A DNA stretch of 64,000 nucleotides. Origin: Glycomyces amatae. Lineage in GTDB: Bacteria > Actinomycetota > Actinomycetes > Mycobacteriales > Micromonosporaceae. The stretch spans positions 1 to 64,000 of the forward strand of contig NZ_JAJLQZ010000023.1 in assembly GCF_020991375.1 (NCBI RefSeq). The letters run 5' to 3'. This document shows positions 1-64,000 of the stretch, piece by piece. A model generated the notes under the pieces. That model had not been told where the DNA came from and ran no database searches. It was given only the letters and a program-made list of their open reading frames with translations. Each line of letters opens with the position of its first letter. Position 1 is the first letter of the stretch. Made by a program: the position numbers and the translations under genes.

Positions 1-99
1 GGGGGGGGGGGCGGGGCCCCCCCCCCCGGGGGGCGGGCCCCCGGGGGGCCCCCCCCCGGGGGGGGGGCGGGGCCCCCCCCCCCGGGGGGCCCCCCCCCC
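1..99. repeat. G/C homopolymer tract at window edge
   Basis: The first 99 bases consist only of runs of G and C with no A or T, alternating in blocks of about 4-12. This does not look like coding or regulatory DNA. It is most likely a contig-end assembly or basecalling artefact; a real low-complexity repeat is the alternative. It ends just before the stop codon of the helicase gene. Confidence 0.7.
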
Positions 100-116
100 A
101 CCGCCGTGCTGCTCGC

Positions 117-1739
117 CTAGTCTTCGCTGGTGCGGCGGTCGCTGTCGCCCGTGGGGCGACGGCGGCGCCGGCGCCTGCGGGCCGGGGCGTCGCCTTCGGC
201 GCCGCTCCCGCCCTGCCGGGTCTGCTGCTCGGCCGCGGGGTTCGACTCGCGCGCGGCCGCGCTCTCGTCGCCCTCCTGGCGGATGCGGCGCCGCTGCCGC
301 TGGCGCGGCGCGGGCGCCTCGCCCTCGCCGGACGCCTCGCGGCCCGAACCCCGGCGGTCGCCGCCGCGGCCTCCGCCGCGCCGGTCGCTCTCGCCGCGGC
401 CCTTGCCGCGCGGACCGCGGCTGCGGGACTTCTTGCGGCCCTCGCCCTCGACGTTCTCCTCGCGCTCGGCGCTCAGGCCGTCGCGCTTGCGCAGCTCGCT
501 CGGCAGCGACGACGGGGCGCCCTCGGGGATGTCCAGGTCCGTGTACAGGTGGTCGGAGGTGTGGTACGTCTCCAGCGGCTCGCCCAGGTCCAGGTTGTTG
601 GCCTTGACGATGATCTTCCAGCGCGGCAGGTCCTCCCAGGTCAGGAAGGTCACCGCGATGCCGGTCGCGCCCGCGCGGCCGGTGCGGCCGATGCGGTGCA
701 CGTACGTCTCGGCCTCTTCGGGCGCGTCGTAGTTGATGACGTGCGTGATGTCGGGGACGTCGATGCCGCGCGCGGCCACGTCGGTCGCCACGAGCACGTC
801 GATCTTCCCCGAGCGGAACGCCCGCAGGGCCCGCTCGCGCGCGTTCTGGCCCAGGTCGCCGTGGACCGAGCCGACCGCGAAGCCGCGGAAGTCCAGCTCG
901 TCGGCGAGTTTCTGCGCGGCGCGCTTGGTGCGGCAGAACATGATCGTCAGGCCCCGGTCGTTGGCCTGGAGGATCCGGGCCGCGACCTCGACCTTGTTCA
1001 TCGCGTGGGTCATGTAGACCAGCTGCCGGGTGTTGTTCGCGGCCTCCAGGTCGGGCGCGCTCACGTCGGCGGCCACGGTGATGGGCCGGTTCATGTGGCG
1101 CCGCGACAGCGACATGATCGTGTCGGGCATCGTCGCCGAGAACAGCATCGTCTGGCGCTGCTCGGGCAGGAGCTTGAGGATCTTCTCGACGTCCTCGGAG
1201 AAGCCGAGGTCGAGCATGCGGTCGGCCTCGTCGAGGACGCAGTGCGCGATCTGGTCCAGCTTGATGTGCTTGGACTTGTAGAGGTCGAGCAGGCGCCCGG
1301 GGGTGCCGACGATGATCTCGACGCCCGCCTTGAGCGCGTCGACCTGGGGCTCGTAGGCGCGGCCGCCGTAGATCGGCAGGACCCGGACGCCGCGGGTCTT
1401 GCCCGCGTCCTCGAGGTCCCGCGAGACCTGGAGCCCCAGTTCGCGGGTCGGGACCAGGATCAGCGCCTGCGGTCTGCCGCTCGCGCCCTCCTCCGCGGAG
1501 GTGATCTGGTCGATGATCGGCAGGCCGAACCCGAAGGTCTTGCCGGTGCCGGTGGGGGCGCGGCCGATGATGTCGGAGCCGCGCAGTGCGATCGGGATCG
1601 CGTACTCCTGGATGGCGAAGGCCCGCTCGATGCCAAGCGCCGCAAGCGCTTCGACGGTCTCCTCGCGAATGCCCAGGGCCGCGAATGTCGGCCCGTCGTT
1701 CTTGGGCCGGTCGTTGTTCACTTCGTTCACTCTGTTCAC
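117..1739 (-). CDS. rhlE: DEAD-box ATP-dependent RNA helicase (RhlE-type)
   Basis: An ATP-dependent RNA helicase expected to unwind structured RNA in the cytoplasm (ribosome assembly, mRNA decay or cold adaptation). It shows the Q-motif region near the N-terminus, Walker A APTGTGKT, the DEAD box in VLDEADRMLD, SAT (LFSATMP) and the C-terminal helicase motif HRIGRTGRAG. The last 120 or so residues are a basic, disordered RG/RGG-rich tail ending in a run of arginines, typical of actinobacterial members. About 540 aa. Three in-frame GTG codons lie 9 bp apart (1739, 1730, 1721) in a GTGAAC-NNN repeat, so the exact start is uncertain; the longest is given. It is divergent from the ferritin-like gene, the same pairing as Rv3211/Rv3210c in M. 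tuberculosis. The symbol rests on that synteny. Confidence 0.93.
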   Translation of the reverse strand: MNRVNEVNNDRPKNDGPTFAALGIREETVEALAALGIERAFAIQEYAIPIALRGSDIIGRAPTGTGKTFGFGLPIIDQITSAEEGASGRPQALILVPTRELGLQVSRDLEDAGKTRGVRVLPIYGGRAYEPQVDALKAGVEIIVGTPGRLLDLYKSKHIKLDQIAHCVLDEADRMLDLGFSEDVEKILKLLPEQRQTMLFSATMPDTIMSLSRRHMNRPITVAADVSAPDLEAANNTRQLVYMTHAMNKVEVAARILQANDRGLTIMFCRTKRAAQKLADELDFRGFAVGSVHGDLGQNARERALRAFRSGKIDVLVATDVAARGIDVPDITHVINYDAPEEAETYVHRIGRTGRAGATGIAVTFLTWEDLPRWKIIVKANNLDLGEPLETYHTSDHLYTDLDIPEGAPSSLPSELRKRDGLSAEREENVEGEGRKKSRSRGPRGKGRGESDRRGGGRGGDRRGSGREASGEGEAPAPRQRQRRRIRQEGDESAAARESNPAAEQQTRQGGSGAEGDAPARRRRRRRRPTGDSDRRTSED

Positions 1740-2135
1740 CTCGTGGCGGAGGACGTCACCAGATCCGGGGAACTCGGCGCCACATTCATGTCTCGGTACA
1801 CAGCGGCGACGACCGCCGGATTCGGAGAGTCGCCGCTTCGCAGGAGCGGTCCGGCGCTTCGCGCCGGTGCCGCGTTGAGGACCGCTCGCACTGTGCTGAT
1901 GCCCGGCTTGCAAGCATCGCCATAGGGGAACGCCTTGTGAAAGGCCGCGGTCGCTCCTGTCCATCGTACGCTCTCCATGCGCGATCGTCTCGGAGCGCCG
2001 CTCGGCGCCCCGCGCGGAGGTGGCCGTTCTCACCCGAAAGCGGCAGTCCTGGCCTGCGAAGACGTGCCCGATCGTCCGGTTCGCGACAACCCCGTGAAGG
2101 CGAAGGCCGCTCCGGCCCAGTGATAACCTGCCCCC
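1740..2135. other. 396-bp divergent intergenic region, no gene seen
   Basis: The region separates two divergent genes. Only weak overlapping frames exist on both strands, with no recognisable domain. The right end holds the leaderless promoter of the ferritin-like gene. No clear -10 box was found for the helicase on the other strand. Confidence 0.55.
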
Positions 2136-2138
2136 GTG
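2124..2138 (+). promoter_or_regulatory. Leaderless -10 box of ferritin-like gene
   Basis: TAACCT at 2124-2129 is followed by 6 nt and then the GTG start at 2136, which places the expected transcription start on the G of the start codon. No Shine-Dalgarno sequence is present, and no convincing -35 is visible. Confidence 0.6.
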
Positions 2139-2828
2139 TCCGAGACAACTGATCCCGCCGCCGGAGCCGACGCCACCGTCCCCGCCGTCCCGGCCCCCGG
2201 CCGCGAATCCGTCATCGACCTCCTTGGGCTGCTTGCCCTCGGAGAGCTGCTCGCGTTCGAGCGGATGGTCTTCGACGCGCGGCTGGCCCCGGACCTGGGC
2301 CGCCGGGCCGCCCTCTCCGAGGCGGCCGTGGGTGAGATTCGCAACTACCGGCTCCTCGCCGACCGCCTCGCCGAGCTCGGCGCCGACCCCGCCGAGGCGA
2401 TGGCCCCGTTCAAGGAGGCCTTCCGCTCCTTCGACGCCTCCACCTCGCCGCGCGACTGGCTCGAGGCGCTCGTGAAGGTCTACCTCGGCGACGCCGTCGC
2501 CGACGACTTCTTCCGCGCCGTCGCCTCCGGGCTCGATGAGGGCGACCGCGCCCTCATCGAGACCGTGCTCTCCCAGACCGGCGCCGCCGACCTCGCCGCC
2601 GAGGAGCTCCGCGCCGCCGTCGAGGCCGACCCGTCGGTCACCGGACGCCTGTCGCTGTGGGCCCGCCGCCTCGTCGGCGAGGGCATCAACCGCGCCCAGG
2701 GCGTGGCCGCCGCCAACGAGCGGCTCACCGGGCTCATCGTGGGGGACGGCGGCACCCTCGACGGGCTGCTGCGGCGCCTCACCCGGGCGCACCAGGACCG
2801 CATGAAGTCGGTCGGCCTGAACAACTGA
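2136..2828 (+). CDS. Ferritin-like fold protein (MiaE-like)
   Basis: A 230-aa, almost entirely helical protein. It contains an early ALGELLAFERM segment and a later WLEALVKVYLGDAVADDFFR segment that resemble the di-iron, ferritin-like four-helix family found in Actinobacteria (Rv3210c type, distantly related to tRNA hydroxylase MiaE). The reaction is unknown; an iron-dependent oxidase or hydroxylase is possible, and carboxylates suitable as ligands are present, but I cannot assign them with certainty. The GTG start is chosen because a -10 box sits exactly 6 nt upstream, giving a leaderless mRNA. It is divergent from the DEAD-box helicase, a conserved actinobacterial neighbourhood. No signal peptide or membrane segment is seen, so it should be cytosolic. 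Confidence 0.8.
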   Translation: MSETTDPAAGADATVPAVPAPGRESVIDLLGLLALGELLAFERMVFDARLAPDLGRRAALSEAAVGEIRNYRLLADRLAELGADPAEAMAPFKEAFRSFDASTSPRDWLEALVKVYLGDAVADDFFRAVASGLDEGDRALIETVLSQTGAADLAAEELRAAVEADPSVTGRLSLWARRLVGEGINRAQGVAAANERLTGLIVGDGGTLDGLLRRLTRAHQDRMKSVGLNN

Positions 2829-2923
2829 GGGCCCGCCCCGCAAGGGGTGTTACCGAATCGAGATGATTCGGCCGCAACGCAGGCGTTCTCCTCCCGCGTC
2901 TTGGGGGCGGAGGAGGACACAAC

Positions 2924-4210
2924 ATGCGGCTCACGAAAAGCCATGTCGTCAGCGGGGTGCTCGCCCTGGCACTGCTGGGGGCGACCGGTACCGCCTGGTA
3001 CTTCGCGGCGCAGGCGCGCACGCCGGCGCAGCGGGCGGAGGAGACCGAGGAACCCGACGACAGTGTGATCACCGTCCGGGTCGACCAGGACCAGCTCATC
3101 GACACGCTCGAATTCGACGCGGTCCTCGACCGCACCGGGGACTTCGCCGTGCAGGCCCCCGCCGCCCCCGAGGGGATCGAGACCGCGCTGGCCTCGAAGC
3201 TCCCGCTCGAGGTGGGCGACGAGGTCAAGGCCGGGACGGTCCTGCTGGAGGTCTCCGGCCGCCCCATGATCGCCCTGGAAGGGGACGTCCCGGCCTACCG
3301 GGACCTCCAGGAGGGCGACACCGGGCCGGACGTCGAGCAGCTCCAGCTCGCGCTCCAGCAGCTCTACGGGACCCCCAAGACCGGGACCTTCGACTCGCGC
3401 ACCGCCGACGACCTCGAGAAGCTCTACGACCACGCCGGGTACGAGCCGCCCGTCAACACCGAAGAGGTGTACAACGAGGGCGGCGGCGAGGAGGACGCGG
3501 GCGGCGGGACCGGGGACGAGGGCGGCGGCGAGGAGGACGGCGGGGAGAACGCCGGCGGCGCCCAGGCCTCGACGGTGGAGCGCGCGGCGCTGCCCGCCTC
3601 CGAGGTCGTGTTCCTGCCGAACCTGCCCATGCAGGTCTCGAAGATCGACGCGAAGCAGTCCGCGCCCGTCGAGGGCGCCGTGATGACCCTCGCCTCGGGC
3701 GACTGGAAGCTCGAGGCCGAGCTCGACGAGGAGACCGCCTCCGAGCTGTCCAAGCTCGGCGACGAGGCCGAGCTCGAGTACGGCTCCGGGCCCCTGGAGG
3801 GCCAGGAGGTCGGCGCGTTCGAGCTCGACGTCCGCGAGGAGGCCGGCGAGACCGACGAGTGGACCGGCGAGGAGGGCGAGCCGGTCGAGAAGACCTACGC
3901 GGTCTTCGAGTTCGACGCCGACGAGATCGAGGGCCTCGACGACCTCGCCCCCGGCGAGGAGCAGGAGGTGACCCTGGTCCGGGCCCGCTCGGCCGAGGAC
4001 GCGCTCATCGTCCCGCTCTCGGCGCTGTGGACGGACGCCGAGGACCGCACCATGCTCACCGTCCTCGAGGGCGAGGGCGGGTCCGAGCGCCACATCGAGG
4101 TCGACGTGACCCTGCGCCACGAGGGCCGCGGCGTGGTCGTCCCCGTCGAGGGCGAGCTGGCGAAGGGCGACGAGGTCGTGATCGCCTGGCGCGACCGGGG
4201 CAACGGCTGA
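2924..4210 (+). CDS. Efflux adaptor with peptidoglycan-binding domain (HlyD/MacA-like)
   Basis: A 428-aa membrane-anchored extracytoplasmic protein. One N-terminal transmembrane helix (about residues 8-28, LALALLGATGTAWYFAAQ) is followed by beta-rich adaptor segments. A PG_binding_1-like domain lies at about residues 125-170 (LQEGDTGPDVEQLQLAL and FDSRTADDLEK), then a Gly/Glu-rich low-complexity linker (about 185-215) and a C-terminal beta-barrel/lipoyl-like region. The composition is very acidic. A strong ribosome site (GGAGGAGG) precedes the ATG. The stop overlaps the next start (TGATG), so it is translationally coupled to the permease and likely forms a MacA-MacB-like efflux or cell-wall stress exporter with it. 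Confidence 0.82.
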   Translation: MRLTKSHVVSGVLALALLGATGTAWYFAAQARTPAQRAEETEEPDDSVITVRVDQDQLIDTLEFDAVLDRTGDFAVQAPAAPEGIETALASKLPLEVGDEVKAGTVLLEVSGRPMIALEGDVPAYRDLQEGDTGPDVEQLQLALQQLYGTPKTGTFDSRTADDLEKLYDHAGYEPPVNTEEVYNEGGGEEDAGGGTGDEGGGEEDGGENAGGAQASTVERAALPASEVVFLPNLPMQVSKIDAKQSAPVEGAVMTLASGDWKLEAELDEETASELSKLGDEAELEYGSGPLEGQEVGAFELDVREEAGETDEWTGEEGEPVEKTYAVFEFDADEIEGLDDLAPGEEQEVTLVRARSAEDALIVPLSALWTDAEDRTMLTVLEGEGGSERHIEVDVTLRHEGRGVVVPVEGELAKGDEVVIAWRDRGNG

Positions 4211-5598
4211 TGGCGCGCGAGCCCCGCGAACCCCGCGAGCCCGAGACCGACACCGAGATGCTCGACTACCTCCCCGCCGGGGAGGTCCCGGGCGCCCCCG
4301 CCGGAGGGGCGCCGGAGGACGCGCCGCGGGGCCGCGCGGCCCGCCGGGAGGCGAAGCGGGCGGCCAAGGCCGAGCGCCGGGCCGCGGAGGGCGACGACCT
4401 CCCGAAGGCCAAGGGCCGCTTCGGGATCCGCAGCATGGGCATCGCCTACGAGGCGTTCCAGTCCCTGCGCGGGCGCTCGATGCGCACCTGGATGACCGCG
4501 ATCGGCATCGCCCTGGGCATCGCCGCCACGGTCGCCACCGTCGGCCTCTCGTCCACCTCGGCCGCGGCCATCGCCGAGCGCTTCGACGCCACCGAGGCCA
4601 CCCAGGTCACCGTCTCCTTCTCCAACAACATGCGCGACGCCGGGTACGCGCCCACCCTGGACTCCTCCGAGCGGGTGCGCGGCATCAAGGGCGTGATCGA
4701 CGCCGGGATCTACTGCGCCGCGGGCGAGGAGCGCGGCGCCTCGCGCACCGAGGGCCAGGACTACGTCCGCGACGTCCCCGTCTTCGGCATGGAGCCGGGC
4801 GCGATGGACGCCTTCGGGTTCACCTTCGCCCACGGCGCGTCCTTCGACGCCGGGCACGTCGCCCGCGACGACCGCGTCGCCGTCATGGACGAGTCGGCCG
4901 CCCGCGACCTCGGCTTCTCCTCCCTCGAAGGCGGGCCCATGGTCTACCTCGACGGCGAGGAGTACGCCCTCGTGGGCATCTACCGCGCGCCCGAGGGCGA
5001 GGCCAAGCTGACCGGCGCCGTCATCGTCCCGCCGACCCCGTGCACCGAGGCCGACGCGTCCTTCGACGCCGCGCAGGTCTTCATCCGCACCGACCTCGGC
5101 GCGGCCGACAAGGTCGCCGACACCGCGCCCACCGCGGTCTTCCCCGAAGGCGCCGAGAACCTCTCGGTCTCCAAGCCCTCGGACCTGCGCAGCTTCCGCA
5201 AGGGCGTCGAGAACGAGATGCAGGCCCTCCTGCTCGGCCTCGCCGCCGTCTCGCTCGTGATCGGCGCCGTCTCGGTCTCCAACACCGCGCTCGTCAGCGT
5301 CATGGAGCGCCGCTCGGAGATCGGGCTGCGGCGCGCCGTCGGCGCCGCCCGCCGGGCGGTGGCGATGCAGTTCGTCTGGGAGTCCACGCTCATCGGCCTC
5401 ATCGGCGGCCTCGTCGGGACCGTCCTGGGCGTGAACGTGACCGCGCTCGTCTCGCTCTACCGCGACTGGCAGATCGTGTTCGACCCGGCCCTGTTCGCGG
5501 CCGGGCCCGTCATCGGCGCCGTCGTCGGCGTGGTCGCCGGCGTCTACCCCGCCTGGCGCGCCAGCCGCGTCCCCCCGGCGGTCACCCTCAGGGCCTGA
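4210..5598 (+). CDS. ABC transporter permease, FtsX/MacB type
   Basis: A 462-aa integral membrane protein. A charged cytoplasmic N-terminal extension of about 80 residues is followed by a first membrane helix (IGIALGIAATVATVGL), a large extracytoplasmic MacB-PCD-like domain, and three C-terminal helices with the FtsX signature around VSNTALVSVMERRSEIGLRR and the closing PAWRASRVPPAVTLRA, which is characteristic of MacB/LolC permeases. It overlaps the adaptor by one base. Such permeases need an ATPase subunit, usually encoded between or after these two genes, but none is present here: the next gene is comF. The ATPase must be supplied from elsewhere or has been lost. The N-terminal cytoplasmic extension is longer than usual. 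Confidence 0.88.
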   Translation: MAREPREPREPETDTEMLDYLPAGEVPGAPAGGAPEDAPRGRAARREAKRAAKAERRAAEGDDLPKAKGRFGIRSMGIAYEAFQSLRGRSMRTWMTAIGIALGIAATVATVGLSSTSAAAIAERFDATEATQVTVSFSNNMRDAGYAPTLDSSERVRGIKGVIDAGIYCAAGEERGASRTEGQDYVRDVPVFGMEPGAMDAFGFTFAHGASFDAGHVARDDRVAVMDESAARDLGFSSLEGGPMVYLDGEEYALVGIYRAPEGEAKLTGAVIVPPTPCTEADASFDAAQVFIRTDLGAADKVADTAPTAVFPEGAENLSVSKPSDLRSFRKGVENEMQALLLGLAAVSLVIGAVSVSNTALVSVMERRSEIGLRRAVGAARRAVAMQFVWESTLIGLIGGLVGTVLGVNVTALVSLYRDWQIVFDPALFAAGPVIGAVVGVVAGVYPAWRASRVPPAVTLRA

Positions 5599-5614
5599 CG
5601 CTCGTTAGTCCCGC

Positions 5615-6280
5615 GTGTGGAGTAGCACTGCGAACCTCGCCGCGGACGCCAGAGCCCTGTTCCTGCCCGCCGCCTGCGCCTCCTGCCGGAGCGCGCCGGC
5701 GGCGGGCGGCGGCCTGTGCGCCGACTGCGCCGCCGCGCTGGCCGCCCTCCGGCCGCTCCTGGCGACGCCCCTGCACCCCGCCCCGCCCGTCGTCGCCGCC
5801 GGACCCTACGCCGGGGCGCTCGCCGAGGCCCTCAACGAGTACAAGGAGCGCGCCCGCCGCGAACTCGCGCCCGCCCTCGGCGCGCTCCTGGGCCGCGCCC
5901 TCGCCGCCGTCGCCCCCGAGGTCCCCGGCGCCGTGCTCGTCCCGATCCCGCCCACCCGGGCCGCCCGCCGCGCCCGCGGCTTCGACCACGTGGCCGCCGC
6001 CTGCGCCCGCATCCCCGGCCCCGCGGCCCCGCTGCGCCCCTGCCTGCGGGCGCTGCCGCGGCCCGACTCGGTCGGCCTGTCCCCGCGCCGGCGGGCCCTC
6101 GCCGCGAAGCGGAGCCTGCGCGTCGCCGCCCGGCCCGCCGCGGCCCTGGCCGCCGCCGGCCGGCCCGTCGTCCTGGTCGACGACGTCGTCACGACCGGGG
6201 CCACGCTCGCGGCGGCCGCCGCGGCGCTGCGGGCGGCGGGACTCCAGGTCCCCGCCGCGATCGCGATCGCCGCCGCATGA
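5615..6280 (+). CDS. comF: ComF family phosphoribosyltransferase-like protein
   Basis: A 221-aa protein. An N-terminal zinc-ribbon-like cysteine set (CASC near residue 20 and CADC about 15 residues later) precedes a type I phosphoribosyltransferase domain with the PRPP-binding loop VVLVDDVVTTGATL near residue 188. ComF proteins are linked to DNA uptake or repair in other bacteria; the actinobacterial role is not established. It starts with GTG 16 bp after the permease stop, without a clear ribosome site. It lies just upstream of hpf and secA, as in the conserved lpqB-comF-hpf-secA order, but here the mtrAB-lpqB part is 28 kb away. No catalytic residue appears to be missing. Confidence 0.88.
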   Translation: MWSSTANLAADARALFLPAACASCRSAPAAGGGLCADCAAALAALRPLLATPLHPAPPVVAAGPYAGALAEALNEYKERARRELAPALGALLGRALAAVAPEVPGAVLVPIPPTRAARRARGFDHVAAACARIPGPAAPLRPCLRALPRPDSVGLSPRRRALAAKRSLRVAARPAAALAAAGRPVVLVDDVVTTGATLAAAAAALRAAGLQVPAAIAIAAA

Positions 6281-6687
6281 ACGTGACGGACGGGGTTCAT
6301 GTGGCGCGGCGGCGGGTACTCACGCGAATGTCGACAAGCCGACAGCCGTTCCGACGAGTATTCGACCGTAAATGCGAATAGTTATCCGAGTCCGCCGATA
6401 TCCGCGCGCGCGCACCCGAGCGCATTGGAGAATTCCGGTAGCGGAAGGGTCGACTTTCGGTGACCGAGGGGATAGTCTCGAAATCTCGGAACGGTAACGA
6501 GACGACAGAGGCCAGATGGCCCAAAGGTGAACGCCCCCATGTCGAGAGGTGTCCCACCCCAGGTCGTCCCATCCGTGAGAGGAGGTAGTTCCATCCGCCG
6601 TACCGGAACTTCGGCTCCGGACCCAGCATGCACAACTACGACAGCTCTCCCGCCTGGCAGCGCGGGGGGCACCTGGGAGGTTCAGAG
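6281..6687. promoter_or_regulatory. Long hpf leader region
   Basis: There are 407 bp between comF and the chosen hpf start with no separate gene. A possible -10 box TAGTCT lies at 6473-6478, which would give a leader of about 200 nt. An in-frame ATG at 6628 could extend Hpf by 20 residues but lacks a well-placed ribosome site. No known riboswitch was recognised. Confidence 0.4.
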
Positions 6688-7368
6688 GTGGACATCGTCG
6701 TCAAGGGCCGCAATGTGGAGGTTCCCGACCACTACCGCGAGCTCGTCGCCGAGAAGATCGAATCGAAGATCGCCAAGTACCTGGCCCGCTACGACGGGGA
6801 GGCGATCGCCATCGACGTCGAGCTCTATCACGAGCCCAACCCCCGCCAGAACGACCACGCTCAGCGCGTCGAGATCACCTGCCGTCCCAAGGGAGCGGTC
6901 ATCCGCGCCGAAGCCTGCGCCGGCGACTTCAGGTCGGCCTTCGAACTGGCGGTGACCAAGCTCGGGCACCAGCTCCGCAAGACCTCCGACCGCAAGCGGA
7001 TCCACCGCGGCGGCTCCAAGACCCCCATGTCGGTCGCCGAGGCGACCTCCAACGGCAACGGCTCCCGGGTCTCGCCGCAGGGGGGCACGCTCCTGGTCGA
7101 ACCCGGCGCGAAGCTCTCCCGCGAGGAGGCCCGCTTCGTCTCCGAGGACGTCGACCACTACGAGGGCCTGGTGGAGGAGCACCTGCCCGGCCGCATCGTG
7201 CGCGAGAAGATCCACCCGGGGGAGCCGATGAGCGTCGACGACGCCCTCCAGAACATGGAGCTCGTCGGCCACGACTTCTACCTGTTCCACGACAAGGAGA
7301 GCGGCCGCCCGTCCGTGGTGTACCGCCGCAGGGCCTTCGACTACGGCCTCCTGCGCCTCGACCTCTAG
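6688..7368 (+). CDS. hpf: Ribosome hibernation promoting factor, long form
   Basis: A 226-aa protein. The N-terminal ribosome-binding domain starts VDIVVKGRNVEVPDHYRELV. A linker with Ser/Asn-rich sequence leads to the C-terminal dimerisation domain (HPGEPMSVDDALQNMELVGH, then FLFHDKESGRPSVVYRRR), which defines the long form that joins two 70S ribosomes into inactive 100S particles in stationary phase or hypoxia. The GTG at 6688 is chosen over the upstream ATG because GGGAGG lies 7 nt before it. It is the conserved partner of secA in Actinobacteria, although secA here is separated by three inserted minus-strand genes. The long untranslated leader suggests stress-regulated transcription. Confidence 0.95.
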   Translation: MDIVVKGRNVEVPDHYRELVAEKIESKIAKYLARYDGEAIAIDVELYHEPNPRQNDHAQRVEITCRPKGAVIRAEACAGDFRSAFELAVTKLGHQLRKTSDRKRIHRGGSKTPMSVAEATSNGNGSRVSPQGGTLLVEPGAKLSREEARFVSEDVDHYEGLVEEHLPGRIVREKIHPGEPMSVDDALQNMELVGHDFYLFHDKESGRPSVVYRRRAFDYGLLRLDL

Positions 7369-7468
7369 ACACCGGAACGGACGTCGCCGCGGCGCAAGGC
7401 CCGCGGCAGTGATGAAGGGGGAACCCTCCTCCGCGGTCCGGACGCGTTGACGAAGGCGTCCGGACCCG

Positions 7469-7504
7469 GAACGAGGCCCCGGGCTCGAGCCCGGGGCCTC
7501 GTTC
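7469..7504. terminator. Bidirectional terminator hairpin
   Basis: A perfect 36-nt palindrome (arms begin GAACGAGGCCCCGGGCTC) lies between convergent hpf and the L,D-transpeptidase gene. It lacks a long T tract but is the typical stem of high-GC actinobacterial terminators. Confidence 0.75.
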
Positions 7505-7540
7505 TGCGCATGCGGTCCGGCAGGGGTGTCGACCGGCCCC

Positions 7541-8695
7541 CTAGAGCGCCGAGCCCTCTTTCCACTCGTCGAAGGACAGGATCCAGAAGCCCCAGCCGTT
7601 GTTCCACGGCATCTCGCGCGGGGAGCCGACGACGTCGACCGGGTCGCCGCGCTGGGCGATCTCGTAGAACCACTTCGCGTCCGCGTCGCTGGCGTTGACG
7701 CACCCGTGCGAGAGGTTCGCCGACCCCAGGCTGCCGTTCCACGGCGCGCCGTGGACGAACTCGCCGGTGGAGTTGATGCGGGTGGCCCATTTGACGTCGG
7801 TCGAGTAGTAGCCCTCGTCGCCCTCTTCACGGCCGGGGGAGACCATGGTCTTGTCCGCGAACTTCTCCATCACCAGGTGCACGCCCGTGGCGGTGTAGTA
7901 CTCCCACTCGGCGCCCGAGCCGCCGCTGATGGGCAGTTCCTTGGCGACCTCGCCGTCGATCTCGACGGTCATGGTGTGGGCGTCCAGGTCCACGTGGGAG
8001 ATCTGCGACTCGCCGATGACCATCTCGGCGTCGTAGTCCTCGCCGCCCCACACGTCGTCGCCCAGGTGCTCGCCCTCGAAGTCCGCGGTGAACGTGACCG
8101 TCTGGTGCGGCTCCCAGTACTCCTTGGTCCGGTAGATGACCTGGTTGTCGCTGATCCAGTTCCAGGCGCCCTCGTGGCCCTTCTCGGACTCCACGAGCAG
8201 GAGCCGCTCGACCGCGGCCCGGTCCGGGGCGTCCTCGGTGAACGTCACGATGATCGGCGCGCCCACGCCGACCTCCTCGCCGTCGACCACCGGGGTGACG
8301 TCGGCGACCTCGAAGCCCGAGCTCTCACGCGCCTCGGTCGTGAACTGCTGCTCGAACTGGGTCACCGTGCCGTCGGTGCTGACCGCCTTGGCCACGACCG
8401 TGTGGGTCGAGCCGGCGTCGAGGATGCCGTCCGAGGTCCAGGACGTCAGGTCCTCCGAGAAGGCGCCCTCGATGGTCTCGGAGCGGTCGGAGGTGACGTT
8501 GACCTCTTCGAGGATGCCGTCGACCACCGAGAGGGTGAACGGCGCGGTGGGGTCCTGCGCCTCCGCGGCGGCGTCGAGCGAGACGACGGGAACGATCGGG
8601 GCGGGTGTGAACGTCCCCGTCTGGGGCGCCGCGCAGGCGCCCGCCATGAGCAGCAGGGACAGCACCGCCAAGGCGCGCACGGGCATGAGCTTCAA
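7541..8695 (-). CDS. L,D-transpeptidase lipoprotein (YkuD, LdtMt2-like)
   Basis: Makes 3-3 cross-links in peptidoglycan outside the membrane. The N-terminus has a lipoprotein signal (ALAVLSLLLMAGAC) with the lipid-carrying cysteine in LMAGAC. Two Ig-like beta domains follow, then the YkuD catalytic domain with HGAPWNGSLGSANLSHGCVN, giving the conserved His and the SHGC nucleophile. A Trp-rich C-terminal segment (WNNGWGFWILSFDEW) is typical of the LdtMt2 group. About 384 aa. A TTG start at 8695 is preferred because GGAGG sits 8 nt upstream; an ATG three codons later is the alternative. It is convergent with hpf and shares its terminator. It breaks the usual hpf-secA adjacency. Confidence 0.93.
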   Translation of the reverse strand: MKLMPVRALAVLSLLLMAGACAAPQTGTFTPAPIVPVVSLDAAAEAQDPTAPFTLSVVDGILEEVNVTSDRSETIEGAFSEDLTSWTSDGILDAGSTHTVVAKAVSTDGTVTQFEQQFTTEARESSGFEVADVTPVVDGEEVGVGAPIIVTFTEDAPDRAAVERLLLVESEKGHEGAWNWISDNQVIYRTKEYWEPHQTVTFTADFEGEHLGDDVWGGEDYDAEMVIGESQISHVDLDAHTMTVEIDGEVAKELPISGGSGAEWEYYTATGVHLVMEKFADKTMVSPGREEGDEGYYSTDVKWATRINSTGEFVHGAPWNGSLGSANLSHGCVNASDADAKWFYEIAQRGDPVDVVGSPREMPWNNGWGFWILSFDEWKEGSAL

Positions 8696-8770
8696 AGGGG
8701 GTTCCTCCACAGGGCGAAATGACGCGACCACTATATCTTCGACGCGCAGTACCACCCATTGGGTTGCACG

Positions 8771-9751
8771 TCAGTCGTCGGATAGCGCAGCCCACAGCAG
8801 TGTGTCCCGCCGCTCCCCGGAAAGGGTGGGCAGTCCGCCCCTTTCGACCCCTTCCAGGCGGAAACCGGCGCGGCGCAGGACCGCCTGCGAGGCCGCGTTG
8901 TGGACGTCGGTCCCGGCCCAGACCCGGTCGAGCCCGACCGCCCCGAACGCCCAGCGGCGCATCAGCGCCACCGCCCGCGTCGCGTACCCCCGGCCGCGCA
9001 CCTCCGCGCGCAGGTCGTACCCGATCATCCCGGTCCCGACCACGCGCGCCACGTCGTAGAGCCCGATCGTCCCCTGGTAGCCCCCGCCGTCGTCGATCAC
9101 CATCAGGGCGCTGCGCCCCCGCAGCCAGTCGACCGCGGCCCGCCACTCGCAGAAGTCCCGCGCCTCGTCGACGCTCGGCGGCAGCGGCAGGGCCGCCCCC
9201 GCGTACACGTCCGGGCTCGACCGGTGCCGCAGATGCGCCTCGAAATCGTCGGACCTCAAGGGCCGCAAGGCGATCACGCCGTCGTCCAGCTTCCCGCCCG
9301 GCAGGTCCGGCAGCACCCTGGGCGCGGGACCGGGGCCGTCGCCTGGGATGAACCCGAGCACCAGCGCCTCCGTGCCGTCCCAGGCCGCGGCCCGCGCGAT
9401 CCCGCCGTCGGGGCGGAAGCCGGCCCGCAGCGCCGAGCGGATCGCCGCCTGGTCGCGCACCGGCGCGCGCACCTCGACCCGCCGCGCCCCCGTGGCGAAC
9501 AGGCTCGGGACGGCCTCCCGCAGCATCGCCGACGCCAGGCGGTCGCCCCGCCGCTCCGGCGCGACCCAGAACCGGACCTCCACGACGCCCGAGCCCTCGA
9601 AGCCCAGCACGCCCCAGGCCGCCCCGTCCTCGGGGCCGACGGCCACCGCGCCCGGCTCGAACCCGCAGTCGACCTTCTCGCCTTCGGCGGCCGGACGCAG
9701 CGTGAACGCCGTCGTCTCGACGGGTTCGAAGAAATGCACGCACTCAGACAA
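8771..9751 (-). CDS. Tandem GNAT-domain acetyltransferase
   Basis: A 326-aa cytosolic protein with two GNAT folds. The N-terminal one is divergent (RFWVAPERRGDRLASAMLREAV resembles the acetyl-CoA loop). The C-terminal one is of RimJ/RimL type, with GYDLRAEVRGRGYATRAVALM (acetyl-CoA site R/Q-x-x-G-x-G/A) and NAASQAVLRRAGFRLEGV. The substrate is unknown; protein N-terminal or small-molecule acetylation is possible. The start is probably TTG at 9751 (MSECVHFF); a GTG four codons in is an alternative, since no clear ribosome site is seen. The next gene upstream on the same strand is another tandem-GNAT protein, so the pair may come from duplication. Confidence 0.82.
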   Translation of the reverse strand: MSECVHFFEPVETTAFTLRPAAEGEKVDCGFEPGAVAVGPEDGAAWGVLGFEGSGVVEVRFWVAPERRGDRLASAMLREAVPSLFATGARRVEVRAPVRDQAAIRSALRAGFRPDGGIARAAAWDGTEALVLGFIPGDGPGPAPRVLPDLPGGKLDDGVIALRPLRSDDFEAHLRHRSSPDVYAGAALPLPPSVDEARDFCEWRAAVDWLRGRSALMVIDDGGGYQGTIGLYDVARVVGTGMIGYDLRAEVRGRGYATRAVALMRRWAFGAVGLDRVWAGTDVHNAASQAVLRRAGFRLEGVERGGLPTLSGERRDTLLWAALSDD

Positions 9752-9860
9752 GCAGGTCGGCCGCGGTGCGTCAAGGTTTCCCGGATGCCTGGTTTGCGCC
9801 GTTGCGCGCGGTCCGCGCCCGCACGGGCGTTCAGGCGGTCGCCGCCGCTCTTCGGAGAGC

Positions 9861-9874
9861 GATCCTATAGGATC
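9861..9874. promoter_or_regulatory. 14-bp perfect palindrome between two GNAT genes
   Basis: GATCCTATAGGATC is perfectly self-complementary and lies in the 127-bp gap upstream of the 8771-9751 gene. It includes a TATAGGAT that could serve as a -10 box in the minus direction, so it may be an operator overlapping a promoter. Confidence 0.4.
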
Positions 9875-9878
9875 TGGG

Positions 9879-11006
9879 TCACTGCAACTCCTCGGGGAAC
9901 AGGCTCCCCGACCAGGAGTCGAGTCGGCCGTCCGCGCCGTGGCGGATCCGCCGCCGGACCCCTTCGACGGTGAACCCGGTCTTCTCCGCGACCCGCCGCG
10001 ACGCCTCGTTGCCCACGACCGCGCGCCACGCGATCCGCTCCAGGCCCAGCTCCTCGAAGCCCAGGCGGCACAGGCGCTTCGCCGCGGCCGTCGCCCAGCC
10101 CCGGCCCCGCGCCCACGGCGAGCAGAAGTAACCCAGCTCGGCCTCGCCCGGCTCGCCGAGCGAGAGCTCCACCGAGCCCGAGTACCGGTCGCGCTCGTCG
10201 GCCAGCGCGAACAGCACCGACCGGCCCAGGTCCCAGCGGTGCCGCGCCACCTCCAGCCACGCCTCCGCGTCGGCGCGGGTGTAGGGGCGGGGGAGGCTCA
10301 CCCAGCGCTGGGTCTCGTCGTCGGCGCAGGTCGCCGCCAGATCGTCCAGGTCCCGCTCCATGAGCGGCCGCAGCCGCAGCCCGGCCGCCTCGGTCGCCAG
10401 CGACCGCCGCTCGGCCATGAAGAACCGGGCCTGCCGCTTCAGGAGGCCGTAGTGCTCGGGCGGGTCGTCCGCGCCGCGCAGCTCCCCGGGGAGGAGGCCC
10501 CCCACCCAGCAGTCGCGGGAGGTCCCGCGCTGGTTGACGCCCGAGCGCGCGACGCCCTCGACGGTGAACCCGGTGCGGACCGCGGCCAGGCGCGAGGCGT
10601 GGTTGCCGACGATGGCGTCCCAGGCGATGCGCTTGGCGCCCAGGTTCGCGAACCCGAAGCCCACCGCGGCCCGGATGGCCCGCTGCGCGACGCCGCGGCC
10701 CCGCGCCCACGGCGCGGTCACATAGGTGATGGTCATCTCGGACGGGAACGACCGCGTCAGCGCCATCGAGCCCACCAGGGACCCGTCGGCCTCCACGACC
10801 GCCCAGCGCGGGTTGCCGCCGTGCCAGTGCCGCAGCTGCGTCCCGACGAACCGGTCGCGGGCCGGGCCGGCCCACGGCAGGGGCATCACGAGGTAGCGCT
10901 CGATGAGCGGATCGGCGTAGATCCGGGCCAGGTCGGCCATGTGCCGCTGCTCCCAGGCGACCAGGCGCAGGCCCTCGGCCTGGAGGGTGACGGGTTCCAT
11001 GGACAT
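9879..11006 (-). CDS. Tandem GNAT-domain acetyltransferase (RimJ/RimL-like)
   Basis: About 375 aa with two complete RimJ/RimL-type GNAT domains. The first has YVTAPWARGRGVAQRAIRAA and NHASRLAAVRTGFTVEGVAR; the second has YFCSPWARGRGWATAAAKRL and NEASRRVAEKTGFTVEGVRR. The two halves clearly resemble each other and arose by internal duplication. Such proteins acetylate protein N-termini or small molecules; the substrate here is unknown. The start is taken at the ATG of MSMEPVTLQ; the next ATG two codons later is equally possible. It is divergent from secA with only about 106 bp between them, so the two promoters face each other. Confidence 0.82.
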   Translation of the reverse strand: MSMEPVTLQAEGLRLVAWEQRHMADLARIYADPLIERYLVMPLPWAGPARDRFVGTQLRHWHGGNPRWAVVEADGSLVGSMALTRSFPSEMTITYVTAPWARGRGVAQRAIRAAVGFGFANLGAKRIAWDAIVGNHASRLAAVRTGFTVEGVARSGVNQRGTSRDCWVGGLLPGELRGADDPPEHYGLLKRQARFFMAERRSLATEAAGLRLRPLMERDLDDLAATCADDETQRWVSLPRPYTRADAEAWLEVARHRWDLGRSVLFALADERDRYSGSVELSLGEPGEAELGYFCSPWARGRGWATAAAKRLCRLGFEELGLERIAWRAVVGNEASRRVAEKTGFTVEGVRRRIRHGADGRLDSWSGSLFPEELQ

Positions 11007-11112
11007 CGATTCTGCCGCACCGGCGGCCGTCAGGACCAGCCGCTGGCTGCGCGTAGTATTGAGCGGGAAATCCACCCGATCTGGTCAAGACGCTGCTAGG
11101 GGCTGATCTTCC

Positions 11113-14028
<2,916 letters not shown>

Positions 14029-14033
14029 GGACC

Positions 14034-14549
14034 ATGGCGAACTCCCCAGCCGGTCCGCGGGCGGCGCTGACCCGCGTCTACCTGCCGGCCGACGTCGCGA
14101 TGCTGGCCCACCTCGCCGAGAGCGGCGAGGTGCGGCCGGTGGCGACGGTGCACGCGGTGACGGCCTGGCTCGTCGGCGCGGCGCCGGGCGCGGACGTCGA
14201 GGACCTGGAGTACACGGCGTTCGCCGACGCCGCCGCGGCGTCGGTCGCGCTCCTGGCGGGCCAGGTCCCGCGGCGGGTCGTGATCTCGGCGGACGTGCCC
14301 GAGGCGCTGGTGATCGACCGGGCCGAGGGCACCGAGGCGGACTTCGACGGCGCCGTGGCCCTGAAGCAGGTCGCGGCGATCCACGTCGACGACGCGGACG
14401 CGGCCGCCCAGATCGCGGCCGAGCTCGCCTCGGGCGCTCCGGACCCGGCGGCGATCGAGGCCAACGTCCTCGACTGGTACGCCCCCTCGGAGCTTCAAGA
14501 GCTCTTGGCGGCCTTGGCCTTAGGCGGCTTGGGCAGGAGCAGGCCGTAG
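14034..14549 (+). CDS. DUF6912 family protein
   Basis: A 171-aa cytosolic protein of unknown function. It matches the DUF6912 pattern known from Actinobacteria: N-terminal TRVYLPADVAMLAHLAESGEV, central DLEYTAFADAAAASVALLA, RRVVISADVPEA, then AAIHVDDADAA and a closing LDWYAPSELQEL. It begins 5 bp after the secA stop, so it is co-transcribed, as often seen for this family. Its last 55 bp overlap the 3' end of the convergent membrane-protein gene, so both genes share DNA at their ends and transcription of one would be antisense to the other. Confidence 0.8.
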   Translation: MANSPAGPRAALTRVYLPADVAMLAHLAESGEVRPVATVHAVTAWLVGAAPGADVEDLEYTAFADAAAASVALLAGQVPRRVVISADVPEALVIDRAEGTEADFDGAVALKQVAAIHVDDADAAAQIAAELASGAPDPAAIEANVLDWYAPSELQELLAALALGGLGRSRP

Positions 14550-15439
14550 GCCAGCACGGAGCAGAACGCCCCGACGAACATCGCGGTCATCGAGCCGTTG
14601 TACTGGGTCTGGAACGCCAGCGCCAGGTACCCCTCGTCGAGGAACGAGAGCTCGTCGACGCCGACGCCGATGAGGACCTCGACGCCGATCTGCGCGACGA
14701 CCGTGCAGGCGAGCCAGATCCCGCCCGGGAGCGCGCCCGCGAGCAGGTAGCCGAGCATCTTCGTGCGGCCCTTGCGCTTCCACAGGTACAGGAAGGCGCA
14801 CAGGCCGCAGACCAGGCCCATGAGGAACGGCGCGTACCGGCCGAGGATGCCGTACTCCTCGAGCGGGTCGTTCGACAGCTCGATCGAGGACTCCAGGAGC
14901 CCTCGCGCGAACATGAACACCAGCAGCAGGAGCGTGGCCCACAGCCCGGCCGCGACCGGCAGCGGGTGCCGGGGGAGGGCGATGAGGCCGCCGGCGAGCG
15001 CGGACCCCAGCAGGATCAGGCCCAGCGTCAGCGCGATGGCGCCGTCGACCTGGAAGAGCAGGTAGGCGGCGGTCGCGGTGGCGAGGCCGGTGACGGTGAA
15101 GCCCAGCGCCGCGACCGCCTTCCGCGGGCCCTTGACGAGCCGCGGCGCCACGAGGCCGGCGACCGCTCCGGCGTAGGCGGCGACGATGATGGGGCTGAAC
15201 AGGCTGAGCGCCAGGATCATGACGCCGGTCTGGTCGAGGCCGTCGGCCATGCCGGTGAGGCGGTAGAGGGAGTAGAGGACCCCGCCCAGGGCCGCGAGGG
15301 CGGTGAGGCCGAGCACCCACAGGGTGGGGCGGCCCGGCCGCGGCCCCGCCTCGCGCACGGGCTCGGCCTCGTCGGCGGGCGCGGCCGGCGCCTCCCGGGG
15401 CTCGGTCTCCTGCTCCGGTGCTTTCTGCGAGTTCGTCAC
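14495..15439 (-). CDS. Polytopic membrane protein of unknown function
   Basis: A 314-aa protein. A Glu/Pro/Ala-rich cytoplasmic N-terminus (about 40 residues) is followed by roughly seven or eight hydrophobic helices, for example LWVLGLTALAALGGVLYSLY, GLWATLLLLVFMFARGLL and APFLMGLVCGLCAFLYLW, and a short basic tail KPPKAKAAKSS. No domain is recognised. The GTG at 15439 is chosen because TACTCT lies 7 nt upstream, the leaderless arrangement. The TnpB element sits immediately upstream on the same strand and does not interrupt the frame. The 3' end overlaps DUF6912 by 55 bp. Confidence 0.7.
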   Translation of the reverse strand: MTNSQKAPEQETEPREAPAAPADEAEPVREAGPRPGRPTLWVLGLTALAALGGVLYSLYRLTGMADGLDQTGVMILALSLFSPIIVAAYAGAVAGLVAPRLVKGPRKAVAALGFTVTGLATATAAYLLFQVDGAIALTLGLILLGSALAGGLIALPRHPLPVAAGLWATLLLLVFMFARGLLESSIELSNDPLEEYGILGRYAPFLMGLVCGLCAFLYLWKRKGRTKMLGYLLAGALPGGIWLACTVVAQIGVEVLIGVGVDELSFLDEGYLALAFQTQYNGSMTAMFVGAFCSVLAYGLLLPKPPKAKAAKSS

Positions 15440-15452
15440 GAGGCTCAGAGTA
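15437..15452 (-). promoter_or_regulatory. Leaderless -10 box of membrane-protein gene
   Basis: On the minus strand TACTCT (15447-15452) precedes the GTG start (15437-15439) by 7 nt, with no ribosome site. Confidence 0.5.
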
Positions 15453-15565
15453 CGGACCCCGCGCCTCCGCGGCGCTCGCGGCGCCGCGATTGTGGCTTGG
15501 ACTCCTCCTGTACGTCTTGTTGCCGTCGCAGCAGGTCGCAGGCCCCGAACATAGCGACACCCGTC

Positions 15566-15720
15566 TTTTGACATCCTCGCCGTCCTAAAGGACGGCGATT
15601 CCCGGCTCGGGCGCCGCTTGCGCGGCGCCGCTACGGGTGGGTTCCTCGTTCTGCCCCTCACGGGGATTTCCAGGTCTGCCAGGTCTCCCTGGTCTGACGT
15701 CCTGTCCAGAGGCGTTTAGG
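15566..15720 (-). ncRNA. Putative omega-RNA (reRNA) overlapping tnpB 3' end
   Basis: In TnpB elements the guide RNA is transcribed from the 3' end of tnpB through the right-end scaffold. Here the scaffold-like hairpin CGCCGTCC-TTTA-GGACGGCG (15578-15597) contains the tnpB stop codon. The adjoining flank reads AAAGACGGGTGTCGCTATG on the minus strand and would be the guide. The 5' limit is not visible. This is inferred from the known family architecture. Confidence 0.5.
15578..15597 (-). repeat. Right-end hairpin of TnpB element
   Basis: A perfect 8-bp stem with 4-nt loop (CGCCGTCC TTTA GGACGGCG), followed by AGGATGTCA, a sequence often seen at the ends of IS1341-type elements. It overlaps the last codons and stop of tnpB. 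Confidence 0.75.
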
Positions 15721-16874
15721 GTGTCCGAGCGCCCCTCGGCCACCATACGCTTGCCTTCACGGCGAATATTGATCTCGGCGTTCTGATCCCGGTCGTGCAC
15801 CGCTCCGCACCCGCACATCCAAGACCTGACCCTCAGGCCCTGAACTCCGGACGGCCCGTCCGAGACCCCGCACAACGAACACAACATGGTGGAGGGGAAG
15901 AACCGGTCGACCTTCACGAACGTCCGCCCCGCACGGGACGCCTTCGACTCCAGCCGGACCAAGAACATGCCGAACGCGGCGTCATGGATCGACTTCGCGT
16001 GCCTACCCCGTGCCAGGCCCTTGACATTGAGGTCTTCAACGTAGAGAGCTTGGTTCTCGCCCACCAACGTCTTCACCTGCTTGTCGATCCAATCAGACCG
16101 GGTGTGCTTGATCTTCTCGTGGACCTTCGCGACCCGAATCCGGGCTTTCGCCCGGTTGACCGAGCCCTTCGCCTTCCGGGCAAGAACCCGCTGCGCTTTC
16201 TTCAGCTTCCGCTCAAGCTTCCCGAAGAACTTCGGGTTCTCGATCACCTTCCCGCCGCGCAAGACCGCGAAATCCTTGAGCCCGAGGTCAATACCGGTCT
16301 CGGCCTCAGGATCGGCGAGCGGTTCGAGCAGGTCCGCACCATCATCCACGGCGACGACGAAACTGGCGTAGTACTTGCCCGTCGGGGTCTTGACGACCGT
16401 CACCGAGGACGGCGCGGACGGCAGCTCCCGCGACCACGCCACCCGCATGTCGCCGATCTTCGGCAGGCGCAGCCGACCGTTGTCGAGCACCCTGAACTTG
16501 GCGTTGCGGGTGAAGCGGATCGACTGGGCGTGCGTACGGCGTTTGAACCGCGGCGGGCCCATCCGCGCCCCGGCCCGCTTGCCTTTGATCGACGTGAAGA
16601 AGTTTCGGTACGCCCGGTCAGCGTCCGCGAGCGCCTGCTGGAGTATCGCGGCCGACACTTCGGCAAGCCATGCCCGTTCAGGGGTGCGCTTCGCCTCGGT
16701 GATCAACGCCTTCGACAAGACCGCCGTCGTCGGATACGGCAGCCCCTGCTCGTGCGCTTGCTTCCTCGCGGCCACCGCGTCGTTGAACACGACTCGAGCG
16801 GACCCGAATGCGCGCGCAAGCGACACCCGCTGCGGCGCTGTCGGATAGACCCGATACCGGTATCGAAGGAGCAC
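15585..16874 (-). CDS. tnpB: RNA-guided endonuclease TnpB
   Basis: A 429-aa TnpB, the transposon-encoded ancestor of Cas12 that cuts DNA matching its omega-RNA guide and helps retain the element. An N-terminal HTH/WED-like region (RYRVYPTAPQRVSLARAFG) is followed by the split RuvC nuclease: the RuvC-I Asp in TGIDLGLKDFAVL, the RuvC-II Glu in LYVEDLNVKGLARG and the RuvC-III Asp in HDRDQNAEINIRREG. The zinc-finger cysteines (CSLC and later CGC) lie between the last two. All catalytic residues are present, so it may be active. It starts with GTG at 16874. The stop codon lies inside the scaffold hairpin, as expected for a combined mRNA/guide RNA. There is no tnpA partner. Confidence 0.93.
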   Translation of the reverse strand: MLLRYRYRVYPTAPQRVSLARAFGSARVVFNDAVAARKQAHEQGLPYPTTAVLSKALITEAKRTPERAWLAEVSAAILQQALADADRAYRNFFTSIKGKRAGARMGPPRFKRRTHAQSIRFTRNAKFRVLDNGRLRLPKIGDMRVAWSRELPSAPSSVTVVKTPTGKYYASFVVAVDDGADLLEPLADPEAETGIDLGLKDFAVLRGGKVIENPKFFGKLERKLKKAQRVLARKAKGSVNRAKARIRVAKVHEKIKHTRSDWIDKQVKTLVGENQALYVEDLNVKGLARGRHAKSIHDAAFGMFLVRLESKASRAGRTFVKVDRFFPSTMLCSLCGVSDGPSGVQGLRVRSWMCGCGAVHDRDQNAEINIRREGKRMVAEGRSDTLNASGQDVRPGRPGRPGNPREGQNEEPTRSGAAQAAPEPGIAVL

Positions 16875-16925
16875 ACTTCAAGGCTAGACCAGGGGTACGA
16901 CAAAGCCGTTGACCTCAGGCTCGAA

Positions 16926-16947
16926 CAGTCCCGCTGGTGCGGGACTG
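16926..16947. repeat. Left-end hairpin of TnpB element
   Basis: CAGTCCCGC-TGGT-GCGGGACTG forms a perfect 9-bp stem with 4-nt loop, upstream of tnpB. Y1 transposases of this family recognise such end hairpins. Confidence 0.65.
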
Positions 16948-17068
16948 CGAGCAGGCGATCACCCGGATGCATCTCCGCCATAAACGACGCAGCCCTCTCC
17001 GGAAAACTGGTAGCCTAGAAATCAAAGACTTGAAATCACAGTAGCCATCGAATCAATGGGAGGGTGCG

Positions 17069-18694
<1,626 letters not shown>

Positions 18695-18708
18695 CCGCTC
18701 GACGAGAG

Positions 18709-18739
18709 GGGCCCGGACCGCGAGGCCCGGGCCCTTTTA
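18709..18739 (+). terminator. Rho-independent terminator of pruA
   Basis: GGGCCCGG and CCGGGCCC arms with a short loop are followed by TTTT. The T tract overlaps the -10 box of the next gene. Confidence 0.75.
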
Positions 18740-18752
18740 TGCTTGGTCCATG
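18738..18752 (+). promoter_or_regulatory. Leaderless -10 box of DUF397 gene
   Basis: TATGCT (18738-18743) precedes the ATG at 18750 by 6 nt. It emerges directly from the T tract of the pruA terminator. Confidence 0.6.
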
Positions 18753-19043
18753 ACGAAGCGTGAGCATCCGCTCAAGGGCGAGTTCGACACCGGCGCGGCC
18801 CGCTGGGAGCGCACCACCCACGAGGACGGCACCCCGGCGGCCCTGGAGATCGGCTACGCCGACAACGGCCTGGTCGCCCTGCGCATGGCCGAGGACCCCG
18901 AGGGCGACATCCTCATCTACACCCCGGCCGAGTGGGAGGCCTTCGTCGAGGGCGTCCGCGACGGCGAGTTCGACCTCGAGACCTGGGACGACGAGCCCAT
19001 CGTCGAGGTCATCGAGGACGACGACGAGCCGGCGAAACGGTAA
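18750..19043 (+). CDS. DUF397-domain protein
   Basis: A 97-aa acidic cytosolic protein. Its core (GLVALRMAEDPEGDILIYTPAEWEAF, then VEGVRDGEFDLE) matches the C-terminal DUF397 signature of Actinobacteria (RDSKDPDG...L.FTPAEW.AF..GVK.GEFD), although the usual cysteine-containing N-terminal half is replaced. DUF397 genes usually sit beside a Scr1-type helix-turn-helix regulator, to which the small protein binds; no such partner is adjacent here, so it is an orphan. The leaderless start is supported by the -10 box. A very acidic tail EVIEDDDE closes the protein. Confidence 0.8.
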   Translation: MTKREHPLKGEFDTGAARWERTTHEDGTPAALEIGYADNGLVALRMAEDPEGDILIYTPAEWEAFVEGVRDGEFDLETWDDEPIVEVIEDDDEPAKR

Positions 19044-19390
19044 CCGCAAGGGCCGCAACCGAATACGAACTTCCGCGACCGTCCCGGGGCACCGTCCCGG
19101 GGCGGTCGCGCGCTGCGCGGCCCGGTTTCAGGGTCGGTGCGAACGTGCCAGGTTCAGAATCCGGGGCGCGGGGTGTATCCCATCGGACGCCGCGGCCTCT
19201 TCCCTGGTGAATGCCGTGATAACCGTCCAGCCCGTGGCGTTCGCGGCATTCCGGGCCCGAGTGCCTCCCGACCTGTCGGAACCCGCGTGTACCCCACGCG
19301 TTGCGACCGGCGGGGAGAATGGATCGCGAAGGATCCCCCTCCTCGCCGCACAACCGCATAACCCCCCGAGAGACAAGCAGAGGAGCTCCC
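19044..19390. other. 347-bp intergenic region before S8 protease
   Basis: Contains a hairpin after the DUF397 gene (GCGACCG and CGGTCGC arms around two copies of GTCCCGGGGC, 19076-19112). No gene or consensus promoter is evident; weak TA-containing hexamers near 19215 and 19350 are possible -10 boxes. Confidence 0.4.
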
Positions 19391-20938
19391 ATGCGATTGG
19401 TGTTCGCCGATCACGAACCCCATCTGAAGCCCAACCCCCGCCGCGACCACATGAGCGGCGTGCCCGAGCTGTCGTATTCCACTCTGGACCGCCACGGCGG
19501 CCGCGTCCTGGCCCCCGGCCAGGTCGTGCGCAGTCCTGGCGAGCCCGCGCCCGTCGGCACCGTCTACCGCTACGACCGTCTGCTCATCGACGAATCGGTC
19601 ATGCGCGACGAGGAGGCCCGAGACGCGCTCGAAGGCGCGGTCCTCCACAGCGGCATGAGACTCAAGAGCCACGCGGCCAGCGCGATCATCTCCGGTCAGG
19701 GCTCGTACCGCGTCCCGGTCTTCAGTAACCGCGGCGACCACGCGGCCGTCGACGCCTGGGCCTTGATTCAGCGCCTGCGCACCGACGCCGACGAGTCCGG
19801 CCTCTCCGCGGAGCTCATCGACAAGGTGCGCCTGGAGCACCTGATGATCTGCTCGAAGGGCGGGCCGAGCGTCGGCGGCGGTGAGCCACCCGTCGGCGAT
19901 CCGCGAGCGTTCTCGCTCGGCCGCATCCCGGTCGACATGGTCAACCCGATGCCGGACCGCAGGAAACGCGACCGGCGCCTACGAGTGGCCATTCTGGATA
20001 CCGGTGTTCCGCATCGACATCCGTCTTTCGACGTGTCCGACCGCTCCGAGGGGGAGGACACCTTCGTGGTGGTCGACCACGCCTTCCAGACCAAGATCGG
20101 CGAGCACTCCGACTCGCCCGCGCCGCCGCTCGACGACCCGTGGGAGGGGCCGGTCCATGAGCCGACGCTCATCGGCGAGGTCGCCAGCCACTTCGGCCAC
20201 GGCACGTTCATGACCGGGCTGCTCCGTCAGATGTCGCCGGACGTGCAGGTGTACTCGCTGCGAGTCGTCCACAACGACGGGCTGGCGTACGAGCACGAGG
20301 TCATCGGGGCGCTGCACCATGTCGCCGACCAGGTCGAGGCGGCTCGGGGCGGCGACGAGGAGGCGATCGGCGCCGATGTGGTGGTCCTGGCGATGGGCTA
20401 CGTCGATGAGAACCCTTACGACCAGCCGGGTGGCTGGATCGGAGACGCGGTCAACCGTCTCGCCGCTCTGGGCGTCCCGGTGGTCGCGGCGGCCGGGAAC
20501 CAGTCGTCGGATCGCCCCTTCTACCCGGCCGCGTTCGCGGCCCACGGGCAGTCCGAGACCAGCGCCCCGATCCTCAGCGTCGGTGCGCTCAACCCCAATC
20601 GCCACATCGCGATGTTCTCCAACGAGGGCCCGTGGGTCTCGTGCTACGCCACCGGGGCCGGGTTGGTGAGCACGTACCCGTGCGAGGCCAAGGGCTCGCG
20701 GATGCCCGACCGCCAAGCCAAGTCCACGATCTTGAACCGGCACCGCGAGAGCCACGACCCCGACGACTTCTCATCGGGGTTCGCCGTCTGGAGCGGCACT
20801 TCGTTCGCGGCGCCGTTGGCGGCGGCCTTCCTGGTGAACGCCATGGCCGAATCGGAGGCGATGACAGTGGGGGACGCGGCCCAGGCGTCGGCTCGTGCTC
20901 ACGAAGCGCTGAAGCGGTTGAAGAAACAGCTAGCCTGA
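19391..20938 (+). CDS. S8 family subtilisin-like serine protease, cytosolic
   Basis: A 515-aa protease. The triad is complete: Asp203 in VAILDTGVPH, His270 in FGHGTFMTG, Ser471 in SGTSFAAPL; AAAGNQSS supplies the oxyanion Asn. The first 200 residues are a separate domain without recognised homology, rich in Arg and Asp. No signal peptide or membrane helix is seen, so it should act inside the cell, unlike the T7SS mycosins. The ATG at 19391 follows a GAGGAG ribosome site. It is the first gene of a compact set with an ECF sigma factor, a small protein and a TPR-CHAT protease, the sigma start lying 5 bp after its stop. A role as processing or effector protease of that locus is inferred. The substrate is unknown. 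Confidence 0.9.
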   Translation: MRLVFADHEPHLKPNPRRDHMSGVPELSYSTLDRHGGRVLAPGQVVRSPGEPAPVGTVYRYDRLLIDESVMRDEEARDALEGAVLHSGMRLKSHAASAIISGQGSYRVPVFSNRGDHAAVDAWALIQRLRTDADESGLSAELIDKVRLEHLMICSKGGPSVGGGEPPVGDPRAFSLGRIPVDMVNPMPDRRKRDRRLRVAILDTGVPHRHPSFDVSDRSEGEDTFVVVDHAFQTKIGEHSDSPAPPLDDPWEGPVHEPTLIGEVASHFGHGTFMTGLLRQMSPDVQVYSLRVVHNDGLAYEHEVIGALHHVADQVEAARGGDEEAIGADVVVLAMGYVDENPYDQPGGWIGDAVNRLAALGVPVVAAAGNQSSDRPFYPAAFAAHGQSETSAPILSVGALNPNRHIAMFSNEGPWVSCYATGAGLVSTYPCEAKGSRMPDRQAKSTILNRHRESHDPDDFSSGFAVWSGTSFAAPLAAAFLVNAMAESEAMTVGDAAQASARAHEALKRLKKQLA

Positions 20939-20945
20939 AATCATG
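20931..20945 (+). promoter_or_regulatory. -10 box overlapping S8 stop codon, leaderless sigma start
   Basis: TAGCCT (20931-20936) lies over the last codons of the S8 gene and 6 nt before the ATG of the sigma factor at 20943, so the sigma gene may have its own leaderless transcript. Confidence 0.5.
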
Positions 20946-21560
20946 AATGCGACTTCGGCTCATTCGGTGGCCGCCGTGGATTACGACCGGCGCGCGCAGC
21001 TCTATCTCGCTGCGCGCGCCGGGGACGGCGCTGCGCAGCAGACCCTCGTCGTGGAGCTCAACGAGCTCCTCTGGCGAGCGGCCCGCCGCACCGGGCTGGA
21101 CAGGGAGACCGCTTCGGACGTCGTTCAGACGGCTTGGCTCCGCCTGTGGCACATCGAAAAAGAGCTGGAGCAACCTCGTGCGCTGACCAAGTGGTTGCTC
21201 ACCACGGTCAGCCGCGAGGCCTGGAAGCAGATCGGCCACCACCGGCGCGAGGTCGTCGCCGATCCGATCGACCTCAGGGAGGAGCAGGCCACCGAGAGCG
21301 TCGAGGACCGCCTCGTCCGCGACGCCGAGTGTGAAGCCGTGCGCCGCGCCTTCCTTGCCCAGCCAGAGCGGTGTCGGCGGCTGCTCGCCTTCGTGGCGAC
21401 GGTCTCCCGGCCCGATTACGACGTCATCGCCGGGGCACTCGGGATGAAGAGGGGGAGCATCGGACCCACCCGGGGCCGTTGCTTGGACAAACTGAGGAGG
21501 ACGCTCCTGGACGATCCGTCCTGGAGCGGAGGTGAGGAGCGGGATGAAGATGCGACCTGA
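20943..21560 (+). CDS. ECF-type RNA polymerase sigma factor
   Basis: A 205-aa protein of sigma-70 family size and layout typical of ECF factors. Region 2 includes RETASDVVQTAWLRLW and WLLTTVSREAWKQ; region 4 is the C-terminal helix-turn-helix around YDVIAGALGMKRGSIGPTRGRCLDKLRR. It directs RNA polymerase to a dedicated promoter set. It lies between the S8 protease and a small protein whose start overlaps its end by 17 bp, the usual position of an anti-sigma factor. No zinc anti-sigma motif occurs in the neighbour, so control by proteolysis through the local S8 or CHAT protease is a reasonable inference. Its target promoters are unknown. Confidence 0.9.
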   Translation: MNATSAHSVAAVDYDRRAQLYLAARAGDGAAQQTLVVELNELLWRAARRTGLDRETASDVVQTAWLRLWHIEKELEQPRALTKWLLTTVSREAWKQIGHHRREVVADPIDLREEQATESVEDRLVRDAECEAVRRAFLAQPERCRRLLAFVATVSRPDYDVIAGALGMKRGSIGPTRGRCLDKLRRTLLDDPSWSGGEERDEDAT

Positions 21561-22080
21561 ATACGAGAATCAGGGTGAATTCGAGTCATTGGACTCCTGC
21601 GATGAGCGGATTCTCTCGGTGATCAACGAACTGCACCACCGGGACGATCCGATGCCGGAGGACCTCAACGAGCGGGTGCAGTTCATCCTCGAACTCGAAG
21701 CGGAGCTCGACGCCCGCGTGGCGAGGGTGTCGCGTGAGAACGAACTGGTGCTCATGAGGGGCGACGCCGACCTGGTGGTGGGGCAGAACGATCCCGCATC
21801 GGTCACCTTCGACTGCGAGTCGGTCACCGTGATGGTGACGCCGAGGCCCGCGGCGCTCCGGGAGCTGCGGCTCGACGGATGGATAGGTCCCGAGGGGAGC
21901 TACGAGGTCGAACTCAGGAGTCCGGAGGGCTCGCGGAGGGCCTCCACCGACGAGACCGGTCGGTTCGTACTCGAAGGCCTCCCCGACGGGCAGATGTTCC
22001 AATTGGTGATCCGGCCGGACGAGACACTGCAGCGGGAAGGGCTACCGGCGGTCGTCGTCACGCCGGCGGTGCGGCTGTAG
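21544..22080 (+). CDS. Small protein with Carboxypeptidase-regulatory-like domain; candidate sigma regulator
   Basis: A 178-aa acidic protein of unknown function. The N-terminal helical part (DERILSVINELHHRDDPMPE then LNERVQFILELEAELDARVA) may bind a partner. The C-terminal half is a beta-sandwich-like segment with TDETGRFVLEGLPDGQMFQL, the pattern of Carboxypeptidase-regulatory/transthyretin-like domains. The start ATG at 21544 follows GGAGGTGAGGAG and overlaps the sigma gene by 17 bp, so translation is coupled. Its position suggests an anti-sigma factor or the protease substrate that controls the sigma factor. No transmembrane helix or HxxxCxxC zinc motif is seen. Function is inference from context. 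Confidence 0.72.
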   Translation: MKMRPEYENQGEFESLDSCDERILSVINELHHRDDPMPEDLNERVQFILELEAELDARVARVSRENELVLMRGDADLVVGQNDPASVTFDCESVTVMVTPRPAALRELRLDGWIGPEGSYEVELRSPEGSRRASTDETGRFVLEGLPDGQMFQLVIRPDETLQREGLPAVVVTPAVRL

Positions 22081-22093
22081 CATGTGAAGAATG
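22078..22093 (+). promoter_or_regulatory. -10 box overlapping stop codon, leaderless CHAT start
   Basis: TAGCAT (22078-22083) begins with the stop codon of the preceding gene and lies 7 nt before the ATG at 22091, repeating the arrangement at the sigma gene. Confidence 0.45.
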
Positions 22094-24604
22094 CTTCAAC
22101 GTGCCTGGAGGTTGTTCTCCCGTGGACACCGGCTCCAGAGCAGACTGCGAATCGTTGAAGCCGCCGCGGTGTTCGACGAGGCGTTGCGCCTCTTGGGATG
22201 GGACCCCGCGAATCCGCCGCCTCCGGGCACCGCTCGGGCGCGGCTCACGGCCCGGATTCTGAATTCCCGGGCGCTGACGTACACGTACTCGGGCGAGGCG
22301 CCGGCGGGATTGGCGCTGCTCCAGCAAGCCGTCCGATTCGTGGACGAGCGGGACCGCGGACTGCTGACGCATCAGCGAGGGCTCATCCTCCAGCAGAACG
22401 GGCGGCCAGTGGACGCACTGGCGCATTTCGATCGCGCGGAGCCCATGCTGGCCGAGCACGGCCCCGACTTCATCTATGCGGGGTTGTTCCTCAATCGGGC
22501 GAACACGTTGCGGGACCTGGGCGAACTCAGCAAAGGCCTCGAGAGCGCGAGGCGTGCGAGGGCATTGTTCGCAAAACTCGGTCGGCGCATCAACCAGATC
22601 AAAGCGCAGCATGTGGAGGCGCTGCTGCTGCTCGATCTCGGTGACGTGACCAAGGCCCTCGCCGAGTTCAAGGAAGTACGGGCCGAATACCGCGAGCACG
22701 CCCCCGAACTCGAGGCCTTCGTGCACAGCTCCAACGCGGATGCGCTTCTCTACGTGGGGATGTACCAGCAGGCGATCGACCACTGGGCTGAGGCGATCGC
22801 GGCCCTGCGACTCGCGGGGGACCACCGCAGCGCGGCGATCTTCGAGTTCTGGCGTGCGGTGACCGCATTCGAAAACGATCAGTTCGACCTCGCGAGCGAT
22901 TGGGCCGAGCGGGCGATGGACTCGCTCTACGAGCAGGGCAACGAACCGATGGCCTTCCTCGCCCGCCTGTTGATCCTCCAGGGCCAGTTCGACTCAGGGA
23001 AGGCCGGGCCGAACTTCGCGGACAAGGTCTCCCGACTGTGCGACGCACTCGAGCAGCGTGGATGGACCCTTCGCCTGAACCAGGCCAAGATCCTGGCCGC
23101 CCGGGCTCGGATCAAGGCAGGGGACCTCGACGACGTCGACGCCGTGCTCGACGAGGAACCGGGTGGGCCGGGCTATGAAGCGCTCGCCGAAGCCTTGGCC
23201 CGGCATCTCGCCAGGGCCGAGCTCGCCATGATTCGCAAGCAGGACCCGATGCCGGAACTCCAGACCGGTCTCGACCTGCTCGACGAGTACCGCATGACCT
23301 TCGGCTCGGTCGAGTTCCAGGCAGGGGTCTCCGCTCTGGGCGTCCAGCTGGCCAACCGGGGTTTGATCCACACCACGAACAACGGCTCTCCCGCCGAGAT
23401 GCTCTGGTGGGTCGAGCGGAGCAGGGCTCAGGGATTGCGCATCCCGCCCGTCAAGTCGGCGACCGACCCTGGAGCTAGAGAGGCGCTCGGCCGTCTCCGA
23501 CAGGCTCGGCGGCGGCTCTGGGACCTCCAAGTTCAAGGCGAGGAGAGCTCTGAGGAGTTCGCGCGCGTTCAGGTGCTCGAAGAGGAGATTCGCGCGTACG
23601 AACGAACCACGCCCGGCCCGGGGCAGCGGGCCGAGCGGATCGCTCCCGAGGACATCCATGATCTCGCCGAATCCCGCAACACCGTCGTGGTGAACCTCTA
23701 CGAAGCCGGCGGCGATATCCGCGCCATTCTCGCGGGAGGCAAGGGGCTCAAGCACGTTCGGCTCATGCCGCTCGATGCCGCCGCCGAACTCGGGCGCCGT
23801 CTCGGCGCGGACCTCGATGCCCTCGGAAAGCCCTTCCGCCTCCCGCCCCGTCTCCAAACGAGCGTCGAGGGATCGCTCCGCCGGAACGCCGCCGCCCTTG
23901 CTGAAGGAATCTGGGAGCCGATCGCCGATTACGTTGCCGACCGTCAAGTGGTCATCGTCCCGCACAGCCGATTGGCCTGGGTGCCCTGGCCGCTGCTCCC
24001 GCAGCTCCGAGGTCGCCCGGTCACGGTGTCGCCCTCCGCTGAGGCCTGGTGGCGGTCGGTTCACCGGAGCGCCGCCACGGGCCCTGCCCTCGTCGCCGCC
24101 GGCCCGGCGCTGTCGAGGGCAGGAGGCGAGATCGAAGTGATCGCCGGTCTCTATCCGGGCGCGCACCTCATCACCGCGGACAAGTCCGATCCCGAGCTCG
24201 TCCTCCGCGCCCTGGACGGCGCCTCGGTCGCGCACATCGCGGCGCACGGCCATCACGAGCCCGACAACGTCCTGTTCTCACGCCTCGACTTCGGACTGGG
24301 CCCGCTCAACGCCTACGAACTGCTCAGCCTCGACCAGCCGCCGAGCCATGTCGTCCTCTCCTCCTGCGACCTCGGCCGCTCCACGGTCGCGGTCGGCAAC
24401 GAGACGCTCGGGTTCACCGCGGCCCTCCTGCATGCGGGGACCTCCACCGTCGTCTCCAGTCTCGGCCGCGTCCCCGACGACATGGCCGCCGAGATGATGA
24501 TCGAGTACCACCAGCACTGCGCCAAGGGCGCGACCCCCGCCGAAGCGCTTGCCGCCGTGGGGGAGCGGCGTCCGTGGCACCCGTTCGTCGCGTTCGGCGC
24601 CTAA
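22091..24604 (+). CDS. TPR-CHAT caspase-like protease
   Basis: An 837-aa cytosolic protein. About the first 420 residues are tandem helical TPR-like repeats (for example ALAHFDRAEPMLAEHGPDF and AGLFLNRANTLRDLGELSKG), suited to sensing a partner. A charged linker is followed by a C-terminal CHAT domain (about 540-837), related to caspases and separases. The catalytic pair is present: His719 in HIAAHGHHEP and Cys759 in VVLSSCDLG, with the usual PSHVVLSS strand and an LGFTAALLHAGTSTVV helix-strand after it. CHAT proteases cleave specific partners in conflict and cell-death systems, such as Csx29 of type III-E CRISPR. Here it closes the S8/sigma/small-protein cluster. Substrate and trigger are unknown. 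Base composition is slightly less GC-rich than the housekeeping genes. Confidence 0.93.
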   Translation: MLQRAWRLFSRGHRLQSRLRIVEAAAVFDEALRLLGWDPANPPPPGTARARLTARILNSRALTYTYSGEAPAGLALLQQAVRFVDERDRGLLTHQRGLILQQNGRPVDALAHFDRAEPMLAEHGPDFIYAGLFLNRANTLRDLGELSKGLESARRARALFAKLGRRINQIKAQHVEALLLLDLGDVTKALAEFKEVRAEYREHAPELEAFVHSSNADALLYVGMYQQAIDHWAEAIAALRLAGDHRSAAIFEFWRAVTAFENDQFDLASDWAERAMDSLYEQGNEPMAFLARLLILQGQFDSGKAGPNFADKVSRLCDALEQRGWTLRLNQAKILAARARIKAGDLDDVDAVLDEEPGGPGYEALAEALARHLARAELAMIRKQDPMPELQTGLDLLDEYRMTFGSVEFQAGVSALGVQLANRGLIHTTNNGSPAEMLWWVERSRAQGLRIPPVKSATDPGAREALGRLRQARRRLWDLQVQGEESSEEFARVQVLEEEIRAYERTTPGPGQRAERIAPEDIHDLAESRNTVVVNLYEAGGDIRAILAGGKGLKHVRLMPLDAAAELGRRLGADLDALGKPFRLPPRLQTSVEGSLRRNAAALAEGIWEPIADYVADRQVVIVPHSRLAWVPWPLLPQLRGRPVTVSPSAEAWWRSVHRSAATGPALVAAGPALSRAGGEIEVIAGLYPGAHLITADKSDPELVLRALDGASVAHIAAHGHHEPDNVLFSRLDFGLGPLNAYELLSLDQPPSHVVLSSCDLGRSTVAVGNETLGFTAALLHAGTSTVVSSLGRVPDDMAAEMMIEYHQHCAKGATPAEALAAVGERRPWHPFVAFGA

Positions 24605-24647
24605 ACTCGGACAAGCCCCCCTGTACGAGGAAAGGCCCGCCCCCGTG
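24602..24647 (+). promoter_or_regulatory. Possible promoter and displaced start of MFS gene
   Basis: TAAACT (24602-24607) overlaps the CHAT stop codon. A GTG at 24645 opens a frame that ends TGA at 24669-24671, overlapping the MFS ATG. With one more C in the C run at 24655-24659 the GTG would join the MFS frame and read MTDAPLPALMFRNPD. Confidence 0.4.
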
Positions 24648-24670
24648 ACCGACGCCCCCTGCCCGCGCTG

Positions 24671-25909
24671 ATGTTCCGCAACCCCGACCACCGCCTCCTG
24701 CTCATCTCGGTCGCCTCCAGCCAGGTCGGCCTCCAGATCGCGTACTTCTCGGTCTCGATCATCGCCGTCGTCGTCCTCAAGCTCGGCGAGGCGCAGATCG
24801 GGATCCTCAACGCCATGGACCAGATCGCCCTGGTCGTGTTCGGCCTCCTGGTCGGCGCCTGGGTCGACCGGATGCGCCGCAAGCCGATCATCGTCGTCAG
24901 CGAGACGGTCCGGGCGCTGGTGCTGCTGAGCGTCCCGGTCGCCTGGATGCTCGACTCGCTCGTCATGTGGCACATGTACGCGGTGATGTTCCTGCTCGGT
25001 CTCGCCTCGGTGTTCTTCGACGTGGCGCAGGCCAGCTACATCCCGATGCTCATCGACAACGACCGGCTCGCGGGGGCCAACTCCCGCATCCAGGGGCTCC
25101 GGTCCGCGTCCGACACGGGCGGCCCGCTCGCGGCCGGGCCATTGGTCTCGCTGCTCACCGCCCCGATCGCCATCGCGGCCGCGGTCGCGGGCTTCGCGGT
25201 GTCGGCGTTCAGCTTGCGGCGCATCCGGTTCCAGGAGGCCGAGCCGGTCCGCCGGGAGAAGCCGAACCTCAGGGCCGAGATCGCGCAGGGGGTCAGGTTC
25301 ATCCTCAAGGACCCGATCATCCGGACCGTGGCGTTCGCGAGCGCCTGGTGCAACCTGTCGGTGGGCGCGTTCCAGGCGATGCTCGTCGTGTTCCTGATCC
25401 GGGACGCGGAGCAGGCCAGCGCGGTCGTGGGCCTGATCCTCGCCGGATCCGGGATCGGCGGCGTGCTCGGGGCGATGCTGGTCGGGAAGATCTCGGCGAA
25501 GGCGGGGATGGGTCCGACAGCGCTGGTCGCGCTGGCGCTCTCGGGGCCGGGCATGGCGGTCGTGGCCGCCTCGGGACCGGGCTGGGGCGCGGCCCTCGCC
25601 TTCCTCGGGCAGATCCTGTACGTCGCGTCGATCGTGGTGTTCAACGTGAACGTCGTGAGCTACCGGCAGGCGATCACGCCGGACCCGATCCAGGGACGCG
25701 TCAACGCCACGCAGCGGGTGATCACCTGGGGTTCGATGGCGGTCGGCTCGATCCTGGGCGGCTTCGCGGGCGAGGCCATCGGCGCCCGGTACGTGCTGCT
25801 CATCGCCGCAGGGATGCTGTTCGCCGGGTGCCTCGTCCTGCTGCGGACCCCGATCCGCACCCTCAAGGAGCTCCCCGAGGAGGGCACCGGGCTGCGGGAA
25901 GTCCACTGA
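24671..25909 (+). CDS. MFS transporter
   Basis: A 412-aa inner-membrane protein of the major facilitator superfamily with about twelve hydrophobic helices. The loop 2-3 signature is seen as VGAWVDRMRRKPIIVV. Helix 4/5 sequence (MFLLGLASVFFDVAQASYIPMLI) and NRINATQR-like QGRVNATQRVITWG resemble the MFS_3 (enterobactin exporter/tetracycline-type) group, so efflux of a small molecule is likely; the substrate is unknown. The start is uncertain: the ATG at 24671 lacks a ribosome site, and an upstream GTG is out of frame by one base within a C run, which may be a sequencing error. It follows the CHAT gene by 66 bp on the same strand; a link to that locus is not established. Confidence 0.87.
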   Translation: MFRNPDHRLLLISVASSQVGLQIAYFSVSIIAVVVLKLGEAQIGILNAMDQIALVVFGLLVGAWVDRMRRKPIIVVSETVRALVLLSVPVAWMLDSLVMWHMYAVMFLLGLASVFFDVAQASYIPMLIDNDRLAGANSRIQGLRSASDTGGPLAAGPLVSLLTAPIAIAAAVAGFAVSAFSLRRIRFQEAEPVRREKPNLRAEIAQGVRFILKDPIIRTVAFASAWCNLSVGAFQAMLVVFLIRDAEQASAVVGLILAGSGIGGVLGAMLVGKISAKAGMGPTALVALALSGPGMAVVAASGPGWGAALAFLGQILYVASIVVFNVNVVSYRQAITPDPIQGRVNATQRVITWGSMAVGSILGGFAGEAIGARYVLLIAAGMLFAGCLVLLRTPIRTLKELPEEGTGLREVH

Positions 25910-25926
25910 CTCTCGCTGCGCCGCAG

Positions 25927-25941
25927 TAGAGTCGAGCCATG
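25927..25941 (+). promoter_or_regulatory. Leaderless -10 box of phosphatase-like gene
   Basis: TAGAGT (25927-25932) precedes the ATG at 25939 by 6 nt; no ribosome site. Confidence 0.6.
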
Positions 25942-26361
25942 ACGTGGGATCTTGACGCACCCGGCGTGCTCCGCCTCCCCTCCGGCCGCCTGGTCCGCGG
26001 GCGCGGGCTCGGCAGGCCGCTGCCGGAGGGGCCGAAGCCGGAGTTCGCGCTGTACCTGTACGGGAAGGAGCCGCCGGCGGTCGAGTGGGAGTCGCAGTGG
26101 GTGCGGTGGCCGGACTTCCGGCTCCCCGCCGACAAGCCCGCGTTCGCGGCCGCGCTCCGCGAGGCGTGGCAGCGCACCGAGACCGAGCGGGTGGAGCTCG
26201 CCTGCCACGGCGGCAACGGCCGCACCGGCACGGCGCTGGCGTGCATGGCGGTCCTCGACGGCGTCCCGGCGGACGAGGCGGTCGCCTACGTGCGCGCCGG
26301 CTACTCGCCGCGAGCGGTGGAGACCCCCTGGCAGAAGCGCTTCGTCAGCCGCTTCGGCTGA
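25939..26361 (+). CDS. Protein-tyrosine-phosphatase-like protein
   Basis: A 140-aa cytosolic protein. It has the CX5R phosphatase loop as C89-HGGNG-R95 followed by Thr, and a WPD general-acid loop (WPDF, Asp59), so the cysteine-dependent phosphatase chemistry is intact. The protein is shorter than classical tyrosine phosphatases and fits the bacterial dual-specificity-like families. The substrate is unknown; phospho-Tyr or phosphoinositide are options. Leaderless start. It is convergent with the Fic gene, the stops lying only 22 bp apart. Confidence 0.8.
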   Translation: MTWDLDAPGVLRLPSGRLVRGRGLGRPLPEGPKPEFALYLYGKEPPAVEWESQWVRWPDFRLPADKPAFAAALREAWQRTETERVELACHGGNGRTGTALACMAVLDGVPADEAVAYVRAGYSPRAVETPWQKRFVSRFG

Positions 26362-26383
26362 ATCCGCCGGTACGGGCGACCGG

Positions 26384-27583
26384 CTATTCCCAGCTGCTCG
26401 CGCGAGTCAGGACCTTCATGACCTCAGGTGCCTGGTACTGGTGGCGGTACTTGCCGGTGAGTTTTTCCAACGCTCCGATGTCGACGAGCTGGTTGACGGC
26501 GTTGGCAATGCCTTGCGAGGTGGCCTTGTTGAGTCGTTTCGCCAGGGAAGGGACGGTGAAGCGGGGATACCCCGTCAGACTGCTCGCGATGTCCCGGGCC
26601 AGCCCGCTCCGAGGCAACAGGGTCTGGATCCGTTCCTGGTAGAGGCCTTGAAGCTGCAAGAGGTCCTCGACTCGGGAACGCGTGTCTTCGGCCGCAGCGG
26701 CGAGTCCGGAACTGAAGAAGCGGACCCAGGGGTCCCATTCGCCTTTGGCGGAGACGCTGTAAAGACGTTCTTGGTATTCATCCCGGTGGTCTTCGAACCA
26801 AGGCGAGACGCTCAGCAGCGGCTGTCTCAGTGCTCCATGGGTAATGAGCTGGAGGACGATGAGCATCCGCCCGATGCGGCCGTTGCCGTCTGCGAACGGG
26901 TGCAGCGTCTCGAACTGGTAGTGCCCCATCGCCGCCGAGACCACGGGATCGCAGTCACTGTCTTTTTTGACCCAGTCCACGAGGTCCTGCACCGCGGCGC
27001 GCAGTTCGATGCCGGGCGGCATCGGAATGAAGCGGGCCGATTCGATCGAGGAGCCGCCGTTCCCGATGGCGACCTGGATCGTTCGCAGACGGCCGGGGTC
27101 GCGCCGTTCCGACGGGGTGTCGCGGACCAGTGTCCGCTGCGCCTCCTCCAGCAACCCGACCGTGATCGCATGGCCGTCCTCGATGAGTGCGAACGCCTCT
27201 TCGGCGGCGTACACGTAGTTGAGGATCTCGATCAGCGCGGTGCCGAGTGGGCTGTTCTCATCGGGCTCTTCGTCGTCGGAGAGCACGCGTTCGAGCGGGG
27301 CGAAGGTCCCCTCCAGCGCCGAGGTGCTCTGCGCCTCTCGGCGGAGCGTCGGCCTTCGCAGAAGTCCCGGATTGGGAATCTGCAACGACGCCTGGTCGAG
27401 GCGGCCGAGTGCCCGGTTCGCACGGGAGACTTCCTGCCAGGTGCGCTGCTGAAGTTCGATCGGGGTGCCGAGTGGCGCGGGGACGAACGCCATGTGTTGG
27501 AACGGTCGACCGATGCGACCGTCAGTGCCGGTGATCGGGGTCAGATGACCGGTTGGACTTTGCGCGAACACATTCAGATCCAC
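26384..27583 (-). CDS. Fic family AMPylase with inhibitory helix and winged helix
   Basis: A 399-aa Fic protein, expected to transfer AMP (or another nucleotide part) from ATP to hydroxyl side chains of target proteins. The catalytic motif H228-PFADGNGRIGR is complete. The N-terminal inhibitory motif [S/T]xxxE[G/N] is present as T87-SAL-E91-G92, so it is a class II, self-inhibited enzyme. A Fic_N-like domain precedes the core, and the C-terminal 60 or so residues form a winged helix (FTVPSLAKRLNKATSQGIANAV). The GTG start at 27583 is 7 nt downstream of TAAGAT, indicating a leaderless mRNA. Palindromes of TTGAGA half-sites immediately upstream suggest autoregulation through the winged helix. 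The target protein is unknown. Confidence 0.93.
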   Translation of the reverse strand: MDLNVFAQSPTGHLTPITGTDGRIGRPFQHMAFVPAPLGTPIELQQRTWQEVSRANRALGRLDQASLQIPNPGLLRRPTLRREAQSTSALEGTFAPLERVLSDDEEPDENSPLGTALIEILNYVYAAEEAFALIEDGHAITVGLLEEAQRTLVRDTPSERRDPGRLRTIQVAIGNGGSSIESARFIPMPPGIELRAAVQDLVDWVKKDSDCDPVVSAAMGHYQFETLHPFADGNGRIGRMLIVLQLITHGALRQPLLSVSPWFEDHRDEYQERLYSVSAKGEWDPWVRFFSSGLAAAAEDTRSRVEDLLQLQGLYQERIQTLLPRSGLARDIASSLTGYPRFTVPSLAKRLNKATSQGIANAVNQLVDIGALEKLTGKYRHQYQAPEVMKVLTRASSWE

Positions 27584-27596
27584 ATATCAAATCTTA
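27581..27596 (-). promoter_or_regulatory. Leaderless -10 box of fic
   Basis: On the minus strand TAAGAT (27591-27596) is followed by 7 nt and the GTG start (27581-27583). The adjacent palindrome at 27605-27632 covers the expected -35 position. Confidence 0.6.
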
Positions 27597-27604
27597 GCGA
27601 TGAG

Positions 27605-27632
27605 AGTTGAGATGTTCGCGAACCTCTCAACT
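27605..27632. promoter_or_regulatory. Palindromic operator upstream of fic
   Basis: AGTTGAGA, then 12 nt containing TTCGCGAA at the centre, then TCTCAACT: perfect 8-bp arms. It covers the -35 region of fic. Confidence 0.6.
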
Positions 27633-27652
27633 GACGTTGTCGTGTAGTGTCG

Positions 27653-27683
27653 AATCTCAAGACTCGCGTCTGAGATTTGAGAT
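27653..27683. promoter_or_regulatory. Second inverted repeat with TTGAGA half-sites
   Basis: AATCTCA and TGAGATT arms 11 nt apart, overlapped by ATCTCAA and TTGAGAT arms. The half-site is the same as in the palindrome at 27605-27632, so one regulator may bind both and also affect the downstream DUF4129 operon. Confidence 0.5.
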
Positions 27684-27762
27684 GTACCGGTAGGCGGTTG
27701 CACGCCCCTTGGCATAGGGTGGGCCCGTACCCCTGGTCACATGACTCCCCTTGAGGTTCCGC

Positions 27763-28488
27763 ATGGCCCACCCCGATCCGCAGCGCGGCGCGTCGCGACG
27801 CCGCTGGCTGCCCGTGGTCGTCGTCGCGGCCGCGCTCCTGGTCGTCGGGATCGCCGCCCAGGGCTCCGGGGTCTCCTGGCAGGAGGCCGAGCTGCCCGGC
27901 GCGACCGGCGGCGGGGAGCTGCCGCAGCAGATCCCCTCCGAGTCCCCGATGGAGCAGCCCAGCGACCTTCCCACCGGCGAGCCCGAGGACGGCTTCACCA
28001 TGCCCTCCTGGGTCACCTGGCTCGTCCTCGGCCTGCTCATCGGCACCCCGCTCTGCCTCATCCTCCTGCTCCTGGCCCGGCGCCTCATGGACTGGCTCGT
28101 CCACGCCCCCTCCTCGGACGGCGTGCCCGAACCCGAGCCGCAGTACCTCCACCGCGACTTCGCGCTGGTCGAGGACGCCGTCGCCGCCGCGCTCGCCGAG
28201 ATGGACCTCGGCGACGACCCGCGCTCGGCCATCATGGCCTGCTGGGTGCATTTCGAGCGCGCCTCCGAGGCGGTCGGGATCGAGCGGGAGTCCTCCGACA
28301 CGCCCGCCGACCTCGTCCGGCGGCTGCTCGAGCGCCACCGCCTCGACGGCGCCGCCCTCACGCGCCTCTCCGCGGCCTACCTCCGGGCCCGCTATTCGCC
28401 GCACGACGTGGTCGAGGCCGACCGCGACCAGGCCCGTGACGCCCTCGTCGCGCTCCAGGCGCAGCTGGGCCTCAGGGAGGCCCGATGA
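27763..28488 (+). CDS. DUF4129 domain membrane protein
   Basis: A 241-aa protein. It has an N-terminal membrane helix (WLPVVVVAAALLVVGIAA), a Pro/Glu-rich external segment, a second helix (TWLVLGLLIGTPLCLILLLL) and a cytosolic C-terminal DUF4129 domain (AIMACWVHFERASEAVG and ADLVRRLLERHRLDG). In Actinobacteria this domain accompanies MoxR and DUF58 genes, which together form a chaperone-like or envelope-maturation system, possibly linked to transglutaminase-like proteins. TTGAGG precedes the ATG by about 6 nt. It overlaps the next gene by 4 bp (ATGA), starting a tightly coupled operon of five or six genes. Confidence 0.82.
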   Translation: MAHPDPQRGASRRRWLPVVVVAAALLVVGIAAQGSGVSWQEAELPGATGGGELPQQIPSESPMEQPSDLPTGEPEDGFTMPSWVTWLVLGLLIGTPLCLILLLLARRLMDWLVHAPSSDGVPEPEPQYLHRDFALVEDAVAAALAEMDLGDDPRSAIMACWVHFERASEAVGIERESSDTPADLVRRLLERHRLDGAALTRLSAAYLRARYSPHDVVEADRDQARDALVALQAQLGLREAR

Positions 28489-28994
28489 GGGAGCTCCTCG
28501 CGCCGTTCGGGCGCGTCCGCCTCTGGCCCGCGGTCGGCGCCGTGGCCGCCGCCGTGTCCTTCTGGGCCGTCGCGATGGTCTCGGGGGTCGACTTCTCCCT
28601 GTGGCAGCTGGTCCTGCTCGCCCTCGCGGGGCTGCTGGTCCTCTCGGTGGTCGACGGGATGCGCGCCGACACCGAGCCGGCCCCCGAGCTCATCGTGCGC
28701 ACCGTGAACGACCCCAGCTGGCGCCCCTTCGCCGACGTCAACCGCTGGGAGGACCGGCTCATCTTCGCCGAGACCAAACCCGGGCGCTTCGAGGGCTCCA
28801 ACGCCCAGCGGCAGCTGGTCGAGCTCGCCTCCGAGCGGCTGCGGCTGCGCCGCGGCCTCTCCCTGGAGCACCACCCCGACCAGTGCCGTGAGCTCCTGGG
28901 CGAGGAGACCTTCCTGTTCCTGACGCGGCCGACGCCCGACTGCCCCGCCCCCTGGCGGCTGGGCGAACACCTGAACGCCATCGAGGAGATTTGA
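28485..28994 (+). CDS. Small membrane protein of DUF58/MoxR operon
   Basis: A 169-aa protein with two membrane helices near the N-terminus (PAVGAVAAAVSFWAVAMV and LWQLVLLALAGLLVLSVV) and a cytosolic rest rich in Arg and Glu. No domain is recognised. It starts inside the stop of the DUF4129 gene (ATGA) and is adjacent to moxR, so it belongs to the same complex or pathway by context. A similar small gene between the DUF4129 and MoxR genes is common in Actinobacteria. Confidence 0.8.
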   Translation: MRELLAPFGRVRLWPAVGAVAAAVSFWAVAMVSGVDFSLWQLVLLALAGLLVLSVVDGMRADTEPAPELIVRTVNDPSWRPFADVNRWEDRLIFAETKPGRFEGSNAQRQLVELASERLRLRRGLSLEHHPDQCRELLGEETFLFLTRPTPDCPAPWRLGEHLNAIEEI

Positions 28995-29993
28995 ATGACC
29001 GAGCACCCGACCATCAGCCTCGACCAGGTCGCCCACCACGCGGGCGCGGTCCTGAAGTCCGTCCAGTCGGTCATCGTCGGCAAGGACGAACCGCTGCGGC
29101 TGGTCCTCGCCGGCATCCTCGCGGGCGGGCACGTCCTGCTCGAAGACCTCCCCGGCCTCGGGAAGACGCTCACGGCGCGGTGCTTCGCCCAGAGCCTCGG
29201 CCTGGACTTCCGGCGCCTCCAGTTCACCCCCGACCTGCTGCCCGCCGACGTCACCGGCTCCCTCCTCTACAACCAGAAGACCGGCGACTTCGTCTACCGC
29301 AAGGGCCCCGTCCACACCAACCTGCTGCTCGCCGACGAGATCAACCGGACGCCCCCCAAGACCCAGTCCGCGCTCCTGGAGGCCATGCAGGAGCGCCAGG
29401 TCTCGGTCGAGGGCGAGACGCACCGGCTGCCCGAGCCGTTCACGGTGCTCGCCACCTCCAACCCCGTCGAGTTCGAGGGCACCTACCAGCTCCCCGAGGC
29501 GCAGCTCGACCGCTTCCTCCTGCGGGTCTCCTTCGGCTACCCCACGCCCGACGAGGAGTGGGAGGTGCTCCAGCGCCGCCTCTCCCGGCGGGCCGAGGCG
29601 GTCGAGCTCGACCCCGTGATCGACGCGGCCACCCTGGTCGGCATGCAGCGCGCCCTCGAGCAGGTCACCGTCGAGGACTCGGTCGGGCGCTACATGGTCG
29701 CCATCACCGCCGCCACCCGCGGCCACGCCCAGGTCCAGGTCGGCGCCTCCCCTCGCGGGTCGCTCGCGCTGCTGCTGGCCTCCCGCGCCCTCGCCGTCCT
29801 CTCGGGGCGCGACTTCGTGACCCCCGACGACGTCAAGGGCGTCGCCGGGGCCGCCCTCGCGCACCGCATCACCCTCAAGCCCGAGCTGTGGATGCGCCGC
29901 ATCGACCCGGCCTCGGTCGTCGCCGACATCTGCCGCGGCGTCCAGGCCCCCCAGACCGCGCAGGCCCCGACCTACAGCGTCCAGCCGCAATGA
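28995..29993 (+). CDS. MoxR family AAA+ ATPase
   Basis: A 332-aa cytosolic AAA+ ATPase thought to act as a chaperone or activator of von Willebrand-factor/DUF58-type proteins. Motifs: Walker A near residue 50 in EDLPGLGKTLTA, Walker B LLLADEINRTPPKTQSALLE, sensor 1 TVLATSNPVEFEG, and the MoxR C-terminal lid VGASPRGSLALLLASRALA. All key residues are present. A GAGGAG ribosome site lies within the end of the previous gene, and its own stop overlaps the DUF58 start (ATGA). Confidence 0.94.
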   Translation: MTEHPTISLDQVAHHAGAVLKSVQSVIVGKDEPLRLVLAGILAGGHVLLEDLPGLGKTLTARCFAQSLGLDFRRLQFTPDLLPADVTGSLLYNQKTGDFVYRKGPVHTNLLLADEINRTPPKTQSALLEAMQERQVSVEGETHRLPEPFTVLATSNPVEFEGTYQLPEAQLDRFLLRVSFGYPTPDEEWEVLQRRLSRRAEAVELDPVIDAATLVGMQRALEQVTVEDSVGRYMVAITAATRGHAQVQVGASPRGSLALLLASRALAVLSGRDFVTPDDVKGVAGAALAHRITLKPELWMRRIDPASVVADICRGVQAPQTAQAPTYSVQPQ

Positions 29994-31348
29994 CGCTCGC
30001 CGGCGACCCCGCGCTGAACCTGCGCACCGACAACGCCCGGCCCGTCCGGCGGGCCCACGTCGAGCCCCCGGTCACCTGGCGCCGCACTCCGGCCCTGACC
30101 AGGGCCGTCGCCCTCGTCGCGGTGTGCCTGCTGGTGGCGGTCGCCTTCGGCCGGGTCGACCTGGTGCTCATCGCGGCGCCGTTCGCGCTCGGCACGACCC
30201 TGCTGCTCCAGCGCCGGCCCGTGCGGCCCCCCGAGGCCCGGATGGCCTCGGTCGACGACGCGTCCTGCGCGGAGGGCGCCACCGCCGCCGCGAGCCTCGT
30301 CGTCGTCAACCCCGAGCCGGTCCCGGTCACCACGCTGGTGACCGCCACCGCCGACCCCTGGATCGACCTGCACACCGGCAAGGGCGACTTCGCCGAGGCG
30401 CTCGCCCCCTCCACTGGCCGCGACATGGTCGTCGCCGGGCGCGCCCGCCGCTGGGGCGGGCACCACCTCGGGCCCGTGCACGTCCGCTCCACCGCCTGCG
30501 GCGGCCTGCTGGAGACCACCGTGCAGCGTCTGCCCGGCACCACCGTGTGGGTCCTGCCGGTGCCCGACTGGTTCGAGTCGGCCGAGTCCCTGCCGTTCGC
30601 CGACGGCGTCACCGGCGTCCACCGGTCCCGCCGCGGCGGCGACTCCGGCGAGCTCGCCGAGGTGCGCCTCTACCAGCCCGGCGACCGGCTCCGGCGCATC
30701 GACTGGCGCACCTCGATGCGCACGCGGGACCTCTACGTCAACGCCACCCTGTCCGAGCGCGACACCGACGTCACCCTGGTCCTCGACCTCCAGGTGGAGG
30801 CCGGGGCCTCCGGCGGCGTCGACGGGCCCGCCTCGATCGCCGACCTGACCGTGCGCGCCGCGGGCGCCGTCGCCTCCCACTACGCCCTCCAGGGCGACCG
30901 GGTCGCCTGCGTCGAGTTCGGCGCCCGCGGCCGCAGGATGCGCGCCGGGGCCGGGCGGCGCCACGCCGCCGCCACGCTGCGCTGGCTCGCCTCGGTGGAC
31001 ATCCCGCCGGACCCGCTCCCGCCCTCGCCGGAGATGCTCCGCCGCCAGCTCGCCGGGCAGCGCAGCCTCAACGTCGTCTTCACGCCCCTGCTGACCGACC
31101 GCGCCGTGCAGCTCATCGCCGCGCTCGCCCGCGCCGGGCGGCCCGTGCTGTGCGTCGACACGCTCCCGCCGCACGTCTCCCCGCCCGCCAGGACACATTG
31201 GACTCCGTACGCGGAGCGGCTGTGGCGCCTCGACCGCGCCAACACCGTCATGGAGCTGCGCGACCTCGGCGTCGCCGTCGAGCCCTGGCGCGGCTGGGCC
31301 TCCCTCGACACCGTGCTCGCCGACCTGAACCGGAGGCGCTACCGATGA
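29990..31348 (+). CDS. DUF58 domain-containing membrane protein
   Basis: A 452-aa protein. It has two N-terminal membrane helices (ALTRAVALVAVCLLVAVAF and VDLVLIAAPFALGTTLLL), a beta-rich region, then the DUF58 signature GELAEVRLYQPGDRLRRIDW and TSMRTRDLYVNATLSERD, followed by a von Willebrand-A-like fold. DUF58 proteins are the usual partners of MoxR ATPases. It overlaps moxR by 4 bp at its start and the repeat micro-ORF by 4 bp at its end, with GGAGG at 31332-31336 serving the latter. Confidence 0.92.
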   Translation: MTLAGDPALNLRTDNARPVRRAHVEPPVTWRRTPALTRAVALVAVCLLVAVAFGRVDLVLIAAPFALGTTLLLQRRPVRPPEARMASVDDASCAEGATAAASLVVVNPEPVPVTTLVTATADPWIDLHTGKGDFAEALAPSTGRDMVVAGRARRWGGHHLGPVHVRSTACGGLLETTVQRLPGTTVWVLPVPDWFESAESLPFADGVTGVHRSRRGGDSGELAEVRLYQPGDRLRRIDWRTSMRTRDLYVNATLSERDTDVTLVLDLQVEAGASGGVDGPASIADLTVRAAGAVASHYALQGDRVACVEFGARGRRMRAGAGRRHAAATLRWLASVDIPPDPLPPSPEMLRRQLAGQRSLNVVFTPLLTDRAVQLIAALARAGRPVLCVDTLPPHVSPPARTHWTPYAERLWRLDRANTVMELRDLGVAVEPWRGWASLDTVLADLNRRRYR

Positions 31349-31443
31349 GCACCCTCGACGAAGCCTGGGAGGCATGGATGAGCACCCTCGACGAAGCTTG
31401 CGAGGCGTGGATGAGCGCTCCCGACGAAGCCTGCGAGTCATAA
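31345..31443 (+). CDS. Micro-ORF made of three 11-residue repeats
   Basis: A 32-aa frame encoded by three 33-bp direct repeats, translating to three units of MSTLDEAWEAW type (the third is MSAPDEACES and stop). GGAGG lies 8 nt before the ATG, and ATG overlaps the DUF58 stop, so translation is likely. The TAA stop is immediately followed by the ATG of the next gene, which is in the same frame; the third repeat has TAA where the first two have TGG. The unit also begins ATGAGC like the next gene. It may couple translation of DUF58 to the downstream membrane protein. A stable peptide product is uncertain. Confidence 0.5.
   Translation: MSTLDEAWEAWMSTLDEACEAWMSAPDEACES
31345..31443 (+). repeat. 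Three 33-bp tandem repeats
   Basis: Units at 31345-31377, 31378-31410 and 31411-31443. The first two differ at three positions, the third at more. Each starts ATGAGC and contains GACGAAGC. Confidence 0.85.
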
Positions 31444-32070
31444 ATGAGCGATGTCCAGCGCGGCCTCGTCCGGGCCCTCACCGAAGGCGCCCGCGAACGC
31501 CTCAAGGCCGGCCGGGCCGGCACCGCCGGCTGGGTCCGGCGCGTCGCCCCCGCCGTGCTCCTGCTGCGCCTCGCGATCGCGCTGTCGCTCTTCCTCGCCG
31601 CCGAGCTCGCCGTCCCGCCCGAGTGGGCCGCCGCCGGGTTCTACATCGGCGCCGCCGCGCTCTTCGCGCTCGCCGCGGCCCTGCTCCCGGCCGGCATGGC
31701 CCCCCTCTTCGCCATCCTGTTCGTCCTGGCCTCCTGGCTCCTCAGCGGCGCCCTCGAACGGGCCGACGGCGGCGGCGACCCTTCCCTGTGGACGGCCGCC
31801 GCCCTCGCCTGCCTGCTGTACACCGCCCACGCCACGGCCGCCGTCACGCAGCGGCTCCGGACGACTACCGCAGTGGACGGTGAGATCATCCTCACCTGGG
31901 CCCGCCACCTGGGGCTGGTCCTGGCGTCGACTGTGGCCGCCGCCCTCACCCTGGCCCTGTTCACCGCCTATTTCACGGGCCTCACCGCGAGTGTCGCTAT
32001 CGCTGCGGGCATCGTCGCCGCGGTCACCGTGATCTACGTCCTTGCGCGTTCACTACACAAGAACCCCTGA
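31444..32070 (+). CDS. Membrane protein of unknown function
   Basis: A 208-aa protein with about five or six hydrophobic helices (for example LLLRLAIALSLFLAAELAV, GFYIGAAALFALAAALL and VAIAAGIVAAVTVIYVLARS) after a short basic N-terminus. No domain is recognised. The ATG directly abuts the TAA of the repeat micro-ORF without its own ribosome site, so translation probably depends on reinitiation. It is the last gene of the DUF4129/MoxR/DUF58 operon before ndh, whose start lies 21 bp downstream. Confidence 0.75.
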   Translation: MSDVQRGLVRALTEGARERLKAGRAGTAGWVRRVAPAVLLLRLAIALSLFLAAELAVPPEWAAAGFYIGAAALFALAAALLPAGMAPLFAILFVLASWLLSGALERADGGGDPSLWTAAALACLLYTAHATAAVTQRLRTTTAVDGEIILTWARHLGLVLASTVAAALTLALFTAYFTGLTASVAIAAGIVAAVTVIYVLARSLHKNP

Positions 32071-32090
32071 ACAGGGCCAGAATTGAACAT

Positions 32091-33467
32091 GTGAAACGTA
32101 TAGTCGTGATAGGTGCCGGTCACGTCGGTTTTTACGTTGCCGAACGCTTGAGCAAACTGCTGAAGGGCGACATCAAGCGCGGCCAAGTTGAACTGATGGT
32201 CATCGACCCCAACCAGCACATGACCTACCAGCCGTTCCTGCCCGAGGCGGCCGCTGGCTCCATCTCCCCGCGACACGGTGTTGTGCCGCTCCGTCAGGCC
32301 CTCAAGCACTGCACCATCCTCACCGGTGCCGTCACCGAGATCAAGCACGCCGAGCGCAAGCTCACCGTGCAGCCTTTCGCCGGACCCACCCGCGAGGTCG
32401 AGTACGACGAGGTCATCGTCGCCCCCGGCTCCGTCTCCCGGCCCCTGCCCATCCCCGGCCTGGCCGACGTCGCCATCGGCATCAAGTCGATGGGCGAGGC
32501 GATCTGGCTGCGCAACCACGTGCTCCAGCGCTTCGACATCGCCGCCACCACCGAGGACCCGGACGTGCGCCGCAAGGCCCTCACGTTCGTGACCGTCGGC
32601 GGCGGCTTCGCCGGCGCCGAGACCCTCGGCGAGCTCGAGGACCTCACGGCGAACATCGTCAAGAACTACCCGATGCTCGACGCCTCCGAGATCAAGTGGT
32701 ACCTCGTCGAGTACGCCAACAAGATCCTCCCCGAGGTCGGCCCCGAGATGGGCGCCTACGCCGCCCGCGAGCTCACCAAGCGCGGCGTCGACATCCGCCT
32801 CGGCACCACCCTCAAGTCCTGCGAGGGCGGGCACGTCGTCCTCACCGACGGCGAGGAGTTCGACACCGACACCATCATCTGGACCGCCGGCGTCATGCCC
32901 CACCCGCTGCTCAAGCAGTCCGACCTGCCGATCGGCCCCCGCGGCCACCTCGAGTGCAACACCCGCCTCCAGGTCGCGACCGGCGTCGAGGCCGGCACGG
33001 ACATCGTCGGCGAGGTCGTCGCGGGCGCCTGGGGCGCCGGCGACTCCACGCAGGTCCCCGACACCTCGGACTTCCCGATGGACTGGTGCACGCCCTCGGC
33101 GCAGCACGCCGTCCGCCAGGCCAAGGTCCTCGCGGACAACGTCTACCGCAGCCACGTCGGGCGCGAGCTCACGCCGTACGAGCACAAGTACATCGGCTCG
33201 GTCGCCGGCCTCGGCCTGTACAAGGGCGTCGCCAACACCTACGGCTTCAAGGCCAAGGGCCTGCTCGCCTGGCTCATGCACCGCGGCTACCACCTGTCGC
33301 GCGTGCCCGGGACCGGCCGCAAGGGCCGCGTCCTCGCGGACTGGATCGTCGGCTTCTTCACGAAGCGCGAAATGGTCCAGCTCGGTGAAATCCAGGCGGG
33401 GCGCGAGCCCTTCGAGGCCATCGCCGCAGGCACCGACCCCGCGCGGGCCGTCAAGTCCGTCGGATAG
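32091..33467 (+). CDS. ndh: Type II NADH dehydrogenase (NDH-2)
   Basis: A membrane-associated flavoenzyme that passes electrons from NADH to menaquinone without pumping protons. The 458-aa protein has the N-terminal FAD site VVIGAGHVGFYVAERL, the NADH-binding site FVTVGGGFAGAETLGEL, and AGAWGAGDSTQVPD followed by PSAQHAVRQAKVLADN near the quinone-facing C-terminus. The GTG start at 32091 has no ribosome site; CAGAAT lies 7 nt upstream, one base off the leaderless -10 pattern. A strong terminator follows the stop. The placement just before mtrA appears particular to this genome. Confidence 0.9.
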   Translation: MKRIVVIGAGHVGFYVAERLSKLLKGDIKRGQVELMVIDPNQHMTYQPFLPEAAAGSISPRHGVVPLRQALKHCTILTGAVTEIKHAERKLTVQPFAGPTREVEYDEVIVAPGSVSRPLPIPGLADVAIGIKSMGEAIWLRNHVLQRFDIAATTEDPDVRRKALTFVTVGGGFAGAETLGELEDLTANIVKNYPMLDASEIKWYLVEYANKILPEVGPEMGAYAARELTKRGVDIRLGTTLKSCEGGHVVLTDGEEFDTDTIIWTAGVMPHPLLKQSDLPIGPRGHLECNTRLQVATGVEAGTDIVGEVVAGAWGAGDSTQVPDTSDFPMDWCTPSAQHAVRQAKVLADNVYRSHVGRELTPYEHKYIGSVAGLGLYKGVANTYGFKAKGLLAWLMHRGYHLSRVPGTGRKGRVLADWIVGFFTKREMVQLGEIQAGREPFEAIAAGTDPARAVKSVG

Positions 33468-33479
33468 TCGTTACAGTGG

Positions 33480-33520
33480 GAGCACCACGGGTATCCACCC
33501 GTGGTGCTCTCGGCTTTTGC
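33480..33520 (+). terminator. Rho-independent terminator of ndh
   Basis: A 13-bp perfect stem (GAGCACCACGGGT, loop ATCC, ACCCGTGGTGCTC) followed by TCGGCTTTT. Confidence 0.85.
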
Positions 33521-33534
33521 GAGGTGGAAAACTG

Positions 33535-34230
33535 GTGTCCATGAGAGCACGTGTACTCGTCGTTGACGACGACCCCGCGCTGGCGGAGATGCTCGGCATC
33601 ATCCTCCGGACCGAAGGCTTCACCCCCACGTTCGTCACCGACGGCGAGAAGGCGCTCGCCGCGTTCAAGGAGCACCGCCCCGACATCGTCCTGCTCGACC
33701 TCATGCTCCCGGGCATGAGCGGCATCGACGTCGCCAAGGCGATCCGCGGCGAGTCCGGCGTGCCCATCGTCATGCTCACCGCCAAGTCCGACACCGTCGA
33801 CATCGTCCTCGGCCTCGAGTCCGGCGCCGACGACTACATCGTCAAGCCGTTCAAACCGAAGGAGCTGGTCGCCCGCATCCGCGCGCGCCTGCGCCGCGGC
33901 GACGACGTCACCCCCGAGCGCCTCGAGATCGGCAAGCCCGGCCTCCAGGTCCAGATCGACGTCCCCGCCCACCAGGTCACCCTCAACGGCGCCGAAGTCA
34001 AGCTCACCCCGCTCGAGTTCGACCTGCTCGTGGCCCTCGCCCGCAAACCCCGGCAGGTCTTCACCCGCCAGGTCCTGCTCGAGCAGGTCTGGGGCTACCG
34101 CCACTCGGCCGACACCCGCCTGGTGAACGTGCACGTCCAGCGCCTGCGCGCCAAGATCGAACCCGACCCCGAGCGCCCACAGCTCATCCAGACCGTGCGC
34201 GGCGTCGGGTACAAGGCCGGACTGGGCTGA
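33535..34230 (+). CDS. mtrA: Response regulator MtrA
   Basis: The OmpR/PhoB-type response regulator of the MtrAB system, controlling cell division, cell-wall hydrolase genes and development in Actinobacteria. At about 231 aa it has a receiver domain with the acidic pair in VLVVDDDPALAE, the phospho-acceptor Asp in IVLLDLMLPGMSGID and the Lys in DDYIVKPFKPKEL, then a winged-helix DNA-binding domain (LTPLEFDLLVALARKPRQVF, and RLVNVHVQRLRAKIE). The GTG at 33535 is preferred because GAGGTGG is 7 nt upstream; the ATG two codons later is the alternative. It is the first gene of mtrA-mtrB-lpqB. High similarity of the DNA-binding helix to known MtrA supports the call. Confidence 0.95.
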   Translation: MSMRARVLVVDDDPALAEMLGIILRTEGFTPTFVTDGEKALAAFKEHRPDIVLLDLMLPGMSGIDVAKAIRGESGVPIVMLTAKSDTVDIVLGLESGADDYIVKPFKPKELVARIRARLRRGDDVTPERLEIGKPGLQVQIDVPAHQVTLNGAEVKLTPLEFDLLVALARKPRQVFTRQVLLEQVWGYRHSADTRLVNVHVQRLRAKIEPDPERPQLIQTVRGVGYKAGLG

Positions 34231-34263
34231 TGCGCCCCCGGCGGACCCTGGCGGAGACCTAGA

Positions 34264-35913
34264 TTGACCGAACAGCGGAACCGGCCCCGTGAGAGGCCGG
34301 TGTGGCTCCGGCGGTCCGGCGGCGCCCTCGCCCGCTGGGCGGGCCGCGCCGCCAGGCCCCTGGTCGACCGCTTCCGCGCCTCGCTCCAGCTGCGCGTCGT
34401 CGCCTCGACCCTCATCGCCTCCACGGTCCTGGTCCTCATCTTCAGCTTCGTCGTGGCCGGATCGGTCACCTCCGGTCTCCTCGCCGAACGCGAGGAGACC
34501 GCCGTCGAGGAGACCGAGAACGCCGTCGAGCAGGCGGCCGAGCAGCTCGCCCCCTACGGCTCCACCTCCGACGAGGTACTCGCCACGACCATGCAGCGCA
34601 TCGTCAACGAGCTCGCCGAGGACCCGGTCTACGCGCCGGTCATCGTCCTGCGCACCGCCGACGGCGTCGTCACCAAGTCCCACGCCGTCTCCGGCGAAGC
34701 CCTCCCCTCCGAGGCGCTCCAGGACGTCGTGGCCGACCACAAGATCGCCGTCCAGTACGGCGACTTCGCCCTCGACAGCGACGAGCCCATGCCCTACCTC
34801 GTCGTCGGCTCCTACATCGACCTGAACGTCGACTACGAGCTGTACGCGTTCTACCGGCTGGACTCCCAGCAGGACGCCATCAGCCTGCTGCGCACCAACC
34901 TCGCCCTCGCAGGGGTCGCGCTCGTGCTGCTCCTGGGCGTCATCGCCGCCCTCGTCACCCGGCTCGTCGTCACCCCCGTGCGCGAGGCCGCCCGCACCTC
35001 CCAGCGCCTGGCCGCCGGGCTCCTCCACGAGCGCATGGAGGTGCGCGGCTCCGACGACCTCGCCCGCCTGGCCGGGTCCTTCAACCTCATGGCCGAGAAC
35101 CTCCAGAGCCAGATCCGGCGCCTGGAGGAGATGTCGATGATGCAGCGGCGCTTCACCTCCGACGTGTCCCACGAGCTGCGCACGCCCCTGGCGACCATCC
35201 GCATGGCCGCCGACCTGCTCTACGACAACCGCGACGACTTCGACCCGGTCACCAAGCGCTCCACCGAGCTGCTCCAGCACGAGATCGACCGCTTCGAGGA
35301 CCTCCTCCAGGAGCTTCTGGAGATCTCCCGCTTCGACTCCGGCTTCGCCTCGCTCGAAGTGGACGCCGTGGACGTCGCCCGCATCGCCGAGGACGTCGTG
35401 GCGGGCCTGTCCCACCTCGCGAGCGAGTGCGGCGTACCGGTCGCCGTCGCCAAGCCCGGGCGCCGCGTCATCGCCGAGGTCGACCCGCGCCGGGTCCAGC
35501 GGATCCTGCGCAACCTCGTCTCCAACGCCATCGAGCACGCCGAGGGCGGCCCCGTCGAGGTCACCGTGGCCGAGTCCGAGACCGCCGTCGCCGTCGCCGT
35601 CCGCGACCACGGCGTGGGCCTCAAGCCCGGCCACGCCGACCGCGTCTTCGACCGCTTCTGGCGCGCCGACCCCTCCCGCAACCGCAAGACCGGCGGCACG
35701 GGCCTGGGCCTGGCCATCAGCCTGGAGGACGCCAAACTCCACTCCGGCACTCTCCAGGCCGCCGGCGAGCCCGGCAAGGGCACCCTCTTCGTGCTGACGC
35801 TGCCGCTCCAGGCCGGGAACCGGGTCATCACCTCGCCGATCCCGCTGCGCTTCGACGCGCCGATCCTGCAACCCCTGGAACGCAAGGAGGCCCCGCATGC
35901 GACGCAGGACTAG
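34264..35913 (+). CDS. mtrB: Sensor histidine kinase MtrB
   Basis: The membrane sensor kinase that phosphorylates MtrA. The 549-aa protein has a basic N-terminus, a first helix (VVASTLIASTVLVLIFSFVVAG), an extracytoplasmic sensor of about 150 residues, a second helix (ALAGVALVLLLGVIAALVT), a HAMP domain, the H-box FTSDVSHELRTPLAT, N-box NLVSNAIEHA, and ATP-binding G-boxes (GVGLKPGHADRVFDRFWRAD, TGGTGLGLAIS). It starts with TTG after GGAGAC. The 3' end overlaps lpqB by 17 bp. This kinase-regulator-lipoprotein trio is conserved; LpqB modulates MtrB in mycobacteria. Confidence 0.95.
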   Translation: MTEQRNRPRERPVWLRRSGGALARWAGRAARPLVDRFRASLQLRVVASTLIASTVLVLIFSFVVAGSVTSGLLAEREETAVEETENAVEQAAEQLAPYGSTSDEVLATTMQRIVNELAEDPVYAPVIVLRTADGVVTKSHAVSGEALPSEALQDVVADHKIAVQYGDFALDSDEPMPYLVVGSYIDLNVDYELYAFYRLDSQQDAISLLRTNLALAGVALVLLLGVIAALVTRLVVTPVREAARTSQRLAAGLLHERMEVRGSDDLARLAGSFNLMAENLQSQIRRLEEMSMMQRRFTSDVSHELRTPLATIRMAADLLYDNRDDFDPVTKRSTELLQHEIDRFEDLLQELLEISRFDSGFASLEVDAVDVARIAEDVVAGLSHLASECGVPVAVAKPGRRVIAEVDPRRVQRILRNLVSNAIEHAEGGPVEVTVAESETAVAVAVRDHGVGLKPGHADRVFDRFWRADPSRNRKTGGTGLGLAISLEDAKLHSGTLQAAGEPGKGTLFVLTLPLQAGNRVITSPIPLRFDAPILQPLERKEAPHATQD

Positions 35914-37630
35914 CCTCGCCGCCGTCCTCGCCCTCGGCGTCACCTGGGCCGCGAGCGCCTGCGGCATCCCCTCCGGCAAGGCTCCCGAGGTCATCGGCGA
36001 CGCCCCCAGCGACTTCGACCAGTCCTCCGGCACCAGCGCCGAGGTGTACGGCCCGACCGACAAGCCCGAGGAGACCGTCCAGAACTACCTCAAGGCCGCC
36101 GCGGGCGACCCCGACGGGCGCAACGACCGCCTCAACGCCTTCACCGTCGGCGGCGAGCAGGAGTTCTCGGACCCGTCCACCGGCCTCGACCTGCTCGCCG
36201 GCGCCCACGTGGCCATCGACTCCAACGCCGGCGTCGGCTCCGCCACCGTCAAGGTGACCGGCTCGGTCGTGGGCACCTACCTGTCCAACGGGTCGGTGCG
36301 CATGAACTCCGCCCCCCGCGACTACGACGAGTCGTTCACCCTCCAGCGCGAGAGCCTCCAGGACAACTGGAAGATCACGGTGCCGCCCAACCAGGCGATG
36401 CTCGACTACTCCTACTTCACCACCGCCTACGAAGAGGTCCCGCTGTACTTCCAGGCCGGCCAGCGCGACCTCCTCGTGCCGGACCTGCGCTGGATCTTCG
36501 CCGACCTCGACCCCGAGATCGACCGGCGGCTGCGCCTGGGCTGGCTGCTGCTGGGGCCCTCCGAGTTCGTGAGCGTCGCCGCCCGCAACGCCGTCCCCGA
36601 GGGCACCGCGGGACGGGTCGGCGACGAGGACGGCGAGGTCGGCATCGAGCTCACCACCGCCCTCGGCGACGCGGTCGACGAGGACACGTCCCGCGCCATC
36701 GCCGCGCAGGTCGCCTGGAGCCTCGGGCTCGACAGCGACTTCACCCTCACCGTCGACGGCGGCGAGGCCTTCCACGGCAGCCTCGACAACTGGCGGGCCT
36801 GGAACGCCATCCCCGCCTCCGACGCGCTCTCCGAGACCGGCTACTTCATCGCCGAGGACACGGTGTGGGAGTACACGAGCAACGAGGAGGTCACCACCGC
36901 CTCGGCCGACCACACCTGGGTCGGGTTCACCCTCGCGGGTCTGCGGCAGGTCGCGGTCGGCGTCGACGGCCGCATCGCCGCGGTCGTGCAGGGCGCCGGG
37001 ACCGACACCCTCCAGGTCGGCACGAGGGACGACGCGATGCAGGTCATGGCCCAGCTCAGCGGGAGCCTCGCCGACCCGCAGTGGCTCTCCGACACCACGG
37101 TCATGGTCATCGACGACGGCACGCCGACCGCGGTCGACACCAGGACCGGGGCGGTCCAGACCCTCGAGGTGGGGGACGCGGTGACCTCGCTGGCGCTCGC
37201 CGCCGACGGGCGGCGCCTGGCCTTCGTGGAGGACGGCCTCGCGTGGATCGCGCCGCTGAGCGTCAACGCCGACGGGAACCTCCAGGCGGGGGAGCCCAAG
37301 CCGATCGGCCTGGACATCACCGACGTCACGGACGTGGCCTGGAGCTCGGAGAACTACCTGTGGGTGGCCGGGGTGCGCGGCGACGACCGGCTCTTGATGG
37401 TCGCCGTCGACAACTCGCGGACCGAGGTCCAGGACTGGACGCTGGGTCTGGACATCGCGCAGGTCGCGGCCAACCCGGCCGACCCGGTCGAGTCGAGCCT
37501 CAACCGCGGCGAACCGGTGCTCGTGGTCGCGAACGCGACGCTGTACCGGGTCCACTTCTCCGGGCCGGTCGAGGTCGAGAACGGCAACCACGCGGTGGCC
37601 GCGACGGCCCCGTTCACGGTGCCGCAGTGA
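35897..37630 (+). CDS. lpqB: Lipoprotein LpqB
   Basis: A 577-aa surface lipoprotein that interacts with the extracytoplasmic part of MtrB. The signal peptide ends in a lipobox (TWAASAC), giving lipidation at Cys22. A GerMN domain (about residues 180-320, including LLLGPSEFVSVAARNAVPEG) is followed by a C-terminal beta-propeller-like LpqB domain with repeated strands such as LALAADGRRLAFVEDG and DVAWSSENYLWVAG. Its start lies inside the mtrB 3' end (17-bp overlap), so translation is coupled. In most Actinobacteria comF, hpf and secA follow; here a terminator and the DUF3107 gene follow instead. Confidence 0.93.
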   Translation: MRRRTSLAAVLALGVTWAASACGIPSGKAPEVIGDAPSDFDQSSGTSAEVYGPTDKPEETVQNYLKAAAGDPDGRNDRLNAFTVGGEQEFSDPSTGLDLLAGAHVAIDSNAGVGSATVKVTGSVVGTYLSNGSVRMNSAPRDYDESFTLQRESLQDNWKITVPPNQAMLDYSYFTTAYEEVPLYFQAGQRDLLVPDLRWIFADLDPEIDRRLRLGWLLLGPSEFVSVAARNAVPEGTAGRVGDEDGEVGIELTTALGDAVDEDTSRAIAAQVAWSLGLDSDFTLTVDGGEAFHGSLDNWRAWNAIPASDALSETGYFIAEDTVWEYTSNEEVTTASADHTWVGFTLAGLRQVAVGVDGRIAAVVQGAGTDTLQVGTRDDAMQVMAQLSGSLADPQWLSDTTVMVIDDGTPTAVDTRTGAVQTLEVGDAVTSLALAADGRRLAFVEDGLAWIAPLSVNADGNLQAGEPKPIGLDITDVTDVAWSSENYLWVAGVRGDDRLLMVAVDNSRTEVQDWTLGLDIAQVAANPADPVESSLNRGEPVLVVANATLYRVHFSGPVEVENGNHAVAATAPFTVPQ

Positions 37631-37671
37631 GCGAAGGGCCCGGAGCCGATGCTCCGGGCCTTTCGCTCACA
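37628..37671. terminator. Terminator after lpqB
   Basis: A long hairpin with arms GTGAGCGAAGG...CCCGGAGC and GCTCCGGGCC...TTTCGCTCAC around a CGAT loop, starting at the lpqB stop codon. It lies just before the 53-bp repeats. Confidence 0.8.
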
Positions 37672-37673
37672 AA

Positions 37674-37850
37674 CTCAGGAGCCGACCGTGCTGCGCGTTC
37701 TGTTCCCGGCCCGACCCCTTCGCAGGCTCAGGAGTCGACCGTGCTGCGCCTTCTGTTCCCGGCCCGACTCCTTCGCAGGCTCAGGAGTCGACCGTGCTGT
37801 GCTGCCCGTTCCCGGCCCGACCCCTTCGCAGGCTCAGGAGTCGACCGTGA
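37674..37850. repeat. 53-bp tandem repeats duplicating the DUF3107 gene end
   Basis: CTCAGGAGYCGACCGTG recurs at 37674, 37727, 37780 and 37833, an exact 53-bp period, with the spacer (TTCCCGGCCCGACYCCTTCG core) also repeated. The copy at 37833 contains the real stop and last codons of the DUF3107 gene; the other three are duplicates of that end. Because 53 is not divisible by 3, each copy offers a TVDS-stop ending in a different frame. Confidence 0.88.
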
Positions 37851-38061
37851 AGCCGACCGACCGCACGTTGGTCGCGGCGACCTCGACGTACGCGATCTTC
37901 TCGGCGGGGATGTACACCTGCCGGCCCTTCTCGTCCTCGAGCCGCAGGACTCCGCCCTTGCCGACGGCCTGTTCGATCGTCTCGGACAGGTCCTTCGGCG
38001 ACAGCTTGCTCTCCAACACCAGTTCGCGTGGGGCGTACTGGACACCGATCTTGACCTCCAC
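37834..38061 (-). CDS. DUF3107 family protein (TB9.4-like)
   Basis: A 75-aa cytosolic protein. Sequence VEVKIGVQYAPRELVLES, the middle LSPKDLSETIEQAVG and VYIPAEKIAYVEVA matches DUF3107, known in M. tuberculosis as Rv3208A. Function is unknown. GAGGAGG precedes the GTG start by about 7 nt. It lies downstream of a TetR gene on the same strand, as in mycobacteria. The 3' end has been copied three more times downstream as 53-bp repeats. An upstream TAGTCT (about 38107-38112, minus strand) could be its -10 box. Confidence 0.9.
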   Translation of the reverse strand: MEVKIGVQYAPRELVLESKLSPKDLSETIEQAVGKGGVLRLEDEKGRQVYIPAEKIAYVEVAATNVRSVGFTVDS

Positions 38062-38172
38062 GGGCCCTCCTCAATCGAAATGCTCTGACGTCTAGACGCA
38101 TGCAAGACTACTAGCGGCGGCCCTCCGCGCAGGGCACCGAGGAGTGCGCCGAGAGCGAACTAAGCCGCCCCC

Positions 38173-38232
38173 CACTCGCCTTCGGCTTCTCTCGGGCCGT
38201 GCCTTCCGCTTCCCTCACTCGCCTTCGGCTTC
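38173..38232. repeat. 43-bp-spaced duplication of the TetR gene end
   Basis: CACTCGCCTTCGGCTTC occurs at 38173 and again at 38216. The second copy spans the TetR stop codon and last codons, and the first is a downstream duplicate. It parallels the repeats at the DUF3107 gene end. Confidence 0.7.
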
Positions 38233-38835
38233 GCGAGGGAAGTGCGAAATCCCGCGCCAGGCGAGGCTGCTCATGAGCTGCACGGCCTCCTCCTTGGGGA
38301 TCACGCGGCCCGAGGCGATCCACTTCCGGGCCGCGACCTCCGCGGTCCCGACCAGGCCGGTGGCGAGCAGTTCGGCGCGGGCCTTGTCGACGTGGGCGTC
38401 GGCCATGATCGTGTCGGCCATCGCCGCCACGCACTCGGCCTCCATGCGCAGCACCCGCTCGGCGACCTCGGGGTCGTTGCGCTGGTCGGACTCGAACACC
38501 AGCCGGAACGCCTCGCCCTGGGCGTCCACGAAGTCGAAGTAGGCCCGCATGGCGCGGTTCACCCGCTCCTTGTTGTCGTCCGTGGACGCTATGGCGTCCC
38601 TGACCTGGCCCACCAGCTCGGCGGCCCGGCCGTCCAGCAGCGCCAGGTACAGCTCCAGCTTCGACGCGAAGTGCTGGTACAGGACCGGCTTGGAGACCCC
38701 GGCGTTCTCGGCGATGTCGTCCATCGAGGTGTTGTGGTAACCGTTGGACACGAAGACGTCCTGCGCGGCCCGCAGCAGCTGGGCTCGGCGTTCGCTCCTG
38801 GGCAGTCGGATCCGGCCCTCTCCGGCGCTGTTCAC
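38215..38835 (-). CDS. TetR family transcriptional regulator
   Basis: A 206-aa repressor. The N-terminal helix-turn-helix is typical: RRAQLLRAAQDVFVSNGYHNT, SMDDIAENAGVSKPVLYQHF, followed by ASKLELYLALLDG. The rest is the all-helical ligand domain. Syntenic with Rv3208 of M. tuberculosis, between the DUF3107 gene and the DUF3152/moeZ genes. The GTG start at 38835 is supported by GAGGAGAGG 5-10 nt upstream. The ligand is unknown. It is divergent from the repeat-rich gene at 39011 with 175 bp between, so it may regulate that gene and itself. Confidence 0.93.
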   Translation of the reverse strand: MNSAGEGRIRLPRSERRAQLLRAAQDVFVSNGYHNTSMDDIAENAGVSKPVLYQHFASKLELYLALLDGRAAELVGQVRDAIASTDDNKERVNRAMRAYFDFVDAQGEAFRLVFESDQRNDPEVAERVLRMEAECVAAMADTIMADAHVDKARAELLATGLVGTAEVAARKWIASGRVIPKEEAVQLMSSLAWRGISHFPREAEGE

Positions 38836-39010
38836 AGGGCACCTCTCCTCGCGTCATGTCGCCCATCCGTCAGTCGCGGGCTCTTGCGACCTGAAGGAAG
38901 CTTACGGAAACCTGAATACAGTCTCCCAGCGTACGGGGGCGACAAACGCGGCTTCGAGTCACTGGGCGCGCCACGGTACCTTGAGACCGGGAATATGAAG
39001 GAGTTGTCCA

Positions 39011-40930
39011 GTGGTGTATGACCAGAACCGGCCGGATGAGCCGTCGCGCCCGAGCGGAGAGGAGCGGACCTCTCGCAGGCGCATCGGCAGGTCCTGGGGC
39101 CCGCCCGCCGAGGAGGCCCCCGAGGCCCCCGAGGAGGCGCGCCAGGGGATGGCCCAGCCGCCTGAGCAGTACCGGTTCGACCCGGACCGCGGGCGCCGCC
39201 ACCGCTACAGCGAGGACCCGACCGGGCAGGTCCCGAACGTGCCGGTCGAGATCGCCGAGACCGGGCCGATGGTCCCGGCCACCAGGCGCCCCTCGCCCGG
39301 CGAGCAGTTCGCCCCGCTCCCCGCGGCCCCCGAGACCCCGCAAGGCCCCCAAGGATTCCCGAACGACCCGAACCAGCAGCCCCAGCCTCCGCAGCAGCCG
39401 CCGTCGCCGTTCGCACCGCCGGGTGCGAACCATGAGCGCAGTGCGCCGCCGGGTGCGAACCATGAGCGCAGTGCGCCGCCGGGTGCGAACCATGAGCGCA
39501 GTGCGCCGCCGGGCGCGAACCATGAGCGCAGTGCGCCGCCGGGTGCGAACCATGAGCGCAGTGCGCCGCCGGGCGCGAACCAGGAGTTCGGCGCCCCGAC
39601 CGCGAACCACGAGCAGGCCACGCCCCCGCCGCAGCAGCACCTGAGCGCGCCGCAGGACTTCGGCGCCCCCCAGCAGCACCCCGGCTACAGCGCCCCGCCC
39701 GCGCCCGGCGACTACGCCCAGCAGCAGGGCCCCCCGCACCCGGGACCGAACCAGGAGTTCGGCGCGCCGGGCGCGAACCACGAGTACAGCGCCCCTAACC
39801 CCGAGCACGGCGCCCCGCAGCACTTCAGCGCCCCGCCCCAGGCCGGCGCGATGCCGAGCGCGCCCCCCGCCAACCCGGCGTTCGCCACACCCGCCCCGGG
39901 CCAGGACCGCCCCCTCCCTCCGACGCCGCCGGAGCCGCCCGCCGCGCCTGAGCCGCCCCAGCAGTACTCGCAGCCCGCGCCGCAGCACACCGGCCCCATC
40001 GAGGTCCCGCAGCCGCCGGCGCAGCAGGCCCCGCCCGTGCCGCCCACCCCGGCGGCCCCCGGGCCCATCCCCGTCGGCGAGCAGCAGACCGACCAGTTCC
40101 CGATCGTCCAGCGCCAGCCGCTCACCGAGGTGTCGCCCGCGGCCGTCCCGAGCCCGCCCGTCACCGAGCAGGCCCCGCTGCGCACGGCCCCGGCGAACCG
40201 GCCGCCGCTCGCCGAGCCCACCCCTCCCGCGACCGTGGAGCAGCCCGGCCACCTGCCCGGCGCGCCCGGCCCGTCCGGGGGGAGCGACACCGAGTCCGAG
40301 CGCCTGGTCGACGCGGTCCGCCAGGTTCCCGGCGTCCGCGACGCGTTCCACGTGACCGCCCCCGACGGCGCCTCCAGCCTCCGGCTCGAGCTCGAAGAGG
40401 GCGTCGACCCCGACGAGGTCCACGCGGTCGTCTCCGCCGTCGTCGCCGAGCAGCGCGCGGTCGAGCCCGGCCCGCAGTCCTCGGACGAGCCCGGCCAGGA
40501 CATCAGCGCCCAGGTCGAGGCCCCCTCCACCGACGTCGAGGTCGCGCAGGTCGGCCCGGTCGAGCTGCGCCGCGTCGACATCGAGTCGGCCGGCCTCGAG
40601 GCCGAGGTCAGCGTCACGCTCTCCCTCGGCGGCGACGAGTCGACCGGGAAGGTCGCCGTCCCGCCCATCGACTGGCACATCCAGCACGCCGCCGCGGCGG
40701 CCACAGTGGAGGCGCTGCGCCCGCGGCTCGCCGCCGGCGACGTCCGCGTCGAGGTCGAGCACGCCTCGATCGTGCCGACCGGGCCGGTCAAGACCGCCGT
40801 CGTGGTCATCCTGTGGCTCGACGGCCAGGCCGTGCGGCGCCTCTCCGGCGCCGCCGTGGTCACCGCCGAACGTTCGCGCGCCGTGGTTTCGGCTACTTTG
40901 GGCGCACTCGCTGCCGAAGTGTCACACTAG
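39011..40930 (+). CDS. Pro-rich repeat protein with conserved C-terminal domain
   Basis: A 639-aa protein without signal peptide or membrane helix. Residues 1-60 are charged, about 60-420 are disordered and rich in Pro, Gln and Ala, including five perfect decapeptide repeats (PPGANHERSA type, about residues 137-186) and degenerate copies after them. The C-terminal 220 residues look folded, with two alpha/beta segments (SERLVDAVRQVPGVRDAFHV and DWHIQHAAAAATVEALRPRL) that resemble each other weakly. No known domain is recognised. AAGGAG lies 7-8 nt before the GTG start. The long disordered part suggests a scaffold or polar-growth role, but that is a guess. It is followed after 5 bp by the alpha/beta hydrolase gene. 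Confidence 0.8.
   Translation: MVYDQNRPDEPSRPSGEERTSRRRIGRSWGPPAEEAPEAPEEARQGMAQPPEQYRFDPDRGRRHRYSEDPTGQVPNVPVEIAETGPMVPATRRPSPGEQFAPLPAAPETPQGPQGFPNDPNQQPQPPQQPPSPFAPPGANHERSAPPGANHERSAPPGANHERSAPPGANHERSAPPGANHERSAPPGANQEFGAPTANHEQATPPPQQHLSAPQDFGAPQQHPGYSAPPAPGDYAQQQGPPHPGPNQEFGAPGANHEYSAPNPEHGAPQHFSAPPQAGAMPSAPPANPAFATPAPGQDRPLPPTPPEPPAAPEPPQQYSQPAPQHTGPIEVPQPPAQQAPPVPPTPAAPGPIPVGEQQTDQFPIVQRQPLTEVSPAAVPSPPVTEQAPLRTAPANRPPLAEPTPPATVEQPGHLPGAPGPSGGSDTESERLVDAVRQVPGVRDAFHVTAPDGASSLRLELEEGVDPDEVHAVVSAVVAEQRAVEPGPQSSDEPGQDISAQVEAPSTDVEVAQVGPVELRRVDIESAGLEAEVSVTLSLGGDESTGKVAVPPIDWHIQHAAAAATVEALRPRLAAGDVRVEVEHASIVPTGPVKTAVVVILWLDGQAVRRLSGAAVVTAERSRAVVSATLGALAAEVSH
39421..39580 (+). repeat. 30-bp coding tandem repeats
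   Basis: Five 30-bp units begin at 39421, 39451, 39481, 39511 and 39541 (GGGYGCGAACCATGAGCGCAG...), with a partial sixth. They differ only by T/C in the fourth base, which is silent. Near identity indicates recent expansion. Confidence 0.92.
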
Positions 40931-40935
40931 GACCC

Positions 40936-41928
40936 ATGAAACGGGCGCGGCTGGTCGACGCCGGCGGGGTTCGCACCCCCCGGCGCCCGCACCCGCCGTG
41001 GCCCGGCATCGAGCACCAGCTGAGCCGCCGCCGGCTGTTCATCCGGCACACCCCGCCGACCGCCAAGGGCGCCGAGCCCGCGGTGTTCGTGCACGGCCTC
41101 GGCGGCTCGGCCCAGAACTGGACCGACCTCGCCGACGCCCTCTCCGACCGGCTCGCCGTCGACGCGGTCGACCTGCCCGGCTTCGGCCACTCGGCGCCCG
41201 CCCCGCGCGTCACCGTCCCACTGCTCGCGCAGGACGTCGCCGCCTGGATCGTCGAGTCCGGGCGCGGGCCCGTGCACCTGGCGGGCCACTCCCTGGGCGG
41301 GGCGGTCTCGGTCTACCTCGCCGCGACCCGGCCGGGCCTGGTCCGCACGCTGACGCTGGTGTCCCCGGCGATGCCCTTCGCCAACCCCCGGCGCTCGCAC
41401 CAGTCCCGCTACCTGCCGATGCTCGCGGTGCCGAACATGGCCTGGTTCGCCGACCGCGCCATGCGCTCGCGCACCCCCGAGCAGGTCGTGGACGACATCA
41501 TCTTCGGCACCTGGGCGGTCCCGGAGCTCATCCACCCGCAGCGCCGGCGCGAGGCGATCGCCGAGGCCCGCCACCGGCTCGCCGTCCCCTGGAACAACCG
41601 CGCCTACATCCAGACCTACCGGGGGCTCATGGCCTCCTTCTTCCAGTCGTTCGTCCCGGGCACGCACTCGCTGTGGCGCCTCGCGGCCGAGATCCAGTGC
41701 CCGACCCTGGTCATCTGGGGCAAGCAGGACCGGGTGATCGACGTGCGCCAGGCCCCGCCCGCGGCCCTGGCCATCCCCGACTCGCGCCTGCTCATCCTCG
41801 ACCAGACCGGGCACGTGGCGATGATGGAGCGCCCGCAGGCGACCGCCCGCGCGATGGCCGCGATGCTCGACGAGTTCCACAGCGAAGCGGTCGAGCCGGT
41901 CGCCGAGCCCGAGACGGCGGTGTCGTGA
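40936..41928 (+). CDS. Alpha/beta hydrolase
   Basis: A 330-aa cytosolic alpha/beta-fold hydrolase. It has the oxyanion-hole VHGLGGSAQNW, the nucleophile elbow AGHSLGGAVSVY (Ser), the acid in WGKQDRVID and the catalytic His in QTGHVAMMERP, so the triad is complete. The substrate is unknown; esterase or lipase activity is likely. In M. tuberculosis the lipase gene lipV lies near moeZ, which fits the neighbourhood. It starts 5 bp after the stop of the repeat protein; CACACT 7 nt before the ATG could be a degenerate leaderless -10 box. Confidence 0.9.
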   Translation: MKRARLVDAGGVRTPRRPHPPWPGIEHQLSRRRLFIRHTPPTAKGAEPAVFVHGLGGSAQNWTDLADALSDRLAVDAVDLPGFGHSAPAPRVTVPLLAQDVAAWIVESGRGPVHLAGHSLGGAVSVYLAATRPGLVRTLTLVSPAMPFANPRRSHQSRYLPMLAVPNMAWFADRAMRSRTPEQVVDDIIFGTWAVPELIHPQRRREAIAEARHRLAVPWNNRAYIQTYRGLMASFFQSFVPGTHSLWRLAAEIQCPTLVIWGKQDRVIDVRQAPPAALAIPDSRLLILDQTGHVAMMERPQATARAMAAMLDEFHSEAVEPVAEPETAVS

Positions 41929-42075
41929 CCGCGGCCGCGAGCAGTGTCGGACCCGCCGGGCAGTATTGAGACCAGGGGACCCGCCCGCCCCGTGCGGCCT
42001 CGGCGTGTCCGCATGGTGAACTCGAATCGGGCCACATGAAAACCGGGGCTGGGCCAATCGCGGCTCCGTCTGTCT

Positions 42076-42091
42076 TAGACTCGCCGGTGTG
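42076..42091 (+). promoter_or_regulatory. Leaderless -10 box of DUF3152 gene
   Basis: TAGACT (42076-42081) precedes the GTG at 42089 by 7 nt; no ribosome site. Confidence 0.6.
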
Positions 42092-42925
42092 ACTGAGGGA
42101 CGGCTCGACCGCAACCGCAGGCTCCGCAGGCGGCGCCGCTTCGTGCTGCTCGCCATCCTCGTCCTCATGGCGGGGACGGGTGCCTACTTCGCCATCGACG
42201 CCGCCGACGCCGAGAAACCGCAGGCCCTGGACGAGCAGCAGGTCGCCCCGAGCACCGTCGTCGCGCCGTCCCCCGACGCCCCGCCCTCTCCCAGCCCCGA
42301 GGCCGCGGTCGTCCCGCCGCTGTACTTCTCCGGCACCGGCACCTGGACCTACGCCGAACCGGCGGACACCGGGGTCCTCGGCACCGCTGGCACGCTCCTC
42401 ACCTACGACGTCGCCGTCGAGAACGGCCTCGAGCTCGACGCGGAGGAGTTCAGCGGGTTCGTCCACGCGACGCTCGCCGACCCCCGCTCCTGGACCGCGG
42501 GCGGCGGCTGGCGCTTCCAGCAGGTCGGCGAGGGCGGCGGCGCGGACTTCACCGTCTACCTCGCCAGCCCCGAGCAGCGCGCGCTGCTGTGCGGCTCGAC
42601 CAACACCACCGTCTCGTGCCGCAACGGCGACAGCGTCGTCATCAACTCGGCCCGCTGGATCACCGCCGTCGACCACTGGGACGGCACCCTCGACGGCTAC
42701 CGCCAGTACGCCGTGAACCACGAGGTCGGGCACCGGCTCGGCCACGGCCACGAGGTGTGCCCCGCCGAGGGCGAGACCTCCCCGGTCATGGCCCAGCAGA
42801 CCTACCGGCTCGCCGGCTGCGTCGGCAACTCCTGGCCCTTCCCCGACGGCGAGACGTACGTGTCGGGGCCCGCGGGGGACTACAACGGCCCCGAGCTCCC
42901 CCCGGACGACTTCGTCGACCGCTAG
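42089..42925 (+). CDS. DUF3152 protein, metzincin-like, membrane-anchored
   Basis: A 278-aa protein. A short Arg-rich cytosolic start and one membrane helix (FVLLAILVLMAGTGAYFAI) anchor a Pro-rich linker and an extracytoplasmic domain. That domain carries HEVGHRLGHGH, an exact HExxHxxGxxH zinc motif as in metzincins, and cysteines (CGSTNTTVSC, CPAEGE, AGCVGN) probably forming disulfides. It is the Rv3207c/DUF3152 family; proteolytic activity is plausible but, as far as I know, unproven. It lies directly upstream of moeZ, the conserved order. The start is supported by the leaderless promoter. Confidence 0.88.
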   Translation: MTEGRLDRNRRLRRRRRFVLLAILVLMAGTGAYFAIDAADAEKPQALDEQQVAPSTVVAPSPDAPPSPSPEAAVVPPLYFSGTGTWTYAEPADTGVLGTAGTLLTYDVAVENGLELDAEEFSGFVHATLADPRSWTAGGGWRFQQVGEGGGADFTVYLASPEQRALLCGSTNTTVSCRNGDSVVINSARWITAVDHWDGTLDGYRQYAVNHEVGHRLGHGHEVCPAEGETSPVMAQQTYRLAGCVGNSWPFPDGETYVSGPAGDYNGPELPPDDFVDR

Positions 42926-42942
42926 ACCCGCATTCCACAGAA

Positions 42943-42959
42943 TGGGACGGACCGTCCCA
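42943..42959. promoter_or_regulatory. 17-bp palindrome upstream of moeZ
   Basis: TGGGACGG-A-CCGTCCCA is perfectly symmetric. It could be an operator, or a terminator stem after the DUF3152 gene. A second small palindrome GTGGA-ATA-TCCAC lies near 42991-43003, nearer the moeZ start. Confidence 0.45.
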
Positions 42960-43029
42960 CGGGCGTGAAGAACCGCACACCGCGCTTCCCGGTGGAATAT
43001 CCACACCGTGGACATGCATTATTGGACAT

Positions 43030-44208
43030 ATGAGTTTGCCGCCGCTGGTCGAACCAGCCTCTGAGCTGTCGGTCGACGAGGTGCGCCGCTATTCGCGCCA
43101 CCTCATCATCCCCGACGTCGCCATGGACGGTCAGAAACGACTCAAGAACGCCAAGGTGCTCTGCGTGGGCGCGGGCGGCCTCGGGTCCCCCGCGCTGATG
43201 TACCTGGCCGCCGCCGGGGTCGGCACGATCGGCATCGCCGAGTTCGACACCGTCGACGAATCGAACCTCCAGCGCCAGATCATCCACGGCCAGTCCGACA
43301 TCGGCCGCCCCAAGTCCGAGTCGGCCGCCGCCACGATCCGCGAGATCAACCCGCATGTCGAGGTCGTCATCCACAACGCGGTGCTCGACAACGACAACGT
43401 CTTCGAGATCTTCGAGCCGTACGACCTCATCATCGACGGCACCGACAACTTCGCGACCCGCTACATGGTCAACGACGCGGCCGTGCTCTCCGGCAAGCCG
43501 TACGTGTGGGGCTCGATCTACCGCTTCGACGGCCAGGCCAGCGTCTTCTGGGCCGACCAGGGCCCGTGCTACCGCTGCCTCTACCCCGAGCCCCCGCCGC
43601 CGGGCATGGTCCCGAGCTGCGCCGAGGGCGGCGTCCTCGGCGTCCTGTGCGCCTCGATCGGCTCGATCCAGACCACCGAGGCCATCAAGCTGCTCACCGG
43701 CATCGGCGACCCGCTCGTCGGCTCGCTCATGGTCTACGACGCCCTGGAGATGAGCTACCGCAAGATCAAGGTCCGCAAGGACCCCAACTGCGCGGTCTGC
43801 GGCCCGAACGCCACGATCAAGGAGCTCATCGACTACGAGGAGTTCTGCGGGTCGGTCACCGACGAGGCGGCCGAGGCCGTCGTCGGCTCGACCATCACGG
43901 CGCGCGAGCTGGCCGAGTGGCTCAAGGAGGGCCGCGACATCGACCTCATCGACGTGCGCGAGCCCGCCGAGTACGAGATCGTGCGCATCCCCGGTTCGCG
44001 GCTGATCCCCAAGGGCGACATCGTCTCCGGTGCCGCGCTCAGCGATCTGCCGACCGAGCGGCAGGCGGTCTTCTACTGCAAGGCGGGCGTGCGCTCCGCC
44101 GAGGCCCTGGCCGCCGCCAAGGCCGCCGGGCTGAAGAACGCCGTCCACGTCCAGGGCGGCGTGCTCGGCTGGATCAACCAGGTCGACCCGAGCCTGCCGG
44201 CCTACTAG
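43030..44208 (+). CDS. moeZ: Adenylyltransferase/sulfurtransferase MoeZ
   Basis: A 392-aa cytosolic enzyme that adenylates and then thiocarboxylates ubiquitin-like sulfur carriers (MoaD, ThiS, CysO), feeding molybdopterin, thiamine and cysteine synthesis. The N-terminal ThiF/E1 domain has the ATP site CVGAGGLGSPALMYLAAAG, the Arg in NLQRQIIHG and the zinc cysteines CYRCLYP and NCAVCGP. The C-terminal rhodanese domain (about 290-392) has the persulfide-forming Cys in VFYCKAGVRSAEAL. All key residues are present. Possible -10 CATTAT lies 7 nt before the ATG. A terminator follows. Confidence 0.95.
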   Translation: MSLPPLVEPASELSVDEVRRYSRHLIIPDVAMDGQKRLKNAKVLCVGAGGLGSPALMYLAAAGVGTIGIAEFDTVDESNLQRQIIHGQSDIGRPKSESAAATIREINPHVEVVIHNAVLDNDNVFEIFEPYDLIIDGTDNFATRYMVNDAAVLSGKPYVWGSIYRFDGQASVFWADQGPCYRCLYPEPPPPGMVPSCAEGGVLGVLCASIGSIQTTEAIKLLTGIGDPLVGSLMVYDALEMSYRKIKVRKDPNCAVCGPNATIKELIDYEEFCGSVTDEAAEAVVGSTITARELAEWLKEGRDIDLIDVREPAEYEIVRIPGSRLIPKGDIVSGAALSDLPTERQAVFYCKAGVRSAEALAAAKAAGLKNAVHVQGGVLGWINQVDPSLPAY

Positions 44209-44221
44209 CGGGCGTCCGCGA

Positions 44222-44253
44222 GGGGCGTGCGGCCACGGGCCGTACGCCCTTCG
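44222..44253 (+). terminator. Terminator after moeZ
   Basis: GGGCGTGCGGCC and GGCCGTACGCCC arms (one G-T pair) with ACG loop, followed by TTCG. Confidence 0.7.
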
Positions 44254-44326
44254 TCGCGCTTTGGGTTGCTTCGAGTCGTTATGAGATTTCAGACTCGGTT
44301 CATCAAGGAATTCCCTTCCTGAGGCG

Positions 44327-44366
44327 TTGACTCCCGGTTGACCGGTTCCCTAGCCTGGGCTCCATG
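44327..44366 (+). promoter_or_regulatory. Promoter of serine hydrolase gene
   Basis: TTGACT (44327-44332), an 18-bp spacer and TAGCCT (44351-44356), then 7 nt to the ATG at 44364: a near-consensus sigma-A promoter with a leaderless start. Confidence 0.7.
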
Positions 44367-45257
44367 ACCCGCAAAAGCGAACGATCCTCCAGTCGCGTGC
44401 GTTCCTCCCGCCGGACCGTCCTGCGCTTCGGCGTCCCCGCCGCCGCGGTCCTCGTCGGCGGCGGTGCCGTGGCCACGGTGGCCGCGAACGCCTCCGAGCT
44501 CGGCCTCGACACCGTCTTCGGCGTCTCCCGCGAAGAGCTCGAGGCCGACCTCAAGACCCGGATCGACGCCTACCTCGCCTCCACGGACACTCTGGTCGAG
44601 GCCTCGGTCGCCGTCGAGAAGGCCGGCATGCGCCTCGACTACAACCCCGCGCAGACCCACATCACCGCCTCCGTCGTCAAGGTCGAGATCCTCGCGATGG
44701 TCCAGCAGTACTGGGGCTCGGTCGACGCGATCCCCGAGGACCACCGGGAACTGCTGGAGCGCATGATCACCGAGTCCCACAACGACTCGACCACGTCCCT
44801 CTACAACTACCTCGGCGGAGCCGAGGCCCTCCGGGCCGCGCACGAGCGGTACGGCCTCCAGGACACCGCGGTCGACGCGCAGGGCCGCTGGGGCGTGGGC
44901 TGGTCCAGCGCCCCCGACCAGCTGGTCCTCACCGACCTCAACCTCTTCGCAGGGGTGCTCGACGCCGAGCAGGTCGCCCTCGGCCGCGAGCTCATGGGCG
45001 CCGTCGTCGAGGAGCAGGCGTGGGGCGTCTCCGCCGCCGCGAAGGAGGGCGAGGCGGTCTGGCTCAAGAACGGCTGGGACGTCGAGTCGCAGCTCGACGG
45101 CCTATGGGTGGTCAACTCCGTCGGCGTCCTCGACGGCGACGGCGACGAGCCGGTCACGATGGCGATCCTCACCAGCGGCGCCGTCGACGACGCCGAGGGC
45201 ATCCCGATCGTCGAGGAGGTCGCCCGGATCACCCGCGAGGTCATCGACACCGAATAG
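44364..45257 (+). CDS. Class A beta-lactamase-like serine hydrolase, Tat signal
   Basis: A 297-aa exported protein. The N-terminus has a twin-arginine-like signal ([15 protein letters not shown]). The penicillin-recognising fold is indicated by S103-VVK106 (SxxK), S138-HN140 (SxN) and a K-N-G triad near residue 239. The E166-region of true class A enzymes is not obvious, so it may be a carboxypeptidase- or amidase-like relative rather than an antibiotic-degrading enzyme. The strong leaderless promoter suggests good basal expression. It is convergent with ahcY and shares its terminator. Confidence 0.82.
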
Positions 45258-45283
45258 CCCTGCGGCGCAACGGCACGGACATG

Positions 45284-45315
45284 CGAAAGGCCCGGACCGG
45301 AGTCCGGGCCCTTCG
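45284..45315. terminator. Bidirectional terminator
   Basis: GGCCCGGAC-CGGA-GTCCGGGCC, extended by CGAAA and CTTCG flanks, between the convergent serine hydrolase and ahcY genes. Confidence 0.8.
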
Positions 45316-45322
45316 TCTTCGC

Positions 45323-46781
<1,459 letters not shown>

Positions 46782-46932
46782 GCCTGAAATGCTACGCGGT
46801 GCCCCCGGGCGGGCCCGTCGAACGGGCCCGTGGCGGCGGCCACGCGGCGGCCGCGAAAGGGGTGGTCGGGGCCACCGTGACGGGCGGCGGCGGAAGTCAC
46901 GGAAAAAATATCCGTGGAACCCGAGTTTCGGC

Positions 46933-46960
46933 TTGACACTGCCGAGGCTATGGGTAATAT
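46933..46960 (+). promoter_or_regulatory. Consensus sigma-A promoter
   Basis: TTGACA (46933-46938), a 16-bp spacer, TAATAT (46955-46960). It is the best-matching promoter in the window and is not adjacent to any start codon. Confidence 0.75.
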
Positions 46961-46966
46961 TGCAGA

Positions 46967-47092
46967 TACGCAGCGTCACGGAGATGCGGAGATCCACAGG
47001 GTCTCGAACCATCACCGCCGGCGCCACGGGGAAACCAAACCGGGGGGAGTGCCGGGCAGTCTGGGGTGGCTGCCCGGCACATTAATTTTTGC
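46967..47092 (+). ncRNA. Candidate small RNA or attenuator leader
   Basis: The transcript expected from the promoter at 46933 would start near 46967 and end at the terminator at 47048-47092, about 125 nt. It contains hairpin GAGATCC-ACA-GGGTCTC (46987-47005 region) and an A/C-rich unpaired stretch before the terminator. A 33-codon frame (ATG 46984 to TAA 47083) crosses the terminator stem, as in attenuator leader peptides, but its ribosome site is poorly spaced. No known RNA family was recognised. It could control the GNAT gene at 47290. Confidence 0.45.
47048..47092 (+). terminator. Rho-independent terminator with U tract
   Basis: GTGCCGGGCAG and CTGCCCGGCAC arms with a 10-nt loop, then ATTAATTTTT. 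Confidence 0.85.
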
Positions 47093-47103
47093 GCCGGACC
47101 ACA

Positions 47104-47138
47104 GGCCCGGGCCGCATCGCGGCCGGGGCCTTTTGTCG
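47104..47138 (+). terminator. Second terminator hairpin
   Basis: GGCCCGGGCCGC-ATC-GCGGCCGGGGCC followed by TTTT, only about 15 nt after the first terminator. Confidence 0.75.
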
Positions 47139-47289
47139 TACTCCGCGAATACCCTTGAACCAAGGGGTCCCCCAGGGACTACCCGCCTTCGCGTGCCCCG
47201 GGCCCGCGGCCTCCGGGCCCGAGCCGCGGATCGAACCGCCTCCCGCTAATTCGATTGCGCCTCGTCCCGATCCGCGAGAGGGTCCCTAC

Positions 47290-48324
47290 GTGAGCAACTC
47301 TGACATCGACATCGTTCCGATCGACCCGCTCGACCGCGAGCTGGTCGACGGCTGGATCCGCACCCAGCGCGCCGTCGTCGAGCACGACCTGCCCGGCGAG
47401 CCGCTGCCCAGCCCCGCGTTCCAGCGGCTCCGGCTCCTCCTGTGGCCCGACGCCCTCGACGTCGAGCGGTACGTCGCGCGCCGCGACGGCACCGTCGTCG
47501 GTGCGCTCCAGTACTCCATGCCGAACCAGGACAACCAGCACCTCCTCGAACTCGAACTCGAGGTCCACCCCGAGCACCGCCGCCAGGGCGTCGGCACCGC
47601 GCTGCTCGAGTTCACCGAGCGCCGCGCCGCCGAACTCGGCCGCGACACGATCCTCGCCTTCGCCGTCGACTCCCTGGAGGACGGCCCGCGCTTCGACCAC
47701 TCCGGGCAGGAGTTCGCGAAGGCCCGCGGCTACAAGACCGTCGACCAGGAGATCCACCGCCGCAACGACATCACGCTCGTCGGCGACGACGAACTCGCCC
47801 GGCTCTACGCCGACGCCTGGGCCAAGGCCGCCGGCTACGAGCTCGTGCAGTGGATCGACGACTGCCCCGAGGAGATCGTCGACGGGTACGCCGCCCTGTG
47901 CGAGCGCATGTACACCGACCCGCCCCAGGGCGAGGAGCTCGACATCCGCCCCGCCGAGTACGACGCCGCCCGCATCCGCAACACCGAGTGGACGCGCAAG
48001 GAGCGGGCCGAGACCCGCTTCTGCAGTGCCGTCGTCCACGTGGAGTCCGGCGAGGTCGCCGGCATGACCGACCTCGGCCTCATCCCCGGCGAGGAGCTCC
48101 ACGCCTACCAGGGCGACACCATCGTCGAGGAGAAGCACCGAGGACACCGCCTCGGCATCATCCTCAAGATCGCCAACCAGCGGCTCATGCGCCGCTACCG
48201 CCCCGAGATCCGCTACGTCCACACCTGGAACGCCGAGGTCAACGACCACATGATCCTCATCAACGAGGCCATGGGCTACCGGCCCCTGTGCCGCGACCTC
48301 GACGTGCAGAAGAAGCTCGCCTGA
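47290..48324 (+). CDS. GNAT family acetyltransferase, paralogue 1
   Basis: A 344-aa cytosolic protein. The N-terminal GNAT domain includes LEVHPEHRRQGVGTALLEFTERRA (acetyl-CoA loop R-x-x-G-V-G); a second, divergent GNAT-like half contains HRGHRLGIILKIANQRLM and HTWNAEVNDHMILINEAMGY. This two-domain type is common in Actinobacteria; the substrate is unknown, antibiotics or peptides being options. The GTG start follows GAGAGGG by 7 nt. It lies behind a long leader with two terminators, so expression may be conditional. It is a tandem paralogue of the next gene, sharing DIDI-PIDPLDR at the start and the LCRDL-VQKKLA end. Confidence 0.85.
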   Translation: MSNSDIDIVPIDPLDRELVDGWIRTQRAVVEHDLPGEPLPSPAFQRLRLLLWPDALDVERYVARRDGTVVGALQYSMPNQDNQHLLELELEVHPEHRRQGVGTALLEFTERRAAELGRDTILAFAVDSLEDGPRFDHSGQEFAKARGYKTVDQEIHRRNDITLVGDDELARLYADAWAKAAGYELVQWIDDCPEEIVDGYAALCERMYTDPPQGEELDIRPAEYDAARIRNTEWTRKERAETRFCSAVVHVESGEVAGMTDLGLIPGEELHAYQGDTIVEEKHRGHRLGIILKIANQRLMRRYRPEIRYVHTWNAEVNDHMILINEAMGYRPLCRDLDVQKKLA

Positions 48325-48351
48325 CACCGAGTTCCCGCGTTGCAATGGGAG

Positions 48352-48385
48352 ACGGCCCGACCGCGCAGCGGTCGGGCCGTTCGTT
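48352..48385 (+). terminator. Terminator after GNAT paralogue 1
   Basis: ACGGCCCGACCGC-GCA-GCGGTCGGGCCGT, a 13-bp perfect stem, then TCGTTTTC. Confidence 0.85.
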
Positions 48386-48436
48386 TTCCGCAAATGACGT
48401 TGCGCCCCGAGAGGCCCGTGCCTGATCGTCGATGAC

Positions 48437-49474
48437 ATGCATACCAACGACATCGACATCACCCCGATCGACCCGCTCGACCGCGGCCTGGTCGACGCCT
48501 GGATCGACATGCGGCACGCCGTCGCGACCCACGACAGGCCCGGCGAAGCGCACGTCAACCCCGCGCTGCAACGCCTGAACCTGCTGCTGTGGTCCGAGGC
48601 GGTCGACGTCGAGCGCCACGTCGCCCGCGTCGGCGCCGAGGTCGTCGGCGCCCTCGAGCTCTCGATGCCCGTCAAGGACAACCGGCACCTGGTGGAGCTC
48701 GCGCTCGAGGTCCACCCCGACCACCGCAGGCGCGGCGTCGGGACCGCGCTGCTCGGCTTCGCCGAGCGCCGCGCCGCCGGACTGGGCCGCGACACGCTCC
48801 TGGGCTACGCCGTCGAGCGCCTCGACGGCGGACCGGCCTTCGACGAGGCCGGGCGCCGCTTCGCCGCCGCCCGCGGCTACCGGGTCGTCGACCGGGACGT
48901 CCACCGCCGCAACGACCTCGCGCTCACCGACGAGGAGGCGCTCGCGCGCCGCTACGACGAGGCCTGGGAGCACGCCGACGGGTACGAACTCGTGCAGTCG
49001 GTCGCCCGCGCGGTCCCCGACGACCTCGTCGAGGGCATCGCCCACCTGTGCGAGCGCATGTACACCGACCCGCCGATGGGGGAGGAGCTGGACATCAGGC
49101 CGGCCGTGTTCGACGCCGCGCGCCTGCGCGACTACGAGCGCACCCGCGAGCGGCGCGCCCAGATGCAGGTCATCACGGCCGTCCGCCACATCGAGACGGG
49201 CGTGGTCGCCGGGTACACCTTCATCCTCGTCAACCCCGGCGACGACGAGCACGCCTGGCAGGACGACACCATCGTCCTGCCCGAGCACCGCGGCCGCCGC
49301 CTGGGCACGATCCTCAAGATCGCCAACCAGCGCCAGCTGCTGCGCCACCGGCCGGCGATGCGCCATGTGCACACCTGGAACGCCGAGGCCAACGACCGCA
49401 TGATCGAGATCAACGAGATGATGGGCTACCGGCCCCTGTGCCGCGACCTCAACGTGCAGAAGAAGCTCGCCTGA
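48437..49474 (+). CDS. GNAT family acetyltransferase, paralogue 2
   Basis: A 345-aa protein closely matching the preceding gene over its full length (NDIDITPIDPLDRGLVDAWI; LEVHPDHRRRGVGTALLGFAE; HRGRRLGTILKIANQRQLL; closing RPLCRDLNVQKKLA). Acetyl-CoA-binding residues are present in the first domain. The substrate is unknown. The duplicated unit includes the terminator, whose stem is nearly the same as that after paralogue 1, so the copy arose as a gene-plus-terminator cassette. The ATG at 48437 has no clear ribosome site. Confidence 0.85.
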   Translation: MHTNDIDITPIDPLDRGLVDAWIDMRHAVATHDRPGEAHVNPALQRLNLLLWSEAVDVERHVARVGAEVVGALELSMPVKDNRHLVELALEVHPDHRRRGVGTALLGFAERRAAGLGRDTLLGYAVERLDGGPAFDEAGRRFAAARGYRVVDRDVHRRNDLALTDEEALARRYDEAWEHADGYELVQSVARAVPDDLVEGIAHLCERMYTDPPMGEELDIRPAVFDAARLRDYERTRERRAQMQVITAVRHIETGVVAGYTFILVNPGDDEHAWQDDTIVLPEHRGRRLGTILKIANQRQLLRHRPAMRHVHTWNAEANDRMIEINEMMGYRPLCRDLNVQKKLA

Positions 49475-49496
49475 GACCGGCCCTGCGACGGGAGAC

Positions 49497-49521
49497 GGCC
49501 CGACCGCGATGCGGTCGGGCC
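49497..49521. terminator. Bidirectional terminator after GNAT paralogue 2
   Basis: GGCCCGACCGC-GAT-GCGGTCGGGCC, between convergent GNAT paralogue 2 and manA; nearly identical to the stem at 48352. Confidence 0.8.
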
Positions 49522-49536
49522 GGTCTTCGCGGGCGC

Positions 49537-50685
49537 TCAGGCGCTCGCGATGAACAGCTCGCCGATCCCCGAGGCCGTGACCGGCCCGGCGGTGCCCGCC
49601 GAGAACGCGGCGCGGCCCGGCGACAGGGCGACCTCGCCCTCGCCGTCGGCCACGGTGACGGCGCCGCCGGTGGACAGGCAGATCCGCGGGCCGTCGAGCT
49701 CGACGGTCACCGCCTCGCCCGTCAGCGTGACGCGCCGCAGCGCGAAGTCGTCGATGGGGACCGGCCAGGAGCGCACCGGGCCGTCGTCCTCGGCCCCCGT
49801 GCGCGGGTCGGTCATCGCCTGGAAGTCCAGGACGCGCAGCAGCTCGGGCACGTCCACGCGCTTGTTGGTGAGGCCGCCGCGCAGCACGTTGTCGCTGGCG
49901 GCCATGACCTCGACGCCGAAGCCGTGCAGGTAGGCGTGCAGGTTCCCCGCGGGCATGTACACGGCCTCGCCGGGCTGGAGCGTGATGTGGTTGAGCAGCA
50001 GGCTCACCAGTACGCCCGGGTCGTCGGGGTAGGAGCGGGCCAGGGACACCAGGTCGGCGCCGTCCTCGGTCGCGAGCTCGGAGGCGGCCTTCGCCGCGGC
50101 GTCGATGATCGAGCGGCACTCCTCGCGGGCGAGCCCGAGGAGGTCCGGGACGGCCTTGCGGAGCCCGGCCTTCCGGTCGCGCAGCGTGGCGGTGAGCCCT
50201 TCGAGCTCGGGGACGCCGAGCGCCTCGATGTCCGCGGCCGCCGCGAGCGGGTCGCGGAAGCCGCACATGGCGCGGAACTCGGTGAGCGCCACCAGCATCT
50301 CGGGCTTGTGGTTGTCGTCCACGTAGTTGCGGTAGGCCGTGTCGATGCCGATGCGCATCTCCCGCTGGTGGCCCGAGTGGGCCTGGCGGGCGTTCGGGTG
50401 CGCCTGGAGCGACAGCGGCTTGGCGGCCGCGAGGAGCTTGAGCAGGAACGGGAGCCTCGGGCCGAACCGCTCGGCGGCGCGCTCGCCGAGCATCGCGGCG
50501 GGGTTCGAGGCGATCGCGTCGTCCAGCGGCCCCCCGTCGTGGAGGGTCGAGGGGGCGCTGTGGTGGGCGCCGAACCACTCCTCGGCCTCTGGCAGGTCCG
50601 CGGGGACCTCCCGGCCCTGGAGCCGGGCGAGGTCGACCTGCGACCCCCAGGCGTAGTTGCGGATGACGCCGTACAGCCCCTGCAC
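49537..50685 (-). CDS. manA: Mannose-6-phosphate isomerase, type I
   Basis: Zinc enzyme interconverting fructose-6-P and mannose-6-P, the entry to GDP-mannose. The 382-aa cupin-type protein has PLSLQAHPNARQA and NHKPEMLVAL (zinc-ligand regions), PGEAVYMPAGNLHAYLHG and EVMAASDNVLRGGLTNK. The GTG start follows AGAGGAG. A terminator at 50799 separates it from the upstream SIS/manB operon; TACAGT (minus strand, 50732-50737) may be its own -10 box. Mannose supply is needed for phosphatidylinositol mannosides and glycoproteins in Actinobacteria. Confidence 0.94.
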   Translation of the reverse strand: MQGLYGVIRNYAWGSQVDLARLQGREVPADLPEAEEWFGAHHSAPSTLHDGGPLDDAIASNPAAMLGERAAERFGPRLPFLLKLLAAAKPLSLQAHPNARQAHSGHQREMRIGIDTAYRNYVDDNHKPEMLVALTEFRAMCGFRDPLAAAADIEALGVPELEGLTATLRDRKAGLRKAVPDLLGLAREECRSIIDAAAKAASELATEDGADLVSLARSYPDDPGVLVSLLLNHITLQPGEAVYMPAGNLHAYLHGFGVEVMAASDNVLRGGLTNKRVDVPELLRVLDFQAMTDPRTGAEDDGPVRSWPVPIDDFALRRVTLTGEAVTVELDGPRICLSTGGAVTVADGEGEVALSPGRAAFSAGTAGPVTASGIGELFIASA

Positions 50686-50798
50686 CGCCGCTCCTCTTGT
50701 TGTTCGGGTGTTGTTCAGGTCGGAGGACTCAACTGTATCGGTACGGCCCGCGCGCCCCGATACCCCGGCCCGTCTCCTGCGGCGCCGCCCGGTGGAAC

Positions 50799-50839
50799 GC
50801 GGGAGGCCGCGGCGGGCACCGCCCGCCGCGGCCTCCCGC
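50799..50839 (-). terminator. Terminator of manB-SIS operon
   Basis: A 19-bp perfect stem (GCGGGAGGCCGCGGCGGGC, loop ACC, complementary arm), just after the SIS-gene stop on the minus strand. It lacks a T tract. Confidence 0.75.
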
Positions 50840-50863
50840 AATGCCCGTGAGCTGCGAGGACGG

Positions 50864-52057
50864 CTACTCGCCGCCGAGCGTCAGGTCCTTCATCTCCGAG
50901 ACCGCCGGGACGCGCATCGGGTCGAGCCCGTGGGCGAGCGCGAGGTACACGGACGCGAAGTCGGGCACCGAGATGAGCGAGGCGAGCCGCTCGAGCGCGC
51001 AGCCGCCCTCGGCCGGGAGCACGTCGCAGCGGACGCCGCGCCGGGCGGCCAGGTCGGCCACGGCGTCGGCGCGGCGGGTGTCGGGCTTGGGGGTGGAGTC
51101 GTCGCCGTCGAGCCCGTCGTCGCGCATGAGCACGATCCGCAGGCGCGTCAGCTCGTCCTCCCCGGGGTCGGCGAAGATGTCCTTCCGGCCTTCGGCGAGC
51201 GAGCCGAACACGCCGTCGAGGAGGCCGACGCGGCCGCGCCCGACCTCGCCGAGCTCCCCGGAGACGACCGGGTAGCGGGAGTTCGCGGCGAGCATGTCGC
51301 CGAAGCGCCGGGCGGCGACGCCCGCGAGCGGGCTGGAGCCCCACACGACCGGGATCGACCCGGCCAGGTTCATCGCGAGCTCCTTGGCGGGGTTCACGTA
51401 GGCGTCGGCGTCGGGGCGGCAGCGCTCGGCGTCCTCGTCGAGGCGGCGCGCGGTCTCGGCGATGTCGGCCTCGACCAGGCTCACGAGCCCGAGCTCCCTG
51501 GCGGCCATGAGGACCGGGACGGTGAGGGCCCACAGGCTGAGCCGGGCCGGGGCCCGGCGCGGGACGGCCACGAACGAGGCGCGGGCCCGCTCGGCCACGG
51601 CCTGGAGCTCGGAGTCGGGGGCGCCGATGGCGACCAGGCGCGCGCCGCGGCGGGCGGCGGCCTCGGCGGCGGCGAGCGCCTCGGGGCTGCGTCCGGACGC
51701 GGACACGGCGATGACCACGTCGGCGGCGCCGACCCAGCCGGGGACGCCGGCGGAGCGGTGCCCGAGGATCGGCACGGGGCAGCGGGGCCCGGCGACGGTG
51801 GCGAGGATGTCGCCGGTCCGGGCGGCGGTGCCGACGCCCGCGACGACGACCGCCCGCGGGCGGCCCTCCTCGGCGAGCGCGCCGAGCCCGGCGTCGGCGG
51901 CGAGCGCGGCGGACTCCCGCAGCTGCGGCCCGGCCGAGGCGAGCGCCCACAGGGCGCCGCCGGGGCGGATCGCGTCGCTCAGGTCGCCTTCGATGCGGCG
52001 CTCGTCGGGGAGCCGGTCGCCGGTGATCCCGGCGAGCCCGTCGTCCTCAGGACCCAT
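50864..52057 (-). CDS. SIS domain protein (phosphosugar isomerase-like)
   Basis: A 397-aa protein of the Rv3256c type, related to bifunctional phosphoglucose/phosphomannose isomerases. It has a SIS-fold sugar-phosphate-binding segment (VVIAVSASGRSPEALAAAEAA) and a C-terminal half with YVNPAKELAMNLAGSIPVVWG and a terminal SVPDFASVYLALAHGLDPMRVP, where related isomerases carry catalytic residues. Enzymatic activity is not proven for this group. An excellent ribosome site (AAGGAGG) precedes the ATG. It lies between manA and the Trm112-like gene in the conserved mannose cluster. Confidence 0.88.
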   Translation of the reverse strand: MGPEDDGLAGITGDRLPDERRIEGDLSDAIRPGGALWALASAGPQLRESAALAADAGLGALAEEGRPRAVVVAGVGTAARTGDILATVAGPRCPVPILGHRSAGVPGWVGAADVVIAVSASGRSPEALAAAEAAARRGARLVAIGAPDSELQAVAERARASFVAVPRRAPARLSLWALTVPVLMAARELGLVSLVEADIAETARRLDEDAERCRPDADAYVNPAKELAMNLAGSIPVVWGSSPLAGVAARRFGDMLAANSRYPVVSGELGEVGRGRVGLLDGVFGSLAEGRKDIFADPGEDELTRLRIVLMRDDGLDGDDSTPKPDTRRADAVADLAARRGVRCDVLPAEGGCALERLASLISVPDFASVYLALAHGLDPMRVPAVSEMKDLTLGGE

Positions 52058-52160
52058 GCTGTGTTCCTCCTTGGCCTCTGGCCTGCGGGGCCGCGCCCCT
52101 GGGCGGTTCGCTTCGGTTGCGGGGGAGCCGGCCGCCGTGGGGCGGCCGCTGGTCGGGGGC

Positions 52161-52376
52161 CTACTCGCCGTGGTGCGCGGCGCCGTTGCCGGAAGCGCCG
52201 CCGCCGGAGGCGCTGTCGAGGAGCATCACGGGGATGCCGTCCTCGACCCGGAAGACCTTCGCGCACTCGGAGCAGGTGAGCGCGTTCTCCTCGCGGTCGT
52301 AGGCGAGCGGCGCGTGGTGGGGCTCGGGGCAGCGCAGCAGTTCCAGGAGCACGGGTTTGGGCGCGGTGGCGGGCAT
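52161..52376 (-). CDS. Trm112 family small zinc-ribbon-like protein
   Basis: A 71-aa protein. LLELLRCPEPHHAPLAYDRE, then LTCSECAKVFRVEDGIPVML matches the Trm112/YcaR family; three cysteines remain of the usual four, so zinc binding may be incomplete. Such proteins stabilise methyltransferases or act as small adaptors. It begins 3 bp after the manB stop, so it is co-transcribed, as in most Actinobacteria. Confidence 0.88.
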   Translation of the reverse strand: MPATAPKPVLLELLRCPEPHHAPLAYDREENALTCSECAKVFRVEDGIPVMLLDSASGGGASGNGAAHHGE

Positions 52377-52379
52377 GGG

Positions 52380-53759
52380 CTAGTTCCTTACGATGCGGAG
52401 GATGTCGTCGCGCAGCCGTTCCATCGAGGCCTGGTCGGGGCCTTCGACGTTGAGCCGCAGCAGCGGTTCGGTGTTCGAGGGGCGCAGGTTGGCCCACGAG
52501 CCGTCCCGGAGGGAGACGGTGAGGCCGTCGAGCCGGTCGGTCTCGACCCCGTCCCGGCCCGCGAAGTGGTCGGCGACCTCTTCGATCTTGGCGTGCGGGT
52601 CGGCGACCTCGGAGTTGATCTCGCCGGAGGGCGTGTAGCGGACGAACCGGTCCGCCAGTTCCGACAGGGGCCGGTCGGTCTCGCCGACCGCCGCCAGGAC
52701 GTGCATGGCCGCGAGCATGCCGGTGTCGGCGAACCAGAAGTCCCGGAAGTAGTAGTGCCCGGAGTGCTCGCCGCCGAAGACCGCGTCCTCCTCGGCCATG
52801 ACGGCCTTGATGTAGGAGTGGCCGACGCGGGTGCGCAGGGGGCGGCCGCCGTGCTCGGCGATGATCTCGGGGACGGCCTTGGAGCAGATCAGGTTGTGGC
52901 ACACGGCGCTGCCGGGGTGCTTGGCGAGTTCGCGGGTGGCGATGAGCGCGGTGATGGCCGACGGCGTGACGGGCTCGCCGTCGGCGTCGACCACGAAGCA
53001 GCGGTCGGCGTCGCCGTCGAAGGCCAGGCCGAGGTCGGCGCCGACCTCCTTGACGCGGGCCTGGAGGTCGACGAGGTTCGCCGGCTCCAGCGGGTTCGCC
53101 TCGTGGTTGGGAAAGGTGCCGTCGAGCTCGAAGTAGAGCGGGTCGATCTCCAGCGGGAGCCCGTCCAGGAGCTGGTCGCCGAGGACGGCCGGGACGGTGT
53201 GGCCGCCCATGCCGTTGCCCGCGTCGACCACGATCTTGAGCGGGCGGATCTTCGCGAGGTCGACGAGGTCGCGCATGTACGCGGCGTACGCGGCGAGGAA
53301 GTCCTCCTTCACGACGCTGCCCGGCTCGGCGGCGGCGGGGGCGGGCTCGCCGTCGAGGATCGCCTGGGCCCTGTCGCGGATGTCGGCCAGGCCGGTGTCG
53401 AGGCCGATCGGCCGCGCGGCGGGCAGGCACATCTTCAGGCCGTTGTACTCGGCGGGGTTGTGGCTGGCGGTGAACATCGCGCCGGCGACGTCGCGGCTGC
53501 CGGCGATGAAGTAGAGCATGTCGGTCGAGCACAGGCCGGTCTCGATGACGTCGGCCCCCGCCCTGGTGGCGCCGCGCGCGAACGCGGCGGCGAAACCGGG
53601 CCCCGAGTCGCGCATGTCGTGGCCGACGGCCCAGGTCCGCTCGCCGGTGACGGCGACGGCGGCCGCGCCGATGGCCTCCATGACCTCGGGCGTGAGTTGC
53701 GAGCCGACGAGTCCGCGGACGTCGTAGGCCTTCACGAATTCGCTGAGCTGGGAAGCCAC
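52380..53759 (-). CDS. manB: Phosphomannomutase/phosphoglucomutase
   Basis: Converts mannose-6-P to mannose-1-P (and probably glucose phosphates). At 459 aa it shows all four mutase signatures: N-terminal YDVRGLVGSQL, the phosphoserine loop TASHNPAEYNG, the magnesium loop DGDADRCFV, and the sugar-binding GEHSGHYYF, with the C-terminal phosphate site RPSNTEPLLRLNVEG. The GTG start follows a purine-rich GGAAAGGCGG. It is the first gene of manB-Trm112-SIS, between manA and whiB as in M. tuberculosis (Rv3257c). Confidence 0.94.
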   Translation of the reverse strand: MASQLSEFVKAYDVRGLVGSQLTPEVMEAIGAAAVAVTGERTWAVGHDMRDSGPGFAAAFARGATRAGADVIETGLCSTDMLYFIAGSRDVAGAMFTASHNPAEYNGLKMCLPAARPIGLDTGLADIRDRAQAILDGEPAPAAAEPGSVVKEDFLAAYAAYMRDLVDLAKIRPLKIVVDAGNGMGGHTVPAVLGDQLLDGLPLEIDPLYFELDGTFPNHEANPLEPANLVDLQARVKEVGADLGLAFDGDADRCFVVDADGEPVTPSAITALIATRELAKHPGSAVCHNLICSKAVPEIIAEHGGRPLRTRVGHSYIKAVMAEEDAVFGGEHSGHYYFRDFWFADTGMLAAMHVLAAVGETDRPLSELADRFVRYTPSGEINSEVADPHAKIEEVADHFAGRDGVETDRLDGLTVSLRDGSWANLRPSNTEPLLRLNVEGPDQASMERLRDDILRIVRN

Positions 53760-53847
53760 GGGTCAGATGCCGCCTTTCCGGGTTACGGGGCCGGTGGGAG
53801 GCGCCGGGACCGCAGCTGCGGCGTGCGGGGCCGCCTCCGTGACGAGA

Positions 53848-54288
53848 CTAGCGCTGTGGGTCCTCGTCGCCGGACACCACCCGGAGGTGACGCCGGGCAC
53901 CGAACTGGGGGCCCGCGGGGCGGTGCCCCGGCCGCTGCGCCGTTTCGGTCTCGGCCAGGCGGCGGCTCGCGAGCGTGGCCGCGTCGGCCGGTTCGGTCTC
54001 GGGTTCGTGCCGCTCGCCGACGGCCGCCTCGCGGACGGCGTTGGCCAGGGCGACCAGGTCGTCGTCGGTGGGCATGGGCACGGCGTAGTCGCCCTGGTGG
54101 CGGACCAGTTCCCAGCCGTGGGGGACGGTGAGGCGCCGGGCGTGGGCGTCGCACAGGTCGTAGCTGTGGGGCTCCCGCGCCGTCGAGAGCGGGCCGACCA
54201 CAGCGGTCGAATCCGAGTATATGTATGTCAAAGTGGCCACCGCAGGCTGGCGGCAGCCGTTCCGGGAGCAACGCCGATCCGACCTCAC
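53848..54288 (-). CDS. DUF3499 family protein
   Basis: A 146-aa protein. The N-terminal half (CSRNGCRQPAVATLTYIYSD, STAVVGPLS, YDLCDAHARRLTVPHGWELV) is the DUF3499 signature with four cysteines likely binding zinc; the C-terminal half is low-complexity. Function is unknown. The GTG start is 6 nt after TAGTTT, a leaderless arrangement. It is divergent from the metallopeptidase-like gene, the same pairing as Rv3258c/Rv3259. Confidence 0.9.
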   Translation of the reverse strand: MRSDRRCSRNGCRQPAVATLTYIYSDSTAVVGPLSTAREPHSYDLCDAHARRLTVPHGWELVRHQGDYAVPMPTDDDLVALANAVREAAVGERHEPETEPADAATLASRRLAETETAQRPGHRPAGPQFGARRHLRVVSGDEDPQR

Positions 54289-54300
54289 CCCACGAAACTA
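54286..54300 (-). promoter_or_regulatory. Leaderless -10 box of DUF3499 gene
   Basis: On the minus strand TAGTTT (54295-54300), 6 nt, then GTG (54286-54288). Confidence 0.6.
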
Positions 54301-54397
54301 CCACTCGCTGTGGCGAAGTCAGCGGCGCTGAGCAGTGGCCTCTCACGGATTCGTGTCGCCGCGGATCGCGGGGGCCGTTTCGGTCGGACCCGGACGC

Positions 54398-54412
54398 TAA
54401 GGTGGCCCCATG
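54398..54412 (+). promoter_or_regulatory. Leaderless -10 box of metallopeptidase-like gene
   Basis: TAAGGT (54398-54403), 6 nt, then ATG at 54410. Divergent from the DUF3499 promoter about 100 bp away. Confidence 0.6.
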
Positions 54413-54841
54413 CGCAGAGATCGACACGGACGGGGGATGCGGGGGCCGCTCGCGCCCCGCGCCCTGCCGCTGCGGCGCACGGCCGTGGAGGAGTTCGACG
54501 CGCTGGTGATGGACGCGGTGGCGGTGCTCGAGCAGCGCCTCGCGGAGAACCTCGGTTCGAACTTCACCGATCTGCGGCACGTCGAGTTCGCCGTCGACGA
54601 GGTCCCGCCGGACTCGCAGGACTACGACGCCGACGTGGTCGAGGACCGCGGGGTGCCGCTGTCGAAGCTGTACCCGGCGCAGCCGGGCACGGTCGCGGCC
54701 GCGCCCCGGATCGTGCTGTACCGCAGGCCGATCGAGATCCGGTACGACTCGAAGGCCGACGCCGAGTCGCTGGTGCGCTCGATCCTGGCCGAGCAGCTCG
54801 CGTCCCTGCTCAACCTGCCGCCCGAGGACCTGGAGTCCTAG
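54410..54841 (+). CDS. Metallopeptidase-family protein with degenerate zinc site
   Basis: A 143-aa protein of the zincin-like metallopeptidase family (Rv3259 type). The fold markers are present: FDALVMDAVAVLEQRL, HVEFAVDEVPPD and RIVLYRRPIEIRY. Where active relatives have HExxH(H), this one has AEQLASLL, so the zinc site is lost and it is probably not a protease. The loss seems shared by this actinobacterial branch. Leaderless start. It is convergent with whiB, with a shared hairpin. Confidence 0.85.
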   Translation: MRRDRHGRGMRGPLAPRALPLRRTAVEEFDALVMDAVAVLEQRLAENLGSNFTDLRHVEFAVDEVPPDSQDYDADVVEDRGVPLSKLYPAQPGTVAAAPRIVLYRRPIEIRYDSKADAESLVRSILAEQLASLLNLPPEDLES

Positions 54842-54880
54842 GCCCCGTTGCCGCCCCCTTGGACCGCGTCCGGCCCCGGG

Positions 54881-54924
54881 CACGGCGGAAGGGCGGGACT
54901 TCGCTGGCCCGCCCTCTCGCCGTG
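54881..54924. terminator. Bidirectional terminator hairpin
   Basis: CACGGCG + AGGGCGGG and CCCGCCCT + CGCCGTG arms with small internal loops, between the metallopeptidase-like gene and whiB. Confidence 0.7.
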
Positions 54925-54946
54925 TCGTGCGATCGTAGATGTCCTC

Positions 54947-55456
54947 TTATGCGGCGACCGGGATCCGGTCGCGCGCCGCCTCCTCGACGAGCTCCTCCGC
55001 CGGTGCGCCCATGCGGGCGCCGACGAGCTCGTCCATCAGGGCGCCGCCCTGTCCGCCGGTGGCGACGCTGAGTCGCTCGTACGGCTCGGCGTGGCGCATT
55101 TCCTGCGCGAACGCCGCCTCCGCGGCCACCGCGGGGTTGATCATCGGGGTCGGCAGGCACACCACCACCGGGATGCGCTCGCTGCGCCGGCGTGCCGCTT
55201 CGCGCGCCTGGCGCTTGATCTTGCGGCGCTCGCGCTCGGAGAGCCCGCCCCAGATCCCGAACCGCTCGTCGTGGTCGAGCGCGTACTGCAGACAGTTCTC
55301 TTTGACCTCGCACCGCGCGCAGATGCGTTTCGCATCCCGCGTGGAGCCCCCTTTTTCGGGGAAGAACGCCTCCGGATCGGTCTGCGCGCACAATGCGCGA
55401 GCCTGCCACTCCGGAACGTTACCCAACAGGTCGGCCAAGTAGTCACGGCCGTCCAT
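54947..55456 (-). CDS. WhiB family iron-sulfur transcription factor, long form
   Basis: A 169-aa Wbl protein. Cysteines C23, C46, C49 and C55 (C-x22-C-x2-C-x5-C) bind a [4Fe-4S] cluster; the GIWGGLSERERR turn (about 67-78) and following basic stretch KIKRQAREAARRR form the DNA-contacting part. By position (between DUF3499 and the mannose guanylyltransferase) it matches WhiB2/WhiB, which controls septation and sporulation. It has an unusual C-terminal extension of about 80 residues, mostly helical and Glu/Ala-rich, where WhiB2 proteins usually end. GAGGAGG precedes the ATG at 55456. Confidence 0.92.
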   Translation of the reverse strand: MDGRDYLADLLGNVPEWQARALCAQTDPEAFFPEKGGSTRDAKRICARCEVKENCLQYALDHDERFGIWGGLSERERRKIKRQAREAARRRSERIPVVVCLPTPMINPAVAAEAAFAQEMRHAEPYERLSVATGGQGGALMDELVGARMGAPAEELVEEAARDRIPVAA

Positions 55457-55824
55457 ATGCGTCCGCCTCCTCGTTCGCGCACCGGTCGAACCGGTGCTCC
55501 CCCCTTGCAATCACTTGCGCGGCAACGGCATGAGGACCGGGCGCGGACGCGTCGCCTCCCCTGAGACGCGTACGGCCCCGCTGCGGGCCACCAGGTGGTC
55601 CGCCGGTGCGTCAGTCCTGCATGTCTGCGGCTTCTTCTCGGAAGCCCCGGTGCCCGCGGGCGGCCTGTAGATGGGGCCGCGCCGCCTTGCTCATCTCTAT
55701 GGACGATGAGTCTTCATCGCTAATCCGATAACGGTTCGATGTCAGACGATAGCGCACAGTGATCTGATTGATGGAAGGACCCCTCAGACTCACGCTTGCG
55801 GGGGACTTGTCTTGACAGGAGTGT
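55457..55824. other. 368-bp whiB upstream region, no gene seen
   Basis: This region is clearly richer in A+T than its surroundings around 55690-55790, and contains TA-rich hexamers (for example TATCGT, minus strand) that could be a distant whiB promoter with a leader near 250-300 nt. A 60-codon frame on the minus strand shows no protein-like features. Confidence 0.45.
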
Positions 55825-56343
55825 CTAGGCTTCGTCCTGTTCCTCTGTAGTGGAGGATCGCTCGCGATCGCCGCGGCGGCGCGAAAGGAACAGGCCGACG
55901 CCGGCCAGCGTCAGCCACACCGCGTCGAGCACCAGTCGCTCCACCGCGGTGCGGGTGTCGATGAAGACCTGTCCCTCCTCGGCCAGCTGCCTGGCATCGT
56001 CGAAACCGTACCGAGCCGCCGAGAACATCAGCAGCACTCCGATAACGAGGTAGGCGACGTAGAGGAGACGGGTGAGGCGGCCGATCACCCTTCCGGGTCG
56101 CGTGTCGGGCGCCAGGAGCGCCGCGAGCGCCGGGAGCGCGACGGGGACGATCGAGAAGAGGGTCCCGCGGGCGTCGTCGGTGAAGCCGATCCCGGCGGCG
56201 CGTCTGAGGGTGTCGTCGCGCGGGTCGAGGCCGATCCCGAAGAGCCACTGGGAGAGCGCGACGAGGACGAAGGCCGCGGCGCAGGCCAGCAGGACGGCGG
56301 CGGCGACGGTGCGGTGGCGCGGGGCGAGCTGCATGGGCGCCAT
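55825..56343 (-). CDS. Membrane protein of unknown function
   Basis: A 172-aa protein with about four helices (TVAAAVLLACAAAFVLVALS, LFSIVPVALPALAALLA, LLYVAYLVIGVLLMFSA and LVLDAVWLTLAGVGLFLS) and a charged tail. It resembles the small membrane proteins often found next to the mannose-1-P guanylyltransferase gene in Actinobacteria, but no domain is recognised. The start overlaps the upstream stop (TAATG), so it is translationally coupled to that gene. Confidence 0.75.
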   Translation of the reverse strand: MAPMQLAPRHRTVAAAVLLACAAAFVLVALSQWLFGIGLDPRDDTLRRAAGIGFTDDARGTLFSIVPVALPALAALLAPDTRPGRVIGRLTRLLYVAYLVIGVLLMFSAARYGFDDARQLAEEGQVFIDTRTAVERLVLDAVWLTLAGVGLFLSRRRGDRERSSTTEEQDEA

Positions 56344-57425
56344 TACACCAGATCGGTCCGCGCGGCCTGCTTCACTTCCTCGACCAGCGCCTTGACCTCC
56401 TGGGCGCGGTCCCTGGGGCACACCAGGAGCGCGTCGGGGGTGTCGACGATGATCATGTCGTCGACGCCGACCGCGGCCACGAGGCGCCCGGCGGCGGGGA
56501 CGACGACGTTGCGCTTGGACTCGGTCAGGAGCGTCTCGCCCGAGCCGCGGACGATGACGTTGCCGACCTTGTCGGCGGCCGTGAGGACCTGCCCGAGGGT
56601 GTGGTAGTCGCCCACGTCGTGCCAGTCGAAGTCGCCGGGGACGACGCCGACCTTGCCCGCGGCGGCGGCCGGCTCCATGACGGCGTAGTCGATCGAGATC
56701 TTCTCCAGGGTCGGCCACAGCTGCGAGAACAGCGCTTCGCGACCGGTGGAGTCCCAGGCGGCGGCGAGGGTGCGGACCGCGTCGTGGAGGGCCGGGCGGT
56801 GGCGCTTGAGCTCGGCGAGGAAGACGTCGACGCGCCAGACGAACATCCCGGCGTTCCACAGGTAGTTCCCGGCCGAGACGTACTCCACGGCCGAGACCTG
56901 GTCGGGCTTCTCGACGAAGGCCTCCAGCTGGTAGCCGGGGCCGACGGGCGCGCCGAGGCGCAGGTACCCGAAGCCGGTGTCGGGGCCGGTGGGGTTGATG
57001 CCGATGGTCATGAGCAGGCCGGTCTCGGCCAGCTCCATGGCGCGCTCGACGGTCTTGGCGAACGCCTCGCCGTCCAGCACGAGGTGGTCGGCGGCGAAGG
57101 CGCCCATGACCGCGGTCGGCTCGCGCTCGGCGATGACGGCGGCGGCGAGGCTGATGGCCGCCGCGGAGTCCCGCGGGGAGGGCTCGACGAGGATGTTGTC
57201 GCCGGGGACCTCGGGGAGCTGGCGGGCGACGTCGACGGCGTGCGCCGCGCCGGTGACGACGTACACGCGGCCGGGGTCGGACAGGAGCCGGACCCGTTCC
57301 ACCGTCGATTGCAGCAGCGAGGAGCCCGTGCCGGTCAAGGGCAGCAGGAACTTGGGTCGTTGCGCGCGAGACAGGGGCCAGAGCCTGGTTCCGGAACCGC
57401 CTGCGGGGACCACCGCGTGAAGCAT
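56343..57425 (-). CDS. manC: Mannose-1-phosphate guanylyltransferase
   Basis: Makes GDP-mannose from mannose-1-P and GTP, the donor for mannosylation of lipids and proteins. The 360-aa protein has the nucleotidyltransferase signature VPAGGSGTRLWPLSRAQRPKF, VEPSPRDSAAAISLAA, the acidic FAADHLV metal/base site, FVEKPD and GNYLWNAGMFVW. The C-terminal part has FDWHDVGDYHTL. No cupin isomerase domain is fused, so it is monofunctional and pairs with the separate manA. The start ATG at 57425 has a weak AAGACT 6 nt upstream. The symbol follows function; in M. tuberculosis the orthologue Rv3264c is called manB. Confidence 0.92.
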   Translation of the reverse strand: MLHAVVPAGGSGTRLWPLSRAQRPKFLLPLTGTGSSLLQSTVERVRLLSDPGRVYVVTGAAHAVDVARQLPEVPGDNILVEPSPRDSAAAISLAAAVIAEREPTAVMGAFAADHLVLDGEAFAKTVERAMELAETGLLMTIGINPTGPDTGFGYLRLGAPVGPGYQLEAFVEKPDQVSAVEYVSAGNYLWNAGMFVWRVDVFLAELKRHRPALHDAVRTLAAAWDSTGREALFSQLWPTLEKISIDYAVMEPAAAAGKVGVVPGDFDWHDVGDYHTLGQVLTAADKVGNVIVRGSGETLLTESKRNVVVPAAGRLVAAVGVDDMIIVDTPDALLVCPRDRAQEVKALVEEVKQAARTDLV

Positions 57426-57787
57426 GCCAATAGTCTTGCACGCCGCTCCCACGTGCCCGTTCACCCCTGCGGCGGGGCAGCGCAGGTGACGCGGTCGCGA
57501 CGGCCGCGTGAAGAATGCACCGATCCCCGGTGGCCCGCGGATCATGATATCGCTTGCCGACGGTTCGCGCCAGAGCCGGTCCGCCGCGGGGGATCGGCGG
57601 CCTCGCCGAACGCCATGAGTGCTCATGGGACGGATGCCTTCGGTAGCGGCGCTGCTCGATCCTGTTGCGGTGGCGGGCGTCTCGGACATCGACCCGGTAT
57701 GCGAACGGCGGAGGCTCGCACCGCTGTCCTAGACTCACCGCTGTTCCGCCCAAGGAATCGTTCATCACCATCCCTAGGAGTTCCTTC
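57426..57787. other. 362-bp intergenic region before DUF4190 gene
   Basis: No gene. Contains TAGACT at about 57730, a plausible -10 for the first DUF4190 gene. A similar TACACT stands before the second copy. Confidence 0.45.
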
Positions 57788-58195
57788 GTGGCCTACCCGC
57801 CCGCTCCGGCTCCCGTCGCCCAGCCCATGCCCGTCAAACAGGGCAACGGCTTCGGCGTGACGGCTCTCGTGCTCGGCATCATCGGCATCGTGCTGGCCGT
57901 GATCCCCTTCCTGAACATCGTCGGGATCGTCCTCGGCGTACTCGCCCTCATCTTCGGCGTCGTCGCGCTGGCCACGGCCGGCAAGCGGAACGGCAAGGGC
58001 AGGGGCACCGGCGGCGCCGGCCTGGTGCTCGGCGTCCTCGCGGTGGGCGTCGCGATCGTCATCAACATCATGGTCGTGAACGCCGTCCAGGACACGGTCG
58101 ACCAGTACTACGACGAGTACAAGTCCCAGTGCGAGGCCGAGGGCCTCACCACCGCGGAGTGCGACCAGCTGATCGAGGACATCGAGAACCTCTGA
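57788..58195 (+). CDS. DUF4190 domain membrane protein, copy 1
   Basis: A 135-aa protein. A Pro/Ala-rich start (AYPPAPAPVAQPMPVKQG) precedes the DUF4190 domain with two membrane helices (VTALVLGIIGIVLAVIPFL region and GTGGAGLVLGVLAVGVAIVI) and a short acidic external tail with two cysteines (QCEAEGLTTAEC), probably a disulfide. Function is unknown. The GTG start follows AGGAG by 7 nt. It is closely related to the following gene and has a matching terminator, indicating tandem duplication. Confidence 0.85.
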   Translation: MAYPPAPAPVAQPMPVKQGNGFGVTALVLGIIGIVLAVIPFLNIVGIVLGVLALIFGVVALATAGKRNGKGRGTGGAGLVLGVLAVGVAIVINIMVVNAVQDTVDQYYDEYKSQCEAEGLTTAECDQLIEDIENL

Positions 58196-58209
58196 CCGGT
58201 CGGACGTCG

Positions 58210-58236
58210 AAGGGCCGCGGCGACGCCGCGGCCCTT
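58210..58236 (+). terminator. Terminator after DUF4190 copy 1
   Basis: AAGGGCCGCGGC-GAC-GCCGCGGCCCTT, 12-bp perfect stem. Confidence 0.8.
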
Positions 58237-58396
58237 GTGCTTGCGGCGGAACGGATTCGGGCCGCCGAGGCCCGAGCGGCCCTCATCGCCGGGGCGCCGT
58301 CATCCGTTACGGCATGACAGCGGTGGTGCCGATGGCATACACTCGCCGCAGTTCTGCCCGGATCGAACATCGATCGCGAACCATTTGGAGTACGCC

Positions 58397-58774
58397 GTGT
58401 CCTACCCGCCCGCCCCGGCCCCCGCCCCCGAGCCCATGCCCGCCAAGCAGGGCAACGCCTTCGGCGTCACCGCCCTGGTCCTCGGCCTGGTCGGCCTGAT
58501 CGTCTTCTCCTGGATCCCCGGGATCAACCTCATCACCGGACTTCCGCTCGGTGTGCTCGCCGTCATCTTCGGCATCGTCGCCATGGTCAAGGCCGGCTCG
58601 CGCGGCGGCAAGGGCAAGGGCACCGGCCTCGCCGGCATCATCCTCGGCGTGCTGACCCTCATCGCCTCGATCGCGATCTACTTCGTGCTCCTCGGCATCG
58701 CCGAGGACCAGTGCAACGACCCCGACTCGGCGGTCTACGGCTCCACCGAGTGCGCCGACCTCGAGAACATGTAG
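58397..58774 (+). CDS. DUF4190 domain membrane protein, copy 2
   Basis: A 125-aa paralogue of the preceding gene (SYPPAPAPAPEPMPAKQGNAFGVTALVLGL...). It has two to three helices and a C-terminal external tail with two cysteines (QCNDPDSAVYGSTEC). A glycine/lysine loop (SRGGKGKGTGLAG) joins the helices. The GTG start follows GGAG by about 7 nt. Promoter (TACACT), coding sequence and terminator all resemble copy 1. Confidence 0.85.
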   Translation: MSYPPAPAPAPEPMPAKQGNAFGVTALVLGLVGLIVFSWIPGINLITGLPLGVLAVIFGIVAMVKAGSRGGKGKGTGLAGIILGVLTLIASIAIYFVLLGIAEDQCNDPDSAVYGSTECADLENM

Positions 58775-58785
58775 CGGTTTCAACC

Positions 58786-58818
58786 GGAGAGGGCCGCGGC
58801 ATCGCCGCGGCCCTCTCC
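58786..58818. terminator. Bidirectional terminator after DUF4190 copy 2
   Basis: GGAGAGGGCCGCGGC-ATC-GCCGCGGCCCTCTCC, a 15-bp perfect stem between convergent DUF4190 copy 2 and nucS. The core matches the stem at 58210. Confidence 0.85.
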
Positions 58819-58823
58819 GTTCG

Positions 58824-59489
58824 CTAGAACAGCCGGGGCTGGCTCTCGTCCACGGCCCCGCGCATGTCGTCGTAGTCGAGGACCACGCAGCGGATGCCGC
58901 GGTCCTCGGCCAGGACCCGGGCCTGGGGCTTGATCGCCTGCGCGGCGAAGACGCCGTCGACCGGGGCCAGCAGCGGGTCGCGGTTGAGCAGCTCCAGGTA
59001 CCGCGTCAACTGCTCGACGCCGTCGATCTCCCCGCGGCGCTTGATCTCGACGGCCACGTTCCTGCCGTCGGCGTTGCGGCACATGAGGTCCACCGGGCCG
59101 ATCGCGGTCGGGTACTCCCGGCGGACCAGCGTCCACCCCTTGCCGAGCGGCCCGGTGTCGGCCGCGAGCAGCTCCTGGAGGTGCGCCTCGACCCCGTCCT
59201 TCTGGAGCCCCGGGTCGATCCCCAGCTCATGGCTGGAGTCGTGCAGGACCTCCTCGATGGTGATCTTGAGCTGGTCGCCGGTCTTCTTCGAGGTCACGGT
59301 CCACTCGGTGGCGCCCTCGACCACGGTGCAGGGAGGCGTCATCCAGTTGAGCGGCTTGTACGACCCCCCGTCGGCATGGACGAGCACGCTCCCGTCAGCC
59401 TTCCATATTATCAAACGGACAGCCATGGGCAAATGGGCGGAAAGCCGACCTGTGTAATCAACCTGGCACCGTGCCACCAACAAACGCAT
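58824..59489 (-). CDS. nucS: Endonuclease NucS (non-canonical mismatch repair)
   Basis: A mismatch-specific endonuclease replacing MutS-MutL in Actinobacteria. The 221-aa protein follows known NucS closely: [63 protein letters not shown], and the nuclease core [33 protein letters not shown] with the catalytic Asp, Glu and Lys. It ends RLF, the usual sliding-clamp-binding tail. The ATG at 59489 is 7 nt after TAGGGT, a leaderless start. Two displaced copies of its first 33 codons lie 0.9 and 2.6 kb away. Confidence 0.95.
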
Positions 59490-59502
59490 GCCGAAGACCC
59501 TA
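59487..59502 (-). promoter_or_regulatory. Leaderless -10 box of nucS
   Basis: On the minus strand TAGGGT (59497-59502), 7 nt, then ATG (59487-59489). The displaced copies have CAGGGT-like or weaker versions here. Confidence 0.55.
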
Positions 59503-59673
59503 CCGCCGACTCGGCGCGCGGCCCGCGCGTGCTCTCGCCGCCGGGGTTCGGGGTTCCAGATCACCGAACTTGCCGCAGGCCCGTCTGCCGCAGCGAGCGG
59601 CGGCGACTCCGGAGGTCTGCGCGACCGCTCACCCATCCGCGGGAGGGTGCAGAGGTGGTCATGAGATCGTCTG

Positions 59674-59712
59674 TTGCGCAGGGTGATCGATAGAAATTAC
59701 GCTACGGGTATG
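59674..59712 (+). promoter_or_regulatory. Promoter of small membrane-anchored protein gene
   Basis: TTGCGC (59674-59679), 18 bp, TACGCT (59698-59703), then 6 nt to the ATG at 59710. Confidence 0.55.
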
Positions 59713-60177
59713 TGGACTACCCTTCTGGCGACGCTTCTCGGTGCGGTCATCGCAACGGGCGCCACCATCCTCGTCGAGCGGCGCAGAGAGCGCCGAGCCG
59801 CCGAGGCGGAGTGGCGGCAGGTCCGGCGAGAACTGTACGGGTCGTTTCTGGCGACACTCTCCCAAGCGAGGCACGAACTCCGCGTACTGCTCCTCGAGAC
59901 GCGGATGCCCGCGGAGGAGCGCATCGCCAGGGCGAACGAAGCCTGGGGCCGCTGCTACGTTCCGGGTCACCAGATGGAGGTGCTCGCGGCCCCCGACGTG
60001 GCCCGGCCTGCGGTCGCCTATTTTCATGCTGTGCGCGATCTGCGCGAAGCCATCGTCTCTGGGGAACCTCTGAGCGAGGCCGCACACGATGATCTGCTCA
60101 AAGCGGTGTTCGCCACCTTCAAGGAGGTCAAACAGGCGATGCGAGCAGACCTGAGCTCCAACATCGCCACTCTTTAG
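59710..60177 (+). CDS. Small membrane-anchored protein of unknown function
   Basis: A 155-aa protein with one N-terminal helix (WTTLLATLLGAVIATGATIL) and a long charged helical cytosolic part that begins with RRRERRAAEAEWRQVRREL. No domain is recognised. The leaderless start is chosen over an upstream in-frame codon because of the promoter. It lies between nucS and the first displaced nucS fragment, a position that suggests it arrived with the inserted DNA. It is less GC-rich than its neighbours. Confidence 0.65.
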   Translation: MWTTLLATLLGAVIATGATILVERRRERRAAEAEWRQVRRELYGSFLATLSQARHELRVLLLETRMPAEERIARANEAWGRCYVPGHQMEVLAAPDVARPAVAYFHAVRDLREAIVSGEPLSEAAHDDLLKAVFATFKEVKQAMRADLSSNIATL

Positions 60178-60539
60178 CGATGGAATGGCCGGATCGTCGG
60201 CGAGCCCTGGGGAGGGCTCTGGCGCCCTACATGGCTCGGCGTGCTCCTCATCGGGCCCGTGAATGATCAGAGCGTGGAAATAGCATCAGATGCGTCATTC
60301 GATCAGAGCGTGCGGTTCAATCTGACCCGTCCGCCTTCCAGATGATCAGCCGGGTGGCCATGGGCAGGCGGGCGGAAGGCCGCCCCGTGCAGTCGACCTG
60401 GCAGCGAGCCGCCGGCAAACGCATGGCCAGCACCCTGCCGGCCTTGCCGCGCCTGCCGTCGTGCCCGTGAACGCTGAAATGGCATCAAATGTAAGTGTCG
60501 GTACCGGAAATGTAATGATGTTTGGCTTACATTTGCCTC
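60178..60539. other. 362-bp region holding a nucS fragment and an operator
   Basis: Contains GATCAGAGCGTG twice (60265 and 60301 region), GAAATRGCATCARATG twice (about 60277 and 60474), the first nucS 5' fragment and the three-half-site operator of the next gene. Confidence 0.6.
60326..60424 (-). pseudogene. Displaced nucS 5' fragment 1
   Basis: A 33-codon frame beginning at an ATG (60424) reads MRLPAARCQVDCTGRPSARL and ends RLIIWKADG, closely matching residues 1-33 of NucS, then loses similarity and meets a stop. The similarity extends a little into the nucS upstream region. Confidence 0.85.
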
Positions 60540-60542
60540 GTG
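60487..60542 (+). promoter_or_regulatory. Operator-promoter of AlbA/ATPase regulator gene
   Basis: Half-sites AAATGTAAG (60487-60495), AAATGTAAT (60508-60516) and inverted CTTACATTT (60526-60534). The first two are 21 bp apart, two helical turns; the last covers the -10 box TACATT (60528-60533), which is 6 nt before the GTG at 60540. This predicts repression of a leaderless promoter, probably by the encoded protein itself. Confidence 0.7.
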
Positions 60543-61970
60543 ACTGAAGACATCGACGAGATCCTGCACCTGCTTCGAACCTCCGGCGGCGACACCGCCT
60601 CCATCGAGGTCAAATCCGCCGCTGGCGGCCTGCCGGAGTCGCTGACGTCGACGTTGAGCGCGCTCGCGAACCTGCCCGGGGGCGGGCTGATCGTACTGGG
60701 CCTCGACGAGCGCACCGGATTCCGCCCTGTCGGGTTGTCGGATCCGCAAGGGCTCAAACAGGCGCTGGCCTCGAAGGCCCGGAACTTCGTCCCACCGGTC
60801 CGCGTGGCGTTCGAGGACGCCGAGGTCGACGGTGCCCACCTGGTGCTGGCACGGGTTCACGAGTGCGATCCGTCCTCCAAGCCGTGTCGTGCGGCGAAGT
60901 CCGGAGCGGCGTACCTCCGTGGCTGGGACGGCGACTATCGCATGTCGACGCTGGAAGAGCAGGCGTTCCTCTCGCAGCGCACCGCGCCGATGTCCGATCG
61001 CGAGCCCTGCCGCGGGGCGACGATCGATGATCTGGACGGGGAGCTGACCGAGTCGTTCCTCCGCACCGTCCGGGAGCGCGACCCGCAGGGACTCGGCCGG
61101 TTCTCCGACCGGACCGAACTGATGCGCCGCGCCGGCGTCGTCGACGGCGACGGCACCCCGACCGTCGCGGGAATCCTCGCGATGGGCGCCTACCCGCAGC
61201 AGTGGTTGCCGCGCTTCGCCATCCAGGCGGCCGTGGATTCCGGTCGCACCGGTGCTCAGGCGGCACGCGTCCGCAACCAGAAACTGATCACCGGGCCGAT
61301 CCCGCACATGATCGATCAGGCGATGGCATGGGCCAGAACCAATTTCTCCACCGACATCGTGGCCCGGGCGGACGGCTCGGTGATCGATCGGCCTGCTTAC
61401 CCGCTCGTCGCTTTCCGTGAGCTGGTCGCGAACGCCTTGATCCACAGGGACCTCTCCTCGTGGTCGGCCGGACTGGCCACCGAGGTGCGGCTCTGCCCGG
61501 ATCGACTCATCGTGTCCAATCCCGGCGGACTGCACGGCATCACGCTCGATCGGCTGGGGAGAGAAGCGGTGAGCTCGGCGCGTAATGCGCAGCTGCTGAG
61601 CATCTGCCAGTACCTTCGCACTCCGGAAAGCGGACGGGTCGTGGAGGCCCTGGCCACCGGCATCCCCGCGGTCGCGGGCGCGCTGGTCGAGGCGGGCCTG
61701 CCCGCAGCGCACTACACCGACACGGCGATCAGGTTCACCGCAGCGCTGTCGGCACTGCCCGCGGCCCCGAAGCCGGAACTCAAGGGCACCAAGGCGAGGG
61801 TCTATGACGCGCTCTCCACAGAGCTGAAGACGGTCGCCCAGCTCGAAGCCGAGCTGGCATTGAACCCGGCGACCATTCGGCTCGCCCTGCGAGGCATGCG
61901 ATCGGACGGGCTGATCGAACAGGTCGGAGGGCGTGGAAGACGCACCGGGTATCGACGGCTCGATGAATGA
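60540..61970 (+). CDS. AlbA_2/Schlafen-type ATP-binding transcriptional regulator
   Basis: A 476-aa protein. The N-terminal AlbA_2 (Schlafen-type) nucleic-acid-binding domain (ASIEVKSAAGGLPESLTSTL, FSALANLPGG-like ANLPGGGLIVLGLDE) is followed by a GHKL-type ATPase segment (about residues 285-400; FRELVANALIHRDLS and LIVSNPGGL) as in the RecG-like regulator family, and a C-terminal winged helix (ATIRLALRGMRSDGLIEQVG). Such proteins are ATP-dependent regulators, often in defence or stress loci. The GTG at 60540 is chosen over the ATG at 60522 because of the -10 box. It is flanked by two nucS 5' fragments in direct orientation and carries its own operator. Confidence 0.85.
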   Translation: MTEDIDEILHLLRTSGGDTASIEVKSAAGGLPESLTSTLSALANLPGGGLIVLGLDERTGFRPVGLSDPQGLKQALASKARNFVPPVRVAFEDAEVDGAHLVLARVHECDPSSKPCRAAKSGAAYLRGWDGDYRMSTLEEQAFLSQRTAPMSDREPCRGATIDDLDGELTESFLRTVRERDPQGLGRFSDRTELMRRAGVVDGDGTPTVAGILAMGAYPQQWLPRFAIQAAVDSGRTGAQAARVRNQKLITGPIPHMIDQAMAWARTNFSTDIVARADGSVIDRPAYPLVAFRELVANALIHRDLSSWSAGLATEVRLCPDRLIVSNPGGLHGITLDRLGREAVSSARNAQLLSICQYLRTPESGRVVEALATGIPAVAGALVEAGLPAAHYTDTAIRFTAALSALPAAPKPELKGTKARVYDALSTELKTVAQLEAELALNPATIRLALRGMRSDGLIEQVGGRGRRTGYRRLDE

Positions 61971-62022
61971 GCGACCAGTGCGATGACCGATCGAATCGCC
62001 CAAAGCGTGAAGTTCACGCTGA

Positions 62023-62121
62023 TCCGTCCGCCTTCCAGATGATCAGCCGGGTGGCCATGGGCAGGCGGGCGGAAAGCCGCCCTGTGCAGTCGACCTGGCA
62101 ACAAGCCGCCGGCAAACGCAT
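62023..62121 (-). pseudogene. Displaced nucS 5' fragment 2
   Basis: The ATG at 62121 opens MRLPAACCQVDCTGRLSARL and continues to RLIIWKADG, again residues 1-33 of NucS, then a stop follows shortly. It is more similar to fragment 1 than to the intact gene (shared PAA and VDCTG), so the two fragments share an ancestor. Similarity to the flank of fragment 1 extends on both sides, roughly 61985-62170. Confidence 0.85.
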
Positions 62122-62390
62122 GGCAAGCACCTGCCGCCGCCTCGGCGCGAGTCTTCCGCGCGTTCATGGCGCTGAAGCGAGCCGGGAGGTGGCGAGCACT
62201 GCTCGGTTCTCGTTCGCATTCCTCCGGTATCGTGTCGGAACGGGGGTATCTGAACATTCGGAGAAGACCAGGTCGTCGCGGTGCGCGAGTCGTGCCGCAA
62301 GGCCCTGGTCGGCGCCGGCCCCCGGCAGTTCACTCAGAGGCGGGCCGCGACCGGCGGCCCCATGGACCGAATCCGCGGAGGCAGGCGACC

Positions 62391-62717
62391 ATGTCGGGTC
62401 TGAACATCACCCCTGAGACGATGCGCCAGTCGGCCGATGAGATCGAGGCGGCCCGCGACGAGGTCCAGGCGCTCCTCGACCAGTTCACCGCCGCACTCCA
62501 GCAGTTCGCCGACGGCTTCGGCGGCGACATGATCGGCTCGCTGGCGGGTCCCGCGCACGAGGAGTGCGTGACCACCGCGACCGAGTGCTTCACCTCCAAC
62601 ATCGAGGCGCTCACCGCGTACGCGCAGGACATCCGCGAGATGGCCGACGAGCACGAGGCCGCCGACGGCGACATCGCCGAGGTCTTCAAGTCCCTCCAAG
62701 GTGGGCTCAAGGCCTGA
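62391..62717 (+). CDS. WXG100-like type VII secretion protein
   Basis: A 108-aa helical-hairpin protein of ESX/WXG100 size. Two predicted amphipathic helices flank the turn FGGD, which stands where WxG occurs in typical members, so it is a divergent form. It probably forms a dimer or pairs with the next protein to target export through a type VII (ESX) secretion system. GGCAGGCGA lies near the ATG. It starts a tightly spaced operon with the LXG-like protein, toxin and putative immunity gene. No ESX machinery gene is in the window. Confidence 0.82.
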   Translation: MSGLNITPETMRQSADEIEAARDEVQALLDQFTAALQQFADGFGGDMIGSLAGPAHEECVTTATECFTSNIEALTAYAQDIREMADEHEAADGDIAEVFKSLQGGLKA

Positions 62718-62751
62718 CCGGCCTCGACCCGGACACGAAGGAGTCCCCCAG

Positions 62752-63249
62752 ATGGGCATGCAGCTGCCCTCCGAGTTGATCACCCTGCTGGGCGTGCTCG
62801 GATACGACTGGCCCGAGTCCGACGAGGAGAAGATCTTCAACCTCGCCGGGGAGTGGACCGGCATGGCCGATCAGATCTCCGGTCGGGTCGAGTCGCTCAG
62901 CGCGGCGTCCAGGACGCTGATCGAGAACAACGCCGGAGGCGACATCGACGCCTTCCAGGCCCATTGGGAGGACGAGAAGTCGGCGGTGAAGAACATCGCC
63001 GACATCGGCGATCCGTCCAACGAGATCAACATCGGCCTGACGATCACCGCCGGCGTCATCCTGGCGCTGAAGATCGCGGTGATCGTGCAGCTCGCGGTGC
63101 TGGCGGTGCAGATCGCGTGGGCCATCGCGACGGCGCCGGTCACGTTCGGGGCCTCGCTGGCGCAGATCCCGATCTTCAAGCAGATCGCGGGGCTGGTCAT
63201 CGACCAGCTCCTGGACCAGGCGCTGAACGCGGTGATGAAGCATGCCTAA
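62752..63249 (+). CDS. WXG/LXG-like protein with membrane helices (toxin carrier)
   Basis: A 165-aa protein. The N-terminal 80 residues form a WXG100-like helical hairpin (WTGMADQISGRVESLSAASR and AFQAHWEDEKSAVKNIADI). Two hydrophobic helices follow (LTITAGVILALKIAVIVQLA, then VQIAWAIATAPVTFGASLA). This is the usual N-terminal part of T7SS polymorphic toxins of Actinobacteria, but the toxin domain is on a separate, 8-bp overlapping frame. AAGGAG precedes the ATG at 62752. It may carry the toxin by complex formation. Confidence 0.82.
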   Translation: MGMQLPSELITLLGVLGYDWPESDEEKIFNLAGEWTGMADQISGRVESLSAASRTLIENNAGGDIDAFQAHWEDEKSAVKNIADIGDPSNEINIGLTITAGVILALKIAVIVQLAVLAVQIAWAIATAPVTFGASLAQIPIFKQIAGLVIDQLLDQALNAVMKHA

Positions 63250-63976
63250 GTCGGGACCGAAGTCGGGCTCGAAAGCGCAGAGCACCATCATCAACAAGGT
63301 CGTCAACGTCGACGGCGTGTTCCGCAAGCCCGAGCCCCGCGGCCGGTCCGAGCACCCCGATCCGGACGTGCGGAACCTCGAGAACAAGCTCGACGACATC
63401 GGCAGGGAGCCCAAGCCCCGCCGATGGGACTACATGGAGCCCTCCGGCGACAGGAACAGGGACCACGAGCGGCTCAAGGAGCGCTGGAACGAGTTCATCG
63501 ACGAGAACCCCCGCGGCTGGAGCAACAAGCAGCGGACGCCGTGCGTCAGCGCCGTGTGGGACCGGCAGTCGGGGCGGGTCTACTACGATCACAACGTCCA
63601 CAAGCGGGACAAGTGGAACATGAACCCCGACGACCTGGACCCGATCCTGCGCGAGCGGTACAACAAGTCCCTCGACAAGGACGGGCCGTTCTGGAAGCTC
63701 CAGGAGGACCAGGGCAGGCACGGCGCTCCGGGCACGCACTCGGAGACCCGGGCGACGAACCAGGCGCTCAAGGACGCGCGAGCGGACGGCCGCGAGCCGT
63801 TCATGGAAGACTTCATGATCCACAATGGGAACCCGAAGTCCAAGGACTCGATGCGCTGCTGCGGCAACTGCACGCAGATGTGCGACGGCGCCCACGGCTC
63901 CAAGGCCGGCTGGGAGTCCGACGGCGCGGGCAGCCACCGGGTGGACGAGAGCTGGAATGGTGATTTCTCCGTATGA
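63242..63976 (+). CDS. YwqJ-like deaminase toxin
   Basis: A 244-aa protein. A basic, Pro-rich linker (about 1-90) precedes a folded C-terminal domain with deaminase-fold zinc residues: HSE in GTHSETRATNQALKDA (His/Glu pair) and CCGNCTQMC (CxxC) near the end, the pattern of YwqJ-type putative nucleic-acid deaminases of polymorphic toxin systems. It would act on DNA, RNA or nucleotides of a rival cell; the target base is unknown. Translation overlaps the preceding gene by 8 bp and the following start by 4 bp (ATGA), so carrier, toxin and downstream gene are made together. Confidence 0.85.
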   Translation: MPKSGPKSGSKAQSTIINKVVNVDGVFRKPEPRGRSEHPDPDVRNLENKLDDIGREPKPRRWDYMEPSGDRNRDHERLKERWNEFIDENPRGWSNKQRTPCVSAVWDRQSGRVYYDHNVHKRDKWNMNPDDLDPILRERYNKSLDKDGPFWKLQEDQGRHGAPGTHSETRATNQALKDARADGREPFMEDFMIHNGNPKSKDSMRCCGNCTQMCDGAHGSKAGWESDGAGSHRVDESWNGDFSV

Positions 63977-64000
63977 GACCGAGTTACGACCCCATCGCGC
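63973..64000 (+). CDS. Start of downstream gene, probable immunity protein (partial)
   Basis: An ATG overlapping the toxin stop (ATGA) opens MRPSYDPIA before the window ends. In polymorphic toxin loci the gene after the toxin is usually the immunity gene. Nothing of its fold is visible. Confidence 0.5.

Follow-up and report, generated by a model that had tools for sequence, protein, structure and literature searches.

A conserved TPR-CHAT protease, sigma factor and small-protein gene set with the context of ECF54 resembles a protease-operated genetic switch in actinobacteria

Results and Discussion

A four-gene locus encodes two proteases, a sigma factor and a small protein

In the window, a stretch of 64,000 nucleotides from Glycomyces amatae (contig NZ_JAJLQZ010000023.1, positions 1 to 64,000), four ORFs follow one another on the plus strand between positions 19391 and 24604. 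The first encodes an S8 subtilisin-like peptidase of 515 aa (19391-20938), identified by its ORF, alignment and a Pfam score of 78.6 bits. The following ORF encodes a sigma factor of 205 aa (20943-21560) that belongs to the ECF type on the basis of the TIGR02937 sigma70-ECF model (51.0 bits, cut-off 42.9), with a Sigma70_r2 match as well (PF04542, 31.1 bits, cut-off 24). The gene for a small protein of 178 aa (21544-22080), defined by its ORF, a structure model and a family alignment, overlaps the sigma gene by 17 nt, and the last gene (22091-24604) encodes an 837-aa protease harboring a CHAT domain (PF12770, 100.4 bits) and several TPR models above cut-off. ORFs and Pfam thus agree with an earlier sequence-only reading, which had described these four genes. 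The catalytic residues named in that reading were also correct and are invariant in aligned relatives. Among distinct sequences past length and score filters, S8 D203/H270/S471 were present in all 79, with N370 in 78 of them, and the H719/C759 dyad was present in 93/93 TPR-CHAT sequences, identifying these as CHAT proteases.

In the S8 peptidases, a variable linker separates the conserved N-terminal domain from the catalytic core. Ahead of the core, R178 is an arginine in 72/79 sequences; it was considered as a second CHAT site and kept as a lead, since it could be part of the first catalytic strand. A crude hydropathy test revealed no N-terminal hydrophobic segment in the S8 (0/79), sigma (0/112), small (0/108) or CHAT (0/93) proteins, which fits a cytoplasmic switch; internal hydrophobic windows in 27/79 S8 and 58/93 CHAT sequences, however, speak against it.

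The structure model of the TPR-CHAT protein (pLDDT 91.3) showed human separase in the separase-SCC1 complex (E 3.7e-15) and Cas7-11-Csx29-Csx30 (E 1e-14) as leading fold matches. The Csx29 family model NF041237 gave 18.1 bits against a cut-off of 300. The CHAT profile also matched DdvA (PDB 8rot/8rw5) at profile positions 689-819 (E 2.3e-7), as did the fold. No Cas7-11-like protein was found among ten flanking proteins, and of the 5 families of direct repeats listed in the window, none resembled a repeat-spacer array when judged by eye. These observations support the earlier suggestion of a CRISPR-independent, Csx29-like arrangement. A Cas12f-like match among the flanking proteins was rejected as an OrfB/IS605 transposase, a SoFic-like gene lies near the module, and no Rfam match was observed at gathering threshold between 18900 and 24900.

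The gene set is conserved, rearranged and sometimes split

Conservation of the four genes was examined from loci anchored on different members. In 79 sigma-anchored loci, which were selected independently of the small protein, the small gene adjoins sigma in 76, CHAT is near in 74, S8 is near in 73 and all four genes are present in 69. In 38 loci anchored on the small protein, CHAT was near in 29 and S8 in 20, and distant loci contained all four genes in 13 of 20 cases with the order shuffled. In six loci, a protease of another family occupies the S8 slot. Within the order, CHAT was found in 89 of 249 genomes, 57 of which showed the small protein in a first profile search. The remaining 32 were all examined with profiles widened stepwise over the stretches that were opened, and 29 of them harbored the small protein there (14/15 and 15/17), giving 86/89 CHAT genomes. 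The co-occurrence that the sequence-only reading had put forward as its check is therefore borne out by these counts and by the 69/79 loci above. The small protein was also found in three genomes without detected CHAT (G561, G508 and G479).

One small gene adjoins sigma wherever both are called, with the two on different strands in L218 and L346, and it usually overlaps sigma in the sigma-anchored loci. In L214 the two are naturally fused in one ORF, with 42.0 bits for the sigma and 119.3 bits for the small-protein profile. Where sigma and small occur as a lone pair, S8 and CHAT lie together elsewhere in the genome (4/4 genomes opened), and a fifth split case, G014, has the small gene on another contig and S8 and CHAT together elsewhere. 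The earlier interpretation as a whole is partly supported, namely in the conserved set, the CRISPR-free Csx29-like arrangement and the sigma-small partnership, for which the adjacent position of the genes, their overlap and a single natural fusion speak. The gene association itself, however, is not new, as it has already been published as ECF54 (PMC8999054).

The account of ECF54 in that source, which traces the group to Huang 2015 and Casas-Pastor 2021, describes a sigma factor in the context of subtilase, carboxypeptidase and CHAT proteins and proposes proteolytic control without an anti-sigma factor (PMC8999054). The conserved context, with subtilase, carboxypeptidase(-like) and CHAT genes near in 69/79 sigma-anchored loci, and the idea of control by proteolysis are shared; the window sigma factor is assigned to ECF54 by this genetic context. 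In contrast to the published description, the small protein here looks like a non-catalytic partner of sigma. The small-protein architecture, the fusion and the linker arginine, the separase/Csx29-like CHAT model, the split modules, the promoter, and the tandem peptides with a swapped second protease are new here; of these, the promoter, split modules and peptide arrays find no mention in the PMC8999054 account of ECF54.

The small protein carries an isolated linker arginine

The sole Pfam match of the small protein in the window was a sub-threshold CarboxypepD_reg hit (15.4 bits, cut-off 32.3). Among 38 family members searched at E up to 0.1, 34 matched PF13620 and 13 matched PF13715, both regulatory-like beta domains, and none matched catalytic carboxypeptidase models or an anti-sigma domain of Pfam or NCBIfam. 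Because 34/38 members match the non-catalytic CarboxypepD_reg and none a catalytic carboxypeptidase, the carboxypeptidase of the published ECF54 context is probably this small protein.

The structure model consists of N-terminal helices at residues 18-34 and 41-65 and a C-terminal beta-sandwich at 87-158, with pLDDT below 50 at 57-76 and a pTM of just 0.54. A Csx30-like fold was considered and rejected: the 50 fold matches listed were all weak sandwich matches, mostly FN3/Ig-like, with no anti-sigma factor among them. On the basis of arginine conservation and the pLDDT below 50, we predict a scissile site at Arg72-Gly73 in the linker (codons at 21757-21762, plus strand). The arginine is kept in 137/144 family members, or 70/74 after 60% redundancy removal (3.91 bits), and is isolated among poorly conserved linker positions, with length-variable residues coming next. 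Of the seven members missing it at this column, one has lysine and three have an arginine shortly after. With respect to the genomes without detected CHAT, G508 (L194) keeps the arginine and G561 (L195) does not. We propose from these sequence features that the small protein is both a putative anti-sigma factor and a putative cleavage substrate; the linker arginine could, however, contact sigma instead.

A likely promoter precedes the module

Upstream of the S8 gene, a predicted module promoter, GTATC-N17-CTCTT (19175-19201, plus strand), is the sole match to the pattern in the window, where 0.07 were expected. In the alignment of Glycomyces upstream regions, 17 of the 20 rows contain GTATC and 16 of those 17 also CTCTT, the other three rows stopping short of the site. 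The alignment also revealed a conserved 5' leader in Glycomyces (19203-19275, plus strand) that separates the promoter from the start of S8. Across the phylum, GTATC(A)-N17-CTC(C/T) precedes module operons in 37/76 non-redundant S8 upstreams compared to 7/1183 control upstreams, and it was found in 15/45 sigma upstreams and 0/61 CHAT upstreams. Reverse-strand copies, presumed to be due to divergent operons, occurred in 20/193 operon upstreams. On the basis of gene conservation and these promoter controls, the arrangement of the locus is not a matter of chance.

Fourteen module genomes contained 66 motif sites compared to 8 for the reversed pattern, and 51 of the 66 lie 10-250 nt ahead of a start, compared to 516 of 4200 random positions. 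Six Glycomyces genomes gave no sign of a regulon extending past the module (8 matches against 18 reversed; 22 against 41 for a shorter pattern). A lipoprotein family is a recurrent extra target in one genus, and further motif targets include YceI, DUF4232 and DUF4333 proteins. The motif, recognized by comparative genomics, is likely the sigma factor's own promoter, and in some other genera the predicted regulon takes in lipoproteins, YceI and further proteins, some of them of the envelope.

Relation to known protease-controlled systems

For ECF sigma factors released by proteolysis, the best-known cases involve membrane anti-sigma factors or rare CRISPR-linked systems. The module would be an apparently soluble counterpart that employs a separase/Csx29-like protease and occurs across actinobacterial families, in a set large enough for comparative genomics. 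It shares with separase-cohesin, the top fold match, a helical superhelix joined to a CHAT-type protease that cuts a disordered segment, as predicted here, whereas substrate and output of that system are unrelated to the module. Separase cleavage sites have arginine at P1. In the SAVED-CHAT cascade, the second protease is caspase-like.

SAVED-CHAT likewise places a CHAT protease within a protease cascade but uses a SAVED sensor, and is described with CRISPR or CBASS (PMC11229360). In CalpL/CalpT/CalpS, as described in PMC11229360 and PMC11417357, a protease cuts a soluble anti-sigma factor and frees an ECF sigma factor, as proposed here; that system is CRISPR-coupled, with a Lon protease and a SAVED cyclic-nucleotide sensor, whereas the module has CHAT and TPR. 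Type III-E CASP/Craspase is described as having the TPR-CHAT protease Csx29, the sigma inhibitor Csx30 and an RpoE-like CASP-sigma with positive autoregulation (PMC10028731). The module shares a TPR-CHAT protease of similar CHAT fold, a candidate sigma inhibitor, a sigma factor and probable positive autoregulation, and differs in its small protein (178 aa compared to 565 aa for Csx30; PMC10028731), its added second protease, the low Csx29 model score and the ten flanking proteins free of a Cas7-11-like member. DdvA, by the title of PDB 8rot/8rw5 a transmembrane anti-sigma factor containing a CHAT domain, also links CHAT to anti-sigma function, whereas CHAT, anti-sigma candidate and sigma are here separate and apparently soluble. 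CHAT-sigma circuits may have been recruited from a cellular setting free of CRISPR, which the module could explain.

A proposed switch and its alternatives

The gene set spans several actinobacterial families and has the look of a genetic switch operated by a caspase/separase-like protease, similar to the CRISPR-linked one but free of CRISPR. We give an even chance to a soluble, CRISPR-independent mechanism in which CHAT cuts the small anti-sigma factor at the linker arginine and frees an autoregulated sigma factor. The small protein would hold the ECF sigma factor inactive, bound through the N-terminal two-helix region, and a cytoplasmic signal would be received through the TPR superhelix. 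TPR-CHAT would then cut after Arg72 and part the sigma-binding helices from the beta-sandwich. From GTATC(A)-N17-CTC(C/T), the freed sigma factor would drive transcription of the operon that encodes it, and the switch would therefore be self-amplifying. Given the pairing of S8 with CHAT in split modules, the second protease (S8 in the window) may be CHAT's partner as co-activator, in a second cut or in clean-up.

It is also conceivable, if unlikely, that S8 makes the linker cut and CHAT acts upstream, for example by freeing S8 from its N-terminal domain in a two-step cascade. The catalytic residues of S8 show the same invariance as those of CHAT, the two proteases pair in split modules, and the conserved N-terminal domain and variable linker before the S8 core would suit such a cascade. 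However, S8 is less constant (near in 20/38 small-anchored loci compared to 29/38 for CHAT) and in six loci gives way to a protease of another family, whereas CHAT remains constant and resembles separase. Less likely again, the small protein may be a co-factor or positive regulator with Arg72 as a contact residue; the L214 fusion is compatible with an intramolecular activator, and the arginine is kept in L194, where CHAT was not found, but a lone conserved arginine in a variable linker with pLDDT below 50 is more in keeping with a protease site than with a structural contact. We regard as improbable the published proposal, drawn from the same gene context, that the proteases act directly on sigma with no anti-sigma factor (PMC8999054), given that the small gene adjoins sigma in 76/79 loci, usually overlapping it, that L214 carries the two as a fusion, and that the published carboxypeptidase is probably the non-catalytic small protein. 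Least probable is a phage-defence or suicide module with the proteases as effectors, for which the CHAT proteases of type III CRISPR systems (PMC10028731, PMC11229360), an operon that seems to transcribe its own proteases and the nearby SoFic-like gene would speak, but none of the four proteins matched PADLOC defence models at E up to 0.01, and the motif targets include the recurrent lipoprotein family, YceI, DUF4232 and DUF4333.

The proposed CHAT-operated switch offers sharp handles in one predicted scissile arginine, one predicted promoter, the sigma-small fusion and the swapped, array-bearing second proteases.

Second proteases of relatives carry tandem peptides

In relatives of the window locus, the second protease carries clade-specific tandem peptides; no array was detectable in the window's own S8. 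Examples of array peptides are GYASGV, NPAYQG and PFTE. Array units showed pS 0.439 and pN 0.040 (ratio 0.090), compared to pS 0.318 and pN 0.054 (ratio 0.168) for repeats that the same procedure detected in other proteins. This control set takes in five CHAT proteins as well as the L143, L153, L053 and L062 arrays, which are counted with the phenomenon. Because the repeat search favors alike units, both sets have pN values that are biased low, and trimmed array cores (pS 0.439, pN 0.016) are biased further than whole units. Mere DNA slippage was rejected as the origin of the arrays on the ratios of 0.090 and 0.168, which share this search bias.

A possible but doubtful extension of the switch is that the module reads a peptide code. 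A second protease of interchangeable family, whether S8, trypsin-like or papain-like, or else a small peptide gene standing alone, would display a clade-specific short peptide, its near-identical array copies proposed to be under purifying selection, and the TPR region of CHAT would recognize this peptide as a tether or released ligand. CHAT would thereby be armed to cut the anti-sigma factor at the linker arginine, leading to an autoamplifying sigma response. If true, this would represent a cytoplasmic, lineage-specific circuit from peptide to protease to transcription. The array peptides mostly contain an aromatic residue and often occur in many near-identical copies.

Conservation of the four-gene module

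The gene set is real and widely conserved, and there is very little doubt that its four genes form a coherent module. In the window, these genes lie on the plus strand as an S8 peptidase (19391-20938), an ECF-type sigma factor (20943-21560), a small protein (21544-22080) and a TPR-CHAT protease (22091-24604). The sequence-only reading had placed all four correctly, and Pfam and NCBIfam matches bore out its identities for the S8 peptidase, sigma factor and TPR-CHAT protein. The small protein gave a sub-threshold CarboxypepD_reg match alone, which recurs at E ≤0.1 in 34 of 38 relatives, and the best named relatives of the sigma factor in the sigma-anchored scan were from Glycomyces species.

That reading had also proposed conserved co-occurrence of the four families as a check, and this was observed in the 80 best of 563 confirmed sigma-anchored loci, with counts made on 79 because L127 had no sigma call. 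The small gene adjoins the sigma gene in 76 of these 79 loci, CHAT and S8 lie at most four genes away in 74 and 73, respectively, and the complete set is found in 69; some absences appear to be contig ends or gene-calling failures. Anchoring on the small protein, an adjacent sigma gene was found in 38 of 40 loci, and in those 38, CHAT was near in 29 and S8 in 20. Within the order, 59 of 249 genomes carry the small protein, two of the matches being weak (G038 and G190, which lack CHAT and in which no sigma gene was called within the region opened). CHAT was detected at E 1e-30 or better in 89 of the 249, and 57 of these fall among the 59 (Fisher p 2e-30, uncorrected for kinship). The other 32 were all opened in batches of 15 and 17 using small-protein profiles widened stepwise, the second-batch profile including members from the first step, and the small protein was identified within the opened stretch in 14 of 15 and 15 of 17, giving a total of 86/89. 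Two of the three remaining genomes have the CHAT gene at a contig start (L207 and L341), and the third (L338) shows S8 and CHAT only. In the phylum sample, the small protein was present in 46 of 396 genomes, CHAT was found in 19 of 22 small-bearing genomes checked for it, and 20 opened regions showed sigma adjoining small in 18 and the four-gene set in 13, with module genes in several orders and orientations in distant regions.

The gene association is already known. Passages of PMC8999054 describe conserved carboxypeptidase, subtilase and CHAT proteins in the context of sigma group ECF54 and a proposal of proteolytic control without an anti-sigma factor, credited there to two earlier papers. 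Among the open-licence papers listed by searches not aimed at peptide arrays, none reported an experiment on this association, and the text of PMC7159879 has no word starting with "chat". Related systems appear in parts of other papers, namely Csx29-Csx30-CASP-sigma of type III-E CRISPR (PMC10028731), CalpL/T/S and SAVED-CHAT (PMC11229360, PMC11417357), and, for other conflict systems, a link between caspases and ECF sigma factors (PMC8195603).

Probable pairing of the sigma factor and the small protein

The data support predicted workings in which a sigma/anti-sigma pair is run by a separase-like protease and a partner protease, and the small protein is probably the partner of the sigma factor. 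Their genes overlap or abut in most loci, with a spacing of -4 nt in 36 of 76 adjacent pairs. A natural fusion in L214 (7596-8456) joins both in one 286-aa ORF (sigma 42.0 bits, small 119.3 bits), which is flanked by CHAT and S8 and retains the linker arginine. CHAT is not near in nine of the 38 small-anchored loci, including those of G132, G192, G162 and G204, and in G014 the small gene and CHAT lie on different contigs. The CHAT loci of these five genomes were opened, and because S8 and CHAT were together in 5/5, apart from the small gene, the module has two natural halves, sigma with small and CHAT with the second protease. Separately, L187 carries a duplicated module with two small/CHAT/S8 sets and one called sigma factor, and L211 has two small proteins, the second beside S8.

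Predicted cleavage at the linker arginine

The model of the small protein (mean pLDDT 79.6, pTM 0.54) shows helices at residues 18-34 and 41-65 followed by a seven-strand sandwich, with pLDDT below 50 at residues 57-76, the segment housing Arg72. This arginine is present in 122 of 128 aligned members and, with added members, in 137 of 144, one further member having lysine; the surrounding residues vary, with mostly a small residue next after it. The CHAT model (mean pLDDT 91.3) has a single segment of at least three residues with pLDDT below 50, the loop 762-771 after catalytic C759. In a Foldseek search with this model, the top match was human separase in complex with SCC1 (E 3.7e-15), the Csx29 complex with Cas7-11 and Csx30 came fourth (E 1e-14), and the TPR parts of the model matched Rap peptide receptors (4gyo, 2.8e-6). 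Separase cuts after arginine. Taken together, the linker arginine, the low pLDDT and the separase likeness suggest that CHAT would cleave the small protein after Arg72, a prediction with roughly even chances of being right.

A shared predicted promoter

When 76 nonredundant S8 upstreams were scanned for 5-mer pairs without supervision, GTATC-N17-CTCCT emerged in 14; in five shuffled sets, the top pair reached 4 each time. The relaxed motif GTATC-N15..19-CTC(C/T) occurs in 37/76 S8, 15/45 sigma, 3/11 small and 0/61 CHAT upstreams, versus 7/1183 control upstreams of the same loci with redundancy kept (Fisher values of 1e-42 and 3e-18 for S8 and sigma, respectively, kinship uncorrected). Its only match in the window is at 19175-19201. 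The predicted module promoter was found in 6/6 Glycomyces genomes, the pattern having been derived from it, and a search for a wider regulon in these genomes showed no excess, with eight total matches versus 18 for the reversed pattern. An extended motif derived from the split S8-CHAT loci, GTATC-N17-CTCYANTAC, occurs once per genome in all six genomes of the split-locus genus, in 0/4 others and 0 times in the control, five of the six sites being the source loci by construction; the sixth (G235) lies ~1.9 kb upstream of a CHAT gene. In the window, the leader that separates the predicted promoter from the start of S8 is strongly conserved in Glycomyces at 19203-19275, and Rfam gave no match in its region.

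Across 14 module genomes, of which 12 were picked because their module had the motif, GTATCA-N16/17-CTCCT gave 66 sites versus 8 for the reversed pattern. Fifty-one sites precede a start by 10-250 nt (random positions, 516/4200) and seven fall inside genes (random, 3468/4200). The 51 comprise 11 module genes and 40 others, of which seven passed a crude lipoprotein test (L292 being doubtful) versus 35/1775 in the background, and 12 had hydrophobic N-termini versus 295/1775. One lipoprotein family accounts for six genes in six genomes of one genus. Pfam analysis of 20 chosen targets identified YceI, DUF4232, DUF4333, VWD, protein kinase, HSP70, a further S8 and Gmad2/LysM; two had sub-threshold matches only and ten none. 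From these targets we infer an envelope-stress flavour for the regulon.

Repeat arrays and alternative second proteases

Of 114 distinct S8 proteins encoded in modules, 36 contain at least three adjacent near-identical units, including those of L096 (7106-8935), L137, L148, L120, L185, L196 and L203; the window's own S8 has no detectable array. The period is six in 35 proteins and seven in one, and the arrays sit in the linker ahead of the catalytic core, stopping 12-47 residues before the catalytic aspartate in the 36 measurable cases. Units are clade-specific (GETHGV, GYASGV, NPAYQG, PYWDPV and others), and 32 of 38 contain an aromatic residue. Between units, amino acids are near-identical and synonymous sites diverged (pS 0.439, pN 0.040), compared with repeats in 21/1586 other proteins, of scattered periods (pS 0.318, pN 0.054), pN being biased low in both sets because the repeat search favours alike units. 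The comparison set also counts the arrays of L143, L153, L053 and L062 described below, as well as five CHAT proteins.

Other proteases occupy the place of S8 in some relatives. L143 (6843-8642) and L153 (6801-8642) encode a trypsin-like protease with PFTE repeats, labelled from sub-threshold Trypsin_2 matches (26.4 and 25.6; cut-off 27.6), and L197 (8832-10337) one with PHYQ repeats, labelled from its GDSGS motif only. In L053 (8291-10063), L062 (7979-9704) and L066, a papain-like protease (PF00112 at 117 bits in L053 and 132 bits in L062; L066 by sequence likeness alone) adjoins a protein whose repeats are GxxDPNTPP-like or GWDPYxPP. The promoter motif precedes the swapped protease in L143, L153 (102 nt) and L066 (254 nt) and is absent upstream of it in L053, L062 and L197. 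In four further S8-less loci (L049, L054, L057, L074), an ORF of 53-56 aa precedes sigma and has one GxW[DE]P-like unit at its end, with the motif upstream in 0/4; most S8-less loci inspected contained neither array nor such an ORF within the opened locus.

Neighboring features in the window

An MFS transporter (24671-25909) starts 66 nt past CHAT and is followed by a short tyrosine-phosphatase-like ORF (25966-26361) and a Fic-domain protein (26384-27493; PADLOC SoFic score 294.7 bits). A homologous transporter also follows CHAT in L035, and genes of similar size come after CHAT in other Glycomyces loci. Upstream, an OrfB/IS605 transposase (15585-16790; Cas12f-like in PADLOC) is flanked by conserved neighbors, and none was called at the corresponding place in L035-L037. 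Finally, 30-bp direct repeats occur at 39383-39622 within an ORF called at 39011-40930.
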